Shown here piece after piece: positions 1-64,000 of a stretch of DNA of 64,000 bases. Every line of letters begins with the position of its first letter. Position 1 is the stretch's first letter. The notes below the pieces were generated by a model, which worked only from the letters and a program-made list of their open reading frames with translations, was not told where the DNA came from and searched no databases. The stretch is taken from positions 248,001 through 312,000 of the forward strand of contig MU004239.1 of the NCBI GenBank assembly GCA_010405405.1, given 5' to 3'. The stretch is from Microthyrium microscopicum (Eukaryota > Ascomycota > Dothideomycetes > Microthyriales > Microthyriaceae). Position numbers and translations under genes: made by a program.

Positions 1-71
1 TAACAACATTGAGTCAATGTCATGAACCGAGGCAACGTTGAGGAGAGCATTGATGTGTAGATTGGATATTG

Positions 72-986
72 CTATAAGTCCTTCCTCAGACCTCCACCCC
101 TACGCATTTTTGACTCTCGTTTCTTTTCTTCCTCATTGGGTTCATGCCACCATGTTTTTGCGTTTTGCTTTTCAAATCCCAGCTCTTGCCAATTGCGAAA
201 GCTAGCTGAGGTTATTTGATGATAAGGAATTCCAAGGTCTTTCGATAGCTGGTCCTTCATGTAGAAACCCCAATCCCAAAAATCCATATCAAACTCTGGA
301 CCTCCATCGAAGAAGATTTCGAACATCTTCTGCCGCTCCTCAAACTCCGTGTCCATGTAATCCCTGGACTCGTTCACTATTCTATTCTTGTTATAAGCCC
401 GGGGCTTCGTCCACTTGTCAACTTTCTTCCAGTCAACCTGGAATCCGCCTTCGTCATAAGTAGGCGAGCCATTTGGACCCTTTTTGTGACAGATGTATAA
501 GTGATGGCAGTCATAGTAAGGACTCGAAAGGCTCTTCTTGCGAAATGTCGCGTCCCATTGACTTTGGAATGGCAAGATTTCCCCTAATTTGAGGGGCTCT
601 GGGATGTCAAATCGGGCCTTGTATGAGTCTGTGAGACCCATATTCTCCAGATCGTGCTCATCGTAGCGTGGTCGTGCTTCTCGGCCTGGGGTTGCTCGAG
701 GATCCCGCAATTGGCTTCTGTTGTAGTCAAACTCAAGATCCGGTGTCGTTAGGTGAGGCTTTGTCTCCTTTGCAATTTGAACGTCTGGCTTGGTCTTGGA
801 CGTAGCCTTCTTGCGCCCACTAATGGACGTCTTCGGTGCCACCTTGGTCTTCTTGGCAGGTTGGCCTGCCTGGGGCTCATCTTTCGAATGTCGCTTCGAA
901 TTTTTCGAGTTGATTGAGGACGCACTCGATTGCGTCAGCTTTCCCTCCATCGCGTTAGATTTCGTGCCAGCTCGAGTTGTAGGCAT
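72..986 (-). CDS. Hypothetical basic protein, 304 aa
   Basis: Single-exon reading frame of 304 residues; I do not recognise the family. The first ~85 residues are rich in Ser, Lys and Thr with basic runs (AKKTKVAPK, SGRKKATSK) that resemble nuclear localisation signals, so a nuclear protein is a guess. The rest is denser and rich in Trp, Asp, Phe and Tyr, with an aromatic/acidic stretch around residues 225-245 (FFDGGPEFDMDFWDWGFYM), and it ends in a charged KKRESKMRRGGG tail. This composition suggests a folded C-terminal domain restricted to fungi. The first ATG of the frame was used as start. No signal peptide or membrane segment is visible. The frame is open and compositionally protein-like, so I believe it is a real gene, but I assign no function. 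Confidence 0.6.
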   Translation of the reverse strand: MPTTRAGTKSNAMEGKLTQSSASSINSKNSKRHSKDEPQAGQPAKKTKVAPKTSISGRKKATSKTKPDVQIAKETKPHLTTPDLEFDYNRSQLRDPRATPGREARPRYDEHDLENMGLTDSYKARFDIPEPLKLGEILPFQSQWDATFRKKSLSSPYYDCHHLYICHKKGPNGSPTYDEGGFQVDWKKVDKWTKPRAYNKNRIVNESRDYMDTEFEERQKMFEIFFDGGPEFDMDFWDWGFYMKDQLSKDLGIPYHQITSASFRNWQELGFEKQNAKTWWHEPNEEEKKRESKMRRGGGLRKDL

Positions 987-1586
987 ATTGAAGCTCTATC
1001 TTTGTAAATCAGGCAATGTTGAGAGAAGTATCAAGTGGGCAGTAAGACGGACGCTAGCAAGTCTCGTCCTATATACTTTGAGCTGGTTGAGGAAGGGAAG
1101 CCATTGACATCAGAGGTGCGACGCGGTTAGAGATCGGCTCTAAGGCTGTAAACATGGTTGCGGCAGAATATTGATCTGATTGGTTCATGTGTTTGTCGAT
1201 GGTTTGGAGATAGAGCTTGTCTTATTCTCCGCCATTGGGTACCGTATGTTATGCTTTATCTAGATATCGTGATCGCACGCCAATCACGTTATTTATGCTG
1301 ATACATTTTTTTCCATCTCCACGATATCTTTAGGTGGAGGGCACGCAACAGATCAAGTCAGCCGGTGATATCGTGGGGAAATACCAGGGATGATGTCACG
1401 ACTGCCTCTCATTGGCCCTATCATGATCTGATGATCCCCAATCTTTCCCATGTCCTTGCCGCTCATCCCTCTTCTTCTGTCTCTTCTTTCTCTGCAGAAC
1501 TCCCTTTACACCTTCGTTCCAACCTCAAGAATAAAACTTGGTGTCTGCTTATGTTGTAACTGCTCCCGAACCCGGAACTCGACTCC
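987..1586. other. Divergent intergenic region
   Basis: This 600-bp gap lies between two divergently transcribed genes and should hold both promoters. I see pyrimidine-rich runs just upstream of the plus-strand start (about 1440-1500), typical of fungal 5' leaders. The short frames here overlap the flanking genes in other phases and do not look like proteins. Confidence 0.4.
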
Positions 1587-3326
1587 ATGTCCTCTCCTCG
1601 ACCTTCGTCCAGCGGCGGCCGACCACTCACTCCAAAACACCATGACTGGGTCACTGTGGGGCTATTAATATCTTTAGCTCCCCTGTCCATTACTCTAGGC
1701 CTGTTGGTTGCTTTGTCTGATGCTGTGTCAAGGGTTGTTGGACACAGGGGAAAGCTACTTCCTCGACTAAATGCACAATCGAGCAATCGCCGCCTCAATG
1801 GACGTCCCCAACCCCCGAGCCAGTCAGTGGAGACCACTGCTATCCTTGAACAGCCTAGGGGGCCAAAATATAATGTTTTGATAACTGGATCTACACCTTT
1901 GGCATTGGCAATGGCTCGAGAGTTTACTAAAAATGGTCACCGAGTTACCGTAAGCGATCACGAAACTGTTCGGCGAGTAAATCGAGCCCGATATTCGAGA
2001 GGCGTGTCGAGTTTCTTGCCGATGAAAAAGGTCGATACTTATGCTTGGCCATTGTTTGGTAGATCTACTCAGACTCTCAGTTTTCCCGAACAAATGCTTC
2101 TTGTTGTGAAGGCAAAACAACCGAATATTTGGCTACCATGTGATGATTCAATTACCGAGGAAGAAATGATGCAGGCAGTTGGGGTTATCAAATCGCGATA
2201 TCCAGAGATTTCGGTCTACTCACCTGGACCGGAAGCTCTCAATCTATCGTGGGACTCTACAGAATTTACTCAATATGTTGAATCTCTGGATCTCACTATC
2301 CGAACACCTAGAAGCTCGATTGTGATGAGCAGAGGCGAAGTTCATCGCATGATTGGATCGCCTGGGAGGACCAAATCAGTACATCTCACTGGACCAGTAT
2401 CAAACAACGGTACCCCGGAGCCTTTTGTGAAAGGCCATCGATGGCGAGACTCTGGATATTCCGAAGGCAGCTCCACTGATGGGAAAGATAGCTTGGAAAG
2501 CTCACAGTTGGAAAAGTCGTTTCACCTACCGCTTGAGAATTTAAGCAAGACATATGACCTCCTGAGCAGCCTTTCCATCAATTCTGTATCTCCTTGGAAA
2601 GCATCCAGTGTTGTAATCGGTCGACCTTGTATTGTTCATGCACTTATCGTTGAAAATTCCATGCGAGCATTTACCGCATATCTTGGAAGCAACAAGATTA
2701 CATATCCAGCAACCGAAGACAGCGAATCAGATTCGTTTGCAGACACCATTAATCCTATGGATCAGGATTCCCCTCTAGTTTCTACGCTTCAGCAATTCTC
2801 CAAAGGGTTCATTTCCAAACTCCCAGGTTACGTCTCCGGTACCATAAGTCTGCGGTTCATACTGGTAGAAACCTCTACATCCTTTGGTCTAGAAGTCAGA
2901 CCATGCATCATTCAATGCCAATTTGGTCTTCCTAAGGCTCTCCTAGGAATTCCAGACGCAGCGCCAACTTGGGCGCTGGGTATGGCCAAGCCTTGTGTTC
3001 GAATGAAGCAAAGACAAGCATCAATTCCAAAACAAGAAATCACATCTGGAATCAATACTGGAGTTTACTCTCTTCCAGGAGCATTTTTCTTCCTCTTCCT
3101 GCGATCGATATTTGGTTTTGTCACGTTCCAGCTCTGCACATCCGATGTGCTTTGCCAATGGCGAGTCTTTGTGGATAAGGTAATGTATTGGAGAGAAGAA
3201 CTGTGGGATTCTGAAGATCCAGGTCCTTTCTTTTGGTTCTGGATTGTAGAACAACCAATCGTTGCATTTTTAGAGCTGCTTTCTCGCATATTAAGGACAT
3301 TTAGAATTATGGCGCCGCTGGAATGA
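1587..3326 (+). CDS. Membrane-anchored degenerate ATP-grasp-like protein, 579 aa
   Basis: Single exon, 579 residues. A hydrophobic segment near residues 20-45 (VGLLISLAPLSITLGLLVAL) predicts an N-terminal membrane anchor. It is followed by a Rossmann-like pre-ATP-grasp domain starting NVLITGSTPLALAMAREF, with a later acidic position (VSDHE) and an LPCDDSITEE segment, as in carbamoyl-phosphate-synthase-like ATP-grasp proteins that begin 'VLxTGxxxPxALxLAR'. A Ser/Thr-rich linker (about 250-320) precedes a C-terminal part (SGTISLRFILVETSTSFGLE) that resembles the ATP-grasp substrate-binding end, but I do not find a convincing ATP/Mg site. A second hydrophobic segment (PGAFFFLFLRSIFGFVTF) lies near residue 500. 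Family membership is inference; the ligase reaction may be lost. The start is the first ATG giving the anchor. Confidence 0.55.
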   Translation: MSSPRPSSSGGRPLTPKHHDWVTVGLLISLAPLSITLGLLVALSDAVSRVVGHRGKLLPRLNAQSSNRRLNGRPQPPSQSVETTAILEQPRGPKYNVLITGSTPLALAMAREFTKNGHRVTVSDHETVRRVNRARYSRGVSSFLPMKKVDTYAWPLFGRSTQTLSFPEQMLLVVKAKQPNIWLPCDDSITEEEMMQAVGVIKSRYPEISVYSPGPEALNLSWDSTEFTQYVESLDLTIRTPRSSIVMSRGEVHRMIGSPGRTKSVHLTGPVSNNGTPEPFVKGHRWRDSGYSEGSSTDGKDSLESSQLEKSFHLPLENLSKTYDLLSSLSINSVSPWKASSVVIGRPCIVHALIVENSMRAFTAYLGSNKITYPATEDSESDSFADTINPMDQDSPLVSTLQQFSKGFISKLPGYVSGTISLRFILVETSTSFGLEVRPCIIQCQFGLPKALLGIPDAAPTWALGMAKPCVRMKQRQASIPKQEITSGINTGVYSLPGAFFFLFLRSIFGFVTFQLCTSDVLCQWRVFVDKVMYWREELWDSEDPGPFFWFWIVEQPIVAFLELLSRILRTFRIMAPLE

Positions 3327-3738
3327 TGGGGGAAGTTTACACGAACTGTATATATTTAACGACATAGGTATACGATTATGAACATACACGCATTTCAAGC
3401 ATTTATTCTGAAAAGATATCCTTTTCGTATTTCTATGAACTTGCCAAATATGTAGTAGATTGGAAAACCTCGGTCCATTCTTTATCCTTGTAGCTCGAAG
3501 CTTTCGAAGCTCTCGAAGCTCTCCAGAGTCCAAACCACAAAATCCCATGTTACACAACATCTACACCGCAAAATCTAACACATGAAATCCCGCACACCCA
3601 CATTGTCCCTCCCAGACTATACGCGAGAACATATATGCGCCCAGATCCTCCTACATAAACCACCAACTGCCCCACCTCCTCATTCCCTCTCTCCCCTCTT
3701 TATACCGTGCGTCTAACGAAGTCACGAATCCCAAAAAA
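3327..3738. other. Intergenic region with short CTCGAAG-type repeats
   Basis: No gene seen. It holds the 3' end of the ATP-grasp-like gene and the promoter of the thioesterase gene. Around 3493-3525 the sequence repeats AGCTCGAAGCTTTCGAAGCTCTCGAAG-type units (about 9-10 bp each), a short imperfect tandem repeat. A C-rich, pyrimidine-rich leader precedes the next ATG. Confidence 0.35.
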
Positions 3739-4404
3739 ATGACAACAAAATTCCAATCCCAAGACCACTCCATCGCTCCCAACATCGCGCACTTCTCAAA
3801 AATCCCCTGGTGTGCTACCTACCTCTCCAACCCCGCCTGGACGCTCGTCCCAACGCGCTGCCGCGAACCTAAAGAGAGTACCGAGGACTCTCTATTCAGC
3901 ACGGCGCTTCAGACACCATCTACGATATCGCACCACCTTACACTCGCCAACGTCCCAAGTCTGCCATTGAAAAGAGATCGTGTATTGGAATGGCGGATCG
4001 CGTCCGGTAGCAAAGAAGCTGCGGATATGGGGTTAAGGATACCAGCGACACAGACGTTCTGGAGTCTAGGCGCGGATCTCAATGGCTTTCCGAATGTTGC
4101 GCATGGGGGCTTATTGGCGGCGTTGCTTGATGAGGCGATGGGACTATTGCTCACAGTGAATGGGGAGTTTGGTGGCGGTAGTGGGGCCTTGATTAATGCG
4201 GTGACGGTGTTTATGAATGTACGGTATCGTGCGCCGGTACAGACGCCGGGGACGGTGTTGGTGGGCGCTAGGTGTACGAAGAAGGAGGGACGGAAGACGT
4301 TTGTGAGCGCGCAGGTGGTGCAGTGGCAGGAGGAGCAGGGGAAGGAGGTGGTGTGTGCGGAGTGTGAGGGGATGTATTTGGAAGTCAAGGAGACGAGGCT
4401 GTAG
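3739..4404 (+). CDS. Hotdog-fold thioesterase superfamily protein, 221 aa
   Basis: Single exon, 221 residues. The C-terminal half carries the PaaI/4HBT hotdog signature: GFPNVAHGGLLAALLDEAMG (His about residue 122, with the Gly-Gly turn and the Asp-Glu of the central helix), then INAVTVFMNVRYRAPVQTPGTVLV and an EGRKTFVSAQV strand. These proteins hydrolyse acyl-CoA or acyl-carrier thioesters, usually as dimers or tetramers. The N-terminal ~85 residues contain SNPAWTLVPT and DSLFSTAL segments seen in fungal members of this family that precede the fold. There is no clear mitochondrial presequence. The substrate cannot be told from sequence. Family call is firm; the biological role is unknown. 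Confidence 0.8.
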   Translation: MTTKFQSQDHSIAPNIAHFSKIPWCATYLSNPAWTLVPTRCREPKESTEDSLFSTALQTPSTISHHLTLANVPSLPLKRDRVLEWRIASGSKEAADMGLRIPATQTFWSLGADLNGFPNVAHGGLLAALLDEAMGLLLTVNGEFGGGSGALINAVTVFMNVRYRAPVQTPGTVLVGARCTKKEGRKTFVSAQVVQWQEEQGKEVVCAECEGMYLEVKETRL

Positions 4405-4783
4405 ATGGTGAGATACTTTGATATTCTTGGGCGATTTGGCAGGATAACGAGCATTTGATATGTTTGGATGATATAGATTTGGATATATTCGCCTCCACTC
4501 CATTCTCCGCTGGTAGGTATATTCAGACACATACAAGTACATTAAAAACTTCCCATCAGACAGCCATACAGACGTTGCATGGCTTGACAAGCGACTGATA
4601 TCTTCCGTTGCAGTTCTGAATATTCTGTCAACCAATCGTCTGTCGCTACTAGCATGTGTGCCGCAGATGATTTATATGGCCGTGTTCCTTGCTTCAGGGG
4701 TTCGAAATTGGTTCGAGATTCACGAAGTAGGCCTTTAAAGATGTATTCGCAAGCTCGCCCATTTCTTCACGATTTCTGTTCTT

Positions 4784-5766
4784 TCATATCGGATGCCCTG
4801 CCGTTGCCTTTGCCTCCAGTACACCACTTCCTCTAGAGCTAAAAATAGCCATGATGCCAAAGAGGCCATAAAACAGCGCCAGAGGATATGCAACCAGCAC
4901 TCTCATCTGGCTCATTCTGCCCACTGCACAAAACATAGCACTCGAGCTATACGTGCACCAGCTGATGGCCAAGCTTGTTATTATGTAACCGAAGAAGGTA
5001 TCCATAGGTACGGCAATACCGACTAGGGATGTGAAGACGAGGGGGAGGATACAGTAGCCGAGTACTGATGTGGATCGGCCAAAGGTCAAGGTCGAGAGGA
5101 GATTACTTGGATGCTCGTGTTGGGTGGAGGACGCATCAGAGACAGTTGGTGGTGCCATGAGTGAGAAGACTCCCCATAGGGAGAGGCTGCCTAGAGCTCC
5201 TAGGCCGTAGATGTAGCCAAAGTGGACTTTACCCGACTGTATAGGTTAGCGTATTGTTTGAAGTTGATGGAGCTAGAGCTTACGAATAGGAGGAAGAAGC
5301 CGAAGAGAAGAAAGAAAAGTACAGGTCCGGCTAAATCTGCATCATCCATGATATGTTGATCCATTCGCGCCAGAGGGTTGAGGACGGAGAGTGTCTTGGA
5401 TGGAAGTTAGTATGCGAATTGTATGCATTGGAAATCAGTCCAGCTTACCTTCATCTTTATGTGTCCGAAATTGACGCCTAATTCTTCCAAGAGTGGAGGC
5501 TCTCCATCATATCCCTCTGTGCCGAATGCCGCGAGCCAACCTGTGCGTAGACCTCCTTGATCTCCCATGCGACCGCTCACACCTGGCTGAGCCCCGAAGC
5601 CTCCACCAAATCCAGTATTTGCGTACCCGCTGGATGATGCGCCAGCATTGTTGTATGCTTGGAATGGAGTTGAGTGGCCGGATACAGGTTGTTGTGAATA
5701 GGAGGATTGGTAGAATTGTAGGTTGGGTGTTGCTTGTTGTTGGGGAGGGTAGCCGTATTGGGCCAT
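4784..5766 (-). CDS. YIP1: YIP1-family Golgi/ER Rab-interacting membrane protein
   Basis: Three exons on the minus strand: 5766-5449, 5394-5284 and 5236-4784, giving 293 residues with all junctions in phase 0. Introns start GTAAGC; the first ends after a TACTAAC-like branch site. Residues 1-90 are Gln/Gly/Tyr-rich and disordered, as in yeast Yip1 and mammalian YIPF5. The conserved segment DDADLAGPVLFFLLFGFFLL, then SGKVHFGYIYGLGALG, is diagnostic, followed by further hydrophobic helices, making five membrane spans. Family members bind Ypt/Rab GTPases and help COPII vesicle formation and ER-Golgi traffic. The gene is divergent from the heme-lyase gene. Confidence is high for family; the choice of YIP1 over other YIPF members rests on these motifs. 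Confidence 0.88.
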
Positions 5767-6192
5767 GGCAGCGGGCGCGAGTGGTAAATTTCTGTCAAAT
5801 TGGATTTAAGGAGAGGAGGAGAATGTTGAGAGACAAGAAGAAGATGTGGCGACGTGTAGGTGATGGGTAAAAGGTGTCATGAACATTAGTGGTAGTAGTT
5901 TGTAGTAGCAAAAGGCAACTGCGTAGCTTTTGAGATGCCAGATGGACTTTGGCGTTGCGCGTAGTTGCGCATCCCTGTCGCTGACAGGTTAAAGTCAGCA
6001 TTTAGTCAGCCAACATCATCCCCGGAATCATCCGATCAGGCCAGAAAAAGTTGGATATGAGAGGCAAGAGGAGAGGCCGCCAACCCTTGATATCTCTCCC
6101 TTCTACTCATCATCAACTGGTCAATTCTCTACAACAAACTTCGCAACCTCTTTTTGGCCAACTCCCGCACCCGCTATCTACTCATCCTCAAA
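5767..6192. promoter_or_regulatory. Shared divergent promoter, YIP1 / cytochrome c heme lyase
   Basis: A gap of 426 bp separates the two start codons, so both promoters must lie here or overlap. No further gene was seen. An uninterrupted TATA box was not obvious. The assignment is from gene arrangement only. Confidence 0.45.
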
Positions 6193-7201
6193 ATGGGTTG
6201 GTTTTGGTCCGAAGCAACTCCCGCAATCGCGGCACCCGTTGCGCCTCATCCTATGCCAACATCTTCGGATGCCGTTCCTCCAGTATGTTAGCGACTCAGC
6301 TATATATTATACCCTTAACTAACAAGTATAGCCATCATGTCCTATGCACAAGCCGAAAGCCGTAGAAGCAGACATCAAAGCCTCTTCATTACAGGCATGC
6401 CCGTACACACCACCCGATAAAACCACACGCGACTCTGGTCCTCGATCCGCCACGATATCAAAACTCAATCCACTGAATTGGATGCCCACCAACCTCTCCA
6501 ACGAAGCAGCCCCTAATCAAAATTACAAACTTCCTCTCGAACGCGAACAGAGCACCATTCCCAAAGGCGACGGCTCCGGCAACTGGGAATATCCTTCTCC
6601 TCAGCAAATGTACAACGCTCTGCTACGGAAAGGCTACAATGACACACCCGTCGATGGCATCGAGCCAATGGTTGCAGTCCATAACTTCCTCAACGAAGGG
6701 ACCTGGGCCGAAATCATGGAATGGGAACGCCGCTTCGGCCGAGGTTTGATGCAGGGCTGGCGCGAATGTGCAAGAGGTGAAGCTGGCACCAAGTACAGTG
6801 CCGCTGGCGAGATGGACTGGACCGACAAGGACTTGCCGGCACCGCAACTTGCGCGCTTCACTGGTCGGCCAGGCGAGCTTAGTCCACGAGCACGCATGCT
6901 ACAGGCAGCGGGATGGTTGTTTCCAAGCCATTTCGAGAGCGAGCCGCCGTTTGATCGGCACGACTGGTTTGTGCAGCGCAAACAGCCGGACGGAAGCGTC
7001 AAGGAGGTCAGATATGTGATCGACTACTACTCCGGGCCACCGGAGTCAGATGGCATGCCAGTGTTCTTCTTGGATGTCCGACCTGCTGTCGATACACCAG
7101 CGGCGGCAGCAGCGCGTACTATGCGCTGGGCACGCGAAGTCTGGTATCAAGGAACTGGTGCTCAACTTAGAGAGCAAAAGACACAGAGCTCCAACTCATA
7201 A
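6193..7201 (+). CDS. CYC3: Holocytochrome c synthase (cytochrome c heme lyase)
   Basis: Two exons, 6193-6282 and 6332-7201, 319 residues. The intron begins GTATGT and ends with CTAAC...TAG. The first exon starts MGWFWSEATPAIAAP; without it the frame would start inside a heme-binding motif. Two Cys-Pro motifs (SCPMHK near residue 33 and ACPYTP near residue 53) are the CP heme-regulatory motifs of the family. The catalytic core includes GNWEYPSPQQMYNALLRKG and AVHNFLNEGTW, the latter with the conserved heme-ligating His. The enzyme attaches heme covalently to apocytochrome c (or c1) in the mitochondrial intermembrane space. It is longer than yeast Cyc3 (269 aa). Whether it serves c, c1 or both cannot be settled here. 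Confidence 0.9.
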
Positions 7202-7431
7202 CGTTCCTCTGCCGCGTTTTTTGGCGTTTCATTCTGTGTATTAGCACCTTGCCTGTTCTTTACTCTCCACTTTTAGCATGTTGACGATGGATATCGAAGG
7301 GATGATCCCATGACTGGTAATTTGGCATTTGAGCGTTTTGGTTTCAACCCAGTTTTTGGCGAACCATGTATATATTTCCTTCATAAACAGCAACACCGAT
7401 CAATGCTATGCTAACTAACAGTCAATGCCTC

Positions 7432-10400
7432 TTACTCCGAATCGCTATCGTCAATAATAAATCCTGCTCTCGTCTTCCTCGCTGTGGGTGCCTGCTTCAC
7501 CGAGCCATCGTCCGAGTCCTCTGCGCCATCCATCACAACATCTTCAGTCGCTTTATCCAAACCAGCACTCTCCTGTGACGGCCCAAGAGGCTGTGAAGAA
7601 ACAGGCGTATCTTCACCATCGCTCCCATCCTCCGAAGTTCTTCTCATCGGCGCATCAGACTCATCATCAGAATCAGAAGACAGCCCGGAATCAACATCCA
7701 TCGGATCATCCTCCGCATCACCCTTCCGTCGCTTCCCTCTCTCGGAACCACTCTCCACATCCTCCCCATCACTCTCTTCATCATCGCTCTTCCGCTTCTT
7801 CCCTCGCTTCTTCGTCACTCCCTCACCAGCAACGGCATTAGCAATATTCTTCCGCGCCATCTGCCGTCGCTCCTCCTCCTTGGCGAAAAACTCCTTATCT
7901 CGCTCTTGATCAGACTCATCATCGCTCTCGTGCACCCAGAGGGCTGATTTGATCTTCCTGCTCTTCTCCTTCTCGTTTAAGCGCCGCTTAGCAGCTCGTG
8001 CAGCTAGTTCTGCATCATCTAGCTCTACAACTTCGCGGGCACGTTTGCGCTTCAAGGTACGTTTCTTGGGCTCGACATCTGACTTGCGCGCTGTAGGACC
8101 ACCAGCTGGGAAGAGAACCCCATCGTTGTCGGAGGCATCGTCTTCGCTGGATAGAAAGCCTTCCTCGGTGCTGCGGATGCGTGTGCTGGCGGCGGATTTG
8201 CGGCGCAGGTAGTATTCAGGTGCTTTGGCGTCGGGATAGTCTGCGAGAGTGGAGAGGGTTGATTCAGCGTCTTGGATCTTCTTGAGCGCGTTTGTGAGAT
8301 CTGCGGAGGTCAGGGCGGAAGGGATGTACCAGGTGGCGCCGGGAGTGTCTTCGAGATCCATGCGGAGGAAGCCAACGAGGGTCATAAGAAGGCGGAATTT
8401 GTTGTTTTTGAACATGGCGGTTTCGACTTCTTTGTTGCTGGATTTGACGGTTATTGTAGGCGTTTGAGCGTTGCTTGTCGTCTTGTCTGCGGACGATTCG
8501 TTCTGTTCGCCAGATTCTGCTGCTCTTGTAAGTGCTTCAATTTCCGCCCAGGATGATTGTTCGTCTTCCCAGGCTTTGCGTGCTTCAGCGGCACGGCTTA
8601 GCTCGTCCTTGACAAATTTGATCAAGTCTGATTTTGTTGCTGAAACTAACGCTTCGGTGACGACTCCAATTCGATCACCTTCTGCAATTTTTGGGTTCAC
8701 TTCCAACTCCGCAGGCGGTCTGGGCGCGCTCTTGTTGACTTCTTTATCGAACCCATGCTCTAGATAGAACATAGAGGATGGTATCTTGCTGAACAGCATC
8801 TCCACCATAAGTTCAGGATGCTCTTGAACACGCTTGATCATGCGCTTAAACAGCTGCCGAACCAGCTCTTCCCATTCCTTGAAACAAGATAGGTCGTGAT
8901 CTATACAGGCCTCTCCTTTGATCATATTCTGGAACAGCTGGACAATGTCCACGCGGAACAGAAGCGTGCTTAGCTCTGCCTTGAAGGCTACTCGGTGGAA
9001 GAAACGATGGGCGCGCTTTAGTTGGTCTACGCTGAGGTCTCGATAGAATTTAGTGAACTCGACAAAGGTGTCGACACAGCCTTGTTGCATAAACTTGGCT
9101 GAAAACCGAGCAAAGTCAAACTTTCGTTCTCGTGAAATGATCTCGATACGGCCAACGTCTTCCGGGCCTGAAGCATCGTCTCCGTTGGTAGGAGCAGTTG
9201 TGTCGGTGTCCTGAGCGGCCTGCTTCTTCTTACGTGTTCGTCGGCGAGAGCGGATTTGCATATCGGTATTTTGCTTCGCGTAGCGCTCTAGCATGCGGAT
9301 GAACACGTGTGCCAACTCGGTAACAGCATTGAGGTAGCCACGCCCCTGGTCTTTGTAGTTACGTAGCAGGTCAATTACTCGGGTATGCGTTCCTTCTTCA
9401 TAGAAGAGATTGTTCTGGATGTTGTCGGCAATTTCTTGATCTTCTTCGTTGTTTGACTCTTCCATTTGCTGGACCGTCAGGAGAATTTGAGTGAAGCACT
9501 TCATGCCAGAATTGACATAGTGCCAATCCTTGGAGTCATAGGACGTTTGCATAAACCGATTAAGTAGAACAAATGTCTCCTTGTTCATGACTCCAGCAAT
9601 GATACCAAATCCCTCCTCCTCAGGCTGTTGTCCGGCCTTTTGCTTGCCTTTGGCAGCTGCTGATTGCTTCATATGTTGTCTCCGAGAACTTTCGGCTTGA
9701 AGGAACCAGCTGACGAGGTAGAAGTATTGCATTTTGTGCATTTCCAGCACACGATCCAATTCTCGTTCGATTGACCGCCGTAGATGGGTGAATAGAGGGT
9801 TAAATGCGCTGTCCAGAAAATCTTCCACAAATTTGCGCAAATGCCGACGTGCAGAGCTAGAGACTGGTACTTCCATATCAAACTCAAAAGAGCCTTTATC
9901 TTCATTCGCTTTTCGTCCACCGGTTTTCGGTTTATTCCATTTCTTGGACTTGTCAAGATATTGGAGACCTTTGGCAGGACCACTGATAGCACTCTGTCCA
10001 GAGATCGTGGAAACGCGTTCTTGGTCGCGCGTCAGCCAGAGCATAGTGCCAAATCGATTGTGTCGAGTTGGTGCATATCGTGCGTATCCAGCATGCATGG
10101 CTTTCTCCTTTCTCATAAGCTCCTTTAATTCTTGAGTATTTGTCTGGATGAGCTCGTCCTCTTTCATGAACAGTCGCGTTGGGTCTATGCCTTTAAGGAG
10201 ATGGAATAGAGCCTCCAGAAGTACCACGTCCTGGATTGTGAACTCGTCTCCCATACTTGACGCCACCGTTAACAGTAGCTGAAGGATGTCTTGGTAGTAA
10301 AAGGCATCGATCGTTTTGGATCTGGATATCTCGATCTCATCGACATCGGCTGGGAGGTCTGCTGGTTGCGTAATCATGACAACGTTTCGAATGGCGTACA

Positions 10401-11048
10401 AGACGAGGCGAATGATTCCGTCGTCACGAATACTACGATCATTCTTAGGCTCGGCCATTGCTGGAAGTGCAATTCGCACAAGTTGGCGAAGGATCTTTTT
10501 TGAATCATGCTGAAGTATGGCGCGCTTATATCCGACTTGTGCGAGTCGTAGGTATGGGAGATGCTTGTGATGGTGCGCGGTAAATTCGTGATCTTCAACT
10601 TCCAAGGTCCATGTCAATGGTACCAAAAGTTCCACTGGTACAATTAGTATCACGATCCCAAGCCACAAAATGAGACTCACAGCATAACAGCGCTATCTTC
10701 GACCGCAGCTTATTGTCCTTTCCATCTTCTGGCCAGTCTGCCAGTATTTCAAGAATATCGCCTTTGACAAAGTTTGATTCTGCCAGCACTCGTTGTACGT
10801 CCAATCTTCCAAGTTTCTCGTCGTAGAACTTGATCCATCGTCGCAGATCTTTCAGACAACCGATAACGTCGTCTCCAAGCACATATCTTCCATGCTGCTC
10901 TATACTCGTGCCTCCAACCTGGGTGATCAGTTAGTAGGTTATGCAGTAGGAAAGTCGTTGAACATACTGCAGTGACGAGACTGCCCACGTAAGCGCGAAC
11001 TTCGGGATCCACGGTCTCCCGCTTCTCGAAAAATTCCTCTATACTCAT
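7432..11048 (-). CDS. TOF1: Topoisomerase 1-associated factor 1 (TIMELESS family)
   Basis: Three exons, 11048-10968, 10918-10681 and 10634-7432, 1173 residues. The second junction is phase 1 and joins ...KIALLC to LELLVPLTWTLEVED. Residues from about 30 to 330 form the TIMELESS domain (YVLGDDVIGCLKDLRRWIKF, LPYLRLAQVGYKRAIL, RHNRFGTMLWL). The last ~250 residues are Asp/Glu/Lys/Arg-rich and disordered, with acidic patches and basic KKR clusters, as usual for Tof1/Swi1. With Csm3/Swi3 it forms the fork protection complex, which pauses forks at barriers and supports the S-phase checkpoint. The gene is divergent from the dehydrogenase gene with 242 bp between starts. Long plus-strand open frames inside it are shadows of the acidic tail. 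Confidence 0.9.
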
Positions 11049-11290
11049 GGTGGTGGGGTGATTTGGTGAGTTGGAGAATTGCAGGCAGTCCAGAAGATCA
11101 ATTAACACAGACGCGTTAAATCGCGATCCAAATGTTGCCAGACGCGTCAAAGTTGCAAGGACACCCCTGTCACAAGATCTCGGTTAGATTCGGAAGCTTC
11201 TGACAATGCCAACCTCAAGCAGCACCTCAACACCAAGAGATTATTTCTTTCGTTGAAAAGGATACACGAGTAAAATTTGGCATATCCATC
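11049..11290. promoter_or_regulatory. Shared divergent promoter, TOF1 / 3-hydroxyacyl-CoA dehydrogenase
   Basis: Only 242 bp lie between the two start codons, so both transcripts must be driven from this stretch. This is inferred from gene arrangement; no specific factor site is claimed. Confidence 0.4.
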
Positions 11291-12399
11291 ATGTTATTCT
11301 CACGAGTAGCAAGTCAATTGGCAAAACGGGCTGCACCTGGACAACTCCGCAGCTTCTCATCTTCTTCAGTTCAAATGGAAGTAAAAAAACTAGGCGTCAT
11401 TGGAGCTGGACAGATGGTAAATTTACTACACTATCTTTCAAATATGAAGACGAGTTCTAAGAATAAATCTCTAGGGTCTAGGAATAGCACTTGTTGCAGC
11501 ACAAAGAGCGAAAGTCCCGGTGACTCTTGTCGACACCTCACAAGCATCAATTGACAAGGGGCTGAAGTTCGCAAGTATGATCATAATACTTCTTGCTCAG
11601 TATGAGTTCTTACAAACTACGCAGGTAAACTCCTTGAAAAGGACATTGCCAAAGAGAGAATCACTGCCGAAGAAGCTGCACAAGTACGAGAACGTTTAAC
11701 TACAACTACCAACGTAGAAGACTTGGGAGACGTCGACTTTGTCATCGAGGCGGTTCCAGTATGTCTTCAAACCTGGGTTATCTATCCAGCTAATGCCTTT
11801 AGGAAATACCCGACCTGAAATTCAAGATTTTCGCCCAATTGGCCAAAGTCTGTCCACCACATGCTATTCTCGCAACCAACACATCATCAATATCAATCAC
11901 CAAGATCGCCGCCGCAACAACAACAGATCCCACAGACCTCTCCGCCGCGTCGCGAGTCGTCAGCTGTCATTTCATGAACCCAGTGCCGGTGCAAAAAGGA
12001 GTAGAAATCATCTCTGGTCTCCAGACATCTCCAGAGACTTTAGAAACTGCCATTGAGTTCTGCAAGCGCATGGGCAAGATTCCATCGAAGAGTGCCGACT
12101 CGCCGGGATTCCTTGCAAATCGCATTCTCATGCCATATATCAACGAAGCAATCATCTGCCTGGAGACTGGCGTTGGCGGCAAGGAAGATATTGACAGTAT
12201 CATGAAGAATGGAACCAATGTTCCCATGGGACCACTTCAGCTTGCGGATTTTATTGGCCTGGATACTTGTTTAGCGATTATGAAAGTACTACATGGGGAG
12301 ACTGGAGACAGCAAATACCGGCCGTCGATACTGCTGCAGAAAATGGTTGATGCTGGCTGGATGGGTAAGAAGAGTGGTAAGGGATTCTACGATTACTGA
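11291..12399 (+). CDS. Mitochondrial-type 3-hydroxyacyl-CoA dehydrogenase (NAD)
   Basis: Four exons, 11291-11416, 11475-11574, 11625-11758 and 11803-12399, 318 residues. The first 27 residues (MLFSRVASQLAKRAAPGQLR) are Arg/Ser-rich without acids, a good mitochondrial presequence. The NAD site LGVIGAGQM|GLGIALVAAQ is split by intron 1, exactly between Met and Gly. Other marks are VDFVIEAVP, ILATNTSSISIT, SCHFMNPVPVQKGVEII with the catalytic His, DSPGFLANRILMPYINEA and the C-terminal GKKSGKGFYDY. The enzyme oxidises L-3-hydroxyacyl-CoA (or 3-hydroxybutyryl-CoA) in beta-oxidation. Length matches the short-chain HADH class (about 310 aa). Chain-length preference cannot be read from the sequence. 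Confidence 0.9.
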
Positions 12400-12694
12400 T
12401 GTACAAAAATATCACGAGTTCCATGGGTTTGAGTTCATGTGCAAGGAGAGATGTTTATTGCTTACAAGCGCAGCCAGTTCCTGCATCCCTTTATCGACTG
12501 CACCTTCTGAACCTGTTTTTTAAACGAGGGTTTTCTCCTCAACAAGGCAAGGTCAACTACTCGCTCTTTGATGTCATCTCCGGGTAGCAAGCAAATGATT
12601 GCAGTATATTACGTTCTGCTTTACTATCTCTGGTCGAACATTAGAGCGCAAATTCTTCCCTACAACCTCCGTGTGCTCTTCTTTCAGAACAGTG

Positions 12695-14130
12695 ATGGAG
12701 ACTACCAACACCATGGCATCGATCCAAAATCCCGCGAAGGATCCAGCAATAGAAGAATCTGCCCAGCCTCTAGATCGCTTGAGCGACGAAGGACCAGCCA
12801 ATGAAGAAGAACCAAGTGAGAGCGCAAAAGACCAACTCATGTCACTTCTTGACACAATACGTGACACACTACCTCGACATGAAGGCAGCCGTATCAAAGC
12901 TGGTTTAACCGCAAACTTGTTTCATGCTAACTACATGTTGAGAACGCTACGAGGCCCAGAGGCCATTAGAGAGATCAAGATGTCACCAGCAGCTGCTAAG
13001 GCTTGGAAGTTGCACATGCAAGGATTGCGCGTTTATGGGTGGGAGCGCCGTATTTACTCCATTTTGAGCTATTGTATGTTGTTCTGATACAAATCGCATC
13101 GTACATAAGCTAATCCCTAGCTCCAAGGGCGTGACGCGTATAAAAAGAAAAGTAAGGCAATACGGTTCCGTGAAAAAGATGCGACCCCGGACAAACCGAA
13201 CGTGGAAAATCCTTCCGTGGACGAGGCCCCCGAATCGAAACGCCAGAAAACTACCCAAGTTAAAGCAATGAGCAGTAGGTCTGACCACAGTAGACCAGTA
13301 TCGATTGCCTCTGGAGACTCATCGGCCATTGAGGCTTCAACCAAGGAAGACGATCATACAAGACATATCAAAGAAATAGTCAGTTCTCAAAGAGATTTCC
13401 CCATAATTCTGCTAACCATCAGCAGGCCAGAGAGAGAGACAATTACGCGTGCATACTGACCAATGTAGAACTGGCCGAAAGCACGCACATCTTCCCACAG
13501 AAACTGCGCAGAAATGGAATGAATGCTGAAGCGAAGCGTGCCGGGCACTACATGGAAATATTTTTCGAGGCCAAAGCACTGCGGGAATCGTGGGAGAAGG
13601 TTGAAATCCAAATGAACAAAGAGACAGCTGCGAATATCCTTACACTCTCGCTCGACGCACGCGTCTACTGGACTGCACATCTGTTTGCCTTGGAGCCGCT
13701 AGATCCAGAAAAACACGATGATCCAGAAAAACTGCTCAGAGTCAGATTTCACTGGCGACCGAAACTGGAGGGCGCTTACCTGTTGGTACACTGCAGACTT
13801 CCAAACGATAAAAGCCCGCTCCGAGAAATTAAATCAGGCGATGTCTTTGAGATTGAGACAGACAACCCAAATAAAAGACCACTTCCAGATCGTGACCTGC
13901 TTCGCTTAGTGTACAACTTTCATGGAGTGGTCTGGGCTGACGATGGCGCCTTCAACGACGACAGCGACACCAAGGATAGCGCTTCAGTAGGTTCCGTGGT
14001 AAGCGATGAGCCCGTTGACTTTCAACAAGCTCCTGGCGGCAGCGAAAGCTTTATCGAGAAAGTCGGCTCCTGGATGGACGATGTTCCCTTGGAAGGCGAT
14101 GAACAGGTTGGATTGGGATGTGATTCCTAG
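12695..14130 (+). CDS. Fungal HNH-endonuclease-like protein (HNH_2 type)
   Basis: Proposed exons 12695-13073, 13128-13378 and 13426-14130, 444 residues. Splice sites are chosen by frame continuity: a phase-1 GTATGT donor joining at CCAAG|GG, and GTCAGT to CAG|GCC. The last exon begins ARERDNYACILTNVELAESTHIFPQ, which matches the HNH_2 pattern R-D-x-x-x-C-x-L-T...x-x-A-H-I-x-P (His about 231). It is followed by NILTLSLDARVYWTAHLFALEPL (Asn about 280), the second half of the site. In the family as I know it this element carries a His where Arg 289 stands here, so nuclease activity is uncertain. The N-terminal ~200 residues are charged with a basic KRKK-like region. Fungal genomes carry many of these genes, role unknown. 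Confidence 0.6.
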
Positions 14131-14592
14131 AAGGGAATTTGTTTGCTTTTCCTTCAAAAACACCTGTTAGTATCATATACCGCGATAAAAAGCTGTTCAA
14201 CTCTTTTTCACGTTCTTTGTTGAGGCTCCAGTATCATCTTGAAATCAAGAGGATGCTGTTGAGGTTACGCGATAGTAAATCAATGCAAGAGCCTCCAGGC
14301 TCCACATAATCATATCAAAGGGCTGACAAAATACCTGACGTCTACGTCTTGGGCTTACCAAGACTTCTGAAGAAAAGCGCTGTTTCCCATCGTGTTCAAT
14401 AAAGATTGTGGATTTAAAGTAGTTCCTAGAAATGAAGCAGTCGACAACAAAACGTGGCATATGGAGCCATGTCAGTTGATGAGGGCACGCCAGTTATTTT
14501 GTCAAATGGTTGTCATATTCTCGACTAGATCTTAGCTGATGATCCCCAAGCAGCGGGCGACATGCCAACATTTACAAGAATCGCTATGCGCT
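14131..14592. other. Intergenic, convergent 3' ends
   Basis: This 462-bp stretch lies between the 3' ends of the HNH-like gene and the first RNase H-like gene. I see no gene, repeat or RNA structure I can support. Confidence 0.3.
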
Positions 14593-15477
14593 TCACCTTC
14601 TGTGTCGTCTTGGGCGATTTGGTCTATAAGATGTGGCCAGCCTCTGATCAACATATTCATAAAGATCCCAGTGCCGCCAGTATTCGCTCTCGACACCAAC
14701 GACATCGTGTACGTCGAGGCAAGCAGTACAAGACGAAGAGGCAGGGTTCTCGGCGTCGTACTGAACATGTAGATATCGCACTTCGCCATATCTCCTCAAC
14801 TCCGTCTCACGAGCCTGAGCTATAGAGATCAGCTCAGGGTTTTCATCCATGGCCGACTCTATCATATCGTCATCAAGGTTTCCGGTCATAAAGTTAGCCG
14901 CAAACAGCGAAGCGGTCTTGATGACCACGTCAATCTTGAGTCCTGGCTGGTCCTCGAGCCAGATCGCTCCTGGTGGAGGCTCACGCCTTGGAGTGTATCT
15001 GTTCACATTCTGCGAGCTCGTGAGAGGCCTTACGCGCTGATTTCTGCCGCGTGCTCGTTCAATGGATAGTTTGTGACCGTAGTATGCGAGGAGCGCTAGT
15101 TCCATACCCAGAATAAGGGAAAATATCTCGGCACCACGTTTCGTTTGAGGAAATCGCTTCGTAGGTAGGAGAAAGTGTAGGTCATTGATGCCTCCAAACT
15201 TCCTTTCGTGGACTGCTGCCTTAGGGTAGGTAGTTAGTATGGTTCTGTTCGTATTCAAGGTCATGACTGGGTGAGGGAGACATTGGGACAATGTAGTCGA
15301 ACATGAAGTCGAGACCACAAGGTCAAAGTTTAAGAGCATCCTCGTAAGACAGGACGGAAGACCAAAATTCGGCATAAGGAAACTTACTGCACCAGCAAAG
15401 GCACCTGGAGTGTCTTTACGCCGACAAATTCCTTCAACATTGATCATCATCCGGTAAGCTTTGCCCGGCAGCTGCAT
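14593..15477 (-). CDS. Degenerate RNase H-like protein, paralogue 1
   Basis: Two exons, 15477-15388 and 15219-14593, 238 residues, phase-0 junction at ...TPGAFAGA|AAVHERKFGG. The splice choice is supported by the paralogue at 16370-17451, which has its intron at the same place. The pattern MINVEGICRRKD...GAFAGA...FPQTKRGAEIFSLILGMELAL resembles the RNase H fold: strand with Asp-Gly, then P-x-T-x-x-R-A-E on helix A. The fold's later 'TDS' strand appears as VVIKTASLFAANF. The expected catalytic acids are therefore Glu for the first Asp, Glu kept, Ala for the third Asp. If the assignment is right, this is an inactive or altered fold. The 168-nt intron is stop-free and a multiple of three, so a retained-intron isoform is possible. 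Confidence 0.5.
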   Translation of the reverse strand: MQLPGKAYRMMINVEGICRRKDTPGAFAGAVSFLMPNFGLPSCLTRMLLNFDLVVSTSCSTTLSQCLPHPVMTLNTNRTILTTYPKAAVHERKFGGINDLHFLLPTKRFPQTKRGAEIFSLILGMELALLAYYGHKLSIERARGRNQRVRPLTSSQNVNRYTPRREPPPGAIWLEDQPGLKIDVVIKTASLFAANFMTGNLDDDMIESAMDENPELISIAQARETELRRYGEVRYLHVQYDAENPASSSCTACLDVHDVVGVESEYWRHWDLYEYVDQRLATSYRPNRPRRHRR

Positions 15478-16369
15478 GATGAAGGATCGCAAAAGCAATA
15501 ACCTGCGTAGATAATGCGATCTTTGATAAGGACTGACTTCTCCGTGTAAGTATAATTTACCTAGAATGTTCGATTTACCGTGGGACTCACACTGGACACG
15601 ACGCGTATTTGCGTAGTGATTTGCTCAATGGGAAGACTGTTGCAGCAACTTGAGGACAGTAGCAGAGGTAAACGACAAGCACAAGATATAGGATTGCCCA
15701 AGGGCTACAATCAAGTTGAGAACTTCTTCAAGAAAGGAGTAGATGAGATGTCGGTTCACACGCTCATCCCCTTTGAAGCAGGGAGTCGCGTCGCTTAGTA
15801 CAGAACGCGTGCGGATATCTGACCCCCGAAAACGCCACCATTTACACTGTCTCACACTTACAACTCGTTCATTTTAACAAAAATTGACAGGGGATCCTAG
15901 AGAAACTTTCCACAATCTTCAGAGACCAAGAAGATTAAGGGAGCTTATGGCTGTGAATACAATGGTCCCTGAGTAGGCAAAATAGCAATGACAGCCTGAC
16001 AGCTTTACATCATGCAATTTAGGCAAACACAGAATCTCTGTCTGTGTTGAAAATGAGTTACGTAGGTTTGGAACGTGAGCAAAAGTAAAAGCAGAGGCTC
16101 TCAAGGTGGTAGATCCTGTATCAAGTGCATATGCTGTCATGAGTTACTGAAATACTTACCTAGATAATTTGCTAATAAGGTTGATAGAGTAGGCAAGACA
16201 GCGAAGCAGACCTCAACATCACGACAGCAGCACATACACGATGCATGAGCATCGCTGCAAGAAGTTTTTGGCAAATGAGTTAGGTATGTGTTCATGTCAA
16301 AACTAGGAGAATTCAAAAAATCATATTCCTTCCTTTGATGCGCTTCATCGACGATGGAGCCACAAGAAT
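15478..16369. other. Intergenic region between RNase H-like paralogues
   Basis: This gap of 892 bp separates tandem minus-strand paralogues. A 72-codon plus-strand frame at 15580-15798 and an 81-codon minus frame at 16137-16382 show no family features or similarity to the paralogues. I see no relic of a third copy. Confidence 0.3.
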
Positions 16370-17451
16370 TCAATTTGGGCATAATGAACGTTCATCGGTG
16401 CAGTCGAGATAGTATTCCAGAGTTAGGGGTCCATATGCAAAGTCTTCGCTTGCAACATCCTGTGCAATGTTGGTCCTGTATGTCCAGCCACGGACAGGCC
16501 GTCCATATTCGTGCATAAAGTCCAGCTTATCATGGCACACTTCGGTGGCGAAATTTGTCATCGTTTTGGGTATGAGTTTATACCGGATTGTGCCCTGGGC
16601 CAGCACCTCGCATCGACGGCAGAAAATCAACTTGAGCAGGTCGCCATCCTCAATGGCACTGAAGTCTAGCGCACCTTCTGCGTCCGGAGGTAGAAATCCA
16701 AAATCCAGTTTCGAAAGCCTAACGACTTCTGCTGAACTCGTCATAATCGTAACGTCCAATCGAGGCTTTTGAAGGCTATTTTCAGAAACCCAAAGATGTC
16801 TCGGGCCCCTTTGTATTTCCATGTCCAGCTGGCGTTTTCGAGCCTTTGAAATGGCCTTTCTCGAATGTGCTTTGCGAGGCCTTGAGTCCATAATAGCCTT
16901 TCTTGCTTTGGACTTTTGAGGCCTGGAATCCATTATCGCCCTTCGTGGCTCCAACGGGTGACCTTTAGATTTTTCAGGCCAATGAAGCTTTAGATCCTCT
17001 GGCAACCCCAGCTCGTACAAAGATATCAACGCCAGTTCCAACCCCAATAAGATGGCAAATATATCAGCGCGCCGCTTGGTTGCTGGAAACTCGTCATCTG
17101 GAAGAGCATTACGGCGATGGGTCGAGCCTCCATTCTTCTTTACGTGGACGGCTCCCTTTAATGCGTTAGATCCGCCTTTATTTGGAATATACGCCCAACA
17201 GATATCGCGTTATGGACTTCCTGTAAGTTGAGCCGAGATGACAGATTCTGTGAAGTTTGAAGTTTTCACATGCCAATGGGCCGCAACGAAAATTGGAAGT
17301 CGTTTCAACGATCAACTAAAATGATCAATGAACTTACGGAAGCTGCGAACGATCCTTTCCAGCCTTTGGCTCGACAGACGCCATCGGTATGGATTTTCAT
17401 TTCGTATACCGGAACGGGCGCGTCCATGTCCAAATCGTAGACGTCTTCCAT
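16370..17451 (-). CDS. Degenerate RNase H-like protein, paralogue 2
   Basis: Two exons, 17451-17338 and 17155-16370, 299 residues, intron GTAAGT...AAAG in phase 0. It aligns along the fold with the neighbour at 14593-15477: YEMKIHTDGVCRAKG, GSFAAS|GAVHVKKNGGS, FPATKRRADIFAILLGLELAL. The first acid is Asp in a normal T-D-G, the second position is Asp rather than Glu, and the third is Ser (VTIMTSSAEVV where T-D-S would be expected). Between helix A and that strand is a basic insert with an internal repeat: RAIMDSRPQKSKARKAIMDSRPRK, then SRKAISKARKR (about residues 105-145), which could bind nucleic acid. RNase H similarity is by pattern only; catalytic activity looks doubtful. Confidence 0.5.
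16832..16948 (-). repeat. In-gene tandem repeat coding KARKAIMDSRP units
   Basis: Inside paralogue 2 a stretch of about 117 bp encodes two clear copies of the unit (R/K)-(R/K)-A-I-M-D-S-R-P-(Q/R)-K and a shorter third (SRKAISKARKR). The corresponding DNA GGCCTTGAGTCCATAATAGC recurs as GGCCTGGAATCCATTATCGC. It is absent from paralogue 1, so the repeat arose after the duplication or was lost from the other copy. Confidence 0.6.
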
Positions 17452-18442
17452 GGTAGAAGGGATAGAAGCAGTAGATCTTGAGGATTGTAGAAAGTTATAT
17501 GACTGTATTGTCGGTCAGTGGATTGGATCTCAAAGATTGGAGGATTTCATACTACACGTCTTTAATCCTTGAGAGTCTGATTCAAACTGTATCTGAGGAG
17601 TAGTTTACGGAAGCGAAGGATGAGATGAGCATGCCCGATTTAGGATGAGCGCAGGTATTTAGTAAGGAAGAAAACTTCTGTCAACGAAGTCTTTAGAAGA
17701 GGGGAAGTGAGGCTAAGAAGCGGCGGTCGCCGCTATCAGTAGTAGTACTCGGAAAGTTTCTGAATTGTGATCTGTCGAATCAAAGTTTTCCATAGGTTCC
17801 AGAATCCTTAACGCCACCACTATTCAGGGAACTTCCCATCAGCTAGGTCTTGGGACCGGAACGTCGCAGGGAACATGCTATCGGGATCCGGATACCAGGA
17901 GATCAAACCACAAAAGCATACGACAGTACATATCACGAAAGGGGTACTGTTCCGTTCCTCTAGTATGCTTTACAATGTGCTTTACCAAAACGCTGATGGC
18001 TATATCTTGTTAAAGTTGTAGAAGTGACGTCGCGCGTCGCGTTTCGCCCCTTTTCACGCACGCACATGCGGTCTATCGACGCTAAAATCTTCCTCGACCA
18101 TTGTGCTGAGCGTGCATATAAGGCTGAAAGCCAAAAAACCGTCCAACGTCCTGCGTTCGTCACATTTAACTCGAGATATCCATCTTCATTATTCAGTGTA
18201 TGGTCGCGATGTAAGAATTATATCGTAGTGACTAGAGTACCCACACCCAACCAGGTCAAACCTACTCTACTCTAGAGCACTTTGTCATGGCTTTACTGCT
18301 TATCCATTGCAAGAGATGGAAAAGCACGCCGGTTATCTGTTTGCCATTTGGTGTTTGCCCAGTACCTGTACTATTCAAATTTACCTTTCTGTTGAAACTC
18401 CTGCCTGTGTGCCTATGTTGCTTTTTACAAGTCTGATTAGTA
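17452..18442. other. Divergent intergenic region
   Basis: This 991-bp gap lies between the divergent RNase H-like paralogue 2 and the exchanger-like gene. The frames present (67 and 83 codons, overlapping on opposite strands near 17960-18275) have no recognisable content. It presumably holds both promoters. Confidence 0.3.
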
Positions 18443-20593
18443 ATGCTGGCATCCACATCTTATTACCGCAGATCTCCAACAGGTAATGATTGGCAGGTCT
18501 GGCAGTAATCTTGGGGGCCGAGAAGGATGCTCGATTTCGCGATCCAACGACTTTCTGACACTGCCTATATCATCCTTCCAGATTTGATTTTTGAAGGAGT
18601 AGAACGTGGATTTGCAGTTGTAGATGCGTGAGTAATCCATAAGGGAGTCCAAGCAATGCTCATTCTTGTTCAGATTCTGTACGTTCCCGTGCCAGAAAGA
18701 AAACCGGCGAAGAGAAGTTGCAACTACAATTAGAAAGATGGCGCCTGAGAGCAGAAAGGCTTGCGCAAAGAGCGGAGAGCCATCAACATCGGCGACGTAA
18801 ACAACAGGAACAAGATGAACAAACGCACCCTGATGGTGAAACACCACTTCCAAAAGTTGAAAGCAATGAGGCATCCAAGACACATGAACCTAAAGGAACT
18901 CTAAATGGAGGAGCAAATCTTCGAGCGCAACTGAAGATGCTTTTCGCAGCAAACATATTTCGACTGCTTATCAATCTCATGTTCGCTTTGGTTCCTGCAG
19001 GTTTTGCGCTCTATTATACTCATGCCGATGATCTTACCGTCTTTTTCGTCAACTTCTTTGCGGTCATTCCTAGTGCTGCTATACAAGGTGTTGCTGCAGA
19101 TGAGTTGGGGCTTAGGCTACGCGCTACGTTCACCGGCAGATGGGGAGATATCATGGCTGGGCTCTTGAATCAGACATTTGGGTAAGTGATATCGATTTAT
19201 GATGAGAGCACCTTCTACGAGGGATGTCAGCCGGTGGGCAAAATAAAAGGCGCGCTTCCGTCAGCCTTGTTGGCTTCCAGATGCTGAGTTCTATCACCAA
19301 GTGCTTTATTTACCATAAAGAGCGTCCAGAATTGAACGTCTTATCGAATACAGTGGGAAAGATAGCACGGCTTGTTAACAGCGTGGGTGGCAGCCATCAG
19401 AGCTGATGGGAGTACGCCTTTACAAGTTACCACACCGTTGAATGTCAGCGGCGAGAGATAATACGCACAAGATGTATGCTAATCTTGGTGAAATAGTAAT
19501 GCAGTACAGCTCATATCTTCCATCATCCTTCTACGAGCTCGAAGAATCAACATCCTTAAAAGCTCGCTCCTGGGTGGAATACTCACAAATCTCCTTCTCA
19601 TGACTGGGCTAAGCTTTTTCACTGGTGGATTACATTGCTTGGAGCAGTATTTCGACGCCACACTTGCTCAGACCATTGGTATGCTTCTTCTGCTCGCCTG
19701 TTTGAGCCTGGTTATACCTACAGCGGCTCATAGCCTCGGGAATACCTCCCCAAAAGGAATAACACAGCAGTCTCGTGGAACTGCAATCATCATCATGATA
19801 TCATATATCCTTTGGCTTCTGTTTCAACTCAAGTATAACAGAGAGCTGTTTGATAACCCAGAGAAACGAGAGAAGAAGAAAAGAAAGTTGACTGATCAAC
19901 AAAGAATGAAACTGGAAGCTCGACAAGAGGTCAAGAGACAGCTTAAGCGTGCATGGGATGCTAAAATCAACCGCGCCAACCCTCCGTCTACGATCAGTAT
20001 CACTCCTGTTGACTCGGATGTCATTGCAAGTGACTCGAGCGATGGACCCTCCGACGGTGAACCGGATGCCACACTGTCCTATGCTACTTGCTTCATTACT
20101 CTCATAATTAGCACCGTCCTAATCGCGTACAACACGGAACTCGCCACTCGAACAATCGAGGGCCTATTGACCGATGCTGGACTATCAGAGACCTTCGTTG
20201 GCTTGATCATCATCCCGTTGCTCAATATCGACCCAATGTGTATCAGTGTTGCAAACCTGGACAATGTCGACCTTAGTATTTCATTAACGCTTGAACGTTG
20301 TATGCAGACAGCGCTGATGGTCGTGCCGTTTATTGTACTGCTTGCATGGTGGATGCATATTCCAGAGATGAATATGGAATTTGATACCTTTCCAGTCTTG
20401 GCGTTGTTCGCGTCGATTATAATGGTCACGTATGTCGTCCAGCAAGGCAAGAGTAACTGGTAAGACTTCATCAATACTGACAGGATGTGGGACTAACGAT
20501 ATGTATAGGCTTACCGGCGCTTTGCTGGTCAAAGTTTATATTTTGATTGGTCTTTCATCTTATTATGTTGGAACGGCAGAATCGATTCAATAG
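18443..20593 (+). CDS. Ca2+/H+ exchanger (VCX1/CAX family) homologue lacking signature glutamates
   Basis: Four exons, 18443-18482, 18674-19181, 19497-20459 and 20509-20593, 531 residues. Exon 1 (MLASTSYYRRSPT) is the least certain but joins in phase to a CAG acceptor. A basic, coiled N-terminus (about 14-75) precedes membrane helices. The first CAX repeat is clear: AADELGLRL..., IMAGLLNQTFGNAVQLISSIILL, then ILKSSLLGGILTNLLLMTG. Functional exchangers read GNAVEL; here residue 187 is Gln. In the second repeat FVGLIIIPL is followed by LNIDPMCISV, where the family has GNAAEHVTxV, about three residues shorter and without the Glu. The end VQQGKSNWLTGALL matches the family C-terminus. Vacuolar location is inferred from family. 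Transport activity is doubtful. Confidence 0.75.
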
Positions 20594-20821
20594 AGGCAAA
20601 TGCTTAGAGGCTACTGAGTCTCCTTTCAACTTCCAACACTGATAGATTTGATTCACAATTAATACGCACTTTGATGCAAAAAAGGGGTGACCAAGTAAAG
20701 TGCAATCAGAGGTACTGTCTAAACGTGCTCTTAGTCGATTGTCTCAACTCTTTTCTACAGTCAACAACTTAACACTTTGCTGATTTGTCTTCCTGTCTCA
20801 GAAATTTAATGTTCCAGTCTA

Positions 20822-23167
20822 TCAAAGAGCTCTTGCCCCGATATCTTTCCGAAACTGCATGCCTTCGAAATTTATGCTTTTGACTCCTACATAAGCCTTT
20901 GCGATGGCTTTTTCTAGAGTTTCCGCCGTAGCTGTTGATGCAATCACTCTTCCACCTGACGTCTTCAGCTCCCCATCATTCAATACGGTCCCAGCATGGA
21001 ACAATACGACATCTATAACTAGTTAGATGGCATATACACTAGATGCAGTTCTGTACAACTTACCGCTTGGTACTGCTTCTATACTCATATGAGTGCCCTT
21101 CTTGTATGAATCAGGATATCCTCCAGCTGCCACTACCACCGTAGCAGCACACTTCTTCGACACTTTGACATCGACTTGGTGAAGTCTACCTTCCGCAGAT
21201 GCCATCAAGATCTCTGCCAAATCCGAGTCAAGTAGTGCCATCAGACTTTGCGTCTCTGGGTCACCAAAACGGACGTTATACTCCAGCAATCGAGGCCCGT
21301 CCTTGGTGATCATATAACCAGTGAACAGACAGCCTATGAAAGGATATCCGTCCTTTTTCATGCCTTCAATTGTCGGCCGAAGAACAGTATCATCAATCTG
21401 CTCCATAATTTTCTGGGTGACGATTTTTGTTGGCGCAGGCGCATAAGTCCCCATTCCTCCAGTGTTCGGACCCTTATCACCCTCAAAGATTCGTTTGTGG
21501 TCCTGAGCAGGCGGCAGGCTCTTAAAAGAGTTGCCATCACAGAAACTCAGTATGCTAATTTCGTCGCCTTCAAGGAATTCCTCAATCACGACTTCGTTTC
21601 CAGCATCTCCAAAGGCTTTGTCTAGCATGACTTCCTTTATGGCTTTGTGTGCTTCTTCTTTGTTTGCTGGGATAATCACACCTTTGCCAGCTGCCAGGCC
21701 ACTAGCCTTGACGACGACATTGTGATCTATCGAGTCAAGATATTTTCGAGCCGCTTCGTAGTCATCAAAATTTTCATATCGGGCGGTTGGAATGTTGTAC
21801 TTTTTCATAAAGTCTTTGGAGAATGTCTTGCTTCCTTCCATGTGTGCTGCTTTGGCGCTTGGCCCGAAGCTTTTGACTTTTGGCGCATGTTTTGCGAAAA
21901 AGTCTACAATCCCGTCTACTAGAGGTTGCTCTGGCCCGGGAATCAAAAGATCAATGTTGTTGGATTTGGCGAACGTGGCAAGATCTTCAAAGTTTGATGC
22001 CGAGACTGTGCTTAGGTTCGTCGTCTTGGCCAGTGAAGATGTTCCCCCATTACCAGGGCAGACAAACAGCTGGGAAACTGTCGGGGATTGAGACAATTTC
22101 CAGGCCAACGCATGCTCACGGCCGCCGTTGCCAACAAGGAGCACTCGAAGACCACCCCATTTTTGGCCAGTAAGGCGTTCATATGCTTCCACGTAACCTT
22201 GTCGAGTTCGATCAACAACGTCTGCAGGCATGCTCACACCGTCTTTGCCTTTCAGTCCATTGTCAATAAGCCAGTCTCGTAGGTATTGCTTGTCCAAACT
22301 TGACTGCGACTTTCCCACCTGATATTTCTCCGTATCCCAGAATCTGCTGCTATCCGGCGTCAAAACCTCATCAATGAGGACGACAGAAGGCGGCGAAGTA
22401 GCCTCGTCCAGTCCAAACTCAAACTTTGTATCAGCAATGATGATGCCACGCTCCGCTGCATAATCCCGCGCAGTCTTATACAACTTCAAAGACAGTGCTG
22501 CGATTGCGTCTGCATAGTCTTTGCCTACGATTCCAGCTGCTTGCTCGGGAGAGATATTCTCGTCTTTCTCACCCACTTCTGCTTTTGTGCTAGGAGTCCA
22601 GATTGGTTGTTCGAGTTTTTCGCTCTCTTGCAGGCCTTCTGGCATTTTCATCCCATGGACAGTCCCGGTCTTCTTGTACTCGCTCCAGGCGCTACCGGTT
22701 ATGTAGCCACGCACTATAGACTCGATTGGAAATACTTTGAGCTTCCTCACTTGCATAGATCGATCCTGCGCCGCTGCTGCATCTTCAGATGCTGCTAATT
22801 TGGCGGGTAGATCTAGAGTCAGCAGGTGCGTTTTGAGATCTGGAATGGCTTTGCTGAGAACCGAGAACCAGTGGGCAGTAAGTCGAGTCAACAAAGCCCC
22901 TTTATCTGGAATCCCATTGGACAGAACCTGGACACCTATCAGAAGTGTCAAATATTGAAATCCAAATGACATACAACATCGAAGGCGCTCACCCTGTCTG
23001 TGGCCACAAACAGGATAGTCGAATCATCAACTTCATAGAGCTCTCTAACTTCAAAAAGGTCAGTATATATACGTTCGAGACGCTATAGCTTGCTCACCCT
23101 TGCCGGTTGAAAGATGCTTGAAGTGTTTCGAAAGGTCAGTGCTCACGACGACTTGATTTGGTGCCAT
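20822..23167 (-). CDS. ADE1-ADE5: Fused SAICAR synthetase - GAR synthetase (PurC-PurD), 732 aa
   Basis: Four exons: 23167-23098, 23048-22975, 22927-21064 and 21012-20822, 732 residues. Residues 1-305 are complete SAICAR synthetase: STGKVRELYEVDD, FVATDRVSAFDV|VLSNGIPDKG, VRGYITGSAWSEY, IADTKFEFG, ending YVEAYERLTGQKW. After only GGL, GAR synthetase starts at residue 309 (RVLLVGNGGREHALAW) and runs to the stop with all ATP-grasp marks: VVKASGLAAGKG, EEFLEGDEIS, DHKRIFEGDKGPNTGGMG, EYNVRFGDPETQ. There is no AIR synthetase domain. The two parts catalyse nonadjacent purine steps (phosphoribosylamine to GAR; CAIR to SAICAR). Most ascomycetes have ADE1 alone and GARS fused to AIRS (ADE5,7). The fusion lies inside one uninterrupted exon, so it is not a splicing artefact of my model. 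Confidence 0.9.
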
Positions 23168-23817
23168 GATTTATGAAAGTGGTCTTGGTCGAGTTTAGTA
23201 TTATGCACAAATGAGATGCAACAAGTCCGAATTTTGTACTTGCCGAAATCTGATGTTGAAAAACACTAGCTCAGAATTTTTCACAGCATCCATGGACACC
23301 TGCAGTTACATCAAAAATATACCTCGAGCTTGGTAGATGCACGTGATAGCCCTAGTTCTCAGCCTTGTACTATCAGGCTGAGTTGCAACCACATCCTTAT
23401 CACGACTGTCATCAACGAAACCTAGATTTGCTGATTGATTATACAAAGTCCTTCAGATCAGCGGTATGAGTCGACAAAGAGAATCCTCTAACAATGCCAT
23501 TGATGCCATCAAAGACTCTCACTTCCCTTTATACTTGGGCAGTATATGCAAAACAATGGGATTATATATCAACTTCGACTTTCATATCAACCGCTACAAC
23601 ACCATTGATTTTGAAGGATGGCTTGGTTCAACGCTCCTATACTGGCATCATGGCTCCGCTAGAACACATTTATAGCCTTTGGGGTAGTGTGATAGAATAT
23701 TCTACCATGTCAACCAACAGAAGTCTCTCGAAAGCCTGAGTTCAGCATAAATAACTCTAAGCTCTCTACAAGATTTCAGACCCTACTATCCCAAAGATAT
23801 CGTGTTCAGGAGAAACC
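23168..23817. other. Divergent intergenic region
   Basis: This 650-bp gap lies between the purine fusion gene and the plus-strand unknown gene. A 69-81 codon pair of overlapping frames at 23466-23739 shows no protein-like features. No TGACTC (Bas1/Gcn4-type) element was checked exhaustively, so none is claimed. Confidence 0.3.
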
Positions 23818-25143
23818 ATGAACTCAATCAAGTTCTCCTCTGATGAGCTCGCTGAGTGGGCAGTGCTCCGAGCAAACATGCAACGAGCAGCTCGCCGCCA
23901 GCGAGTCCAGGTCATTCGACCTGCAACCCCCCTCATCCTCTCCTCTGAGGATGTGGTTGATACCCCATACACCCCACTCCCAAACTACACGGAGTGGGAT
24001 GCACAAAACCGGGGCCCGGTAAGACCACAAACTCCATCCCCAACCCCACCACCTCGCCATGGCTTGGTCCGAAGGCTAACGAACATCTTCAGACGCCGAA
24101 GAGCCACTACACCAGACGAAGAGCAGGGTTCACATCTCGATGCGAACCAGGCTTTGGTCTGGGCACGCCATGCAACTCGACCAGTTACCGCTCCAGAGCA
24201 AGCGCGGGAATCTTCATCGGATTCCAGTGACAGCGGTTCCACCTCGAGCCCTTCGGGTTCCGAATACTCGGACGACAGCTCTGTGGTGTCCGATTCTGTC
24301 TTCTCTGGCTTTGATGGGACATGGGCCGATCCAGATGATAGCCCAATGACCCCTGAGCTTCCTCGAGGTTGCACAAACAATAAACCCTTCCTCACAGAGG
24401 CCGAGTTTGCAGAGTACTTCACTGAAGACTTTGTGATCGAGCTCTGTGACCTGTACTTCCCCACAGATGTCACTGAGGATGTTGTCTCTGAAGCCGATGC
24501 TGATGAGGACCGTGACTACGACCAATATGATGGTCTAGTCCGCCTCTTCACCGTCAGCGCCCTTCCACGCATAGTCACTGCGCTCCCTATGGTCCTGCCC
24601 TTCGTATGGCGCACACCGGTCATCCCTAGTTGTCCAGTCAGTGCTGGCACCGAGTGGTTGACAATGCCAAAGATCGGGGACTATCTCTCCGCCGCCAACG
24701 ACGACCGAGACATGCGGACATTCTTCAACTCAGCCAGCAGTGCCAGCTTCTCTGACGTCTCCATGTCACCCATGTCCCCAGAGATCTCACGGTCTCAACC
24801 TCCTCCACAAAAGTCCCCTCCCCAAACCACCCTCCCAAGACGGTGGTCTGCACCAGCCGCTCTGCAAACAACACCAACATCCCCCCGTCCGCGCCTCATA
24901 TCTTTCGCACCCCTCCCCCCAGCCCCAGACCACAACCCGCTGGCCCGCCGTCTTCCATCGGCCTACAGCGCGCAGCAGCAACGGCGGGCAAAGCGGGCGA
25001 TCCGGACAGCAGCAGCTGGAGACGCAATCCGCGCAGACTGGGATCGCCAATTGGCGCAGAATCGTGCTCGGAAAGTAGAGCGGATGCGACGAAGAGAGTG
25101 GCCGCTATGGAAAAGGGTGGTGTGCTGTACTGCTTTAAGGTAA
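23818..25143 (+). CDS. Hypothetical Ser/Pro-rich protein, 441 aa
   Basis: Single exon, 441 residues, family not recognised. It begins MNSIKFSSDELAEWAVLRANMQ and is basic early (RRQRVQVIR, LVRRLTNIFRRRR). A long low-complexity part is rich in Ser, Thr, Pro and Asp (ESSSDSSDSGSTSSPSGSEY). The middle, from about residue 185 (FLTEAEFAEYFTEDFVIELCDLYFP), is more ordered and acidic. The C-terminus is basic (KRAIRTAAAGDAIRADW, RKVERMRRREWPLWKRVVCC) and ends CCTALR; the paired Cys might be lipidated but that is speculation. No signal peptide or membrane segment. Codon use and uninterrupted length favour a real, mostly disordered, fungus-specific protein. Confidence 0.6.
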   Translation: MNSIKFSSDELAEWAVLRANMQRAARRQRVQVIRPATPLILSSEDVVDTPYTPLPNYTEWDAQNRGPVRPQTPSPTPPPRHGLVRRLTNIFRRRRATTPDEEQGSHLDANQALVWARHATRPVTAPEQARESSSDSSDSGSTSSPSGSEYSDDSSVVSDSVFSGFDGTWADPDDSPMTPELPRGCTNNKPFLTEAEFAEYFTEDFVIELCDLYFPTDVTEDVVSEADADEDRDYDQYDGLVRLFTVSALPRIVTALPMVLPFVWRTPVIPSCPVSAGTEWLTMPKIGDYLSAANDDRDMRTFFNSASSASFSDVSMSPMSPEISRSQPPPQKSPPQTTLPRRWSAPAALQTTPTSPRPRLISFAPLPPAPDHNPLARRLPSAYSAQQQRRAKRAIRTAAAGDAIRADWDRQLAQNRARKVERMRRREWPLWKRVVCCTALR

Positions 25144-25488
25144 ATAGTACCTTTGACGCTCGCTTTGCTTTTCCTTTTGTAAGTAAAATAGAATTTCTTT
25201 TTCTGAGAATATTTGTGCCTTTGATTTTTTTTCATGTGATGGGTTTCTAGTGATATTGGGTAGGACGTACCTTGGTAACGATTCCTTGAGAGGTCGATAT
25301 AGGATAGGATGTCGTGAGATATGCATCTGTTGGAAGGCGGGTACGCTTTACCCAGCTCGAGAAGTTAGGAGTAGAATAACTCTAGCAAGTACGAAACGTT
25401 GTCCAATAGGAAAATTCTCATTGCTGATTTGGATATCAATCATCCAGGGGTATTCTACATGTATACAAAAACACTCAAGTCACAGCCT
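25144..25488. other. Convergent 3' intergenic region
   Basis: This 345-bp AT-rich gap between convergent gene ends holds the 3' untranslated sequences. I see no gene or repeat in it. Confidence 0.3.
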
Positions 25489-28356
25489 CTACAAGGCAGA
25501 CAGTTTCTTCAAAACACTCAACAATCCTAGAAAAGGTTAGCAAATCTTTACTCTTGTAATGATCTCGTAATATCCTGAACTTACCACTCGTACCCTGCGT
25601 CAACGTCGCTGCCGCCTCCGTATTTCGCTTTCCAAGACTGACCGTCGTAACATCGCGCACAACACCACTAACACCAAGCTTGTTCGCCCACTTGAATGCA
25701 CTCTCATCCTCACGATCATCGCCTGCGACGAAAAGGAAGTCAATATCGCCGTCCGCTTTCGCTTTGTCCTCGCCATCCACCTCCTTGCGTAGACCGTCAA
25801 AGACCCAAGCCGCGGCTGATGCCTTTGTCCAATCCAGTGGCTCAATAAGCACACCGTTCTTGATCGGCACAGCATGGATGCGATGGCTGGAGCACGCAGC
25901 ATCAATATGGTTCGCACAGTCGCCCGCCTGGCGCTGCGCGGATTCCATGTCTTCGGGCTTGACGTCGTCGTAGCGAAAGATGAGACTGCAGTTCTTTTCT
26001 TCGACGCGCGAGCCTGCGATACGTTCGTGGTAGTATTGGAGGATTTGTTTGACGTTTTCTTTCCATTCTAGCATGGCGGCCTTTTGTGGGAACATTGTCC
26101 ATTGGTCTTTTGCAAAGGGTCGTACGAAGCAGCCGTTCTCGGCGATGAGGCCGACGTTGGGGAGATAGTTGAATGCACGAGATAGTTCTTCTGGCGTGCG
26201 GCCAGACATCACGTAGACGAGATTACCCGGGATGCTGGAGAGTTTAGTTAAAGTTTCGATTACGCGGTATGGATTGTTCAAATGGACATGCTGAGGGTTG
26301 GAGATGTTGGCCAATGTGCCATCGTAGTCCAGCAAGAAGAGACGGTTGCGGGCTTCGCGGTATTTGTTCGTCAACCCAGCAATGTTTAGTCTTGGAATAG
26401 CTGACATCTCGCGTTGTTGGTGTTCGGCGTGGAACTTATTGAGATCGTCAATGAGCTCTTTGACCCATACTCCGCCAGTCTGGTTGAGAACGATGCCACG
26501 TAGTTGGTTATAACGACGTTCCTTTTCTTCCACTGGCATCTCGAGGGCAACCTTGATTGCTTGTGCACAGGTTTTGTAATCCCAGGGATTGACAGCTAGA
26601 TCCCCGCCTTGGAAGACTGAGCTTGAACCTGTAAACTCGGACAAGATGACAGGTCCATGTTTCTTGTCCGACATGGAGCCGTCTTGACAGAGAATGTATT
26701 CGTGGCAGGTCAGGTTCATGCCCTCGCGTAGACTTGTGATCATGAGCACATCAGCTACGGAGAGCAGGGCAAGGTACTGCGAGAATGGAATGTCTTGTCT
26801 TAGAAAGACTAGAGGTTGATGAGCAAGTGTGCTGTGCTGGGAGTCAATTCGATTAACAATTTCAGAAACGACATCGGTGAGCTGTGGATTATCGGGAGTC
26901 GAGGTGGCCACCTGGATCAACACAACATCCTCCTTGTATTCTGGATATTTGTTGAGGAACAATTCGAAAGCCAGCAGCTTTTGTCGAACGCCTCTAACGT
27001 GGTCGAGCTTGTCTCGTGCGGCAATGATTTTCTTGCCCTTGTATCGTTCTTTCATGGTGGCAATCCATTCGGCAACCTCTTCCATTTGACGAGCGTCGGA
27101 AAAGCCTTTGGGATCCACTCCGATTGGGGTAGAGACGACGTTGATGAATCGATCTTCTAGCTGAATGCCGTTTTCCATGGCTTCCACTACAAGCAAGCGG
27201 CTGCATGTAGTCAGGAAATGTTCTTCGTACTCGGGGCATTGGAATGCGATGAGGTTAGCACCGAGCATTCCTTCGAGTAGTTCCTTTCGAACCGAGAGAC
27301 AGCGGAACACTTCGGAGGATGGGAAAGCAGTGTGCAGAAAGAATCCAATTTTAGCATCCGGAAGCTTTTGGCGAACCATGTTTGGAACAAGCAGCAGGTG
27401 ATAGTCGTGAATCCAGATCATGTCCCCGCGTTTATAGCTAGCGACGATCTTGTCGGCAAATGCTTGATTCACTTTAACGTAGAAACCATATGAATGATCC
27501 TCATACGCTTTGCTCTTTGGATGATCTGGAATTTGATAATGGAAGACAGGCCAGAGGATGGTCTTGCAAAAGTGAGTGTAGTGTCCATCGAAATCGCTAT
27601 CGCTGACAAAAACTACCAGAGATTGTAGTTCTTCAGAGTCAAACTTTTCGCAAATGTCATTCTTGACATTTTCTTCCAGAGAATCGGTAGGGAATCCAAG
27701 AGTGCCCATCCAAATAATGTCATCACCAACCGTGTTATCTCGCTCGGCAGCTTTGATAGCATTGGCTAGGCCACCATTGCCTTGCTCGGCAGGTTCAACA
27801 GTCCATTCGGAGCCCCAGTACTTTCCTCTTTGACCGCTTGTAGATCGAGAAGCATTTGATTTTCTGGCACTTGGAGTTGGACTTCGCTTCTTTCGAGGAG
27901 CTCCAATTCCCACACCATTGTTCAGGCCAAGAAGATCCTGGCCTGGCTGAGCAGCGTAGTGGCCAAGTAGAGTTCGTGGTGGCAGCTCTTGAGCGCGACT
28001 AGGAGGGTGATTGAAGAGTAATCCGGCACCCCAATCAGCGACATGAGCATCACTTCGCATCAATGTTCGAGGGTCGTGTGGCTTGACGAAGTGAGTAGCC
28101 GCCTTGGGCTGATTTTGGGCGAAGAAAGCAGCTTCATCGGCGGTGATGCCTGGAGTCTTTGCAGGAATTGGTTGGGTCTTTTCTAAGAGGGAGAGGCGTC
28201 GTTCGGGGTCACCAAAGTAGTCTTCTGCTCGACTTTGCTGACTAGGAGACTCTGGGACCTGGAAGTCTATACATGTGTTAGCTTTGCAAGGCAGAGTATT
28301 TGGAGCTTCGTACCCAGGGTATAGGGTAGGAACAGGCTAACAACGTGAACCACCAT
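25489..28356 (-). CDS. TPS2: Trehalose-6-phosphate phosphatase with synthase-like domain (TPS2/orlA type)
   Basis: Three exons, 28356-28314, 28266-25585 and 25526-25489, 920 residues. Exon 1 is MVVHVVSLFLPYTL; the last exon ends GLLSVLKKLSAL after removal of a 58-nt intron, whose retention would give a different tail. The glycosyltransferase-20 domain (about 150-620) has WIHDYHLLLVPNMVRQK, FLHTAFPSSEVFRCL and REGMNLTCHEYI, but the usual R-L-D-Y-x-K motif reads DKLDHVRG, so the catalytic Arg and Lys are exchanged, as expected for a non-synthase subunit. The HAD phosphatase domain is intact: LLDYDGTLANI (Asp 661 and 663), VMSGRTPEELS, AENGCFVRP, VAGDDREDESAF. It dephosphorylates trehalose-6-phosphate in the cytosolic trehalose synthase complex. 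The regulatory subunits TSL1/TPS3 are less likely, given the intact HAD motifs. Confidence 0.85.
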
Positions 28357-29440
28357 GTTTACGGCGATAGCTTAGGCTGAAAGGGTTTTTGTGATAAGAG
28401 GTAGAGGTGAAGAGGAAACGAAGGTGGAAAACAGGAGCCCGAGGCCGGGCAAGGAGGTTTGATGAGTTATTGGCAAGGCGAAGAGAGAGTGAGTGGTGTA
28501 GGAAATTGACAGGTCCGCGGACTTGGGAAGGCGAGGTAGCACTTCCAATCAAAGGTTTGAAGCCTGGTACTTGGTACTTGGTACTTGGGTAGTTAATAGT
28601 TGGTAGTTGGCAGTTGACAAGTAGTGAGAGTAGTAGGAGGAGCACAGATGGTGGGCATTCGTCATGCCCAAGTACCAATGCACAACGCAATGTGATTGTA
28701 GGAAGCTCGGGCTCGCCAGGAACACTGTATCCTTGATATAGAGCAAGAGTTGGCAAGCAATTACGGTAAGCAAGTCTGAAGCAAGCGCAAAATATCACTC
28801 AAAACACCAAAAGTTGGCAGGAAACACGGGCTGGTAAAAAGCTACAAAACATGTGGCATTCTGGCACTAAACAAGTCCCTCTGCTTCTCACCGTATTCTT
28901 GTAGATTCTAGAAGACATATCCTTGTAAACTATCGACGTCATACTACCACATTGGCCAATTGAAATCCAAGTTTAACCTGCCAAAACATTGGCCATTTCC
29001 CATTGGTCGAATTGTATCTATTTTCAATCCTAGCTACCAGATTCTTTATACAATTTCGTCTATATGGCATACTATTTAAATGCTCTTTGCCCTTTGCCAT
29101 ACTTGTTCTAATTGTTATTACGTATTAAGAATAGGCAGTTCACCACTGTCTGTCAAACCACCCCTACCACGTGTTCGTCACAATGATCGCCCACATGCCT
29201 GTAAGGCTGTAACATATGCCCAACGACTACATATTGCTCCGAGGCAAAGAATTCTCATCACGATGCACTCGAATGACATTTAATTCATCCCACGTCATAC
29301 CGCTACTTGCTTCTTAAACATTGCCCTGATGATGTTGATCGCAACCAACCGCTCTGGACTTATTTGCGACATATATCGAATTTCTGTATTTGCCAGCTAG
29401 GATCAAGGCGTGGGCAACCTGCATAAGTCTGAGTACTTTC
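28357..29440. promoter_or_regulatory. TPS2 upstream region with several CCAAT motifs
   Basis: This 1084-bp stretch contains no gene. Four CCAAT/ATTGG pentamers crowd into about 28950-29010 (CATTGGCCAATTG, then CATTGGCC and CATTGGTCG), a possible HAP-complex binding zone some 600 bp upstream of the TPS2 start. The 153-codon minus frame at 28337-28798 overlaps exon 1 in another phase and looks like leader sequence, not protein. Confidence 0.35.
28564..28589 (+). repeat. Short TTGGTAC tandem repeat
   Basis: The 7-bp unit TTGGTAC/TGGTACT is repeated about three and a half times, followed by looser GTTGGTAGTTGGCAGTTG echoes up to about 28617. It lies in the leader/promoter of TPS2 and is a small minisatellite-like slippage array. 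Confidence 0.7.
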
Positions 29441-30883
29441 TCAGGCCTCTGCCGCAGAATTGGCGTCCACGGAGGCAAGATCAGGCTTCTTGAATCGAGC
29501 CTGCATCCAGCACCGATACATCTTCAGCCTTCGTTGTCGATTCACCAACATCCGCCGATCAACTCCAAAATTGACCACCTCAAACCTCTCTTCTGTCCGC
29601 TCTTTTACCGACAAGCGATCCATTGCAGCGTCTAGCGCATCTCCTTCCCGGCCTTCCGATGCTTCCGCTCCTTCATTGCGTGTGCCCGTCCACAGCCGCC
29701 TCAATTCCTCCTCGTCAAAGAAGTAAACTCGCGTCCCATCGCCTCGCACGTAAAAGTTCTCTTCCATATATCTTCCCTTCTTGAACCGCACCTGTGCCAG
29801 ATCTCCCCTCCCATAATCTCGAAAGAGCACTTGTCCACCTGGCTTCAAACATGCCCATACGTTCTTCACCGCCTGCGCCCATTGTGACGGTGCGAGTGCA
29901 CTGAATATGAATATGAGAACTACAACGTCTACGGTACCTGGCTCTATGCCTTCTGGTAGGGTCGCCTTCTCAGTCTCTGGGTGGGGTGGTGCGGCAATGT
30001 CCCAGACCGACGCGTGTAGTGTGCCTAGCATATTCTCCGCATTATAGTCCGGGGATTTCTGGATGACTTCGACGGCTTTCTTGGAAAAGTCGCAAGCGTG
30101 CAGCGTTAGACCAGGGTTCTGGTTCAGCTTCATGACTGGGAAAGCAGTATTGCCAGCACCAGCGCCGACTTCTAGTATGACCGACGGGGCCGCATCGGCT
30201 TTTGAGAGGTCTGAGAGGATAGGAAATTCTTGATGCAGCCATTTGCGATCTTTAAAGAAATTGGCGTTGTTATTCGAGTAGAATTTATTCCACCACCGTT
30301 CAGGGGTTTCGTTGAATCGCTCTGTGTGCGCAGGTCTCATTAGCATTTCGAGATTCCTTCGTAGAGATTTGATGAGACTAGTAAAACAGACGCCCAGCAC
30401 TCACATACTCTTGTCAAACTCGCTCACTGGCTCACTCCGTTGCTTAGCATACATATCTTCAGCAAACACCCTATACGTTTCATCCGTTTCCACATGATCC
30501 CACGCATTATAAGAGAAGATATCATCTCCTTCTTCTAGATATCGCGAGCCAAACTGGAATGGATCGCTGCGTTTCTCGGGGTTCTGGGATGAATCTGTTC
30601 GAGGTTTACGCACTGGGTGGATATAGCCTGGCATGCCGTATGTGGTAGGCTCTTGCGCTTCTGGAAGGGAAGAGGTGGAGGTGTCTTCGAAGGTAGAGGG
30701 AGTGGAGGCGCTTGGTATGGATTCATTCGGAGAATCAGTAGAAGGAGGTGGTGCCAATGGGGTCGAGGGAAGAGGAACGGCGACGGCATATCGTATGTGC
30801 TCCATGGCGGTCGAGAGCTGTTTCCGCTTGCCTGTGGATGGGTTAGGAGGGAGGGGAGGGAGTGCTGATGCGATGTCGTCCAT
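29441..30883 (-). CDS. TRM140: tRNA N3-methylcytidine methyltransferase (TRM140/METTL2 family)
   Basis: Two exons, 30883-30409 and 30321-29441, 451 residues. The 87-nt intron (GTATGT...CACAG) joins ...VSEFDK to KRFNETPERWW, which restores the family segment RFxxxPxxWWxxFY. Residues 1-105 are Pro/Ser/Thr-rich. The methyltransferase core follows: NNANFFKDRKWLHQEFPIL, the SAM motif ILEVGAGAGNTAFPV, LHACDFSKKAVEVI, VVVLIFIFSALAPSQW, LKPGGQVLFRDYGRGDLAQVRF and NFYVRGDGTRVYFFDEEEL. The enzyme makes m3C at position 32 of threonine and serine tRNAs. Yeast Trm140 carries an actin-binding extension that is absent here. Family is certain; the exact tRNA targets are inferred. Confidence 0.88.
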
Positions 30884-32301
30884 AATGTACAGAAAATAGC
30901 GATCTTGTTACTTGGCAACTGAAGGTTTTGGTAATTTGCAATGTCTACCGAATCAAGCCCGCAGTCGGCGCTGTGTATCAAAGTCGTGGGATGAAATAAT
31001 TGAAATTCGAATAATGCGCTAACTTTGATAAGATGCTTTTGATAAGATTTGCCTCTAGCTGTATATGGACTAGTTCAACAAATTTCAGCCTTATGGTTCA
31101 ACCAACATGATACTGGGAATTATGATCACGGAGCTGAGTTTTTGGAAGCGTTAGAAGTCTCTGTCTTTAGCTTTGAGATCCGCCTGCAGGAAAGAATCAC
31201 TGTCAGTGACAGAGTAGCACGCTCATCGTCTGTCTATCAGAAACAAAACACGTAGGTACCTAGAGAGTGGCCAGACTGATTTACATGCAGAAGGACTACA
31301 TCTCTAGTGTCCGTTGAAAAAGCCACTATAAAAGCTAGCTGTTTTTTTTTGCAACGCAAATTCGTACATTTCATGATGACACTATCTTGAATCTCAAGTG
31401 GTGACAAAACATACACGTGGATATTGTCCTTTTTGTCCATGAACTACGAGCCTAGCCACCTAGGTCGTACCTGTGGAACATTTTTTTAGTGGGTAGTACG
31501 CACATGAGAAAGTAAGTCAACTATTCGAGACATCTGGTCAAGGGCAGGTGATGTTCTCATTGACTGTGGTTTGGGTGCTGAAGAGAGGGGAGCCAAATGC
31601 TATCACAAAAAGTCGCACTCAAGACTCCAAGAATGTGATATATTTCAGGGTTTTGCAGATCACTCCTATGAATATGTTTTTCCGACTTAAGTCACATGTG
31701 CAACAGACATTTATGGACCGCGGCTTGCTTGAACAATGGAAAAGTTAACAACCAGTGACTAACGCAAGTGCGGTGAAGATACTCTAGTCTTCCAAGGTTA
31801 TTTCATTGTATATCAGTCGCATTATAGGTTACACAATTCAGTTTCTTATCGCTGTGCTGAGCCAAATTAGAGTACAGGCACAAAGGATCATGCAATCGCC
31901 TTGAGGAAATGTGTCCGATTCCACAGTCGTGGAGAAACACCTCATATTCGGATCAAATGCGCGTGAAATCAACAGATATGAGATATCTCAGGGAAGTCAC
32001 GACCAGAAAATGTGATCTAGGCCGTTCCTCAAGGGAGATCGCGACTTCCCAATCCGGTGAAAACTCAAGCTTTGACATAGGAAGCACGGTAGTTCTTGCC
32101 TCTTAATGCTAGCGTTACTGTTACCTGTTACAGCCGACCTAATCTCTCTTCTTATTACAGCTGACCATTCGTTTGCAACCATTGTGACATTTGTGGAATG
32201 GCATGAAAAGAAGACGTCCATACGGAAAACAAGTACACAATCGCCGTTTCAAACCTCACTGAAGTCTCACTGAAGCTGCAACTTCAATCTTTCTTCTGAA
32301 C
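30884..32301. other. Divergent intergenic region
   Basis: Empty stretch of 1418 bp between TRM140 and the MFS gene. It holds several 60-80 codon frames on both strands with no family features. A T-run at 31341-31348 and stretches of AT-rich sequence are present. I see no RNA gene or repeat. Confidence 0.3.
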
Positions 32302-34391
32302 ATGGCAGAATATATGGCAAATCACCGAGACTTTGATGCTGTCGACCACTTACCCGCCGAGGAGTATGATGAGAAGAACACGCGACGACTCTTGAGAAAG
32401 GTTGACTTGAATCTCATTCCACTTCTCAGTCTGCTCTACTTGTATGAGCCCTCTTCCTCTCTCTGCTTACCCCTATTGACAAAGGCATAGCCTATCTTTC
32501 CTCGATCGAAGCAACATTGGCAACGCTAGACTCGCCAATTTGGAGAGAGACCTGCACATGTCAGGCCTAAACTACAACGTGCGCAATACTTACTTAACAA
32601 TGACAAGGCACTAACTTGACAGAATGCGCTAGCCATATTCTTCCCCTTCTACGTAGCCGCAGAGATCCCATCAAATCTCATGATGCAGGTACTATTGCCC
32701 CTTCTCCAACCCGCTCTTCCTAAACCCATGGCGTAAATCCATGCTAATCATGACAGGCCACCCGCCCATCCAGATGGATCCCATCCATCATGGTCGTTTG
32801 GGGCTTGATGTGTATTATCATGGGCTTCGTCAAGTCCTACGCTGGTCTCATGGCCGTACGCGCTGCACTTGGCCTCGCAGAAGGTGGTCTGTTTCCAGGA
32901 ATCACCTTCTACTTGACTTTATGGTACTGTCGCCATGAGACTGGTTTGCGCATGTCGTTGTTCTTTTCTGCGGCGACTCTGGCTGGAGCGTTCGGAGGAT
33001 TGCTGGCGAGGGCGATCATGCTGATTGATGGGAAGGGAGGGTTGGCGAGTTGGCAGTGGATCTTTGTCATTGAGGGGATTGCTACTGTGATTATTGGTAT
33101 GGTTCCGAGGGTGGTGGTTTGCTGGGACGTTGACTAATTCTGATAGCTACGGTGGCTTTTTTCGTCATGAAGTGAGTCTCCCCGTGCGGCGACATCCTCG
33201 TTTTGATTGATCGCATTCTATCGAGTGTCACTATGGAGCAGTATCAAGGGCATCGCGGCTGATGTAAGGTGTCTGGTGCTTGTAAATGTACTGACAATGT
33301 CCAGTGACCTCCCAGAGACTGCCAGATTCTTGACTGAGCATGAGAAGATGGAAGTCGTGCGACGACGTAAGTTTCGTCCAGAAAACCTGGTCTCAAGTGG
33401 ACTTGCTTGAGATCTTTGATCTCAGTTCCTGGCGGTTCATACAAGCTATCCATCAAGCTAGCTGGTGTTGACAACAATCCGTACTGACAAGCCTCTAGTA
33501 CACGAAGATCATGGACCGAGCGACGAAAAGTTCTCAATGAAGTATATCTGGGACGCATTCAAGGTAAGTTTACAATCCTATTCTGCCTCACTTAGGCAGA
33601 TTATCCAATAGCCGCTGTATTCCGAGCCTGCTGATGAAATGGCCGGACTTGGTTTGCATGTCATGGAGCTTACCCAGTCGTTGTTCCAAATGGACGCAGA
33701 TTATGTACGATAAACGATCATCCAAGCTGACGATATCCAGGACTGGAAGATTTGGGCCTACTGCCTCGCAACAGTCGGCATCTTCACACCTCTCTACTGC
33801 ATCAGCCTCTTTCTCCCCACAATCGTAAAAGATCTAGGCTACACCAACAACAAAGCCCAATTAATGACCGTCCCACCCTACGTCTTTGCCTGTGCCTGCT
33901 GCATCTGCAATGGCTTTGTCGCCGACAAGATCCGCCAACGAGGCTTGCTAATCGCCGGATTTCTAGCTCTCGCGTGAGTATCACCTACACCCATCCATGC
34001 AAACTCTCCAACTAACCCTCATCCCAGTCTAACCGGCGCCATAATCCTCGCCGCCTCTCCCAACGCACACGTAAAGTACTTTGGCACCTTCTTCCTCGCA
34101 GGCGGCATCTACACCTGCGTGCCAGCCATCTGTGCGTGGAACGGCAACAACATCCAGCAGCGCTACAAGCGCAGTGTTGGCATGGCATTGCAGGGCGCTA
34201 TGGGGAATTTGGGAGGAATTATCAGTGCGTATATGTATCTTCCGAAGGATGGGCCACAGTATCATCGGGGTCATGGGGCGCTGTGTGGGGTCATTGGGGT
34301 GGCGTGTGTTACTAGTTTGTTTTTGACGTGGTGGTTTCGCAAGGAGAATAAGAGGGCGGGTATGGGTGGTGGATTTCGGTATACGGTGTGA
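32302..34391 (+). CDS. MFS transporter, Dal5/TNA1-like anion:cation symporter family
   Basis: Nine exons: 32302-32441, 32491-32578, 32623-32688, 32757-33096, 33147-33171, 33305-33366, 33499-33563, 33741-33973 and 34028-34391, 460 residues with consistent phases. The start is MAEYMANHRDFDAVDHLPAEEYDEK, then RRLLRKVDLNLIPLL, the loop LSFLDRSNIGNARL, and EIPSNLMM, all hallmarks of the allantoate/nicotinate permease group. The second conserved loop is AALGLAEGGLFPGITFYLTLWY. The cytoplasmic linker is short (LPETARFLTEHEK). The second half includes WAYCLATVGIFTPLYCISLFLPTIV and WNGNNIQQRYKRSVGMALQGAMGNLGG. Substrate is unknown; vitamins, allantoate or dipeptides are typical. It sits in the plasma membrane with about 12 helices. 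Exons 5 and 6 are very small and the least certain. Confidence 0.82.
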
Positions 34392-34624
34392 GAGATGGGT
34401 GATATGGGTGAGAATTTGGCGATTGATGGCGTGGATGGGGATGCAGATTGAGGTTATGAGTGGTTCATTCGAGCTCCGTTTGACGACTCAGGCTATATAA
34501 TTTGAGCTTGGAACTGGGCGATGGATCGGTAAGTAAATAGACTGCCAGCTGGAGTAATACCGGTACTATAGTTGAGTGAAAGGATCAGATTGAGACCAAA
34601 TACCATGCATATATCGAGCGGTGT

Positions 34625-35853
34625 TTAATTATCCCGTAAGAGATATTCAAGTATCTTCTCATACGCTATAGCCGCATCTTCAAGTTCCTTCACTTTCAGA
34701 TGCTCATTAGGCCCATGGCAGACTTGTATGCTACCCGGACCATACAGATACTGCTTATGCTTGCCCTCCAGATTCGGTATGTCGGTGCCATAATTGACTG
34801 ACACGGAGTCGAAATCTGGTATATCAGTGTCTATGCGAACAGGTCCGTAGCCTCTGTTGCTGAATGACACGGATAGATGACCTCCTTGGGCCTCTGTTTG
34901 GGACTTGATGGGTTTGAGTGCGTCTTGAACCAAGTCTCGTATGTGCTCAGGGGAACCAGACGCTATGCGAATCGAGATTTCCGCTGTGGCGCTTGCTGGG
35001 ACGACATTGTTGGCCACGCCGCCTTGAATCATGCCAAAGTTGATAGTGCTGTTTCCAAGCACCTTGTCTGCCGGCAATTCACCTTCCAATTTTTCTAAAG
35101 CGTTCAAGCAGTGCAGGAGAATTCTATTCGCATCAATGCCAAGCCAGGGATAGCCTGAGTGTGCTGCTTTGCCTTCAATGGAGAGGGTGAAGGACATCAT
35201 GCCTTTATGGCCGCTGGCAAGTCTGCCTTCCGTTGGCTCGCCAAAGAGGACGGCGGAGTAGTTTGAAGGCGCGTTCGCAGAGAAATACTTCATTCCTGTG
35301 CCACTGACTTCTTCACCAACAACGTAGAGTAGGGATAGAGATTTTGTAGACTTTGTTGTTTGCAAGAGGCGTAATGACGCGATGATTTGGGCGGCGACGC
35401 ATGCTTTTGCATCCACAGAACCTCGTCCCCAAATCGAGCCATTGTGGATGGAATATGGGATATATGGAGGGACCTGTAGCGATTTAGATCATGAAGAATG
35501 GGACGAGCCTGTACGGATTATTGGCTTACAGTGTCAATGTGGCTGGTGACGAGAATATCAGTTTTGTTGGAATTTACATAGGCCAAGATATTAAGTCTAT
35601 CTTTGGTCACATATTGTTTTTGGACTTGGAAACCATGCATTACTAGGTACGAGGCGAGCCAGTCTCCAATAGCTTGTTCATTGCCGGATATGGATTCAAT
35701 CTCGATCAATCGGCGATGTAAAGACAATAGCTCTGTATTGGAGGTAGAGGATGCGGGCAGGGATGGTCGGGTTAGTAGTGGGAGTTGGGTAGCGAGACAG
35801 GTAATTGCGGATGTTAGTAGTAAGCATAGCGATAGAGATTGAGAACGCTTCAT
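34625..35853 (-). CDS. Secreted M20-family metallopeptidase
   Basis: Two exons, 35853-35530 and 35473-34625, 390 residues, phase-0 junction at SHIDT|VPPYIPYS. The first 21 residues (MKRSQSLSLCLLLTSAITCLA) form a clear signal peptide, so the start is that ATG rather than the upstream in-frame ones. Zinc ligands of the ArgE/DapE/CPG2 family are visible: His in TSHIDT, bridging Asp in GRGSVDAKA, Glu-Glu in VVGEEVSGTG, then a GEPTE segment and a late His in VCHGPNEHLKV. The dimerisation lid begins ASGHKGMMSFTLSIEGKAAHSGYP. It should hydrolyse N-acyl amino acids or small peptides outside the cell or in the vacuole; the substrate is not known. Confidence 0.85.
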
Positions 35854-37910
35854 GATTGAATAAAGGAGAATAGAGCAAAGGGAACTGGAGGATTGTGGAG
35901 TGTAGAGAGATTGATCGCAGGAGCGAATGCGGAAGACAGTCGCATAGGAGGTGCAAGAGTCAAGGCGGGGCAGTGGCGGATCGTGGATCGTCGGGCTATA
36001 ATTCAAGTGGTTGGTTTTAAGCGAAAAGGGTATATTTTCCTGTGATTGCTATGATACGTAGATAATGTAGATATTTCAGAAGATGTTGTTTTAAAAAACA
36101 TGTATAAATTTGGTAGGAACCAAGCAACCGGTGCATGAAGCTGTGCCGAGTTTCCGTTGACGGCTGGGAGAGATGTTGAAGTAAAGGCGGCGCTTTGAAG
36201 CAAAGGTTGTTCGGAGTCGGTTCCGTAGCTTAAAGGGTAAATTCGAGCCACTCGGCCAAAGAGCTGGGCGCTTTGACAGGGCAGCCACGCCGTTGACACT
36301 AACTTTATCGGGCATGATTGAGTTAAACTTCAGGCAGGAACGGCCCAAGAATGAGGCATATTTTACTGGAAGGCACGACGGCTAACTACTGCATAGGGGA
36401 AGTACTCCTGGTATCGATTTCCGAGTATGGCAAGCACAATCAAACATCAAATGAGATAAAGAGAGGCAATGGAGGAAGGCACCTGGGTGCAGCTGACATC
36501 TGGACCGTGATCGATCGCCATCAAGTCAAATAATGGAAAGAACAGACAACGACTGGTTCAAAGTAGTAATGAAACTGTCTATCGTATGTATCTCCTAATT
36601 TACTAGTCATGTCTTGTGTCTAGTTGTTGAAGCAGGATGCGTGGATGGACAGACGCAATGGGTACAAGATAAGATCGACTGCTCACCAGTCTCTTCACAA
36701 CGCACTTGATCGTGTCGATGGCATTTAAGTTATATGTACCCAGGCAAAAAGGCAAGAGATGCTGCAGGCTAAAATCGCCATCTGCAAAAGTATCAAAGAT
36801 GCATTGCCCTACGGAGAAGACTCCGATATGTTACAGGGGCTGGACCATGGCCAACCTTGCCGAAGATGCAAGACCCATGCCATCGGCTACCTCACCACCC
36901 CAAACTACTCTCCATATTTCCCGATCTTCCTCTCTCTCCTCGATTTATTGGCCTTGGCCACAACAACCGCCTTTCCACTTCTCCTCCACTCTTGTCGCTC
37001 AACTCGCTGTCTAAGGTCCTTGGCTGCTCACTATCCTCCATCACCTTGCAAGGTTAAAGCCCATCCCACTGACTCCCTTTGCCTCTCTTTACACTGCCTG
37101 TCACTTGCCCAATCTGCTTCGCGTTAAAGCGATTACTGCCTATCCGTATCTCGACCCTTCAGACTTCTCCCTAGGTCTAGCCAGCTAAGCCGTTTCAACC
37201 TTCTCTCGCCATCTCGATTGCACAACTCAATTCAGCTGTTATACTACCCGCTGACCTGTCGACAATCGATGCTAAACTAGCAATTTTCTCGCTGCAGCCT
37301 CGGGACGACCGTCTACGTCTCCATAATCTTAGCACTAAGCATGTAGCAGCTGCTTTCCACTCGCCAAATCTACCACTGCCTAGCACCCAAACGCCAACAA
37401 GAAAAAACGTGCCGCTCGCGTGCTTGTCTTTTCGCTTCTTTCTCATGCTAAAATAGCCTTCTTCTTTTGCCATCAGTTTACGGCGAGTACACGATTGTCC
37501 GAAACTGAAGGCCCTTTTATTTTCCTCCACCACCTATTTCTTACTATTACGCGACGTCATGAGCCAGAACCTCAACTGACTAGAACCCTTTTGTTTTACT
37601 ACCAAATTCGACAAGTTAGTGACTTTGTCGCCTTCTGTCTGCTCCCTTTTGGCTCAAAACTGTCCCATCAATATCTTCACCGTCTCCTCTTTCTGTCAGT
37701 GACACTACCGGCTTCGCCAAGCTGCTGTTTCTTTGACCACGCTCTACTTTTGCATCTGTACGTTCTGCTAGCCTTCTATTCTCCCTTGCGCTCTCGTCAT
37801 TAACCGATGCGCCAGCTCTCAACAGGTCAAATCTCTTGTCTCTATTTTATCAAGGCCATTTATTCCCATGCTGCCTGTTCTATACAACAGTCCCACCAAC
37901 CCAGCTCTTC
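35854..37910. other. Long divergent intergenic region and HMG-gene leader
   Basis: No gene supported in 2057 bp. From about 36860 to 37910 the plus strand is strongly pyrimidine-rich (CT), typical of long fungal 5' leaders before regulators, and contains upstream frames such as 37420-37803 (127 codons) that look like low-complexity leader, not conserved protein. The AT-rich part near 36000-36120 is the M20 gene promoter side. Confidence 0.35.
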
Positions 37911-39688
37911 ATGACAGACCTAAGTGACCGCTTTGCACGGCTGGGTCTCACCGAGTACTTCCCTAGCTTCGTTACAGAAGGTTTTGATACCTGGGAAACT
38001 GTCTTGGATATTACCGAGTCTGATTTGTATGTACCTCGTCCTTGGCATCTATACACCAATCACTAACTTTGATAGGACCTATCTAAATGTGAAATTGGGT
38101 CATCGAAGAGTAAAATTTTATACTCCTTCGTCCCTATCCGTATACTGACCTCAATCTTCCTCAGAAACTCCAGCGGGCTATAGCCGAATACAGAGGGCAA
38201 CCGCCGGATCGTGCTCTTGCGCCAGAATTGTCAAAGTCCAGTATCGATCCGGCCTGTAGAAGCGACGACTCGGGTACAGAAAGAAAAGATTCAGCACCTC
38301 GGGTGTCAAACTCCTCAGCCACTGGCTCAGGGAACCCTCCTGTCACCACTGGAACTAAACGAAAGTACCGTCGCCACCCAAAAGTATGTGTATTTCAACT
38401 TTAATATTATCAAGCTGATCACGTATGATTAAAGCCAGACACCAATGCACCTGAAAGACCGCCATCAGCCTACGTAATTTTCTCTAATCGTAAGTATCCA
38501 TCCCGTCATTTAATAGCCATATCGACCAAGTTTTTTTGTATTTAACTGTTCACAGAGATCCGTGAGGAACTGAAGGGTCAAGAACTCTCCTTTACAGAAA
38601 TTGCAAAGGTTGTAGGTGAACGATGGCAGGTTCTCAGCCCGCAGATAAGGGAGACTTGTGAACAGCAGGCAAATGCCGCCAAGGAAAGATATTATACTGA
38701 GCTGGCGGAGTATAAGAAAACTAGAGCATACGCTTCCTATCAAGAGTATCTACTAGAGTTCAAGGCCAAGCATTCCGTTCCGCGCACAGGTATTTACTTT
38801 CTGTTCTCTTTCGCTATCAAAGCTGATGAATCCATAGCCGATGGAAAGCGATCTAGACTTGAGAGCGAACCAAGTTCCATAGCTTCGTATACGACTCCCA
38901 CCGGCGAGCATCAAAATTCTATGCTCGAACGGCCATCGTCACATCAATCTGCGCCTTCTTTGTCTACGGGTGTCACACGCAGTTCTGGATCAAGCCCGCC
39001 AGGCGCAAATCACTCCGCATTCAGAAGACCTACGTCCTCCTCTCCCGCACTCCGCACCGAGCAATTGCACTCTCCCAGAAGAGCTGACGCATATTCCCCT
39101 GGCGCTGGTACGAATCCACCGGCGCAAGAGTATCGCGCTATCGGTATAGGGAGGTCGAATGCAGCGGATAGTTGGCACCGAGATACCGGTGTGCCTGCCA
39201 GTATTCCTTCTACTGCAAACCACTCTGGAAGCCATACCGGAAGCCAGGCCCCGTATCAATCGCGAAACACGGATACCTGGCAGTCGCGGGATGTAGATAT
39301 CGTCCAGCATGGCACACAGCATACTCATAACCATTTCCCTGCGCTCACGCGCCGACAATCACGAGAGTCGATATCGAATCCTCCGCCTCTCGTACGCGCC
39401 GGATCAACATTATCTTCATTGGAGAGCGTCACGCAACCTTCCATAGTGCCCAATCTCCTCCCAACGATCGAAGGCGCAAAACAAATACCAACACCTACAC
39501 GAACATTACCGCAACCTGTCGTCACGATGGCATCACGAGGGCCTGTAAATTTGGTCGAGGGTCATACGTTACCACCCCTGGTAGCTCCGATACGAGATGG
39601 CCATGGACAGAGAGCGGCGAATTGGCCGGCTCTACTGAGGGCTACTGAGCTGGCGAGGGAGGATTTGAATGATGGCGAGGCGGATTGA
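37911..39688 (+). CDS. SAM-domain plus HMG-box protein, possibly 3'-frameshifted
   Basis: Six exons: 37911-38026, 38076-38109, 38165-38383, 38435-38489, 38556-38789 and 38838-39688, 502 residues. Residues 1-60 form a SAM-like domain (LSDRFARLGLTEYFPSFVTEGFDTWETV, then TYLNVKLGHRRKLQRAIAEYRG). A basic linker TKRKYRRHPK leads into an HMG box at about 125-200: NAPERPPSAYVIFSNQIREE, LSFTEIAKVVGERWQVLS, CEQQANAAKERYYTELAEYKKT. The C-terminal ~280 residues are Ser/Pro-rich and disordered. It is likely a nuclear DNA-binding regulator; targets unknown. After the stop, protein-like sequence continues in another frame and then back in this frame (see findings), so the true C-terminus may be about 45 residues longer in relatives. 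Confidence 0.8.
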
Positions 39689-40219
39689 ACGAGCTTGCTA
39701 AACATGTGAAGGAGAAGCATACGAGGGAGAAGATGCTCAAGGATGAACACTTGTGCGGAACAAGATGAGGTCGAGTATGCAGAAAGATATGGATTAGAAG
39801 ATCCCGCGAGTCCAAAGAGTGGTTGTCCATAACGCTACTCTTGGCCTCATATTTCGGTTTTTAGCGCATCATACATGCTGCTCTTGATGAGAGATATACG
39901 ATGATTACTGGATGATATATGCTCGAAATCATTGAGCGTTCCCATTTTGGAGATTGTCTAAATATAGATATATATCAAATGTCCTGCGGAGAACGAGAAA
40001 TCTAGACATGATGAGAAGGACATTTAAAGTTGTGAGGATTAACAGTGACAATATTATATGCTTCTCTACGATTTTCAAAAGTGTCTAACATGATCAATAT
40101 GTGTTAAACTAGCAGCAGATATAACCCATTTTCATTCTTACTCCAGCCATATATTGGCATTTCCTTCACCACCACATCACTTACGCTACTAGTGTCTTTA
40201 TATTACTCTTCCCTCGTAT
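39689..40219. other. Convergent 3' region
   Basis: This 531-bp stretch between convergent genes begins with apparent coding remnants of the HMG gene (39685-39768 in one frame, then about 39758-39830 in the gene's own frame) and continues as AT-rich 3' untranslated sequence. No other gene seen. Confidence 0.4.
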
Positions 40220-43200
40220 CTACGGATTCCAAACCGCTCCTCCATGATAACTAGCAATCTCCTCCTTCGTAATCCCACTCCTCTCACACATGCCACTAAA
40301 TATCCCACCCGCCTCAAACAACCTCAACGGATTATCCACCTCCGCAATACGCCCCTGATCCATCACCACAATACGATCATACGAGATAATCGTCTTCAAT
40401 CTATGCGCAATGCAAAGCAGCGTCTTACCCTTGAAGGCCGTCATGATCGTATTCTGAATCTTCTTATCCGTCTCAAAATCTACAGAGGACGTGGCTTCGT
40501 CGCACACGATGATTTGTGAATTTCGCACAAGTGCGCGCGCGAGTGCCATCATTTGCCGTTGGCCGAGGGAGAAGTTTAATCCTTCTTCTTCGACTGTGCT
40601 GTCAAGATGCAATTTGCCCTGCTTTTCTTCGTCGCCTGTGATGCCCTTTGCTGCATCGGCGGTGGCTTGTTTGGAGGCGGCGAGGGCGGTGGCGGCAGTT
40701 TGTACATTGTCGCTTTCTACGAGATCGGCGGCGCGGAGCGCGTGCCAGAGCTCGAGGTCGGTGTGTTCGCCAAAGGGGTCGAGGTTGGAGCGGATGGTGC
40801 CGCGGAAGAGGGTGGGGTCTTGGGGAATGATGGAGAGTTTTGTGCGCAGGTCGAGGAGGCCGATGGTGGAGATGTCGATGTTGTCGATTGTTATGGAGCC
40901 GCCGGAGATTTCGACCATGCGGAATAGGGTGCTCATGATGGAGGATTTGCCGGCTCCGGTGCGGCCGACGATGCCGATGCGTTCGCCGGGTTGGACGTGG
41001 AGGTCGAGATCTTTGAGGACGAGGGGGAGACCGTCGCGGTAGCGCATTTGGACGTGGTTGAATTTGATTTCGCCGCGTTGGGGCCAGGATTCTGGGACGG
41101 GGGCGAGGTGGGCGGGTGCTTCTTCGTCGAGTTCGGTGGCGTAGTAGTGGAGGCGCTCGGTGGAGTTCATGTTGTTTTCTACTTCGGCGAGTTGGCGGAC
41201 GGTGAATTGGATCATTTGCACGATGGAGAGGATGTAGGAGAGTACGAGACCGCCGATGGATGGGTTGATTGAGAAACGACTCGTGACGACGAGGAGACCG
41301 ACGGTGAAGACGAGCAAGTTTCCTATACAGTCGAGACGGATGGATAGCCAGCGCTGGTTGGCGAATGTGAGGAAGTAGATTCCATTCATGCCGTCAATGG
41401 CATCGCGGACGCTTTCGCGGAATCGATCCTCAAGACGATAGGCGCGGATTGTGGCGACTCCAGAGACAGCTTCACTGAAGCGTGAGAAGACGTATGAACG
41501 CTCGACAGCTTCGTGACGCTTGATTTCACGGGCTGAAGATCGATAGTAGGCGGCGGAGAAGCAGAAGCCGATGAAGAGTGGTCCTAGTGCTACGGCAAAG
41601 TAGTGGAAGTAGGCGATGATGAGCGCGAATACACTTATGATCATGCCGAGGGTCATGAAGTACATTCTCATGGCATCAGTCAAATTGTTGTCCATGGTAT
41701 CGATATCTCGAGAGAATCGATTGGTGATACGTCCAAGTGGCGTGGTGTCAAAGAATGACATTGGTGCTCTTAGTACTCGGCGCATGGAATCTCGAAGCAT
41801 GTGTTTGCTAGCCTGGGTTCCGAATACTGAGAGTGATAGAGAGTATAAGAACATGAATAGAGATTGACTGGCTCCAAGGGCGGCATAAACTCCAATCTGA
41901 TAGTACGGTTAGATCATCACTTTCAAATCGGATTGGCAAACTTACGTATACTCCTTTGGAATAGCCCCATTTGTTTGCAGTCCACCAAGAAAGCCAAAGA
42001 CTGGTTGCAATGTTGGAACCTTGAGTGAGTACCAAGAGCACAAATACCAAAGGCGCAACCCAGTATCCGCCAGCTGCTTTGACGTAAGCTCCATAGACTC
42101 CCCAGCCTACAGCCTTGGTCTGTCGTTCTTCGATGGTCATGAGAGCAACACCCTTTTTCGCACCCTTTGTCGTAGCCTTCTTCTCTTCTTCAATCTCATC
42201 ATTAATTTCTTCTTTGACCTCTTCCTCCTTTTCTTCTTGGCTAGTGCTAGACATGAGTTTCTGGAACTCTTCGCTCGTAGCCATAAGATTGTTGAAAGTA
42301 TCAATAGTCTTGATATGGCCATCATCCATCCATATAATTCGGTCGCAACGATTGAGTACGTGTAATTGATGGGTAGCAAGGATTCGGCACTTGCCCTTGA
42401 GTAGACCACAGATGGCATTGTCCATGATGTGGCGTCCAACATGAGCATCGACAGCAGATAGAGGATCATCCATCAGGACAATGTCCGCGTTGAAGTATAT
42501 CGCTCGTGCAATGTTCAATCGCTGTTTCTGACCTCCTGAAACGGTGATACCACGCTCACCAATCTCAGTCATGTCGCCATTTGGAAGCATCTCCAGATCG
42601 GGCCGTAGTGCACAAGCATCGACAACAGTATCGTACCAAGCCTGGTCAAATTCCTGTCCAAATACAAGGTTGTCGCGCACTGTAGTATTTTGAATCCAGG
42701 CATATTGAGGACAAAACGCGCGACTGGCACCCATCATGATTCGACCTTCAGTTTTGCGCATGTCACCAGCCAATGCCGCAAGCAAAGAGGATTTGCCGGA
42801 GCCGACTGTACCAATAACTGCAACGAGTTCATCTCGGCCTATACCAAAGTTCATGTCGTGGAGTTTGTATGGTTCCAATTCACGCGTAGAATCTTCGTCT
42901 TCCTTTTCACCTTTTGCCTTTCTCTTCGCGGCGTCCTTGTCGGACTTTTTGACAGCTTTGCGTTCGGCTTTGAGCGCTTTGGAGGACATTTTGCCTCTAC
43001 CTGGCTCCTTGTCAGGATCTTGAGTTGGGGCACGTTCCCAAGTAAAGCTGGCGTTCTCCAATGCAACAGCGTTCTTGTTCTCATAGTCCCACTCAAAATC
43101 TTCACTGGCTTCTTCGGCGAGGAGGAACTCCTGGATTCGGCGTACTGATGATATAGCGTCAATGACTTGTCCAAGTACCAATGGCAAGAAGTTGAGGGGC

Positions 43201-44796
43201 ATTCGAAGGCCGTTGAAAAGAGCGAGAGACGAAAAGATTGGTGCTGGATTGAGCTCGTGGTTTGACACAGAGTAAACGATGAATGCAATCATCGAGGCAA
43301 ATACAGGTACTGACATGGAAACAGCATTGATGGCGTTTCGTGTAGCCAGCAATTTCTGGATTGAGAAAATCTCACGTTTTCGAATTGCGAAAATTCGATC
43401 CAGAAACGACGCTTCCCAACCAAAGAACTTGACGAACCGAACAGATTGCAAAATCTCTTGAGTCATCGTAACACGTTGATCAGTGACTTTGTTGATGCCG
43501 ATACGACGCTTGAGTAATCCTCGAATCGCCCGAGCAAGGATTGGCATGGCAATGAGGAGAAGTGCAAAACCAGCAAGAGCACTGTACGTCAAGTTGATAA
43601 CCAAGAGTACCAATGCAATAAGGATCTGAATTGGGGCAGTCCAAAGCATATGGAAGAAACCAGAAGCTTGATCAACACGATAAGTGTCCACAGACATGAG
43701 ATTGATGATTCGACCATTGCTCCAGCCTCGACCGTCGCCGAGAATACCGGTTTTATCGGGAAGTTCGGCCTTCTTTGTCTTTTTCTTGAGTAGTTTCTTG
43801 TACCATTTTCTTTCTTCTTCGCTACCAGGCTTGATGTGTGGAGGGGGCATCTCAAGTGATTGGCCACCGGCTTTGGCTCTGCCAGATAGGCGCATAGCCT
43901 TGTCGAAGATGACTGTCATAAGAACAGCACGAAGTTGACCACCAACCATCATACCACGATAGAGAAAGTGATTACCGCAAAGAGATGAGGCAACCTGAAG
44001 AACCAGAATTCCAACCACAAGGCCAATACCACGGGATAGTGGCGGAGGTGCTCCGCCGTCGAATTTAGCGATATATGCATCTTGAGCAAAGGCGATGAGA
44101 AATCGTAGAAGAAAAGGGGACACAGTCTGAATGACTGATGACATGAGCTGGCAAGCACCACCTAGCAAAAATTCGAATTTAACAGTGTCGTAAAGTGCTC
44201 CTAGGAGCGGCCGCTTATCACCACGATCTAGGCGAGTCTTGAATGAAGCGTTGAGTTTGGTGGCTAATACTCGTGATGCCCGGTCAGGATTGACCAGGTA
44301 AAGATCGTTTAGTTCCAGCGTTCGCTTATAGCCAGTCTAAACTTTGGTTAGTAAATTGTTCAATCACTTGAAAAGGACTTCGTGGAAGCTTCTGCAAAGA
44401 ATGCAATGTTGCTGGAATTAAGAGCCAACTTACAGTCATCACCGGTTGAATCCATTGGAATATTAGTCTGCTGACCCAGTTGGCAGTATACTCTCTTGAA
44501 ACCTGTCTTTCTTTGGGTACTGGAGGAGGATTCCGCTTCAGTGGATTGAGTCGTCGAGACCATTTTTGTTTGGCGGGTTTTGATTGGATTGAAGTAGTTT
44601 CGTACATGATCTCAGAGCCCTTGGATGGCGAGCGAGAGAGTTGTCGTGACGAATTCTCTTTTTCAAGGCTGGTCATGATTTCCTTCTCGTCTCCATCTGC
44701 TGGAGATGCAACTGGCTCATCTTGAGCAGTAGTATTCGCCCCAACGGAAGGGTCGTTGGACTCCCACTCCTTCTCTGTTTGGCGTGGATTGCTCAT
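40220..44796 (-). CDS. YOR1: Full-size ABCC multidrug transporter, YOR1-like, 1476 aa
   Basis: Three exons, 44796-44434, 44336-41946 and 41896-40220, 1476 residues, both introns phase 0; yeast Yor1 is 1477 aa. There is no N-terminal TMD0, as in Yor1. Residues 1-95 are Ser/Glu-rich; TMD1 starts near ANWVSRLIFQWIQPVMT. NBD1: Walker A GTVGSGKSSLL, signature VSGGQKQR, Walker B IVLMDDPLSAVD with the Asp typical of MRP NBD1. A basic insertion (KKSDKDAAKRKAKGEKE) precedes NBD1, and an acidic coil (QEEKEEEVKEEINDEIEEE) follows it. NBD2: GRTGAGKSS, FSLGQRQ, IVCDEATSSVD with catalytic Glu, and the switch AHRLKT. It exports organic anions or drugs at the plasma membrane. A transposon lies about 480 bp upstream. 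Calling it YOR1 is by architecture and length. Confidence 0.88.
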
Positions 44797-45264
44797 GGTG
44801 GTACACACTTGTGCAGATCGACCTGAATGCAAGGGATCGCAAATGTGAGGTACCAGCTATGGGCAAAAGAACAATGGAATCTAATTTGTTACGGATGGGA
44901 AGCAGGTACTCGTGTAGTCTTTAAAGCCTCAAGCAAAAGCCAACCAAAGAATCGGTCTCGGCCTTTCCAGGCTTGCAACACAACAGGCTACAGGAAGCTT
45001 GAAAAAAATAAGGGTCCTTGACGGCTATCCAGCTATTCCACGGCAAATCGTGCATGGCAAAGGCATGCTCTAGGAGCGGATCTGGTAATCAAGCGACTAC
45101 GCTTCTTGTCAAACCAGGTCGCAATTGGATCTGGGGGAACGAGAAAAACGGTTTGTGGCTTGCAGCTCTGGCGTTTTTCCCACCACCATCATGAATCACT
45201 CTAGAATTCTTGCCTCAATTTCAACTAGGTAATCCTTGTTAGACAGGCCAGATGAATAGCTACT
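44797..45264. promoter_or_regulatory. YOR1-like gene promoter truncated by transposon
   Basis: Only 468 bp remain between the ABC transporter start and the target duplication of the inserted transposon. The native promoter upstream of this point now lies beyond the element, from 48181 onward. No specific element (such as a PDRE) was identified with confidence. Confidence 0.4.
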
Positions 45265-45273
45265 TTTAAACTG
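45265..45273 (+). repeat. Left target site duplication TTTAAACTG
   Basis: The nine bases TTTAAACTG directly abut the left terminal repeat and recur exactly at 48181-48189 after the right one. A 9-bp duplication is typical of Mutator-like elements. Confidence 0.9.
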
Positions 45274-45385
45274 GGGCGATGTTATTCGGCCACCCCAAAA
45301 ACACTATTCGACCACCCTAAAATTACTATTGGGCCTCCTTTGTAATTCCGATTAGCTGCTAGTCCCAAATAGGAAATAAATATAT
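45274..45385 (+). repeat. Left terminal inverted repeat, 112 bp
   Basis: Begins GGGCGATGTTATTCGGCCAC. It matches the reverse complement of 48069-48180 over 112 bp with six differences, all transitions (C/T or G/A). Alignment ends near AAATAAATATAT. Confidence 0.92.
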
Positions 45386-48068
45386 TTTCTTACTATATAT
45401 TTAGCTTAGCTCCGCTAAGCCCTATAAGTTATAGGAATATTACCAAAATCCTAACTTTATCTCTTACCTTTAGCAAAATTCTACTACTACTCTACTAAAA
45501 TCTACTAATACTTTAATCTACTACTACTATATTAAATAGCTATTAAATTTCCTCCTAAGGATAGCAAATTTTACTTCTTTAAAAGTGCTCTTAAGCATAT
45601 ATAAAATTATAGTAAATAATATAGTTATGCTATAGTTAAAAAGTGATCTAAAACTAAGGAAGGTAAAGATACTCCCTACGTTTACTACTATAAATATAAT
45701 TACCATAATAACTACTCCTTAACGTCTCTTAGCATACGAAAGCCTAAAACAAAGCAAAAAGACTATTCCTTTAGGCTCATTATATAGTAGTAAGAGGACC
45801 TTTAGTTTAATTAGATTTAGAAGATTAAAACTAAACCTAATAGTTATAACTATCTGCTATTAAATAATCCTACTTTATACGCTTAATACTATTAAGATAT
45901 ATTAAAATTAATTAGTAGTAGTATAGCAATTAATAAATATATAGATTAAGGCTAGAAGATAAAGCGCATCTTTATAAAGCTTATAAAGAATAAATCTTTA
46001 ACAATAATTCTATAGGATATCTATAATTATTAAATATAATCTTAAATTAAATATTTAGCTAGTAAAATACCTATAGAGGCGTTAATTTAAGACCTTAAAA
46101 AGGATAAGGAATTAGTATATAAATATTTAGTTACGCTAGATCTTTACCTTAAATCTATCTTCTTTATTATAATTTTGTAGATAAAGCTTTATTATGCTTA
46201 TCTAAATATCTTATTAATAGATATAACCTATAGTACTAATAAGTATAAGATACTACTTCTTTACTTTGCTAGCGTTACTCTAGTAGGTAAATACTTCTCC
46301 CTTAGATTTTACTTTATATCTAGTAAAGCTAAAGAAGATTATATTTAGGCTTTTAAAGCTTTTAAACGTTATACGCGCTATAATAGTATTAAATTGCTAA
46401 ATATCATTCTTACTAATTACTATTAAGCCTTTAAGAACGCCCTAAATAAGGTATTACTAGCGCCTTAACTAATTTGCTTATTTTACTTAAATAAAGCTAT
46501 TAATTATTAGTTTAAATTGGCCTTTAAGACTAAGGAATATATAAAGGATAGTCCTAGTTATCTTAAAGTGGTAGAAGAGAAGGAAGCTACGCGTAATATT
46601 TAGCAAAAGGTTAGTCTTTAGCTCTCTATCTAAGTTAGAATACTAATAAATTACTAGGTAGTCTACTTCTTTACTAAGGATAAGCATAAAGCTACTTAGA
46701 CTAATTTTAATACTAAATATTCTACTTTATATCCTAAACTTATTACTTACCTTACTACTACTTAGATGCTATATAAAGATTAATTTGCTAGCTATTATAT
46801 TATTAATTTTAGGTACTTTAATGCTTAAATAACATTACTATTAGAAAGACTTTATAGTAGCCTTAAAAAGTAGCTTAAAAGTAGCAAAATAGACTTATAT
46901 ATAGTTATTAAATATATTAAGATTGCTATTAATACTTAGTACGCTAAAATAAAAGGTATTTTAGGTCTTAATTTAATTTACATATCTTATTACACTAGCG
47001 CTTTAGTAATACTAGTTCTTAATATAGATTTTAAGAATTTTATCTTAAATATAGCTCGTATTATAATTAGTAAGCAATATAAGAAATACGTTAATAAAGA
47101 TTCCTAGCTAGCATATCTTTATAAATGTACTAAAAGCTTTACTAAAATATATAATATTACTTACTCTTATATAATACAAAATTATCTTGCCTTTAATAAC
47201 GTTTAGTAGCTAGATTCTAGTAATGTTAATACCTATTAGTATTATAATTAATCTAAATCTAGTAACGCGACCTAGATCTCTTTAGGCCTATAATTTGCAC
47301 CTCTGCTAGTTCCTTAAGTTCCTACTATCCTACCTCTAGATATTATATGCGCTATAGGTTGTCTACGCGTAGGATAAGCTTTATCTTTAACTAATAGAAT
47401 ATAAAGCTTCTAGGAGGGAGAATTATAGCCTTTAGCTAGTACTATTAATAGTTAAATCGCTACTAAAGCTATAGATTGTAAGAATATTTTATAAGAAGTT
47501 ACTAAAACTATAGTTCAATGAGTCTATGAAGTAGTTAACCTTACTAACTCTCTACTACCATAAAAACGCTAAAAATAAGCTTTAGCTTGCTTACTAGTAC
47601 CCTTAAATAAGGTGCTTATAGTATATTAGGCTCCTTCTTTGTTTTATATATTATTTATATATAAATAGAAGCAACGTAATAATTTAGTAGAGGAATAGGA
47701 CTTACTATAGGCGTAGCTAGATGTCCTCTAAGCTTAGATTACTACTATGCATAGAGAGTGTAGATGAGGTAGAGGGCGTAGATCTTAAGGAGGAACTATA
47801 ATACTATTAACTTATAGAGGTAAAGGAATAGCTATAATAATATTATAGGGTTATAGAGGTAGAGGATAAGCTAGTTAGTGGCCTCTTGGTTGAATTTACG
47901 CTTTAAACGATATAATTATGGACTAAAATAGCTTTAAGATAGAGGAATTACTATGGGTAGTAAATAGTAATAAAAGTGCTTAGTTATGCTTTAAGATCTA
48001 TTTAAATCGTGCGCTAGTAGTAGGCGCTAGTAACCCTCCTAGTGCTAGTACTTATTACTTCTAGAAAT

Positions 48069-48180
48069 ATATATTTATTTCCTATTTGGGACTAGTAGCT
48101 GATTGGAATTACAAAGGAGGCCCGATAGTGATTTTAGGGTGGTTGAATAGTGTTTTTGGGGTGGCCGAATAACATCGCCC
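48069..48180 (-). repeat. Right terminal inverted repeat, 112 bp
   Basis: Ends ...GGTGGCCGAATAACATCGCCC, the inverted copy of 45274-45385. At all six mismatching positions the two copies differ by a transition; four of the six left-arm bases are on the T side or its complement, fitting methylcytosine decay or RIP on one or other strand. Confidence 0.92.
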
Positions 48181-48189
48181 TTTAAACTG
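48181..48189 (+). repeat. Right target site duplication TTTAAACTG
   Basis: Exact copy of the nine bases at 45265-45273, marking the empty-site sequence before insertion. Confidence 0.9.
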
Positions 48190-50112
48190 TCTCCCCAAAG
48201 GAGATAGGCAAAACGTGCAGCTCCGAAGCTTGTTTCGATTCATCATACAAACGTGTGCAAGGTTTATCTAGAAACTAAACAACACAACATCCCGTCAATC
48301 TTCAATAATTTTGACGATTTGCAGATATAGAGAGAGCTTGGGTCATACCCGCTTCAAGCTTAAAACCTTGTAATTTATCTATATTGTAATCGTTAGGGTG
48401 AGGCCTGTCACTGTCCCGACATCTGGATTCACAACCCAATTGTACAAGTGCCGAACAGCCGCTTCCAACGAGGGAGGATTGATGATCCACGCTGTCGATG
48501 ACACAACCACCTGGCTTGTCAACATGTTCCCCAAATAATCGCACACCTGGAATTGTGAAAAGTCAGAGTACGGAGTTGAGCCTCATGTTTCTGTTTCAAT
48601 TCAACAGCCATTCCCCTTGCAGCTTTGTCCTTTAACCAAAGAAGAGAAGATTGAATGCGCTCAACAGCTGATACTAAATGAGTACCTCTATGCTGCTGTA
48701 TAATACACAATCGATGATTCGTGGAAGTCGCTGCATATTTGGCCGAGGTAAGATATAGAAATAAGCTCACTACTCGCGCCTCGCTCCAGGTTTACATCCA
48801 CTAAATCCTCCTCCTCCTTTTATTATTACATCGCGTGGAGGCGTCAATAGTAACTGCAATATGCATCTACAGAACGGTTGTGCCTCTGCACATTTGAAGA
48901 GTGACGCCTGAACTCATGCAGCTAATGCGGAGCGGGATCGGCTCGATAATGCAGATGATATGATTTGTTGGAATACACCGCTCTGATTTTTAAGCTCATC
49001 GGCATTTGCTAACACCGATGGGATCGATTTTCACAAATTCCTCATTTTTACCCATTTGGGTAGGTCCAGCATAGGACAGCCGGCTGATGGTAATCTTCCG
49101 TTACCGCTTCGAGCGTTAGTTGTGAATATCGCGATCTTGGAATTGACAACGAGATTGATCATCGCATGGACAATCTGACGATTCTGAGGGTGATATCGGA
49201 AGCCAAACTTACTTAATTGCATTTGAGATTTTGATATGTGAATCTCAATCAGTGCGATATCGAAATACCGGGTCACAATACTAAGGCAGATTTGGTAGGG
49301 TGATTGCCCTGTCCATCCACTTTCCATCAGGCTGAAGCGCTTATTCGTATGAGATATCAGGCACACGTTATAGATACTTACGGAACACAATCGACATCAC
49401 ATAACTTAGATACACCTGCATGACTTTGTGACCAGTAGGAGTTTTTATTCAATTTCTAACCTCGGGTACAGTGGTCCAATACGATTTCACACAGAAACCC
49501 AGCTATCGACTCGTTTAGTCTATTCAGAATCCGATGCTCTCAAATAGGGGTGAAGAAAGTTCGTATACAGTCGTCTTCCCGTTCTTTCGAAATGTCCATA
49601 ATTGCTTATGCACACAGATGTCCCAGTGTATTTCATAGCACATTGCTTTCAGTGATTATCAAGCGATCTCTACTATTATTCAGCCAGACGGTGAACAAAT
49701 AGTATAGCAACCCGGCACGTTGGATTGAAACCTGTCGCTGCTAGTCAACGGAGCTTTCTTTTCTTTCGGAAGTCCCGAGATACAGATGATTCGGTCAATT
49801 TTACAAAATCCTTGTTCAACATATTTGGTTCGCGATACACCCACCAGCTCCAAGATCAAAAAAAATGCGATTACTGCCATCGCTGGTTCTGAGGAGTAGG
49901 TACTCCAACATCTATCGCACTCGAATAACTACGAATCTTTGATATCAAGGCAACATGAAGGTACGAAAACGAAGATATGCATTTTTTCTAGTTGATAACG
50001 AAACTAAACCTTGTTCCATAACTCCAACAGATTTCCTGCATGCATGCGCAAAGCTCGATCGCAGCAAGGTGATATGAATTCACGGATCAGAATACTCTAC
50101 ATGTATAATCGA
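48190..50112. other. Intergenic region downstream of the transposon
   Basis: There is no gene I can support in 1923 bp. Two adjoining minus-strand frames (48519-48770, 83 codons, and 48302-48544, 80 codons) read somewhat like protein (RIQSSLLWLKDKAARGMAVE; KPGGCVIDSVDHQSSLVG) and could be pieces of one broken gene, but no workable intron joins them. A 119-codon minus frame at 49031-49390 has no features. Base composition returns to genome average right after the element. Confidence 0.3.
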
Positions 50113-51625
50113 CTATTGCTGTAAGATCTTTGCTTCTAGGTCACCCTTGACGGAAGGCAAATCAGCCATTGCTTGTTCGATGATACTGAGTGCTTTCTTG
50201 ATTTCATCTTCCGTGATCACCAATGGTGGAGCCAACCGGATGATATTTTGATGTGTTGGTTTTGCCTAGACAACTGTTAGCGGTAATCTTTCCTTCGTCA
50301 AAGGATTTCTACACATACCAACAAGCCTCTCTCTTTCATGCAGAGACATAAATCATATGCAGAACGGCCAGCAGTATGCGCTTCGTCAATCACAATAGCA
50401 TTCAGCAAGCCTTTGCCTCTGACAAGCTTGAGCATGGGATTTTGAATTTTGTTCAAACCATCTCGGAAAAGTTGTCCTAGACGTTCGGCGTTTGCAACCA
50501 TATTCTCTTCTTCAACAAGTTCCAATGCCCGAATCGCGACCGCAGAGCCTAGTGGATTACCGCCATATGTTGACCCATGAGTACCAGCCTCCACAGTCAG
50601 CATAATTTCTTTACGTGAAAGTACGCAAGACACTGGATACATGCCACCAGATATGGCTTTGCCTAGGAGAACCATGTCGGGTTTGATGCCTGACCATTCA
50701 CTGCAAAGCAGCTTGCCAGTGCGTGCAATACCTGTTTGAATCTCGTCACAGATTAGCAGCACATTGTGCTCCTCACAGAGCTTCTTGACATCAGCAAGGT
50801 AGTTGTCATCTGGGACGACAATTCCAGCCTCGCCCTGAATAGGCTCAACGAGGAAAGCTGCAGTGTTTTTGCCATGTTGCTCTAGCATTTTGCGAACATC
50901 ATCAACATTGTTATAGCGCACACGCGCTCCAGTTGCTGGGCATACTGCGCCAATATTGGGAAGATATGGTCCATAGTTGTCACGAGACTCTGCGTCCGTA
51001 GACATGGTGATGGCGGCAAACTATATTGGACATTAGTTCGACGCTTTCTCACAGCAATATGGAGAATTACTCACTGTTCGACCATGGAAGTTCTCTTCAA
51101 CGCCAAAAACTAGAGCCTTGCCTTGGGGGATTTTCTTGACTTTGTAGCCCCATTTTCTAGCAATTTTGACTGCAGTCTCCACGGCTTCTGCGCCAGTATT
51201 CATAGGCAACATCATATCATATCCAAACATTTTGGTTGCCTTTTCGGCAAAACGAGGAAAGACATTATTGTAGAATGCCCGACTGCTGAGTGTGAGCGTC
51301 TGAGCCTGTTCTGTAAGTGCGCGAACTAGTTCTGGATGGCAATGACCCTGATTGACAGCACTGTAGGCGGAGAGAAAATCGAGATAATGGTTGCCTTCCT
51401 GCAAAGCAAGTAAGTTGGTTAGAAATCAAATGGTTGTGATTGGGTGAGAATACGTACAGGGTCCCAAACTGAAGCTCCTTTAGCGCGGGCAAACACCACA
51501 GGCAAGGGATGATAGTTGTGGGCTGCGAAGTCGGCTTCGACCTTGAATGTTTCTTTGGAGGATGAGGTGTGGTATGGGGAAGACTTTGTTGATTGCTCCT
51601 CAGGAGACAAGGCAATAGGAGACAT
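50113..51625 (-). CDS. CAR2: Ornithine aminotransferase
   Basis: Four exons, 51625-51458, 51398-51075, 51020-50319 and 50265-50113, 448 residues, all junctions phase 0. The class-III aminotransferase core is complete: [115 protein letters not shown] with the PLP-binding Lys, and [17 protein letters not shown]. The C-terminus [18 protein letters not shown] is encoded by the last small exon. It transfers the delta-amino group of ornithine to 2-oxoglutarate, giving glutamate semialdehyde, in cytosolic arginine and ornithine catabolism. No mitochondrial presequence is apparent, as in yeast Car2. Confidence 0.93.
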
Positions 51626-54600
51626 TGTGAAGTAATATCAGTGTCTAGAATGCTGCGTAGCGAGGGAGATGGAGACGCAGGTTCTAGCTTGAAATATCGA
51701 TAGAAGTAGAACAGGGAGTGCGTTTTGAAGGCTAGTTACGACTTGATAGTCGAGGAAGAGTGCAAAGAGTAGACCAATCACAGGAATGTAATTGGGAATG
51801 TTGAGACGGAGAATTGATGGAGGATGAAGAAGTCAAAGTATTTGCAGATTGAAGTTGAGGATCTTGATACCATGTGCCGTAGCTAACCATAAGTAACCTT
51901 TAAAGACTGGAACTCTAGACCTTTAGACGTCTAGTAGTACCATGGATTTATCAATTGTTTGGAGCGTTGGCCACGTTGCTCTCTTGACGTCGATTGTCGG
52001 TTCTCCTTGCACTTAGGGGGATAGTGGTTTTGGAAATTTCCATTTTCCATGTCATGCGGCCACACGGAAGCGGGGCGAGTATGGATGAGCTCCTTGTTTG
52101 CAGAAATATTTTCTTGGAGAATATGGGAGTGTAAATGACATGAGTTAGTTTAGAAGATCTAAGCAATCATAATCTATGAGGAATGCTCTATTGTATACAA
52201 ATGCTTATGGTACAGGATTTACAAACGTCGTGGGCACCAGTAAGGAGCTTAGAAGATTATACTTCCTAAGTTCATAGTAATACTCTACATACTGTAAAAC
52301 GGTTCTCGTGTAGTGGCAAGCAGAGATCATTTGCTTCTTGAAGAAAGTAACAATCAAATGAGAACACCAAACCAAAGAGAGTTACATAACAAACCCATCA
52401 GACAAAAAGGTTCAATCTATCAACAGCATTCCACGTCCAGGGTCTCGTAGGTTCATTTAATCTGCAGGGGTAAAGTCGTTGGACAAAGAACTTTTCCAAT
52501 CATGGATGGACGACCATATTCTCATGATCTTATGCGATATTGAACATATGTAGTAAAATCCTGTCTGTATATTCTCAAGATTAGTATGTATGCTTTCTAG
52601 ACATTGATCTTGAGATTTACTATGTCAGTATTACCAGTATTGTCTTCTTCATCGACCATAAACGAATGGAACCAAAACATGGATAGTATAGACTAGAGTA
52701 ATTGCAGGCAAAATGGTGCGCAATACGTTATCTTGGTCTTGTTATCTTCTATGGAGTAATGAAAATACTTATGCTAGCCTGGCTAGCACAGTAAGTCTCA
52801 ACGTTCTTGTTTTCTCGGAGCCTTCTCCGGCTGCTTTTGTCGGGTTTTCCTTACCTCTCATCCATCGAGTGGATAAAATTCCAGTTGCCTTGTTATGCAC
52901 ATGCTGTGAACCATCCGCCTCACTTTTCGTCATTGCCCTATCCAATGCCCATTCATGTCACACGGACCCCGGAACTGTATCTCCTAGATGCTTGGGATGT
53001 CGCTGTCTCTTGGAAGCCGGTCAGAGTCAGCCTCCAACTCACCAAGATTTCTCGCTTGTCGTACCATGATGGCCTGATCCAAAGCATGTTCTTCTCTGAC
53101 CAGCTTGCTAAGATAGACCGAGAACGTACTGGTAGGACTTGCCATTTTCAGCAATTCATACATTCGTCAAGTTGGGCCCTTGTATCCTACCTCATAGAAG
53201 CATTTTACAGCATTCTAATACCTAAATTGCGCGAGACAAATGCACGAGAGAAGTCTAGGGTTTTGCAAGGCAAAGGTTCGCCGACCCGATTCAAAGAAAG
53301 AATGTCTGTCACTATCAGATCCATTGGTAGGTAGTCCTCAATAGCTCAGTAAGAGATACACTTCAAGCTTCAGTGAAATTATCTGGTGTCTGACAAGTTT
53401 TATCAACCAAAGGTTCAAACCTAGATTCACCGCCACAACATTTGTCGGAACCTTTGGACGCACATTGATGTGAACTGTGCCAATGGAAACATCTGTATGA
53501 ATGGTTCGTAAAAACTTTCTGGGTAACCAATGGGAATTCAAGAAGTCATACATCTGACGCAGCATTGAATGCGAGATATTCTTTAGCGTAGCCTCACTTT
53601 TTTCTAACCTGGTCAACTTTGCTTTTCCCACAAGGCTACTGTATCTCGATTCCCTTGATGGCCAAGCGGCAGATGTTTGATCCTTTGGCTCGTGATGGGG
53701 CTCTGCGGTAGTCCTCATTTTGAGCTCTTTATCTCATCTACCACTTCACTGTACCAGAATCATCAGAAGTCATTGCGACCAACAGTGGCCAAGCTCGCAG
53801 CAACTTTGCGCATTTTGAGGCTGGAAATTGGCCAGAAAATAACCATCACTGCGGTCCATCAGCTTGTCATAGAACTAAATTGAGTTTGCAATGACATGTT
53901 CCTCCTACAGTGCCGTTGATCGATTAGGCTGAGGCCTCTTTTCGAGGCTGCATGCGGATATTCTTAAGATAGGTATATAACTCGTACCAGTACACTGAAC
54001 AGGCCTCGTTCATTTTGGTAGCAAATTGGTTTGTATGTAATAAGCTGCAAGTAATCGTGTGGGGGCATTAATTCACAAAGTCGCCGACGGAAGGTGAATC
54101 GAAACAATGTGCCAATATGACATGTCAATGTGCAATGACTTCTTAGATATGCCAGTCAGCCTTACGGGGGCGACTTTCTAGCCATCCCAGATCAAGAAGG
54201 CTGTTGAAAAGGATGTTCACTTTTCCACTCTTGGCCCGCAGTCATTTTGGCGGATACGTCGCCTGACTGTTCTTTTCCTTAATCGCACTCACCGTCCTTC
54301 GTAAAAGATAGTTCCTACATGAGCTCTAGCTCGACAACTTGCACAGCCTGGCCCTCGTACTTCAAGATTGGTAAGTCGGCATGCCCCACTCTCTCCCTGA
54401 ATTCGACATTGAATCTCTCAATCCATCCGAGGCCAAGCGTCCTGATTCTCCTTGCTTGAAACCGGTTGCCTACTTTTCTGCGCTTCCCATAGCTAGCACG
54501 ATGTGCGCTTATATATCCCTCCGCCGTGCCGCTCCTCGCCTTCGCTTCGCTTTTACCACTTCACACCTCCATCCAGCTTTTCCAATCCAGTTCTGATAGC

Positions 54601-54798
54601 CATTTCGATCTGTTCAAGTTATCACTAGTGTTTCCTTCCTTGTACATTTCATCTGCTTCGCCCATCATTTGACCCATATCCTGCTTGCACATACCCGATC
54701 TGGACTAGCGCGTGGTAGCCATCAGCCTTACTGACCTCAGACCTGATTGTCATCCTCGGATAAAACCAATTGTGTTTCCTCAAGATCATTCATCTAGC
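51626..54798. other. Large divergent intergenic region with weak ORFs
   Basis: This 3.2-kb gap separates CAR2 and the zinc-cluster gene. The best frames are 52807-53334 (+, 175 codons) and 53338-53718 (-, 126 codons). Neither shows a recognised domain and each is at the edge of what chance gives, so I do not call them genes. The last ~500 bp (54280-54798) look like the long leader of the regulator, with an upstream frame of 71 codons at 54381-54596 starting MPHSLPEFDIESLNP. Confidence 0.35.
53338..53718 (-). CDS. Doubtful small ORF, 126 aa
   Basis: Intact ATG-to-stop frame with a basic N-terminal half (GKAKLTRLEKSEATLKNISH) and a hydrophobic C-terminal half (LNLWLIKLVRHQIISLKLEVYLLL). No family is recognised and no neighbouring exon extends it. 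Listed because it is the longest unexplained minus-strand frame in this gap; it may be chance. Confidence 0.2.
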   Translation of the reverse strand: MRTTAEPHHEPKDQTSAAWPSRESRYSSLVGKAKLTRLEKSEATLKNISHSMLRQMYDFLNSHWLPRKFLRTIHTDVSIGTVHINVRPKVPTNVVAVNLGLNLWLIKLVRHQIISLKLEVYLLLSY

Positions 54799-57050
54799 AT
54801 GTCCTACTTGAATTCATTTGATGATGTAGACAACAGTTTCGATGGCTCTGGAGGGCAGTGGTTACCTAGCCCCAAACATGAGTCGCCAGATCTCACCTCG
54901 CCGATGGAGGACCATCCAGCGTTCAGCCTTGGCAGCAATTACGATATAGAATTTATGGCATCGCCCTTTCTTTCGCCAGAAATATCTGCCAGTGAAGTGG
55001 ATTCTAATCCAGGTTCCTTACAGTTGCCCTTTGACCTGAGCAGTGGAATACCCAAGTTCGGTTTCAATCACTCCTTTCCTGGAGCTGGCCATTTCCATCA
55101 GCATATGCAGCATTCTGTGATTGCTCCAGATTTGCATAACCTCTCCGAGCAAGAACAATATGGCGATTGGGGGTTCGATGTTCTGATGAGCCAGGAGAAT
55201 CCTCTGCCATACTTCGACCATCTTCAATCACAGAGCTCAGCAGCAACGAACCGGCTGGATCTCAATCACGTTCCCCGTGGATGGGCGAAACCCACTAGAG
55301 CTACTTCTACTAATATGTCTCGAACCGAAAGCGTTCTTAGCGGAAATTCTGTTGAATCTTATGCCAGCGGACAGAGTTGGGATGATTTTCATGCCGAGCA
55401 TAGCCCAGAGGACGAGACATTACCAGAGGATTGCCGCCCGTTATTATCGCCAAGCAATAATTCGAGACTACATGACACCGATTGGCCTAGTAATGCATCA
55501 AATGCCGACAGCATGGACAACGCCGCAAATCCCAAAGCGGTCCCCATTGTGGGAAATACTATGGGAAAGCAGAAGAAAGGCCGAACAGGTAAACTGACTG
55601 AAGAGCAGCGCGCATCCGCAGCTTCTGTTCGGAAGATTGGCGCCTGTATGACTTGTAGGAAACGTCGAGCAAGAGTAAGAAGCGCCATTACAACTGTATG
55701 AGCCATTGTTGATTATCGTTAGTGTGATGAAGGCATTCCGTGCAGATCGTGCCGCCGTTATTTCAGAAACAACCCGAAAGGTCTCGCAGAGAATCCTTGC
55801 CGTGGAGAAGCTCTCCATAATGTTGCAGACTATATTTTACGCCAAAATGCGTTCCCCAAGGGCCCTTTTAACAGGTTCCTTAGCAAAGACTATGTGATTG
55901 AACCAACTGAGTACGATGTCTTGCTTGACTTCGGCTTTGGTAACATGCCTTTCTCCTGGAAAGTGAAGCTTTTGAGAGCCAAGTCTGGTGCTGGAAACCA
56001 TCATCCTTTCATGCATAAACATGTTGAGTATCCATGGCCTCCACAACCTGGACGTTCCATTAAACTGGTGCGCGATGATTTGGTTTTCCCTGGCGTCCTA
56101 TCTGAAGACACGGACATCATTGCCCAAGTCGAAATATATCTAACAAAGCTTCTGGACAACCGAAACCAATTTACCTACTTCCCGTTATGGCGAAGCAAGC
56201 TCAAAGTCCTACGTGTCATATACAAGTACTATCTAAGTTTACCATCGGTGAGTAATTTCTGAGGACAATTTGCTCAACTCTTCTAACCCGCAAGTAGAAT
56301 CACCGTAAACCGCTCAAGCAAGCTCTTCAGCTTCTTATACTTGTCCACGTCGGCGGCGACGTACGACTGATTCCTGGTGATCCGGTTGCCGAAGCAATCA
56401 ATGCGAGGTTCTTTCCGGGACTGGACCATGAAAAAGTCACACCATGTTTCATTCGTGCGCAACTTGGCCCAATATTCTCCACTTTGGCTCATACTCTTAT
56501 GGGCAGCGTCTTGAAGCAATTAGAGCAAATATCTCAATCCCAAGATAGTAGAAGTTTTCCTATGATCATTTCAACCTTCTCGGCCCTCTTTCTGGCCCTC
56601 GAGTCCCTTCAGTATCATTTCGAAAAGGAAGCTTACCATTCTCACCATGATGAACCTGGTTATTTCCATGATGATTCATCTTCAACGCGTGATCTCGCCA
56701 CCTTTGAAGTTGGCGACGTTCTTTTGCGATTTTATAAAGCTACTCAGTGTCATGCCAGCCTACGGACTTTATACGATCTTGCTGCTCAGAGGCAGCGCGA
56801 TCTGGGGGGCAGTCTCCCGAAAGGGTATACTTCTCTTTCCAAACTCTCAGTACAGGTCGCAGGTGACGAGCGCACAACTGCGTTCATGTACTCTCTGTTT
56901 GGTGCACTGGTGTATGCTGGTCCTTACCTTGTGGAGAAAGTCCAAATGGATACCATTGTTTCATCTCAGGATATGTCTTGCTTCTTTGACCGACAGCTAG
57001 CAAAGATGTATCTTCTGGAACCAACGGATTACCCTGCTGCTACAAGATGA
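54799..57050 (+). CDS. Fungal Zn-cluster (Zn2Cys6-like) transcription factor, 717 aa
   Basis: Three exons, 54799-55674, 55723-56247 and 56298-57050, 717 residues, all phase 0. The first 280 residues are Ser/Asn/Pro-rich and acidic, a likely activation region (SFDDVDNSFDG, SPKHESPDLTSP). The cluster lies across the first intron: CMTCRKRRAR|CDEGIPCRSCRRYF, with Cys at 283, 286, 293, 299, 302 and 318. Spacing is C-x2-C-x6-C-x5-C-x2-C-x15-C; the last loop is longer than the 6-8 of Gal4-type clusters, as in a fungal subgroup with long loops. The C-terminal ~390 residues are helical (KPLKQALQLLILVHVGG). The cluster is internal rather than N-terminal. Start is the first ATG of the frame; targets unknown. 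Confidence 0.8.
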
Positions 57051-57470
57051 TCGATTTTACCCAACGAATATCAACGTTTCTATACGCTTTACGACTGCTA
57101 CGGCCTTTGGGATTTCATTAGAACGTATTTCCAGCTGTTTACAGTTTCAGTTGTTCATTTTGGTGCTTATACGGGCGCACTGATGCTCGTCTTCCCTAGG
57201 AGCGAGCGGTGTATTACTTTCTGTTTTGAACTAGTGATTATCAGTTCTTTCATTACCTAATATTTAGCCACATGGAGTTGGATATTTGGATGTTTGTTGG
57301 CCCGGACTAAAGAGTTCTCGTTTTGTTCTAGCGGTAGATCTTTGCCTTTGCCAATATAGCTATTGAATCGAAGAAACATAAAACGTGACTGTCATTGATG
57401 GTCTGAGCCTATATATGTAGCGCACGAGACGACCGGATCACTCCTTGTTGGACATTTTGAAAGCAATATG
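57051..57470. other. Convergent 3' region
   Basis: This 420-bp gap between convergent gene ends contains 3' untranslated sequence only; no gene or repeat seen. Confidence 0.3.
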
Positions 57471-58866
57471 CTAGCTGGGACTTGATTTCAAAGCCAGATA
57501 CTTCTTCGCATCTGCAACAACATCTGCACCCCATAGCCACTGTAGATACGGCTCACTTGGGAACCTCGAATTCATATCCGCAGGAGGCTGTTTCTTCAAT
57601 CGTCTCTCTTCTTCGCTGAAAGCGAACTCGGCTTCTGCGTCTTTGGTCTGCTCCGCCAAAGCAGCATCGCGCATTTTCTTGAAGTCTCCACCAGCGCTCA
57701 AGAAACCAAAACCTTCGTGTGACGCAGTTTGCATGCGCTGGACCCGAGGCTTACGAATGGTCTCATAAGCTTCTGTCCCTTTAGAAATGGGCAATTGGTT
57801 CTCAAATGCCCATGTCACGCATTCTGACAACACAGCCGCGTCCTCAATAGCAGAGTTGCCGCCACTTGCCGAATGCGGTATCATGGCATGACATGCATCA
57901 CCAATGAGTACAATTTTACCGTCTTCGCTTCTAAAGGTCTCAATGGCTGGCAATTCCGCTAGCTGCCACTGAACGCAGCCATCAACTCTTTCCAGCAAGT
58001 CACGAACTTCAGGGCAAAAGTCCTCAAAGTCCTTTGCCATTTCTTTGGGATCAGCTAAGATTCCCCACTTGCCTGGTGGCAGATCAACTTGGCGTTCAAT
58101 GGCGCAGACGACATCGTAAGATCTGTTTTCTGGCAGCGGCCAGCTGAGGACATACTTTCCGGGTGATGTCCAGCACATTTCGTTCCCATTGTGTAGTAGC
58201 CAGTCCAAAGTTGGAACGCCAATCATGCGGTCTTTTGGGACTGTACAGCGGAAACATTGCTCTAAATGCGGCTTTGGGTCGATAGTCGAGAGTTTCGGGA
58301 TGGACTTTTGGACAGCTGAGCGCATACCATCGGCTCCAACAATGAGATCGGCAGTGAGAATCTTGCCATCAGACAATATGACTGCTGGTCGTTCGAGATC
58401 TATGTGCGTGCAATGGGCATCAAACAGTAAGGTTGCTCCGCTCTGTTTCGCGGCTTCAGCTAGGACACGCTGATAGTCTGCTCGGTTGATGTTCCAGGCT
58501 CTAATGGAGACGAAGCTCGTTAGCATTCAAGCTTGCAATCAGACCGTTCATTAGGACGCACTCATCTCCGTAAGTAAGCTCACTATAGTTTTTGTGGTTG
58601 TGAGCAATTGCTCCTAGCTTTTCGTTGGTGATGGCATCTCGAATCTCCAGAAAACCGTTCTTAGTGATAACTTCACCGAACTTGCTCTCCAATCCCCATG
58701 CTTTCAAACAGCGAACACCGTTGGGGAGTATGCCAATACTGGCCCCAAACTCGTTCAGCGTTGGCTTTGACTCGAGAATTGTAACTTTGTGTCCTTTTTG
58801 TGATAGTGTAGTGGCGGCTGCAAGACCAGCAATGCCAGCTCCAGCGATGATAATGTCATAACCCAT
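57471..58866 (-). CDS. FAD-dependent monooxygenase, salicylate hydroxylase type
   Basis: Two exons, 58866-58562 and 58500-57471, 444 residues. The intron uses a GTGCGT donor (phase 2) and joins ...ELTYGDE to AWNINRADYQRVL, restoring the family's W-N-I-N-R-A-D; without splicing the frame would stop soon after. The FAD-binding GxGxxG is at the very start (IIIAGAGIAGLAAATTL, ILESKP). The DG motif LIVGADGMRSAV and the GD motif VLIGDACHAMIPHSASGGNSAIEDAAVL complete class-A flavoprotein hydroxylase hallmarks. It uses NAD(P)H and O2 to hydroxylate an aromatic acid such as salicylate or 6-hydroxynicotinate. No signal peptide, so cytosolic. The precise substrate is unknown. Confidence 0.87.
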
Positions 58867-59419
58867 TTCTGAAGAGCAGTTTAGAGCTTTGGAAATGTCC
58901 TGCGAGTAGAGTTCAGAATGATAAGAAGTATTTAAAGTATATTAACTTCCATTTGAGTCGTAAGACAGTCAGCACTAATAACAGTCTTCATGTCATCTTA
59001 CATCACGCTAGCAGTGGGTACTTCCATATTCCCATGACTGCTATCCAAAGATTTGCCCTGGATGATAAGTTGTTGATGGCACGAGAAATGAGTCTTATGT
59101 GCGGATGAAGTATGTTCAAGGCATACAAAGTCGAGAGATTGTAGTTGTGGAAGGGTACCTCTAGCCCGACGTACAGAAGATATCAAAACCGAAATGACCC
59201 CAAATTATCCTGATAGATTCTTCCAGAGGACCAGAGCCCAGAGGTAATGGTCATAATTTGCGAACAATTCTATGCAGTTAGGCTTAGCGGGACTGCACGG
59301 ACTAAGCCGAGTCGCACACTAGATCTTTTGATCCAACTTTTCGCAACTCCACCATTGAACTTTTTTTTATTCCAATTGACAGCCTGTATTGTATCACAAG
59401 AGGTCAACCGTCAACCACC
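58867..59419. other. Divergent intergenic region
   Basis: This 553-bp gap between the monooxygenase and the zinc-finger gene holds both promoters. It contains no supported gene. Confidence 0.3.
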
Positions 59420-60718
59420 ATGGACGCCCTACCACTTATGCCAGCCAAACGCTCGTTGGAGCCTGAAGACACGCTCGATTTTAGCTCAAGCAAGCGTTCT
59501 AAATTCGCCGCGGCAGACCCTCCAACTCCACCTCAAACCCTCTCTCCAAGCACTCCCAATCGCACCAACAATGACCCGCGTCCCCGCATCTACGACTGCC
59601 ACTATCCTCCTTGCACCGCTTCCTTCACACGCCCCTGCCGTCTTGCCGAGCATGAGCGTTCTCACACTGGCGAACGGCCCTACTTGTGCCCACGCCCAGA
59701 CTGCGGCAAGACATTCTCCCGCGACTACCATCTCTCACGACATCTGACGTTCTCTCACACTGATGCTCGCATACATGCCTGTACCTGGCCCGGCTGCGGC
59801 AAAGCCTTTGCAACCACTCAGCGCAAGCGCGAGCACGAAAAGACGCATGAACGTAAACGCCAATTTGCCTGCGTCGGCCACGATCCGTCCTGCACCGAGA
59901 CCTTCCGCAAGAAAAGCACTCTCGCTACACATATCGCCAAAGTACATCTCGGCATCAAACCGTTCCCCTGCACTGAGAATGACGACGAGGGCGCACCATG
60001 TACCGCCGCGTACGAGACACAGGGCAAGCTGAACGAACACATGCGCAAACGACACAGTGGCCCTCGCTACTTCTGCACACTCTGCGAAGACCCAGCTGCG
60101 GACGCCGAGCCAGGTGTGGCAGAGGACGAAGACACAGCCATGGGTGGATTCACGCTGCCCAAAAACCCACTTGGATTTACAACCATGCCCGCTCTGCTGG
60201 CTCATAAACGCGAAGCCCATCCCAAACAGCCCAAGCCCAGAGGCCGTCCGCGCAAACCAGTGGATCCCAATGTCTTTGGGCGTGTACGCGCAGCCAACAA
60301 CCAACATACCAAAGGCCGAACTGCCCGACCGCGTATCGCCGATGAACTTCTGGGTGTTGCACCAGAGGCTGAGGCAAGCATTGCATGTCTACGGTCTGGA
60401 TGCGACCACCGCTTCACCAATTCCACGGAGCTAGAAGAACACTGCATGGAGAAACATGGCATGGCGCGCATAGAGGTTGCCGAGGCGGAGCGAGAGCGGG
60501 AAGCGTTGAGCGGAGGTGTATTCTGGATGGGCGGCGTGGAGCCCGAGTACGAAGAGTACGGCTATGGCAGCCCATTCGGAAATGTGCATAGTGGCGTGGG
60601 CGTTTACGAGGATGATGAGGAGGACGAGGTTTTGTTCGGTAACGGCTTTGGTGCTGGTGTGGGAACCGCGATGGATATGAGTGAAGACTTTATTGATCCG
60701 GCGCTTGGAATGCAGTAG
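59420..60718 (+). CDS. PZF1: C2H2 zinc-finger protein, TFIIIA-like
   Basis: Single exon, 432 residues. Seven C2H2-type fingers can be traced: CHYPPCTASFTRPCRLAEHERSH, CPRPDCGKTFSRDYHLSRH, CTWPGCGKAFATTQRKREH, CVGHDPSCTETFRKKSTL, a fifth with an acidic insertion (CTENDDEGAPCTAAYE), a sixth starting YFCTLCEDP and a last CLRSGCDHRFTNSTELEEH near the end. Between fingers six and seven lies an AT-hook-like KPRGRPRKPVD. The arrangement of four close C-x4/5-C fingers with TGERPY-type linkers resembles RNA polymerase III factor TFIIIA (5S rRNA gene and 5S RNA binding), though yeast TFIIIA has nine fingers. A different C2H2 regulator is the alternative. The tail is acidic (EDDEEDEVLFGNG). Confidence 0.65.
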   Translation: MDALPLMPAKRSLEPEDTLDFSSSKRSKFAAADPPTPPQTLSPSTPNRTNNDPRPRIYDCHYPPCTASFTRPCRLAEHERSHTGERPYLCPRPDCGKTFSRDYHLSRHLTFSHTDARIHACTWPGCGKAFATTQRKREHEKTHERKRQFACVGHDPSCTETFRKKSTLATHIAKVHLGIKPFPCTENDDEGAPCTAAYETQGKLNEHMRKRHSGPRYFCTLCEDPAADAEPGVAEDEDTAMGGFTLPKNPLGFTTMPALLAHKREAHPKQPKPRGRPRKPVDPNVFGRVRAANNQHTKGRTARPRIADELLGVAPEAEASIACLRSGCDHRFTNSTELEEHCMEKHGMARIEVAEAEREREALSGGVFWMGGVEPEYEEYGYGSPFGNVHSGVGVYEDDEEDEVLFGNGFGAGVGTAMDMSEDFIDPALGMQ

Positions 60719-61560
60719 CGGTTTGCCAACGAAGACAAAATGGTGTTGTGGATGTAGTTCGTCCTTGCTGTATGGGGCGTCCCAGAGAACATGACGCATA
60801 TAAGACAGTTTCTCAACGAAAACGTGCTTTTCTGCCTGTATACATACTGTCCCATAGAGAAGCTCCCAGGGCCACAGGACGCGGCAAGGAACAAGATCAT
60901 TGCGCCAGCATAGCATAGCACAACAACTATCAAAATAAAATCAACCAGTTCATTCATATACACATCTAGCCATTCACCGTCTATCTACAAGGCATGATAC
61001 CATCATTCCGTGACAACCATAACGATTCGTATAGAGGTTTCCAATAGAAAACCAGGTCTTCTGAGACCAACGAAATGCTCAGCCTACCAAAAAAAGATCC
61101 TGAGTGGAGCCGAATCTTACATCGCGCTGGTAAATAGATCTGTGATGCAGAAATCCCATGAAAAAGTGTTTCGCGTGAATTCGAATTGCCACCCATGTTG
61201 CGTCTTGGGTCGTAAACTCCGTATATGCTACCAGATGGGCAAATCGTGTCGCTGAAATGCAGTTTGCTCCTCTCATATTCGTACATTCAAGCTGTATATG
61301 AAGTCTTTGCGGCTAACCGATATATCAGAATTATGCTGCGCGATGCACTAGATAACCGATGGTTTGCCGACTACGTCAAGCCCTGGATTGAAGAGCCTGG
61401 ACAAATTACGCAGATTGGCGAAGCCGTACCTAGCGAGTCAAAGATGTTGTCGGACTGTCCCGGTGTATCCAGAATTTGACATCTGAAACCAGCATGTTCG
61501 TGGCGAGGCGAGAAACATGGAAGGGATTTGGCTTTTATCTCAACAAAGGCAACTCATTCC
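60719..61560. other. Convergent 3' region
   Basis: No gene is supported in this 842-bp gap between convergent ends. Frames of 65-161 codons here overlap the zinc-finger gene on the opposite strand or lack any pattern. Confidence 0.3.
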
Positions 61561-63977
61561 TCATGGGGAGCCTTCTTTTGATGTCTCGCCATCCTGCAGC
61601 TCGCTTACACTGCCCTTTGGTTGCCACCGGCGCTTCAAGAATCGCCTGAAGCTCGTCGATAGCCTGCGGTTTTTGCCGCTCTTATCTTTAGCCTCAGATT
61701 CATCTGCAGCCGCGCCACTCCGAAGCATGTGAACGCTTTTTGAAGCGCTACCGTTACTGATGTAGCGTACATCTGTTTCGCTCGCTGCAAAAGAACTGCT
61801 GGTGCCGTTGGGCAATGGAGTATCGTCAGTTGGCGATGGTTTCCTACGTGGATGATGCGCGGATACGGCGCGTTGACCAGGAGTAGAAGGAGAGGACTCG
61901 CGTGGTATTATTGGTGTGGAAGCGGCTTGTTTATGACCGATGCTACCATTGCCATTGCTGCTGGTGTTTCCGTTGCTGTCGCCAACGCCATTAAGTTGTG
62001 GAGCTCGACCGCGATCAAGTGTGGGAAGTGATTTTGAAAGTGGTTGGCTCATTAGCACCGGATCAACCCCAGGCTGCGTTGACAGAGGGAGAGCAGTAGT
62101 AGTTATCGAGGTTTGAGCGGCAGCCAGTTGGCCTTGCAGGATGCTAGGTTCAGAATTGCTCTTGTTCTCTTTGGTTGTCGATAAAGGAGATCCCATTAGG
62201 TCTTTATCCAGAGGAACCTTCCTGGTCGGGCTTACGTTATGTGAATCTTTTCGCCTTGCGCATTGGCAGTTCTTTGAGTCTGCGCATGTGCAAGGTTGCT
62301 GATCCGATATTTTCTTTTGCCAGGTGATTTTGTTCTTTTCCAATTCGTCCACACTAAAGTGCATGGGAGGTAGAACATCAGTTACGCTTTCGAATAAGGG
62401 ACGAGCAAATATATTCATAAAGCCCTGCTGGGACTCGCCAAGTTTGATCAAATCACCTACAACCGGTGGTCCACCAAACAGGCAAGTTGGTATTCCAAGC
62501 TCAGCCTCCATGGAGCCTTGGTTCGCAAACTCCTCGGTTAATATGTTAGCCCACTGGTGTGCGCAAGGGAAGACTCGAGCCTTGCTTGAATTAGTACATT
62601 TGTTATCATCAATTTGAGTTTGGAGACATACCACATTAGATATGTCTGCACACTTGATGAGCAGCCCACAAAGTAAATCGCGATACTCCTCCTTTTCCTT
62701 GGCATTCCATGTATCCAATAACATTGCGTCATGCACCAATTTTTCCTGGAGGTTGCCCAAGTCCGCCATGTACTTAAAATGGAGACCCATATCTGTAGCC
62801 AAGATATTGTTGATCATCAATCGGCGAAGTGTGGTATCTTTAAAAGCGGAAGGCCAATGGCGTCGTAAGATTTGCGAATATGCAGCGCAGTGAAAAGATT
62901 CCAAAACAGAACGATCGTTGTAGAGCTGAGCAAGGGGAGCATTGAGCGAAACTAAGAAAAGATTGTTGACACCCGGATGCCCGACATCGTGACCAATGGC
63001 AGAAACTAAAAGAGTGAGGGCATCGAAAGGTTGCAACAGCGAGGCGATAGGTGAGGTCTTGGTAGGAACTGTGGTATGTGCAAATTCTGGTAATACCTGA
63101 AGTTGCAAAAGAAAAAAGAAGCAAGCTTGCATGACATCGACAGCGTGTCGGAAGTTGTGGTAGTGGACGAATTCGTTATATGCGCCTTGACATGCCTCAA
63201 GAAAGGGAATGAGTTGAGCTAGAATAGATTAGTGCAAATGTACACGGCCAGCCATAGGTTGCACGTACATGTAGGTATCCTCCATTTCTCCAGCTCGGGC
63301 ATTGACAAAGTGTGCTCCATCATGATGAGAGATGCATAGAGCAATTCGTCGTCTACCAAACTATGGGCAGAAAAGGACCAAGAGCCAACGGCTTTAGCAA
63401 CAGTTTCTTTCTGCGCATCGCTGAGATCTATGGATGATATATCCCTAGTTCTTACATTAGCCTAAAAAGTGGGAGAAGGGTTATTGCCAGTTATTTCTTA
63501 CCCTTGCGGAATGATATCGGCATCTTTTTCTGGGCTACAAATGCCACTCATGAGCCCAGACACCATTGCTTCGCGCAAATAAGCATACGGCTTTTCGTCA
63601 TCAACTCCAACCCATGAAAGTTTGCGATTGCGTTTGGAGGCCAGAAAAGCATGGTCTGCCTTACTAACGTCTTTGTAGGTGCGATATGCGTGCACCGCTA
63701 GTCCATGCGCATTAGGTTTTGACAACGGGCTCACCAGAACATCAACTGCCCCAGCGTCAATGAACCGGGTAAGTCGTACACTATCAAGCATGACCTGCGA
63801 TCCATGAACGCTCGGTGATGGAACATTTGCGGGTGCCCAGTCGCGCTCAAAGCCACTAACTACAGCGATAGGTATGACCAGCTTGGAAAACTTCTTGAAC
63901 TGAATCTCGGAAGCGATATGTCCCAGAAGACGCAACCCGTAGATATCTGTTGGTTCGGCGGTCGAATCAACGGTCAT
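61561..63977 (-). CDS. PDE2: High-affinity 3',5'-cyclic-nucleotide phosphodiesterase (PDE2/pdeH)
   Basis: Four exons, 63977-63502, 63450-63269, 63218-62632 and 62580-61561, 754 residues. Introns have GTAAGA, GTACGT and GTATGT donors. The class-I PDE domain has VHYHNFRHAVDVMQ (catalytic His and first metal ligand), LVSAIGHDVGHPGVNN (HD motif), HCAAYSQIL, LLIKCADISNV|ARVFPCAHQWA (third metal Asp) and GSMEAELGIP. The N-terminal ~160 residues are the family-typical extension; the C-terminal ~240 are Ser/Pro-rich with a basic end (FRRFLKRRWQPKG) and a Cys-rich stretch (CTCADSKNCQCARR) that is unusual. It hydrolyses cAMP and damps PKA signalling. The third intron is 51 nt and stop-free, so retention would insert 17 residues beside the metal site. 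Confidence 0.9.
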
Positions 63978-64000
63978 TGTTCGTATTAAGCCACGAGAAA

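Follow-up and report, generated by a model that had tools for sequence, protein, structure and literature searches.

GAR synthetase (GARS, PurD) and AIRS form a single bifunctional enzyme, GARS-AIRS, in C. cinerea, S. commune, yeast and N. crassa; the enzyme occurs across fungal clades, and a tree of its fungal members has been given (PMC7552465). Yeast and C. cinerea have SAICAR synthetase (PurC) as a protein of its own (PMC7552465), and for C. albicans GAR/AIR synthetase is listed under one gene (PMC5488104). In vertebrates several purine steps are likewise carried on one chain, by PAICS, which covers CAIR and SAICAR synthesis, and by the trifunctional GART, which comprises GARS, GART and AIRS (PMC10912719).

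We analyzed a stretch of 64,000 nucleotides from the ascomycete Microthyrium microscopicum (the window), which corresponds to positions 248001-312000 of contig C10 in an assembly of 36.9 Mb and 20 contigs. It includes a gene in which SAICAR synthetase runs directly into GAR synthetase. The GARS half of this gene groups with the GARS of the fungal GARS-AIRS enzymes (yeast ADE5,7; Coprinopsis ade8). However, the window GARS comes after SAICAR synthetase and has no AIRS behind it, while AIRS is found after homoserine kinase on another contig. The monofunctional SAICAR synthetase of PDB entry 1a48, presumably yeast Ade1, aligns with the window protein over nearly its whole chain, but in the window there is no stop and GAR synthetase continues. 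Vertebrate PAICS and GART are multi-step chains as well, although neither joins PurC to PurD. Very probably this bifunctional polypeptide, in which the sole SAICAR and GAR synthetases found in the assembly are joined, arose by the split of a fungal GARS-AIRS gene, with the halves rejoined to the products of ADE1 and THR1.

Neither a PurC-PurD nor a homoserine kinase-AIRS fusion was described among the literature matches listed by full-text searches, which consisted mostly of titles and the starts of abstracts; the searches covered published papers, and many deposited proteomes may contain the PurC-PurD fusion without remark. The main text of a study of gene fusion and fission across 12 species of fungi (PMC2557144) includes none of the terms purine, ADE, phosphoribosyl and THR1.

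The PurC-PurD gene

The PurC-PurD gene lies on the minus strand at positions 20822-23167 of the window, from an ATG at 23167 to a TGA ending at 20822, and encodes 732 residues in four exons. The initial annotation had given precisely this span, leaving the strand unstated. Exon 1 (23098-23167) carries the start codon and is separated by a 49-base intron (23049-23097; GTGAGC...AAG) from exon 2 (22975-23048), which is followed by a 47-base intron (22928-22974; GTATGT...CAG). Exon 3 (21064-22927; 1864 bases) contains most of both enzymes together with their junction, and a third intron of 51 bases (21013-21063; GTAAGT...TAG), inside the PurD span, precedes exon 4 (20822-21012), which ends in the TGA stop. 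All three introns are of the form GT...AG and were placed from the sequence rather than from transcripts, those splice sites of intron 1 by means of the reading frame and the alignment to PurC of 1a48. The spliced frame has no internal stop over its 732 residues.

SAICAR synthetase (PurC, Ade1-like) occupies residues 1-305 (22157-23167, a span that includes introns 1 and 2) and GAR synthetase (PurD) residues 309-732 (20825-22147, including intron 3). The junction consists of residues 306-308, Gly-Gly-Leu (22148-22156, inside exon 3), so that the NCBIfam domains are separated by three residues, in frame and with no stop codon. The PurC stop and the PurD start have been lost, with almost no sequence left between the enzymes. 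No methionine occurs between residues 281 and 411, which leaves Met281, 28 residues before residue 309, as the start that an independently translated full GARS would need. In a Pfam scan of the protein, SAICAR_synt, GARS_N, GARS_A and GARS_C scored above cut-off and no AIRS domain was detected. The spliced frame and the Pfam and NCBIfam matches bear out the description first given of this locus, that of a direct PurC-PurD fusion within one exon and without AIRS. The protein also has no AIR carboxylase (AIRC) domain, the domain that is fused to PurC in PAICS.

Both halves appear to be complete enzymes. The PurC half matches NCBIfam PRK13961 (purC) at residues 13-305 with 371 bits (cut-off 251), covering profile positions 10-296 of 297, and also TIGR00081 (275.6 bits; cut-off 189.9) and PF01259 (253.5; cut-off 20); the full-length match above the curated cut-off places it in the SAICAR synthetase family. 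Fusion residues 9-306 align with residues 5-305 of the 306-residue chain of 1a48 (E 3.6e-110), and the two have the blocks VRGYITGSAW, DTKFEFG and DEVLTPDSSRFW in common. Among PDB chains, 1a48 and 1obg, both of which we take to be yeast Ade1, score 371 bits, and the next chain, 3r9r, 239 bits. The PurD half matches TIGR00877 (purD) at residues 309-732 with 537 bits (cut-off 288), over profile positions 2-424 of 425. It has the N, ATP-grasp A and C domains of the GAR synthetase family along with this full-length match, and its alignment with GAR synthetases of solved structure runs from residue 1 or 2 of the half to its end (E 2.1e-140 for PDB 7lvo). Judged by these sequence scores, the matches to both domains are beyond chance.

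Copies in the assembly and a counterpart on contig C6

Genome profile searches, in which only the best candidates are scored, identified one match each for PF01259 (SAICAR synthetase), PF01071 (GARS_A) and PF02844 (GARS_N), all of them in the fusion gene. No second SAICAR or GAR synthetase was found by these searches in the 36.9 Mb assembly, which may be incomplete. As the sole genome matches for the two enzymes lie here, the locus looks like a rearrangement rather than a spare copy. The clearest evidence came from a genome search with a presumed yeast Ade5,7 sequence as query, which gave two matches and no others: query residues 2-441 in the fusion gene on C10, and residues 446-795 in a gene on contig C6. 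AIRS thus sits on C6 and not C-terminal to GARS in one chain, as it would in ADE5,7. PF02769 (AIRS_C) matched three stretches of the genome: a single one on C6, and a pair on C2 within one long frame that is PurL-like by eye. The initial annotation had proposed searching the genome for ADE1, ADE5,7 and AIRS. There is no second ADE1 and no intact ADE5,7 among the matches; AIRS is present, fused to homoserine kinase.

The C6 gene (positions 2188-4603 of locus L009; introns inferred at 2251-2420, 2783-2832 and 3327-3392) encodes 709 residues, or 710 depending on the acceptor chosen for intron 2. Its product matches thrB (TIGR00191) at residues 5-348 with 339 bits (cut-off 168) and, behind it in the same spliced frame, purM (TIGR00878) at residues 360-694 with 408 bits (cut-off 236). 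When the homoserine kinase half was used as a genome query, its three matches were all exons of this same gene; the C6 fusion is the only copy of AIRS and of homoserine kinase found in the assembly. Homoserine kinase is an enzyme of the threonine pathway. Unlike the PurC-PurD junction, the C6 junction retains a methionine where AIRS begins, and internal initiation there might yield AIRS as a separate product. For both genes, the continuous in-frame junctions, the full-length halves and the single copies are read from the sequence itself.

Third-position GC is 0.49 for PurC, 0.47 for PurD, 0.48 for ThrB and 0.63 for AIRS; nine frames of the window range from 0.42 to 0.65, and the AIRS value falls within this range. 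The motif TGASTCA, which we take to be the amino-acid control site, occurs twice in the window, against 10.9 sites expected by chance, and neither site is near the PurC-PurD gene. In locus L009 it occurs once (0.86 expected), 441 bases upstream of the start of homoserine kinase.

Other purine genes were located in the same assembly. PF00551 matched C4 (PurN by eye) and C11; PF01808 (PurH) gave two matches side by side on C4; and PF00731 (PurE, AIRC) gave a single match (C6:2248889-2249323), in a frame that opens with a sequence PurK-like by eye. No obvious foreign partner was seen in the PurN, PurE, PurL-like and PurH genes, within the parts of these genes that were read by eye. As far as tested with these four, the rearrangement is confined to the two ADE5,7 halves and their two partners. 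Beside PurH on C4, a minus-strand frame (L067:3034-3498), which runs off the locus, contains a roughly 40-residue repeat in four similar copies, three joins having the form KKRQLLNDLSPD; it resembles a class of fungal proteins that are cut by Kex2 at Lys-Arg. No 5.8S rRNA match was obtained in the assembly, either with the family model, for which 39 of 1125 candidates were scored, or with a presumed 5.8S DNA query, in searches without a positive control, and the rDNA of the assembly may be missing or masked.

Origin of the two fusions

Phylogenetic trees suggest that the GARS and AIRS halves are related to fungal enzymes. In the larger PurD tree, which comprises 32 bacterial and two eukaryotic sequences and in which the bootstrap had not settled, the window PurD pairs with 7lvo (99/96). 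In a smaller tree, to which a presumed yeast sequence was added, it groups with 7lvo and yeast (99/98). Human GARS falls outside the group of 7lvo and the window PurD in both trees, and among bacteria in the smaller one. The C6 AIRS pairs with the presumed yeast sequence (100/96), within a group that also has human and 7lvp (99/97), and when yeast is left out it pairs with human (97/85). The trees with the presumed yeast sequences have 20 and 22 rows, with only two fungal rows besides those under study, one of them the presumed yeast. Sequence identity of the window PurD is 55% to 7lvo, 49.4% to the presumed yeast sequence and 49.5% to bacterial locus L014; that of the C6 AIRS is 56% to its presumed yeast counterpart. 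With these few fungal rows, the groupings (99/98 and 100/96) agree with descent of the halves from fungal GARS and AIRS, and vertical descent from a fungal GARS-AIRS gene is the best reading of the trees. A bacterial origin of GARS or of AIRS is disfavoured by them.

Since both halves group with fungal enzymes, the best reading would be that the ancestral GARS-AIRS gene, of the ADE5,7 type, split and that each half came to lie C-terminal to another enzyme. GARS would have been attached to the C-terminal side of the ADE1 product and AIRS, on the other contig, likewise to that of the homoserine kinase (THR1) product. From the two genes we infer this history, whatever the order and number of its events, together with the activity of both halves in each fusion and the mode of action.

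A scan of prokaryote contigs with six short peptides as queries, which is no census, returned 32 loci encoding a relative. No single-frame PurC-PurD fusion was present among these 32 loci. Only two, L013 and L034, matched over both the PurC and PurD halves; the other 30 showed only PurD, except that L035 and L039 combined it with a PurC-like match on the other strand. L013 (positions 1272-3056; Bacillota) has purC and purD adjacent and in the same frame, like the window fusion, but differs from it by one stop and six codons and was rejected as a fusion, being a tandem of genes with a stop between them. The L013 contig includes a run of N. L034 (positions 2365-4287; Oscillospiraceae) was rejected also: it has a 640-residue PurN-PurD frame and a separate PurC-like frame, so that PurD stands behind a purine enzyme as in the window, but the partner is PurN by eye. 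L013 illustrates a short route from a purC-purD tandem to a fusion, yet transfer of such an operon is unlikely.

Several other explanations of the locus were considered. The initial annotation left two options, that the organism had rearranged its purine genes or that the fusion existed in addition to normal ADE1 and ADE5,7 genes. The single matches for PF01259, PF01071 and PF02844, all in the fusion gene, support the former and give no support to the latter. The assembly could miss genes, of which the failure to find 5.8S rRNA is a weak sign, but the Ade5,7 query reached only the two halves and AIRS was found without GARS; a PurC-PurD side product with the normal genes elsewhere in the genome therefore seems very improbable. 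Still less probable is the acquisition of a bacterial purC-purD operon and its fusion through loss of the stop codon. The L013 tandem offers a model for this event, and some bacterial PurD proteins resemble the window PurD as closely as the presumed yeast sequence does. However, the window PurC is far nearer to 1a48 and 1obg than to 3r9r, with 42% identity to the PurC of L013, PurD groups with fungal rows in both trees, the gene has introns, and AIRS has been displaced too. We regard as least probable of all that two neighbouring genes or a chimeric contig were mistaken for one gene. Although the locus is seen in a single assembly, the junction lies in frame in an uninterrupted exon at the borders of both domains, and a second fusion, on a different contig, carries the complementary half of ADE5,7.

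Predicted function and implications

With both enzymes full length and the only ones found, the PurC-PurD fusion most likely functions as a bifunctional enzyme, making both GAR and SAICAR. PurD catalyzes step 2 and PurC step 7 of the purine pathway (PMC10912719). As these steps are five apart, direct transfer of a product between PurC and PurD is not expected. The gain from the fusion would be mainly fixed co-expression from one promoter, a 1:1 ratio and tethering, which is a simpler proposal than channelling. Other proposals concern function only, namely metabolite channelling or coupling by the fusion, tuning of GAR synthetase by SAICAR synthetase activity, or a role as the anchor of a purine enzyme assembly; they appear unlikely. 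The very short junction could restrict domain movement, and the fusion is the only copy found of both enzymes, but neither fused enzyme acts directly after the other in the pathway, and non-consecutive reactions are also joined in ThrB-AIRS and in the common fungal GARS-AIRS enzyme (steps 2 and 5).

Under the split of ADE5,7, both halves would have swapped partners to give two new bifunctional enzymes, PurC-PurD and homoserine kinase-AIRS. The latter enzyme may bring purine and threonine synthesis into physical connection, perhaps by way of threonine to glycine, a substrate of the purine pathway; we give this proposal as a whole an even chance. Threonine can serve as a source of glycine, which is a GARS substrate. 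It is conceivable that the C6 fusion links the two pathways in this manner; GARS itself is absent from that fusion.

If this history is correct, a broken GARS-AIRS with rejoined halves would show that multi-enzyme fusions can be rewired, and the split and rejoining would be a rare, nearly irreversible marker for the clade that bears it. The two genes would also provide a natural test of whether enzyme fusion serves channelling or co-expression alone. Both fusion genes would be given wrong names wherever annotation or an auxotroph screen takes ADE1 and ADE5,7 for granted. Deletion of one should block two purine steps, and deletion of the other a purine and a threonine step.

Elsewhere in the window, two overlapping minus-strand frames (40220-41854 and 41808-44168) each encode an ABC transporter membrane domain and ATPase domain. 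Together (40220-44168) they probably constitute a single complete transporter gene, the two frames being separated by an intron or a frame change.
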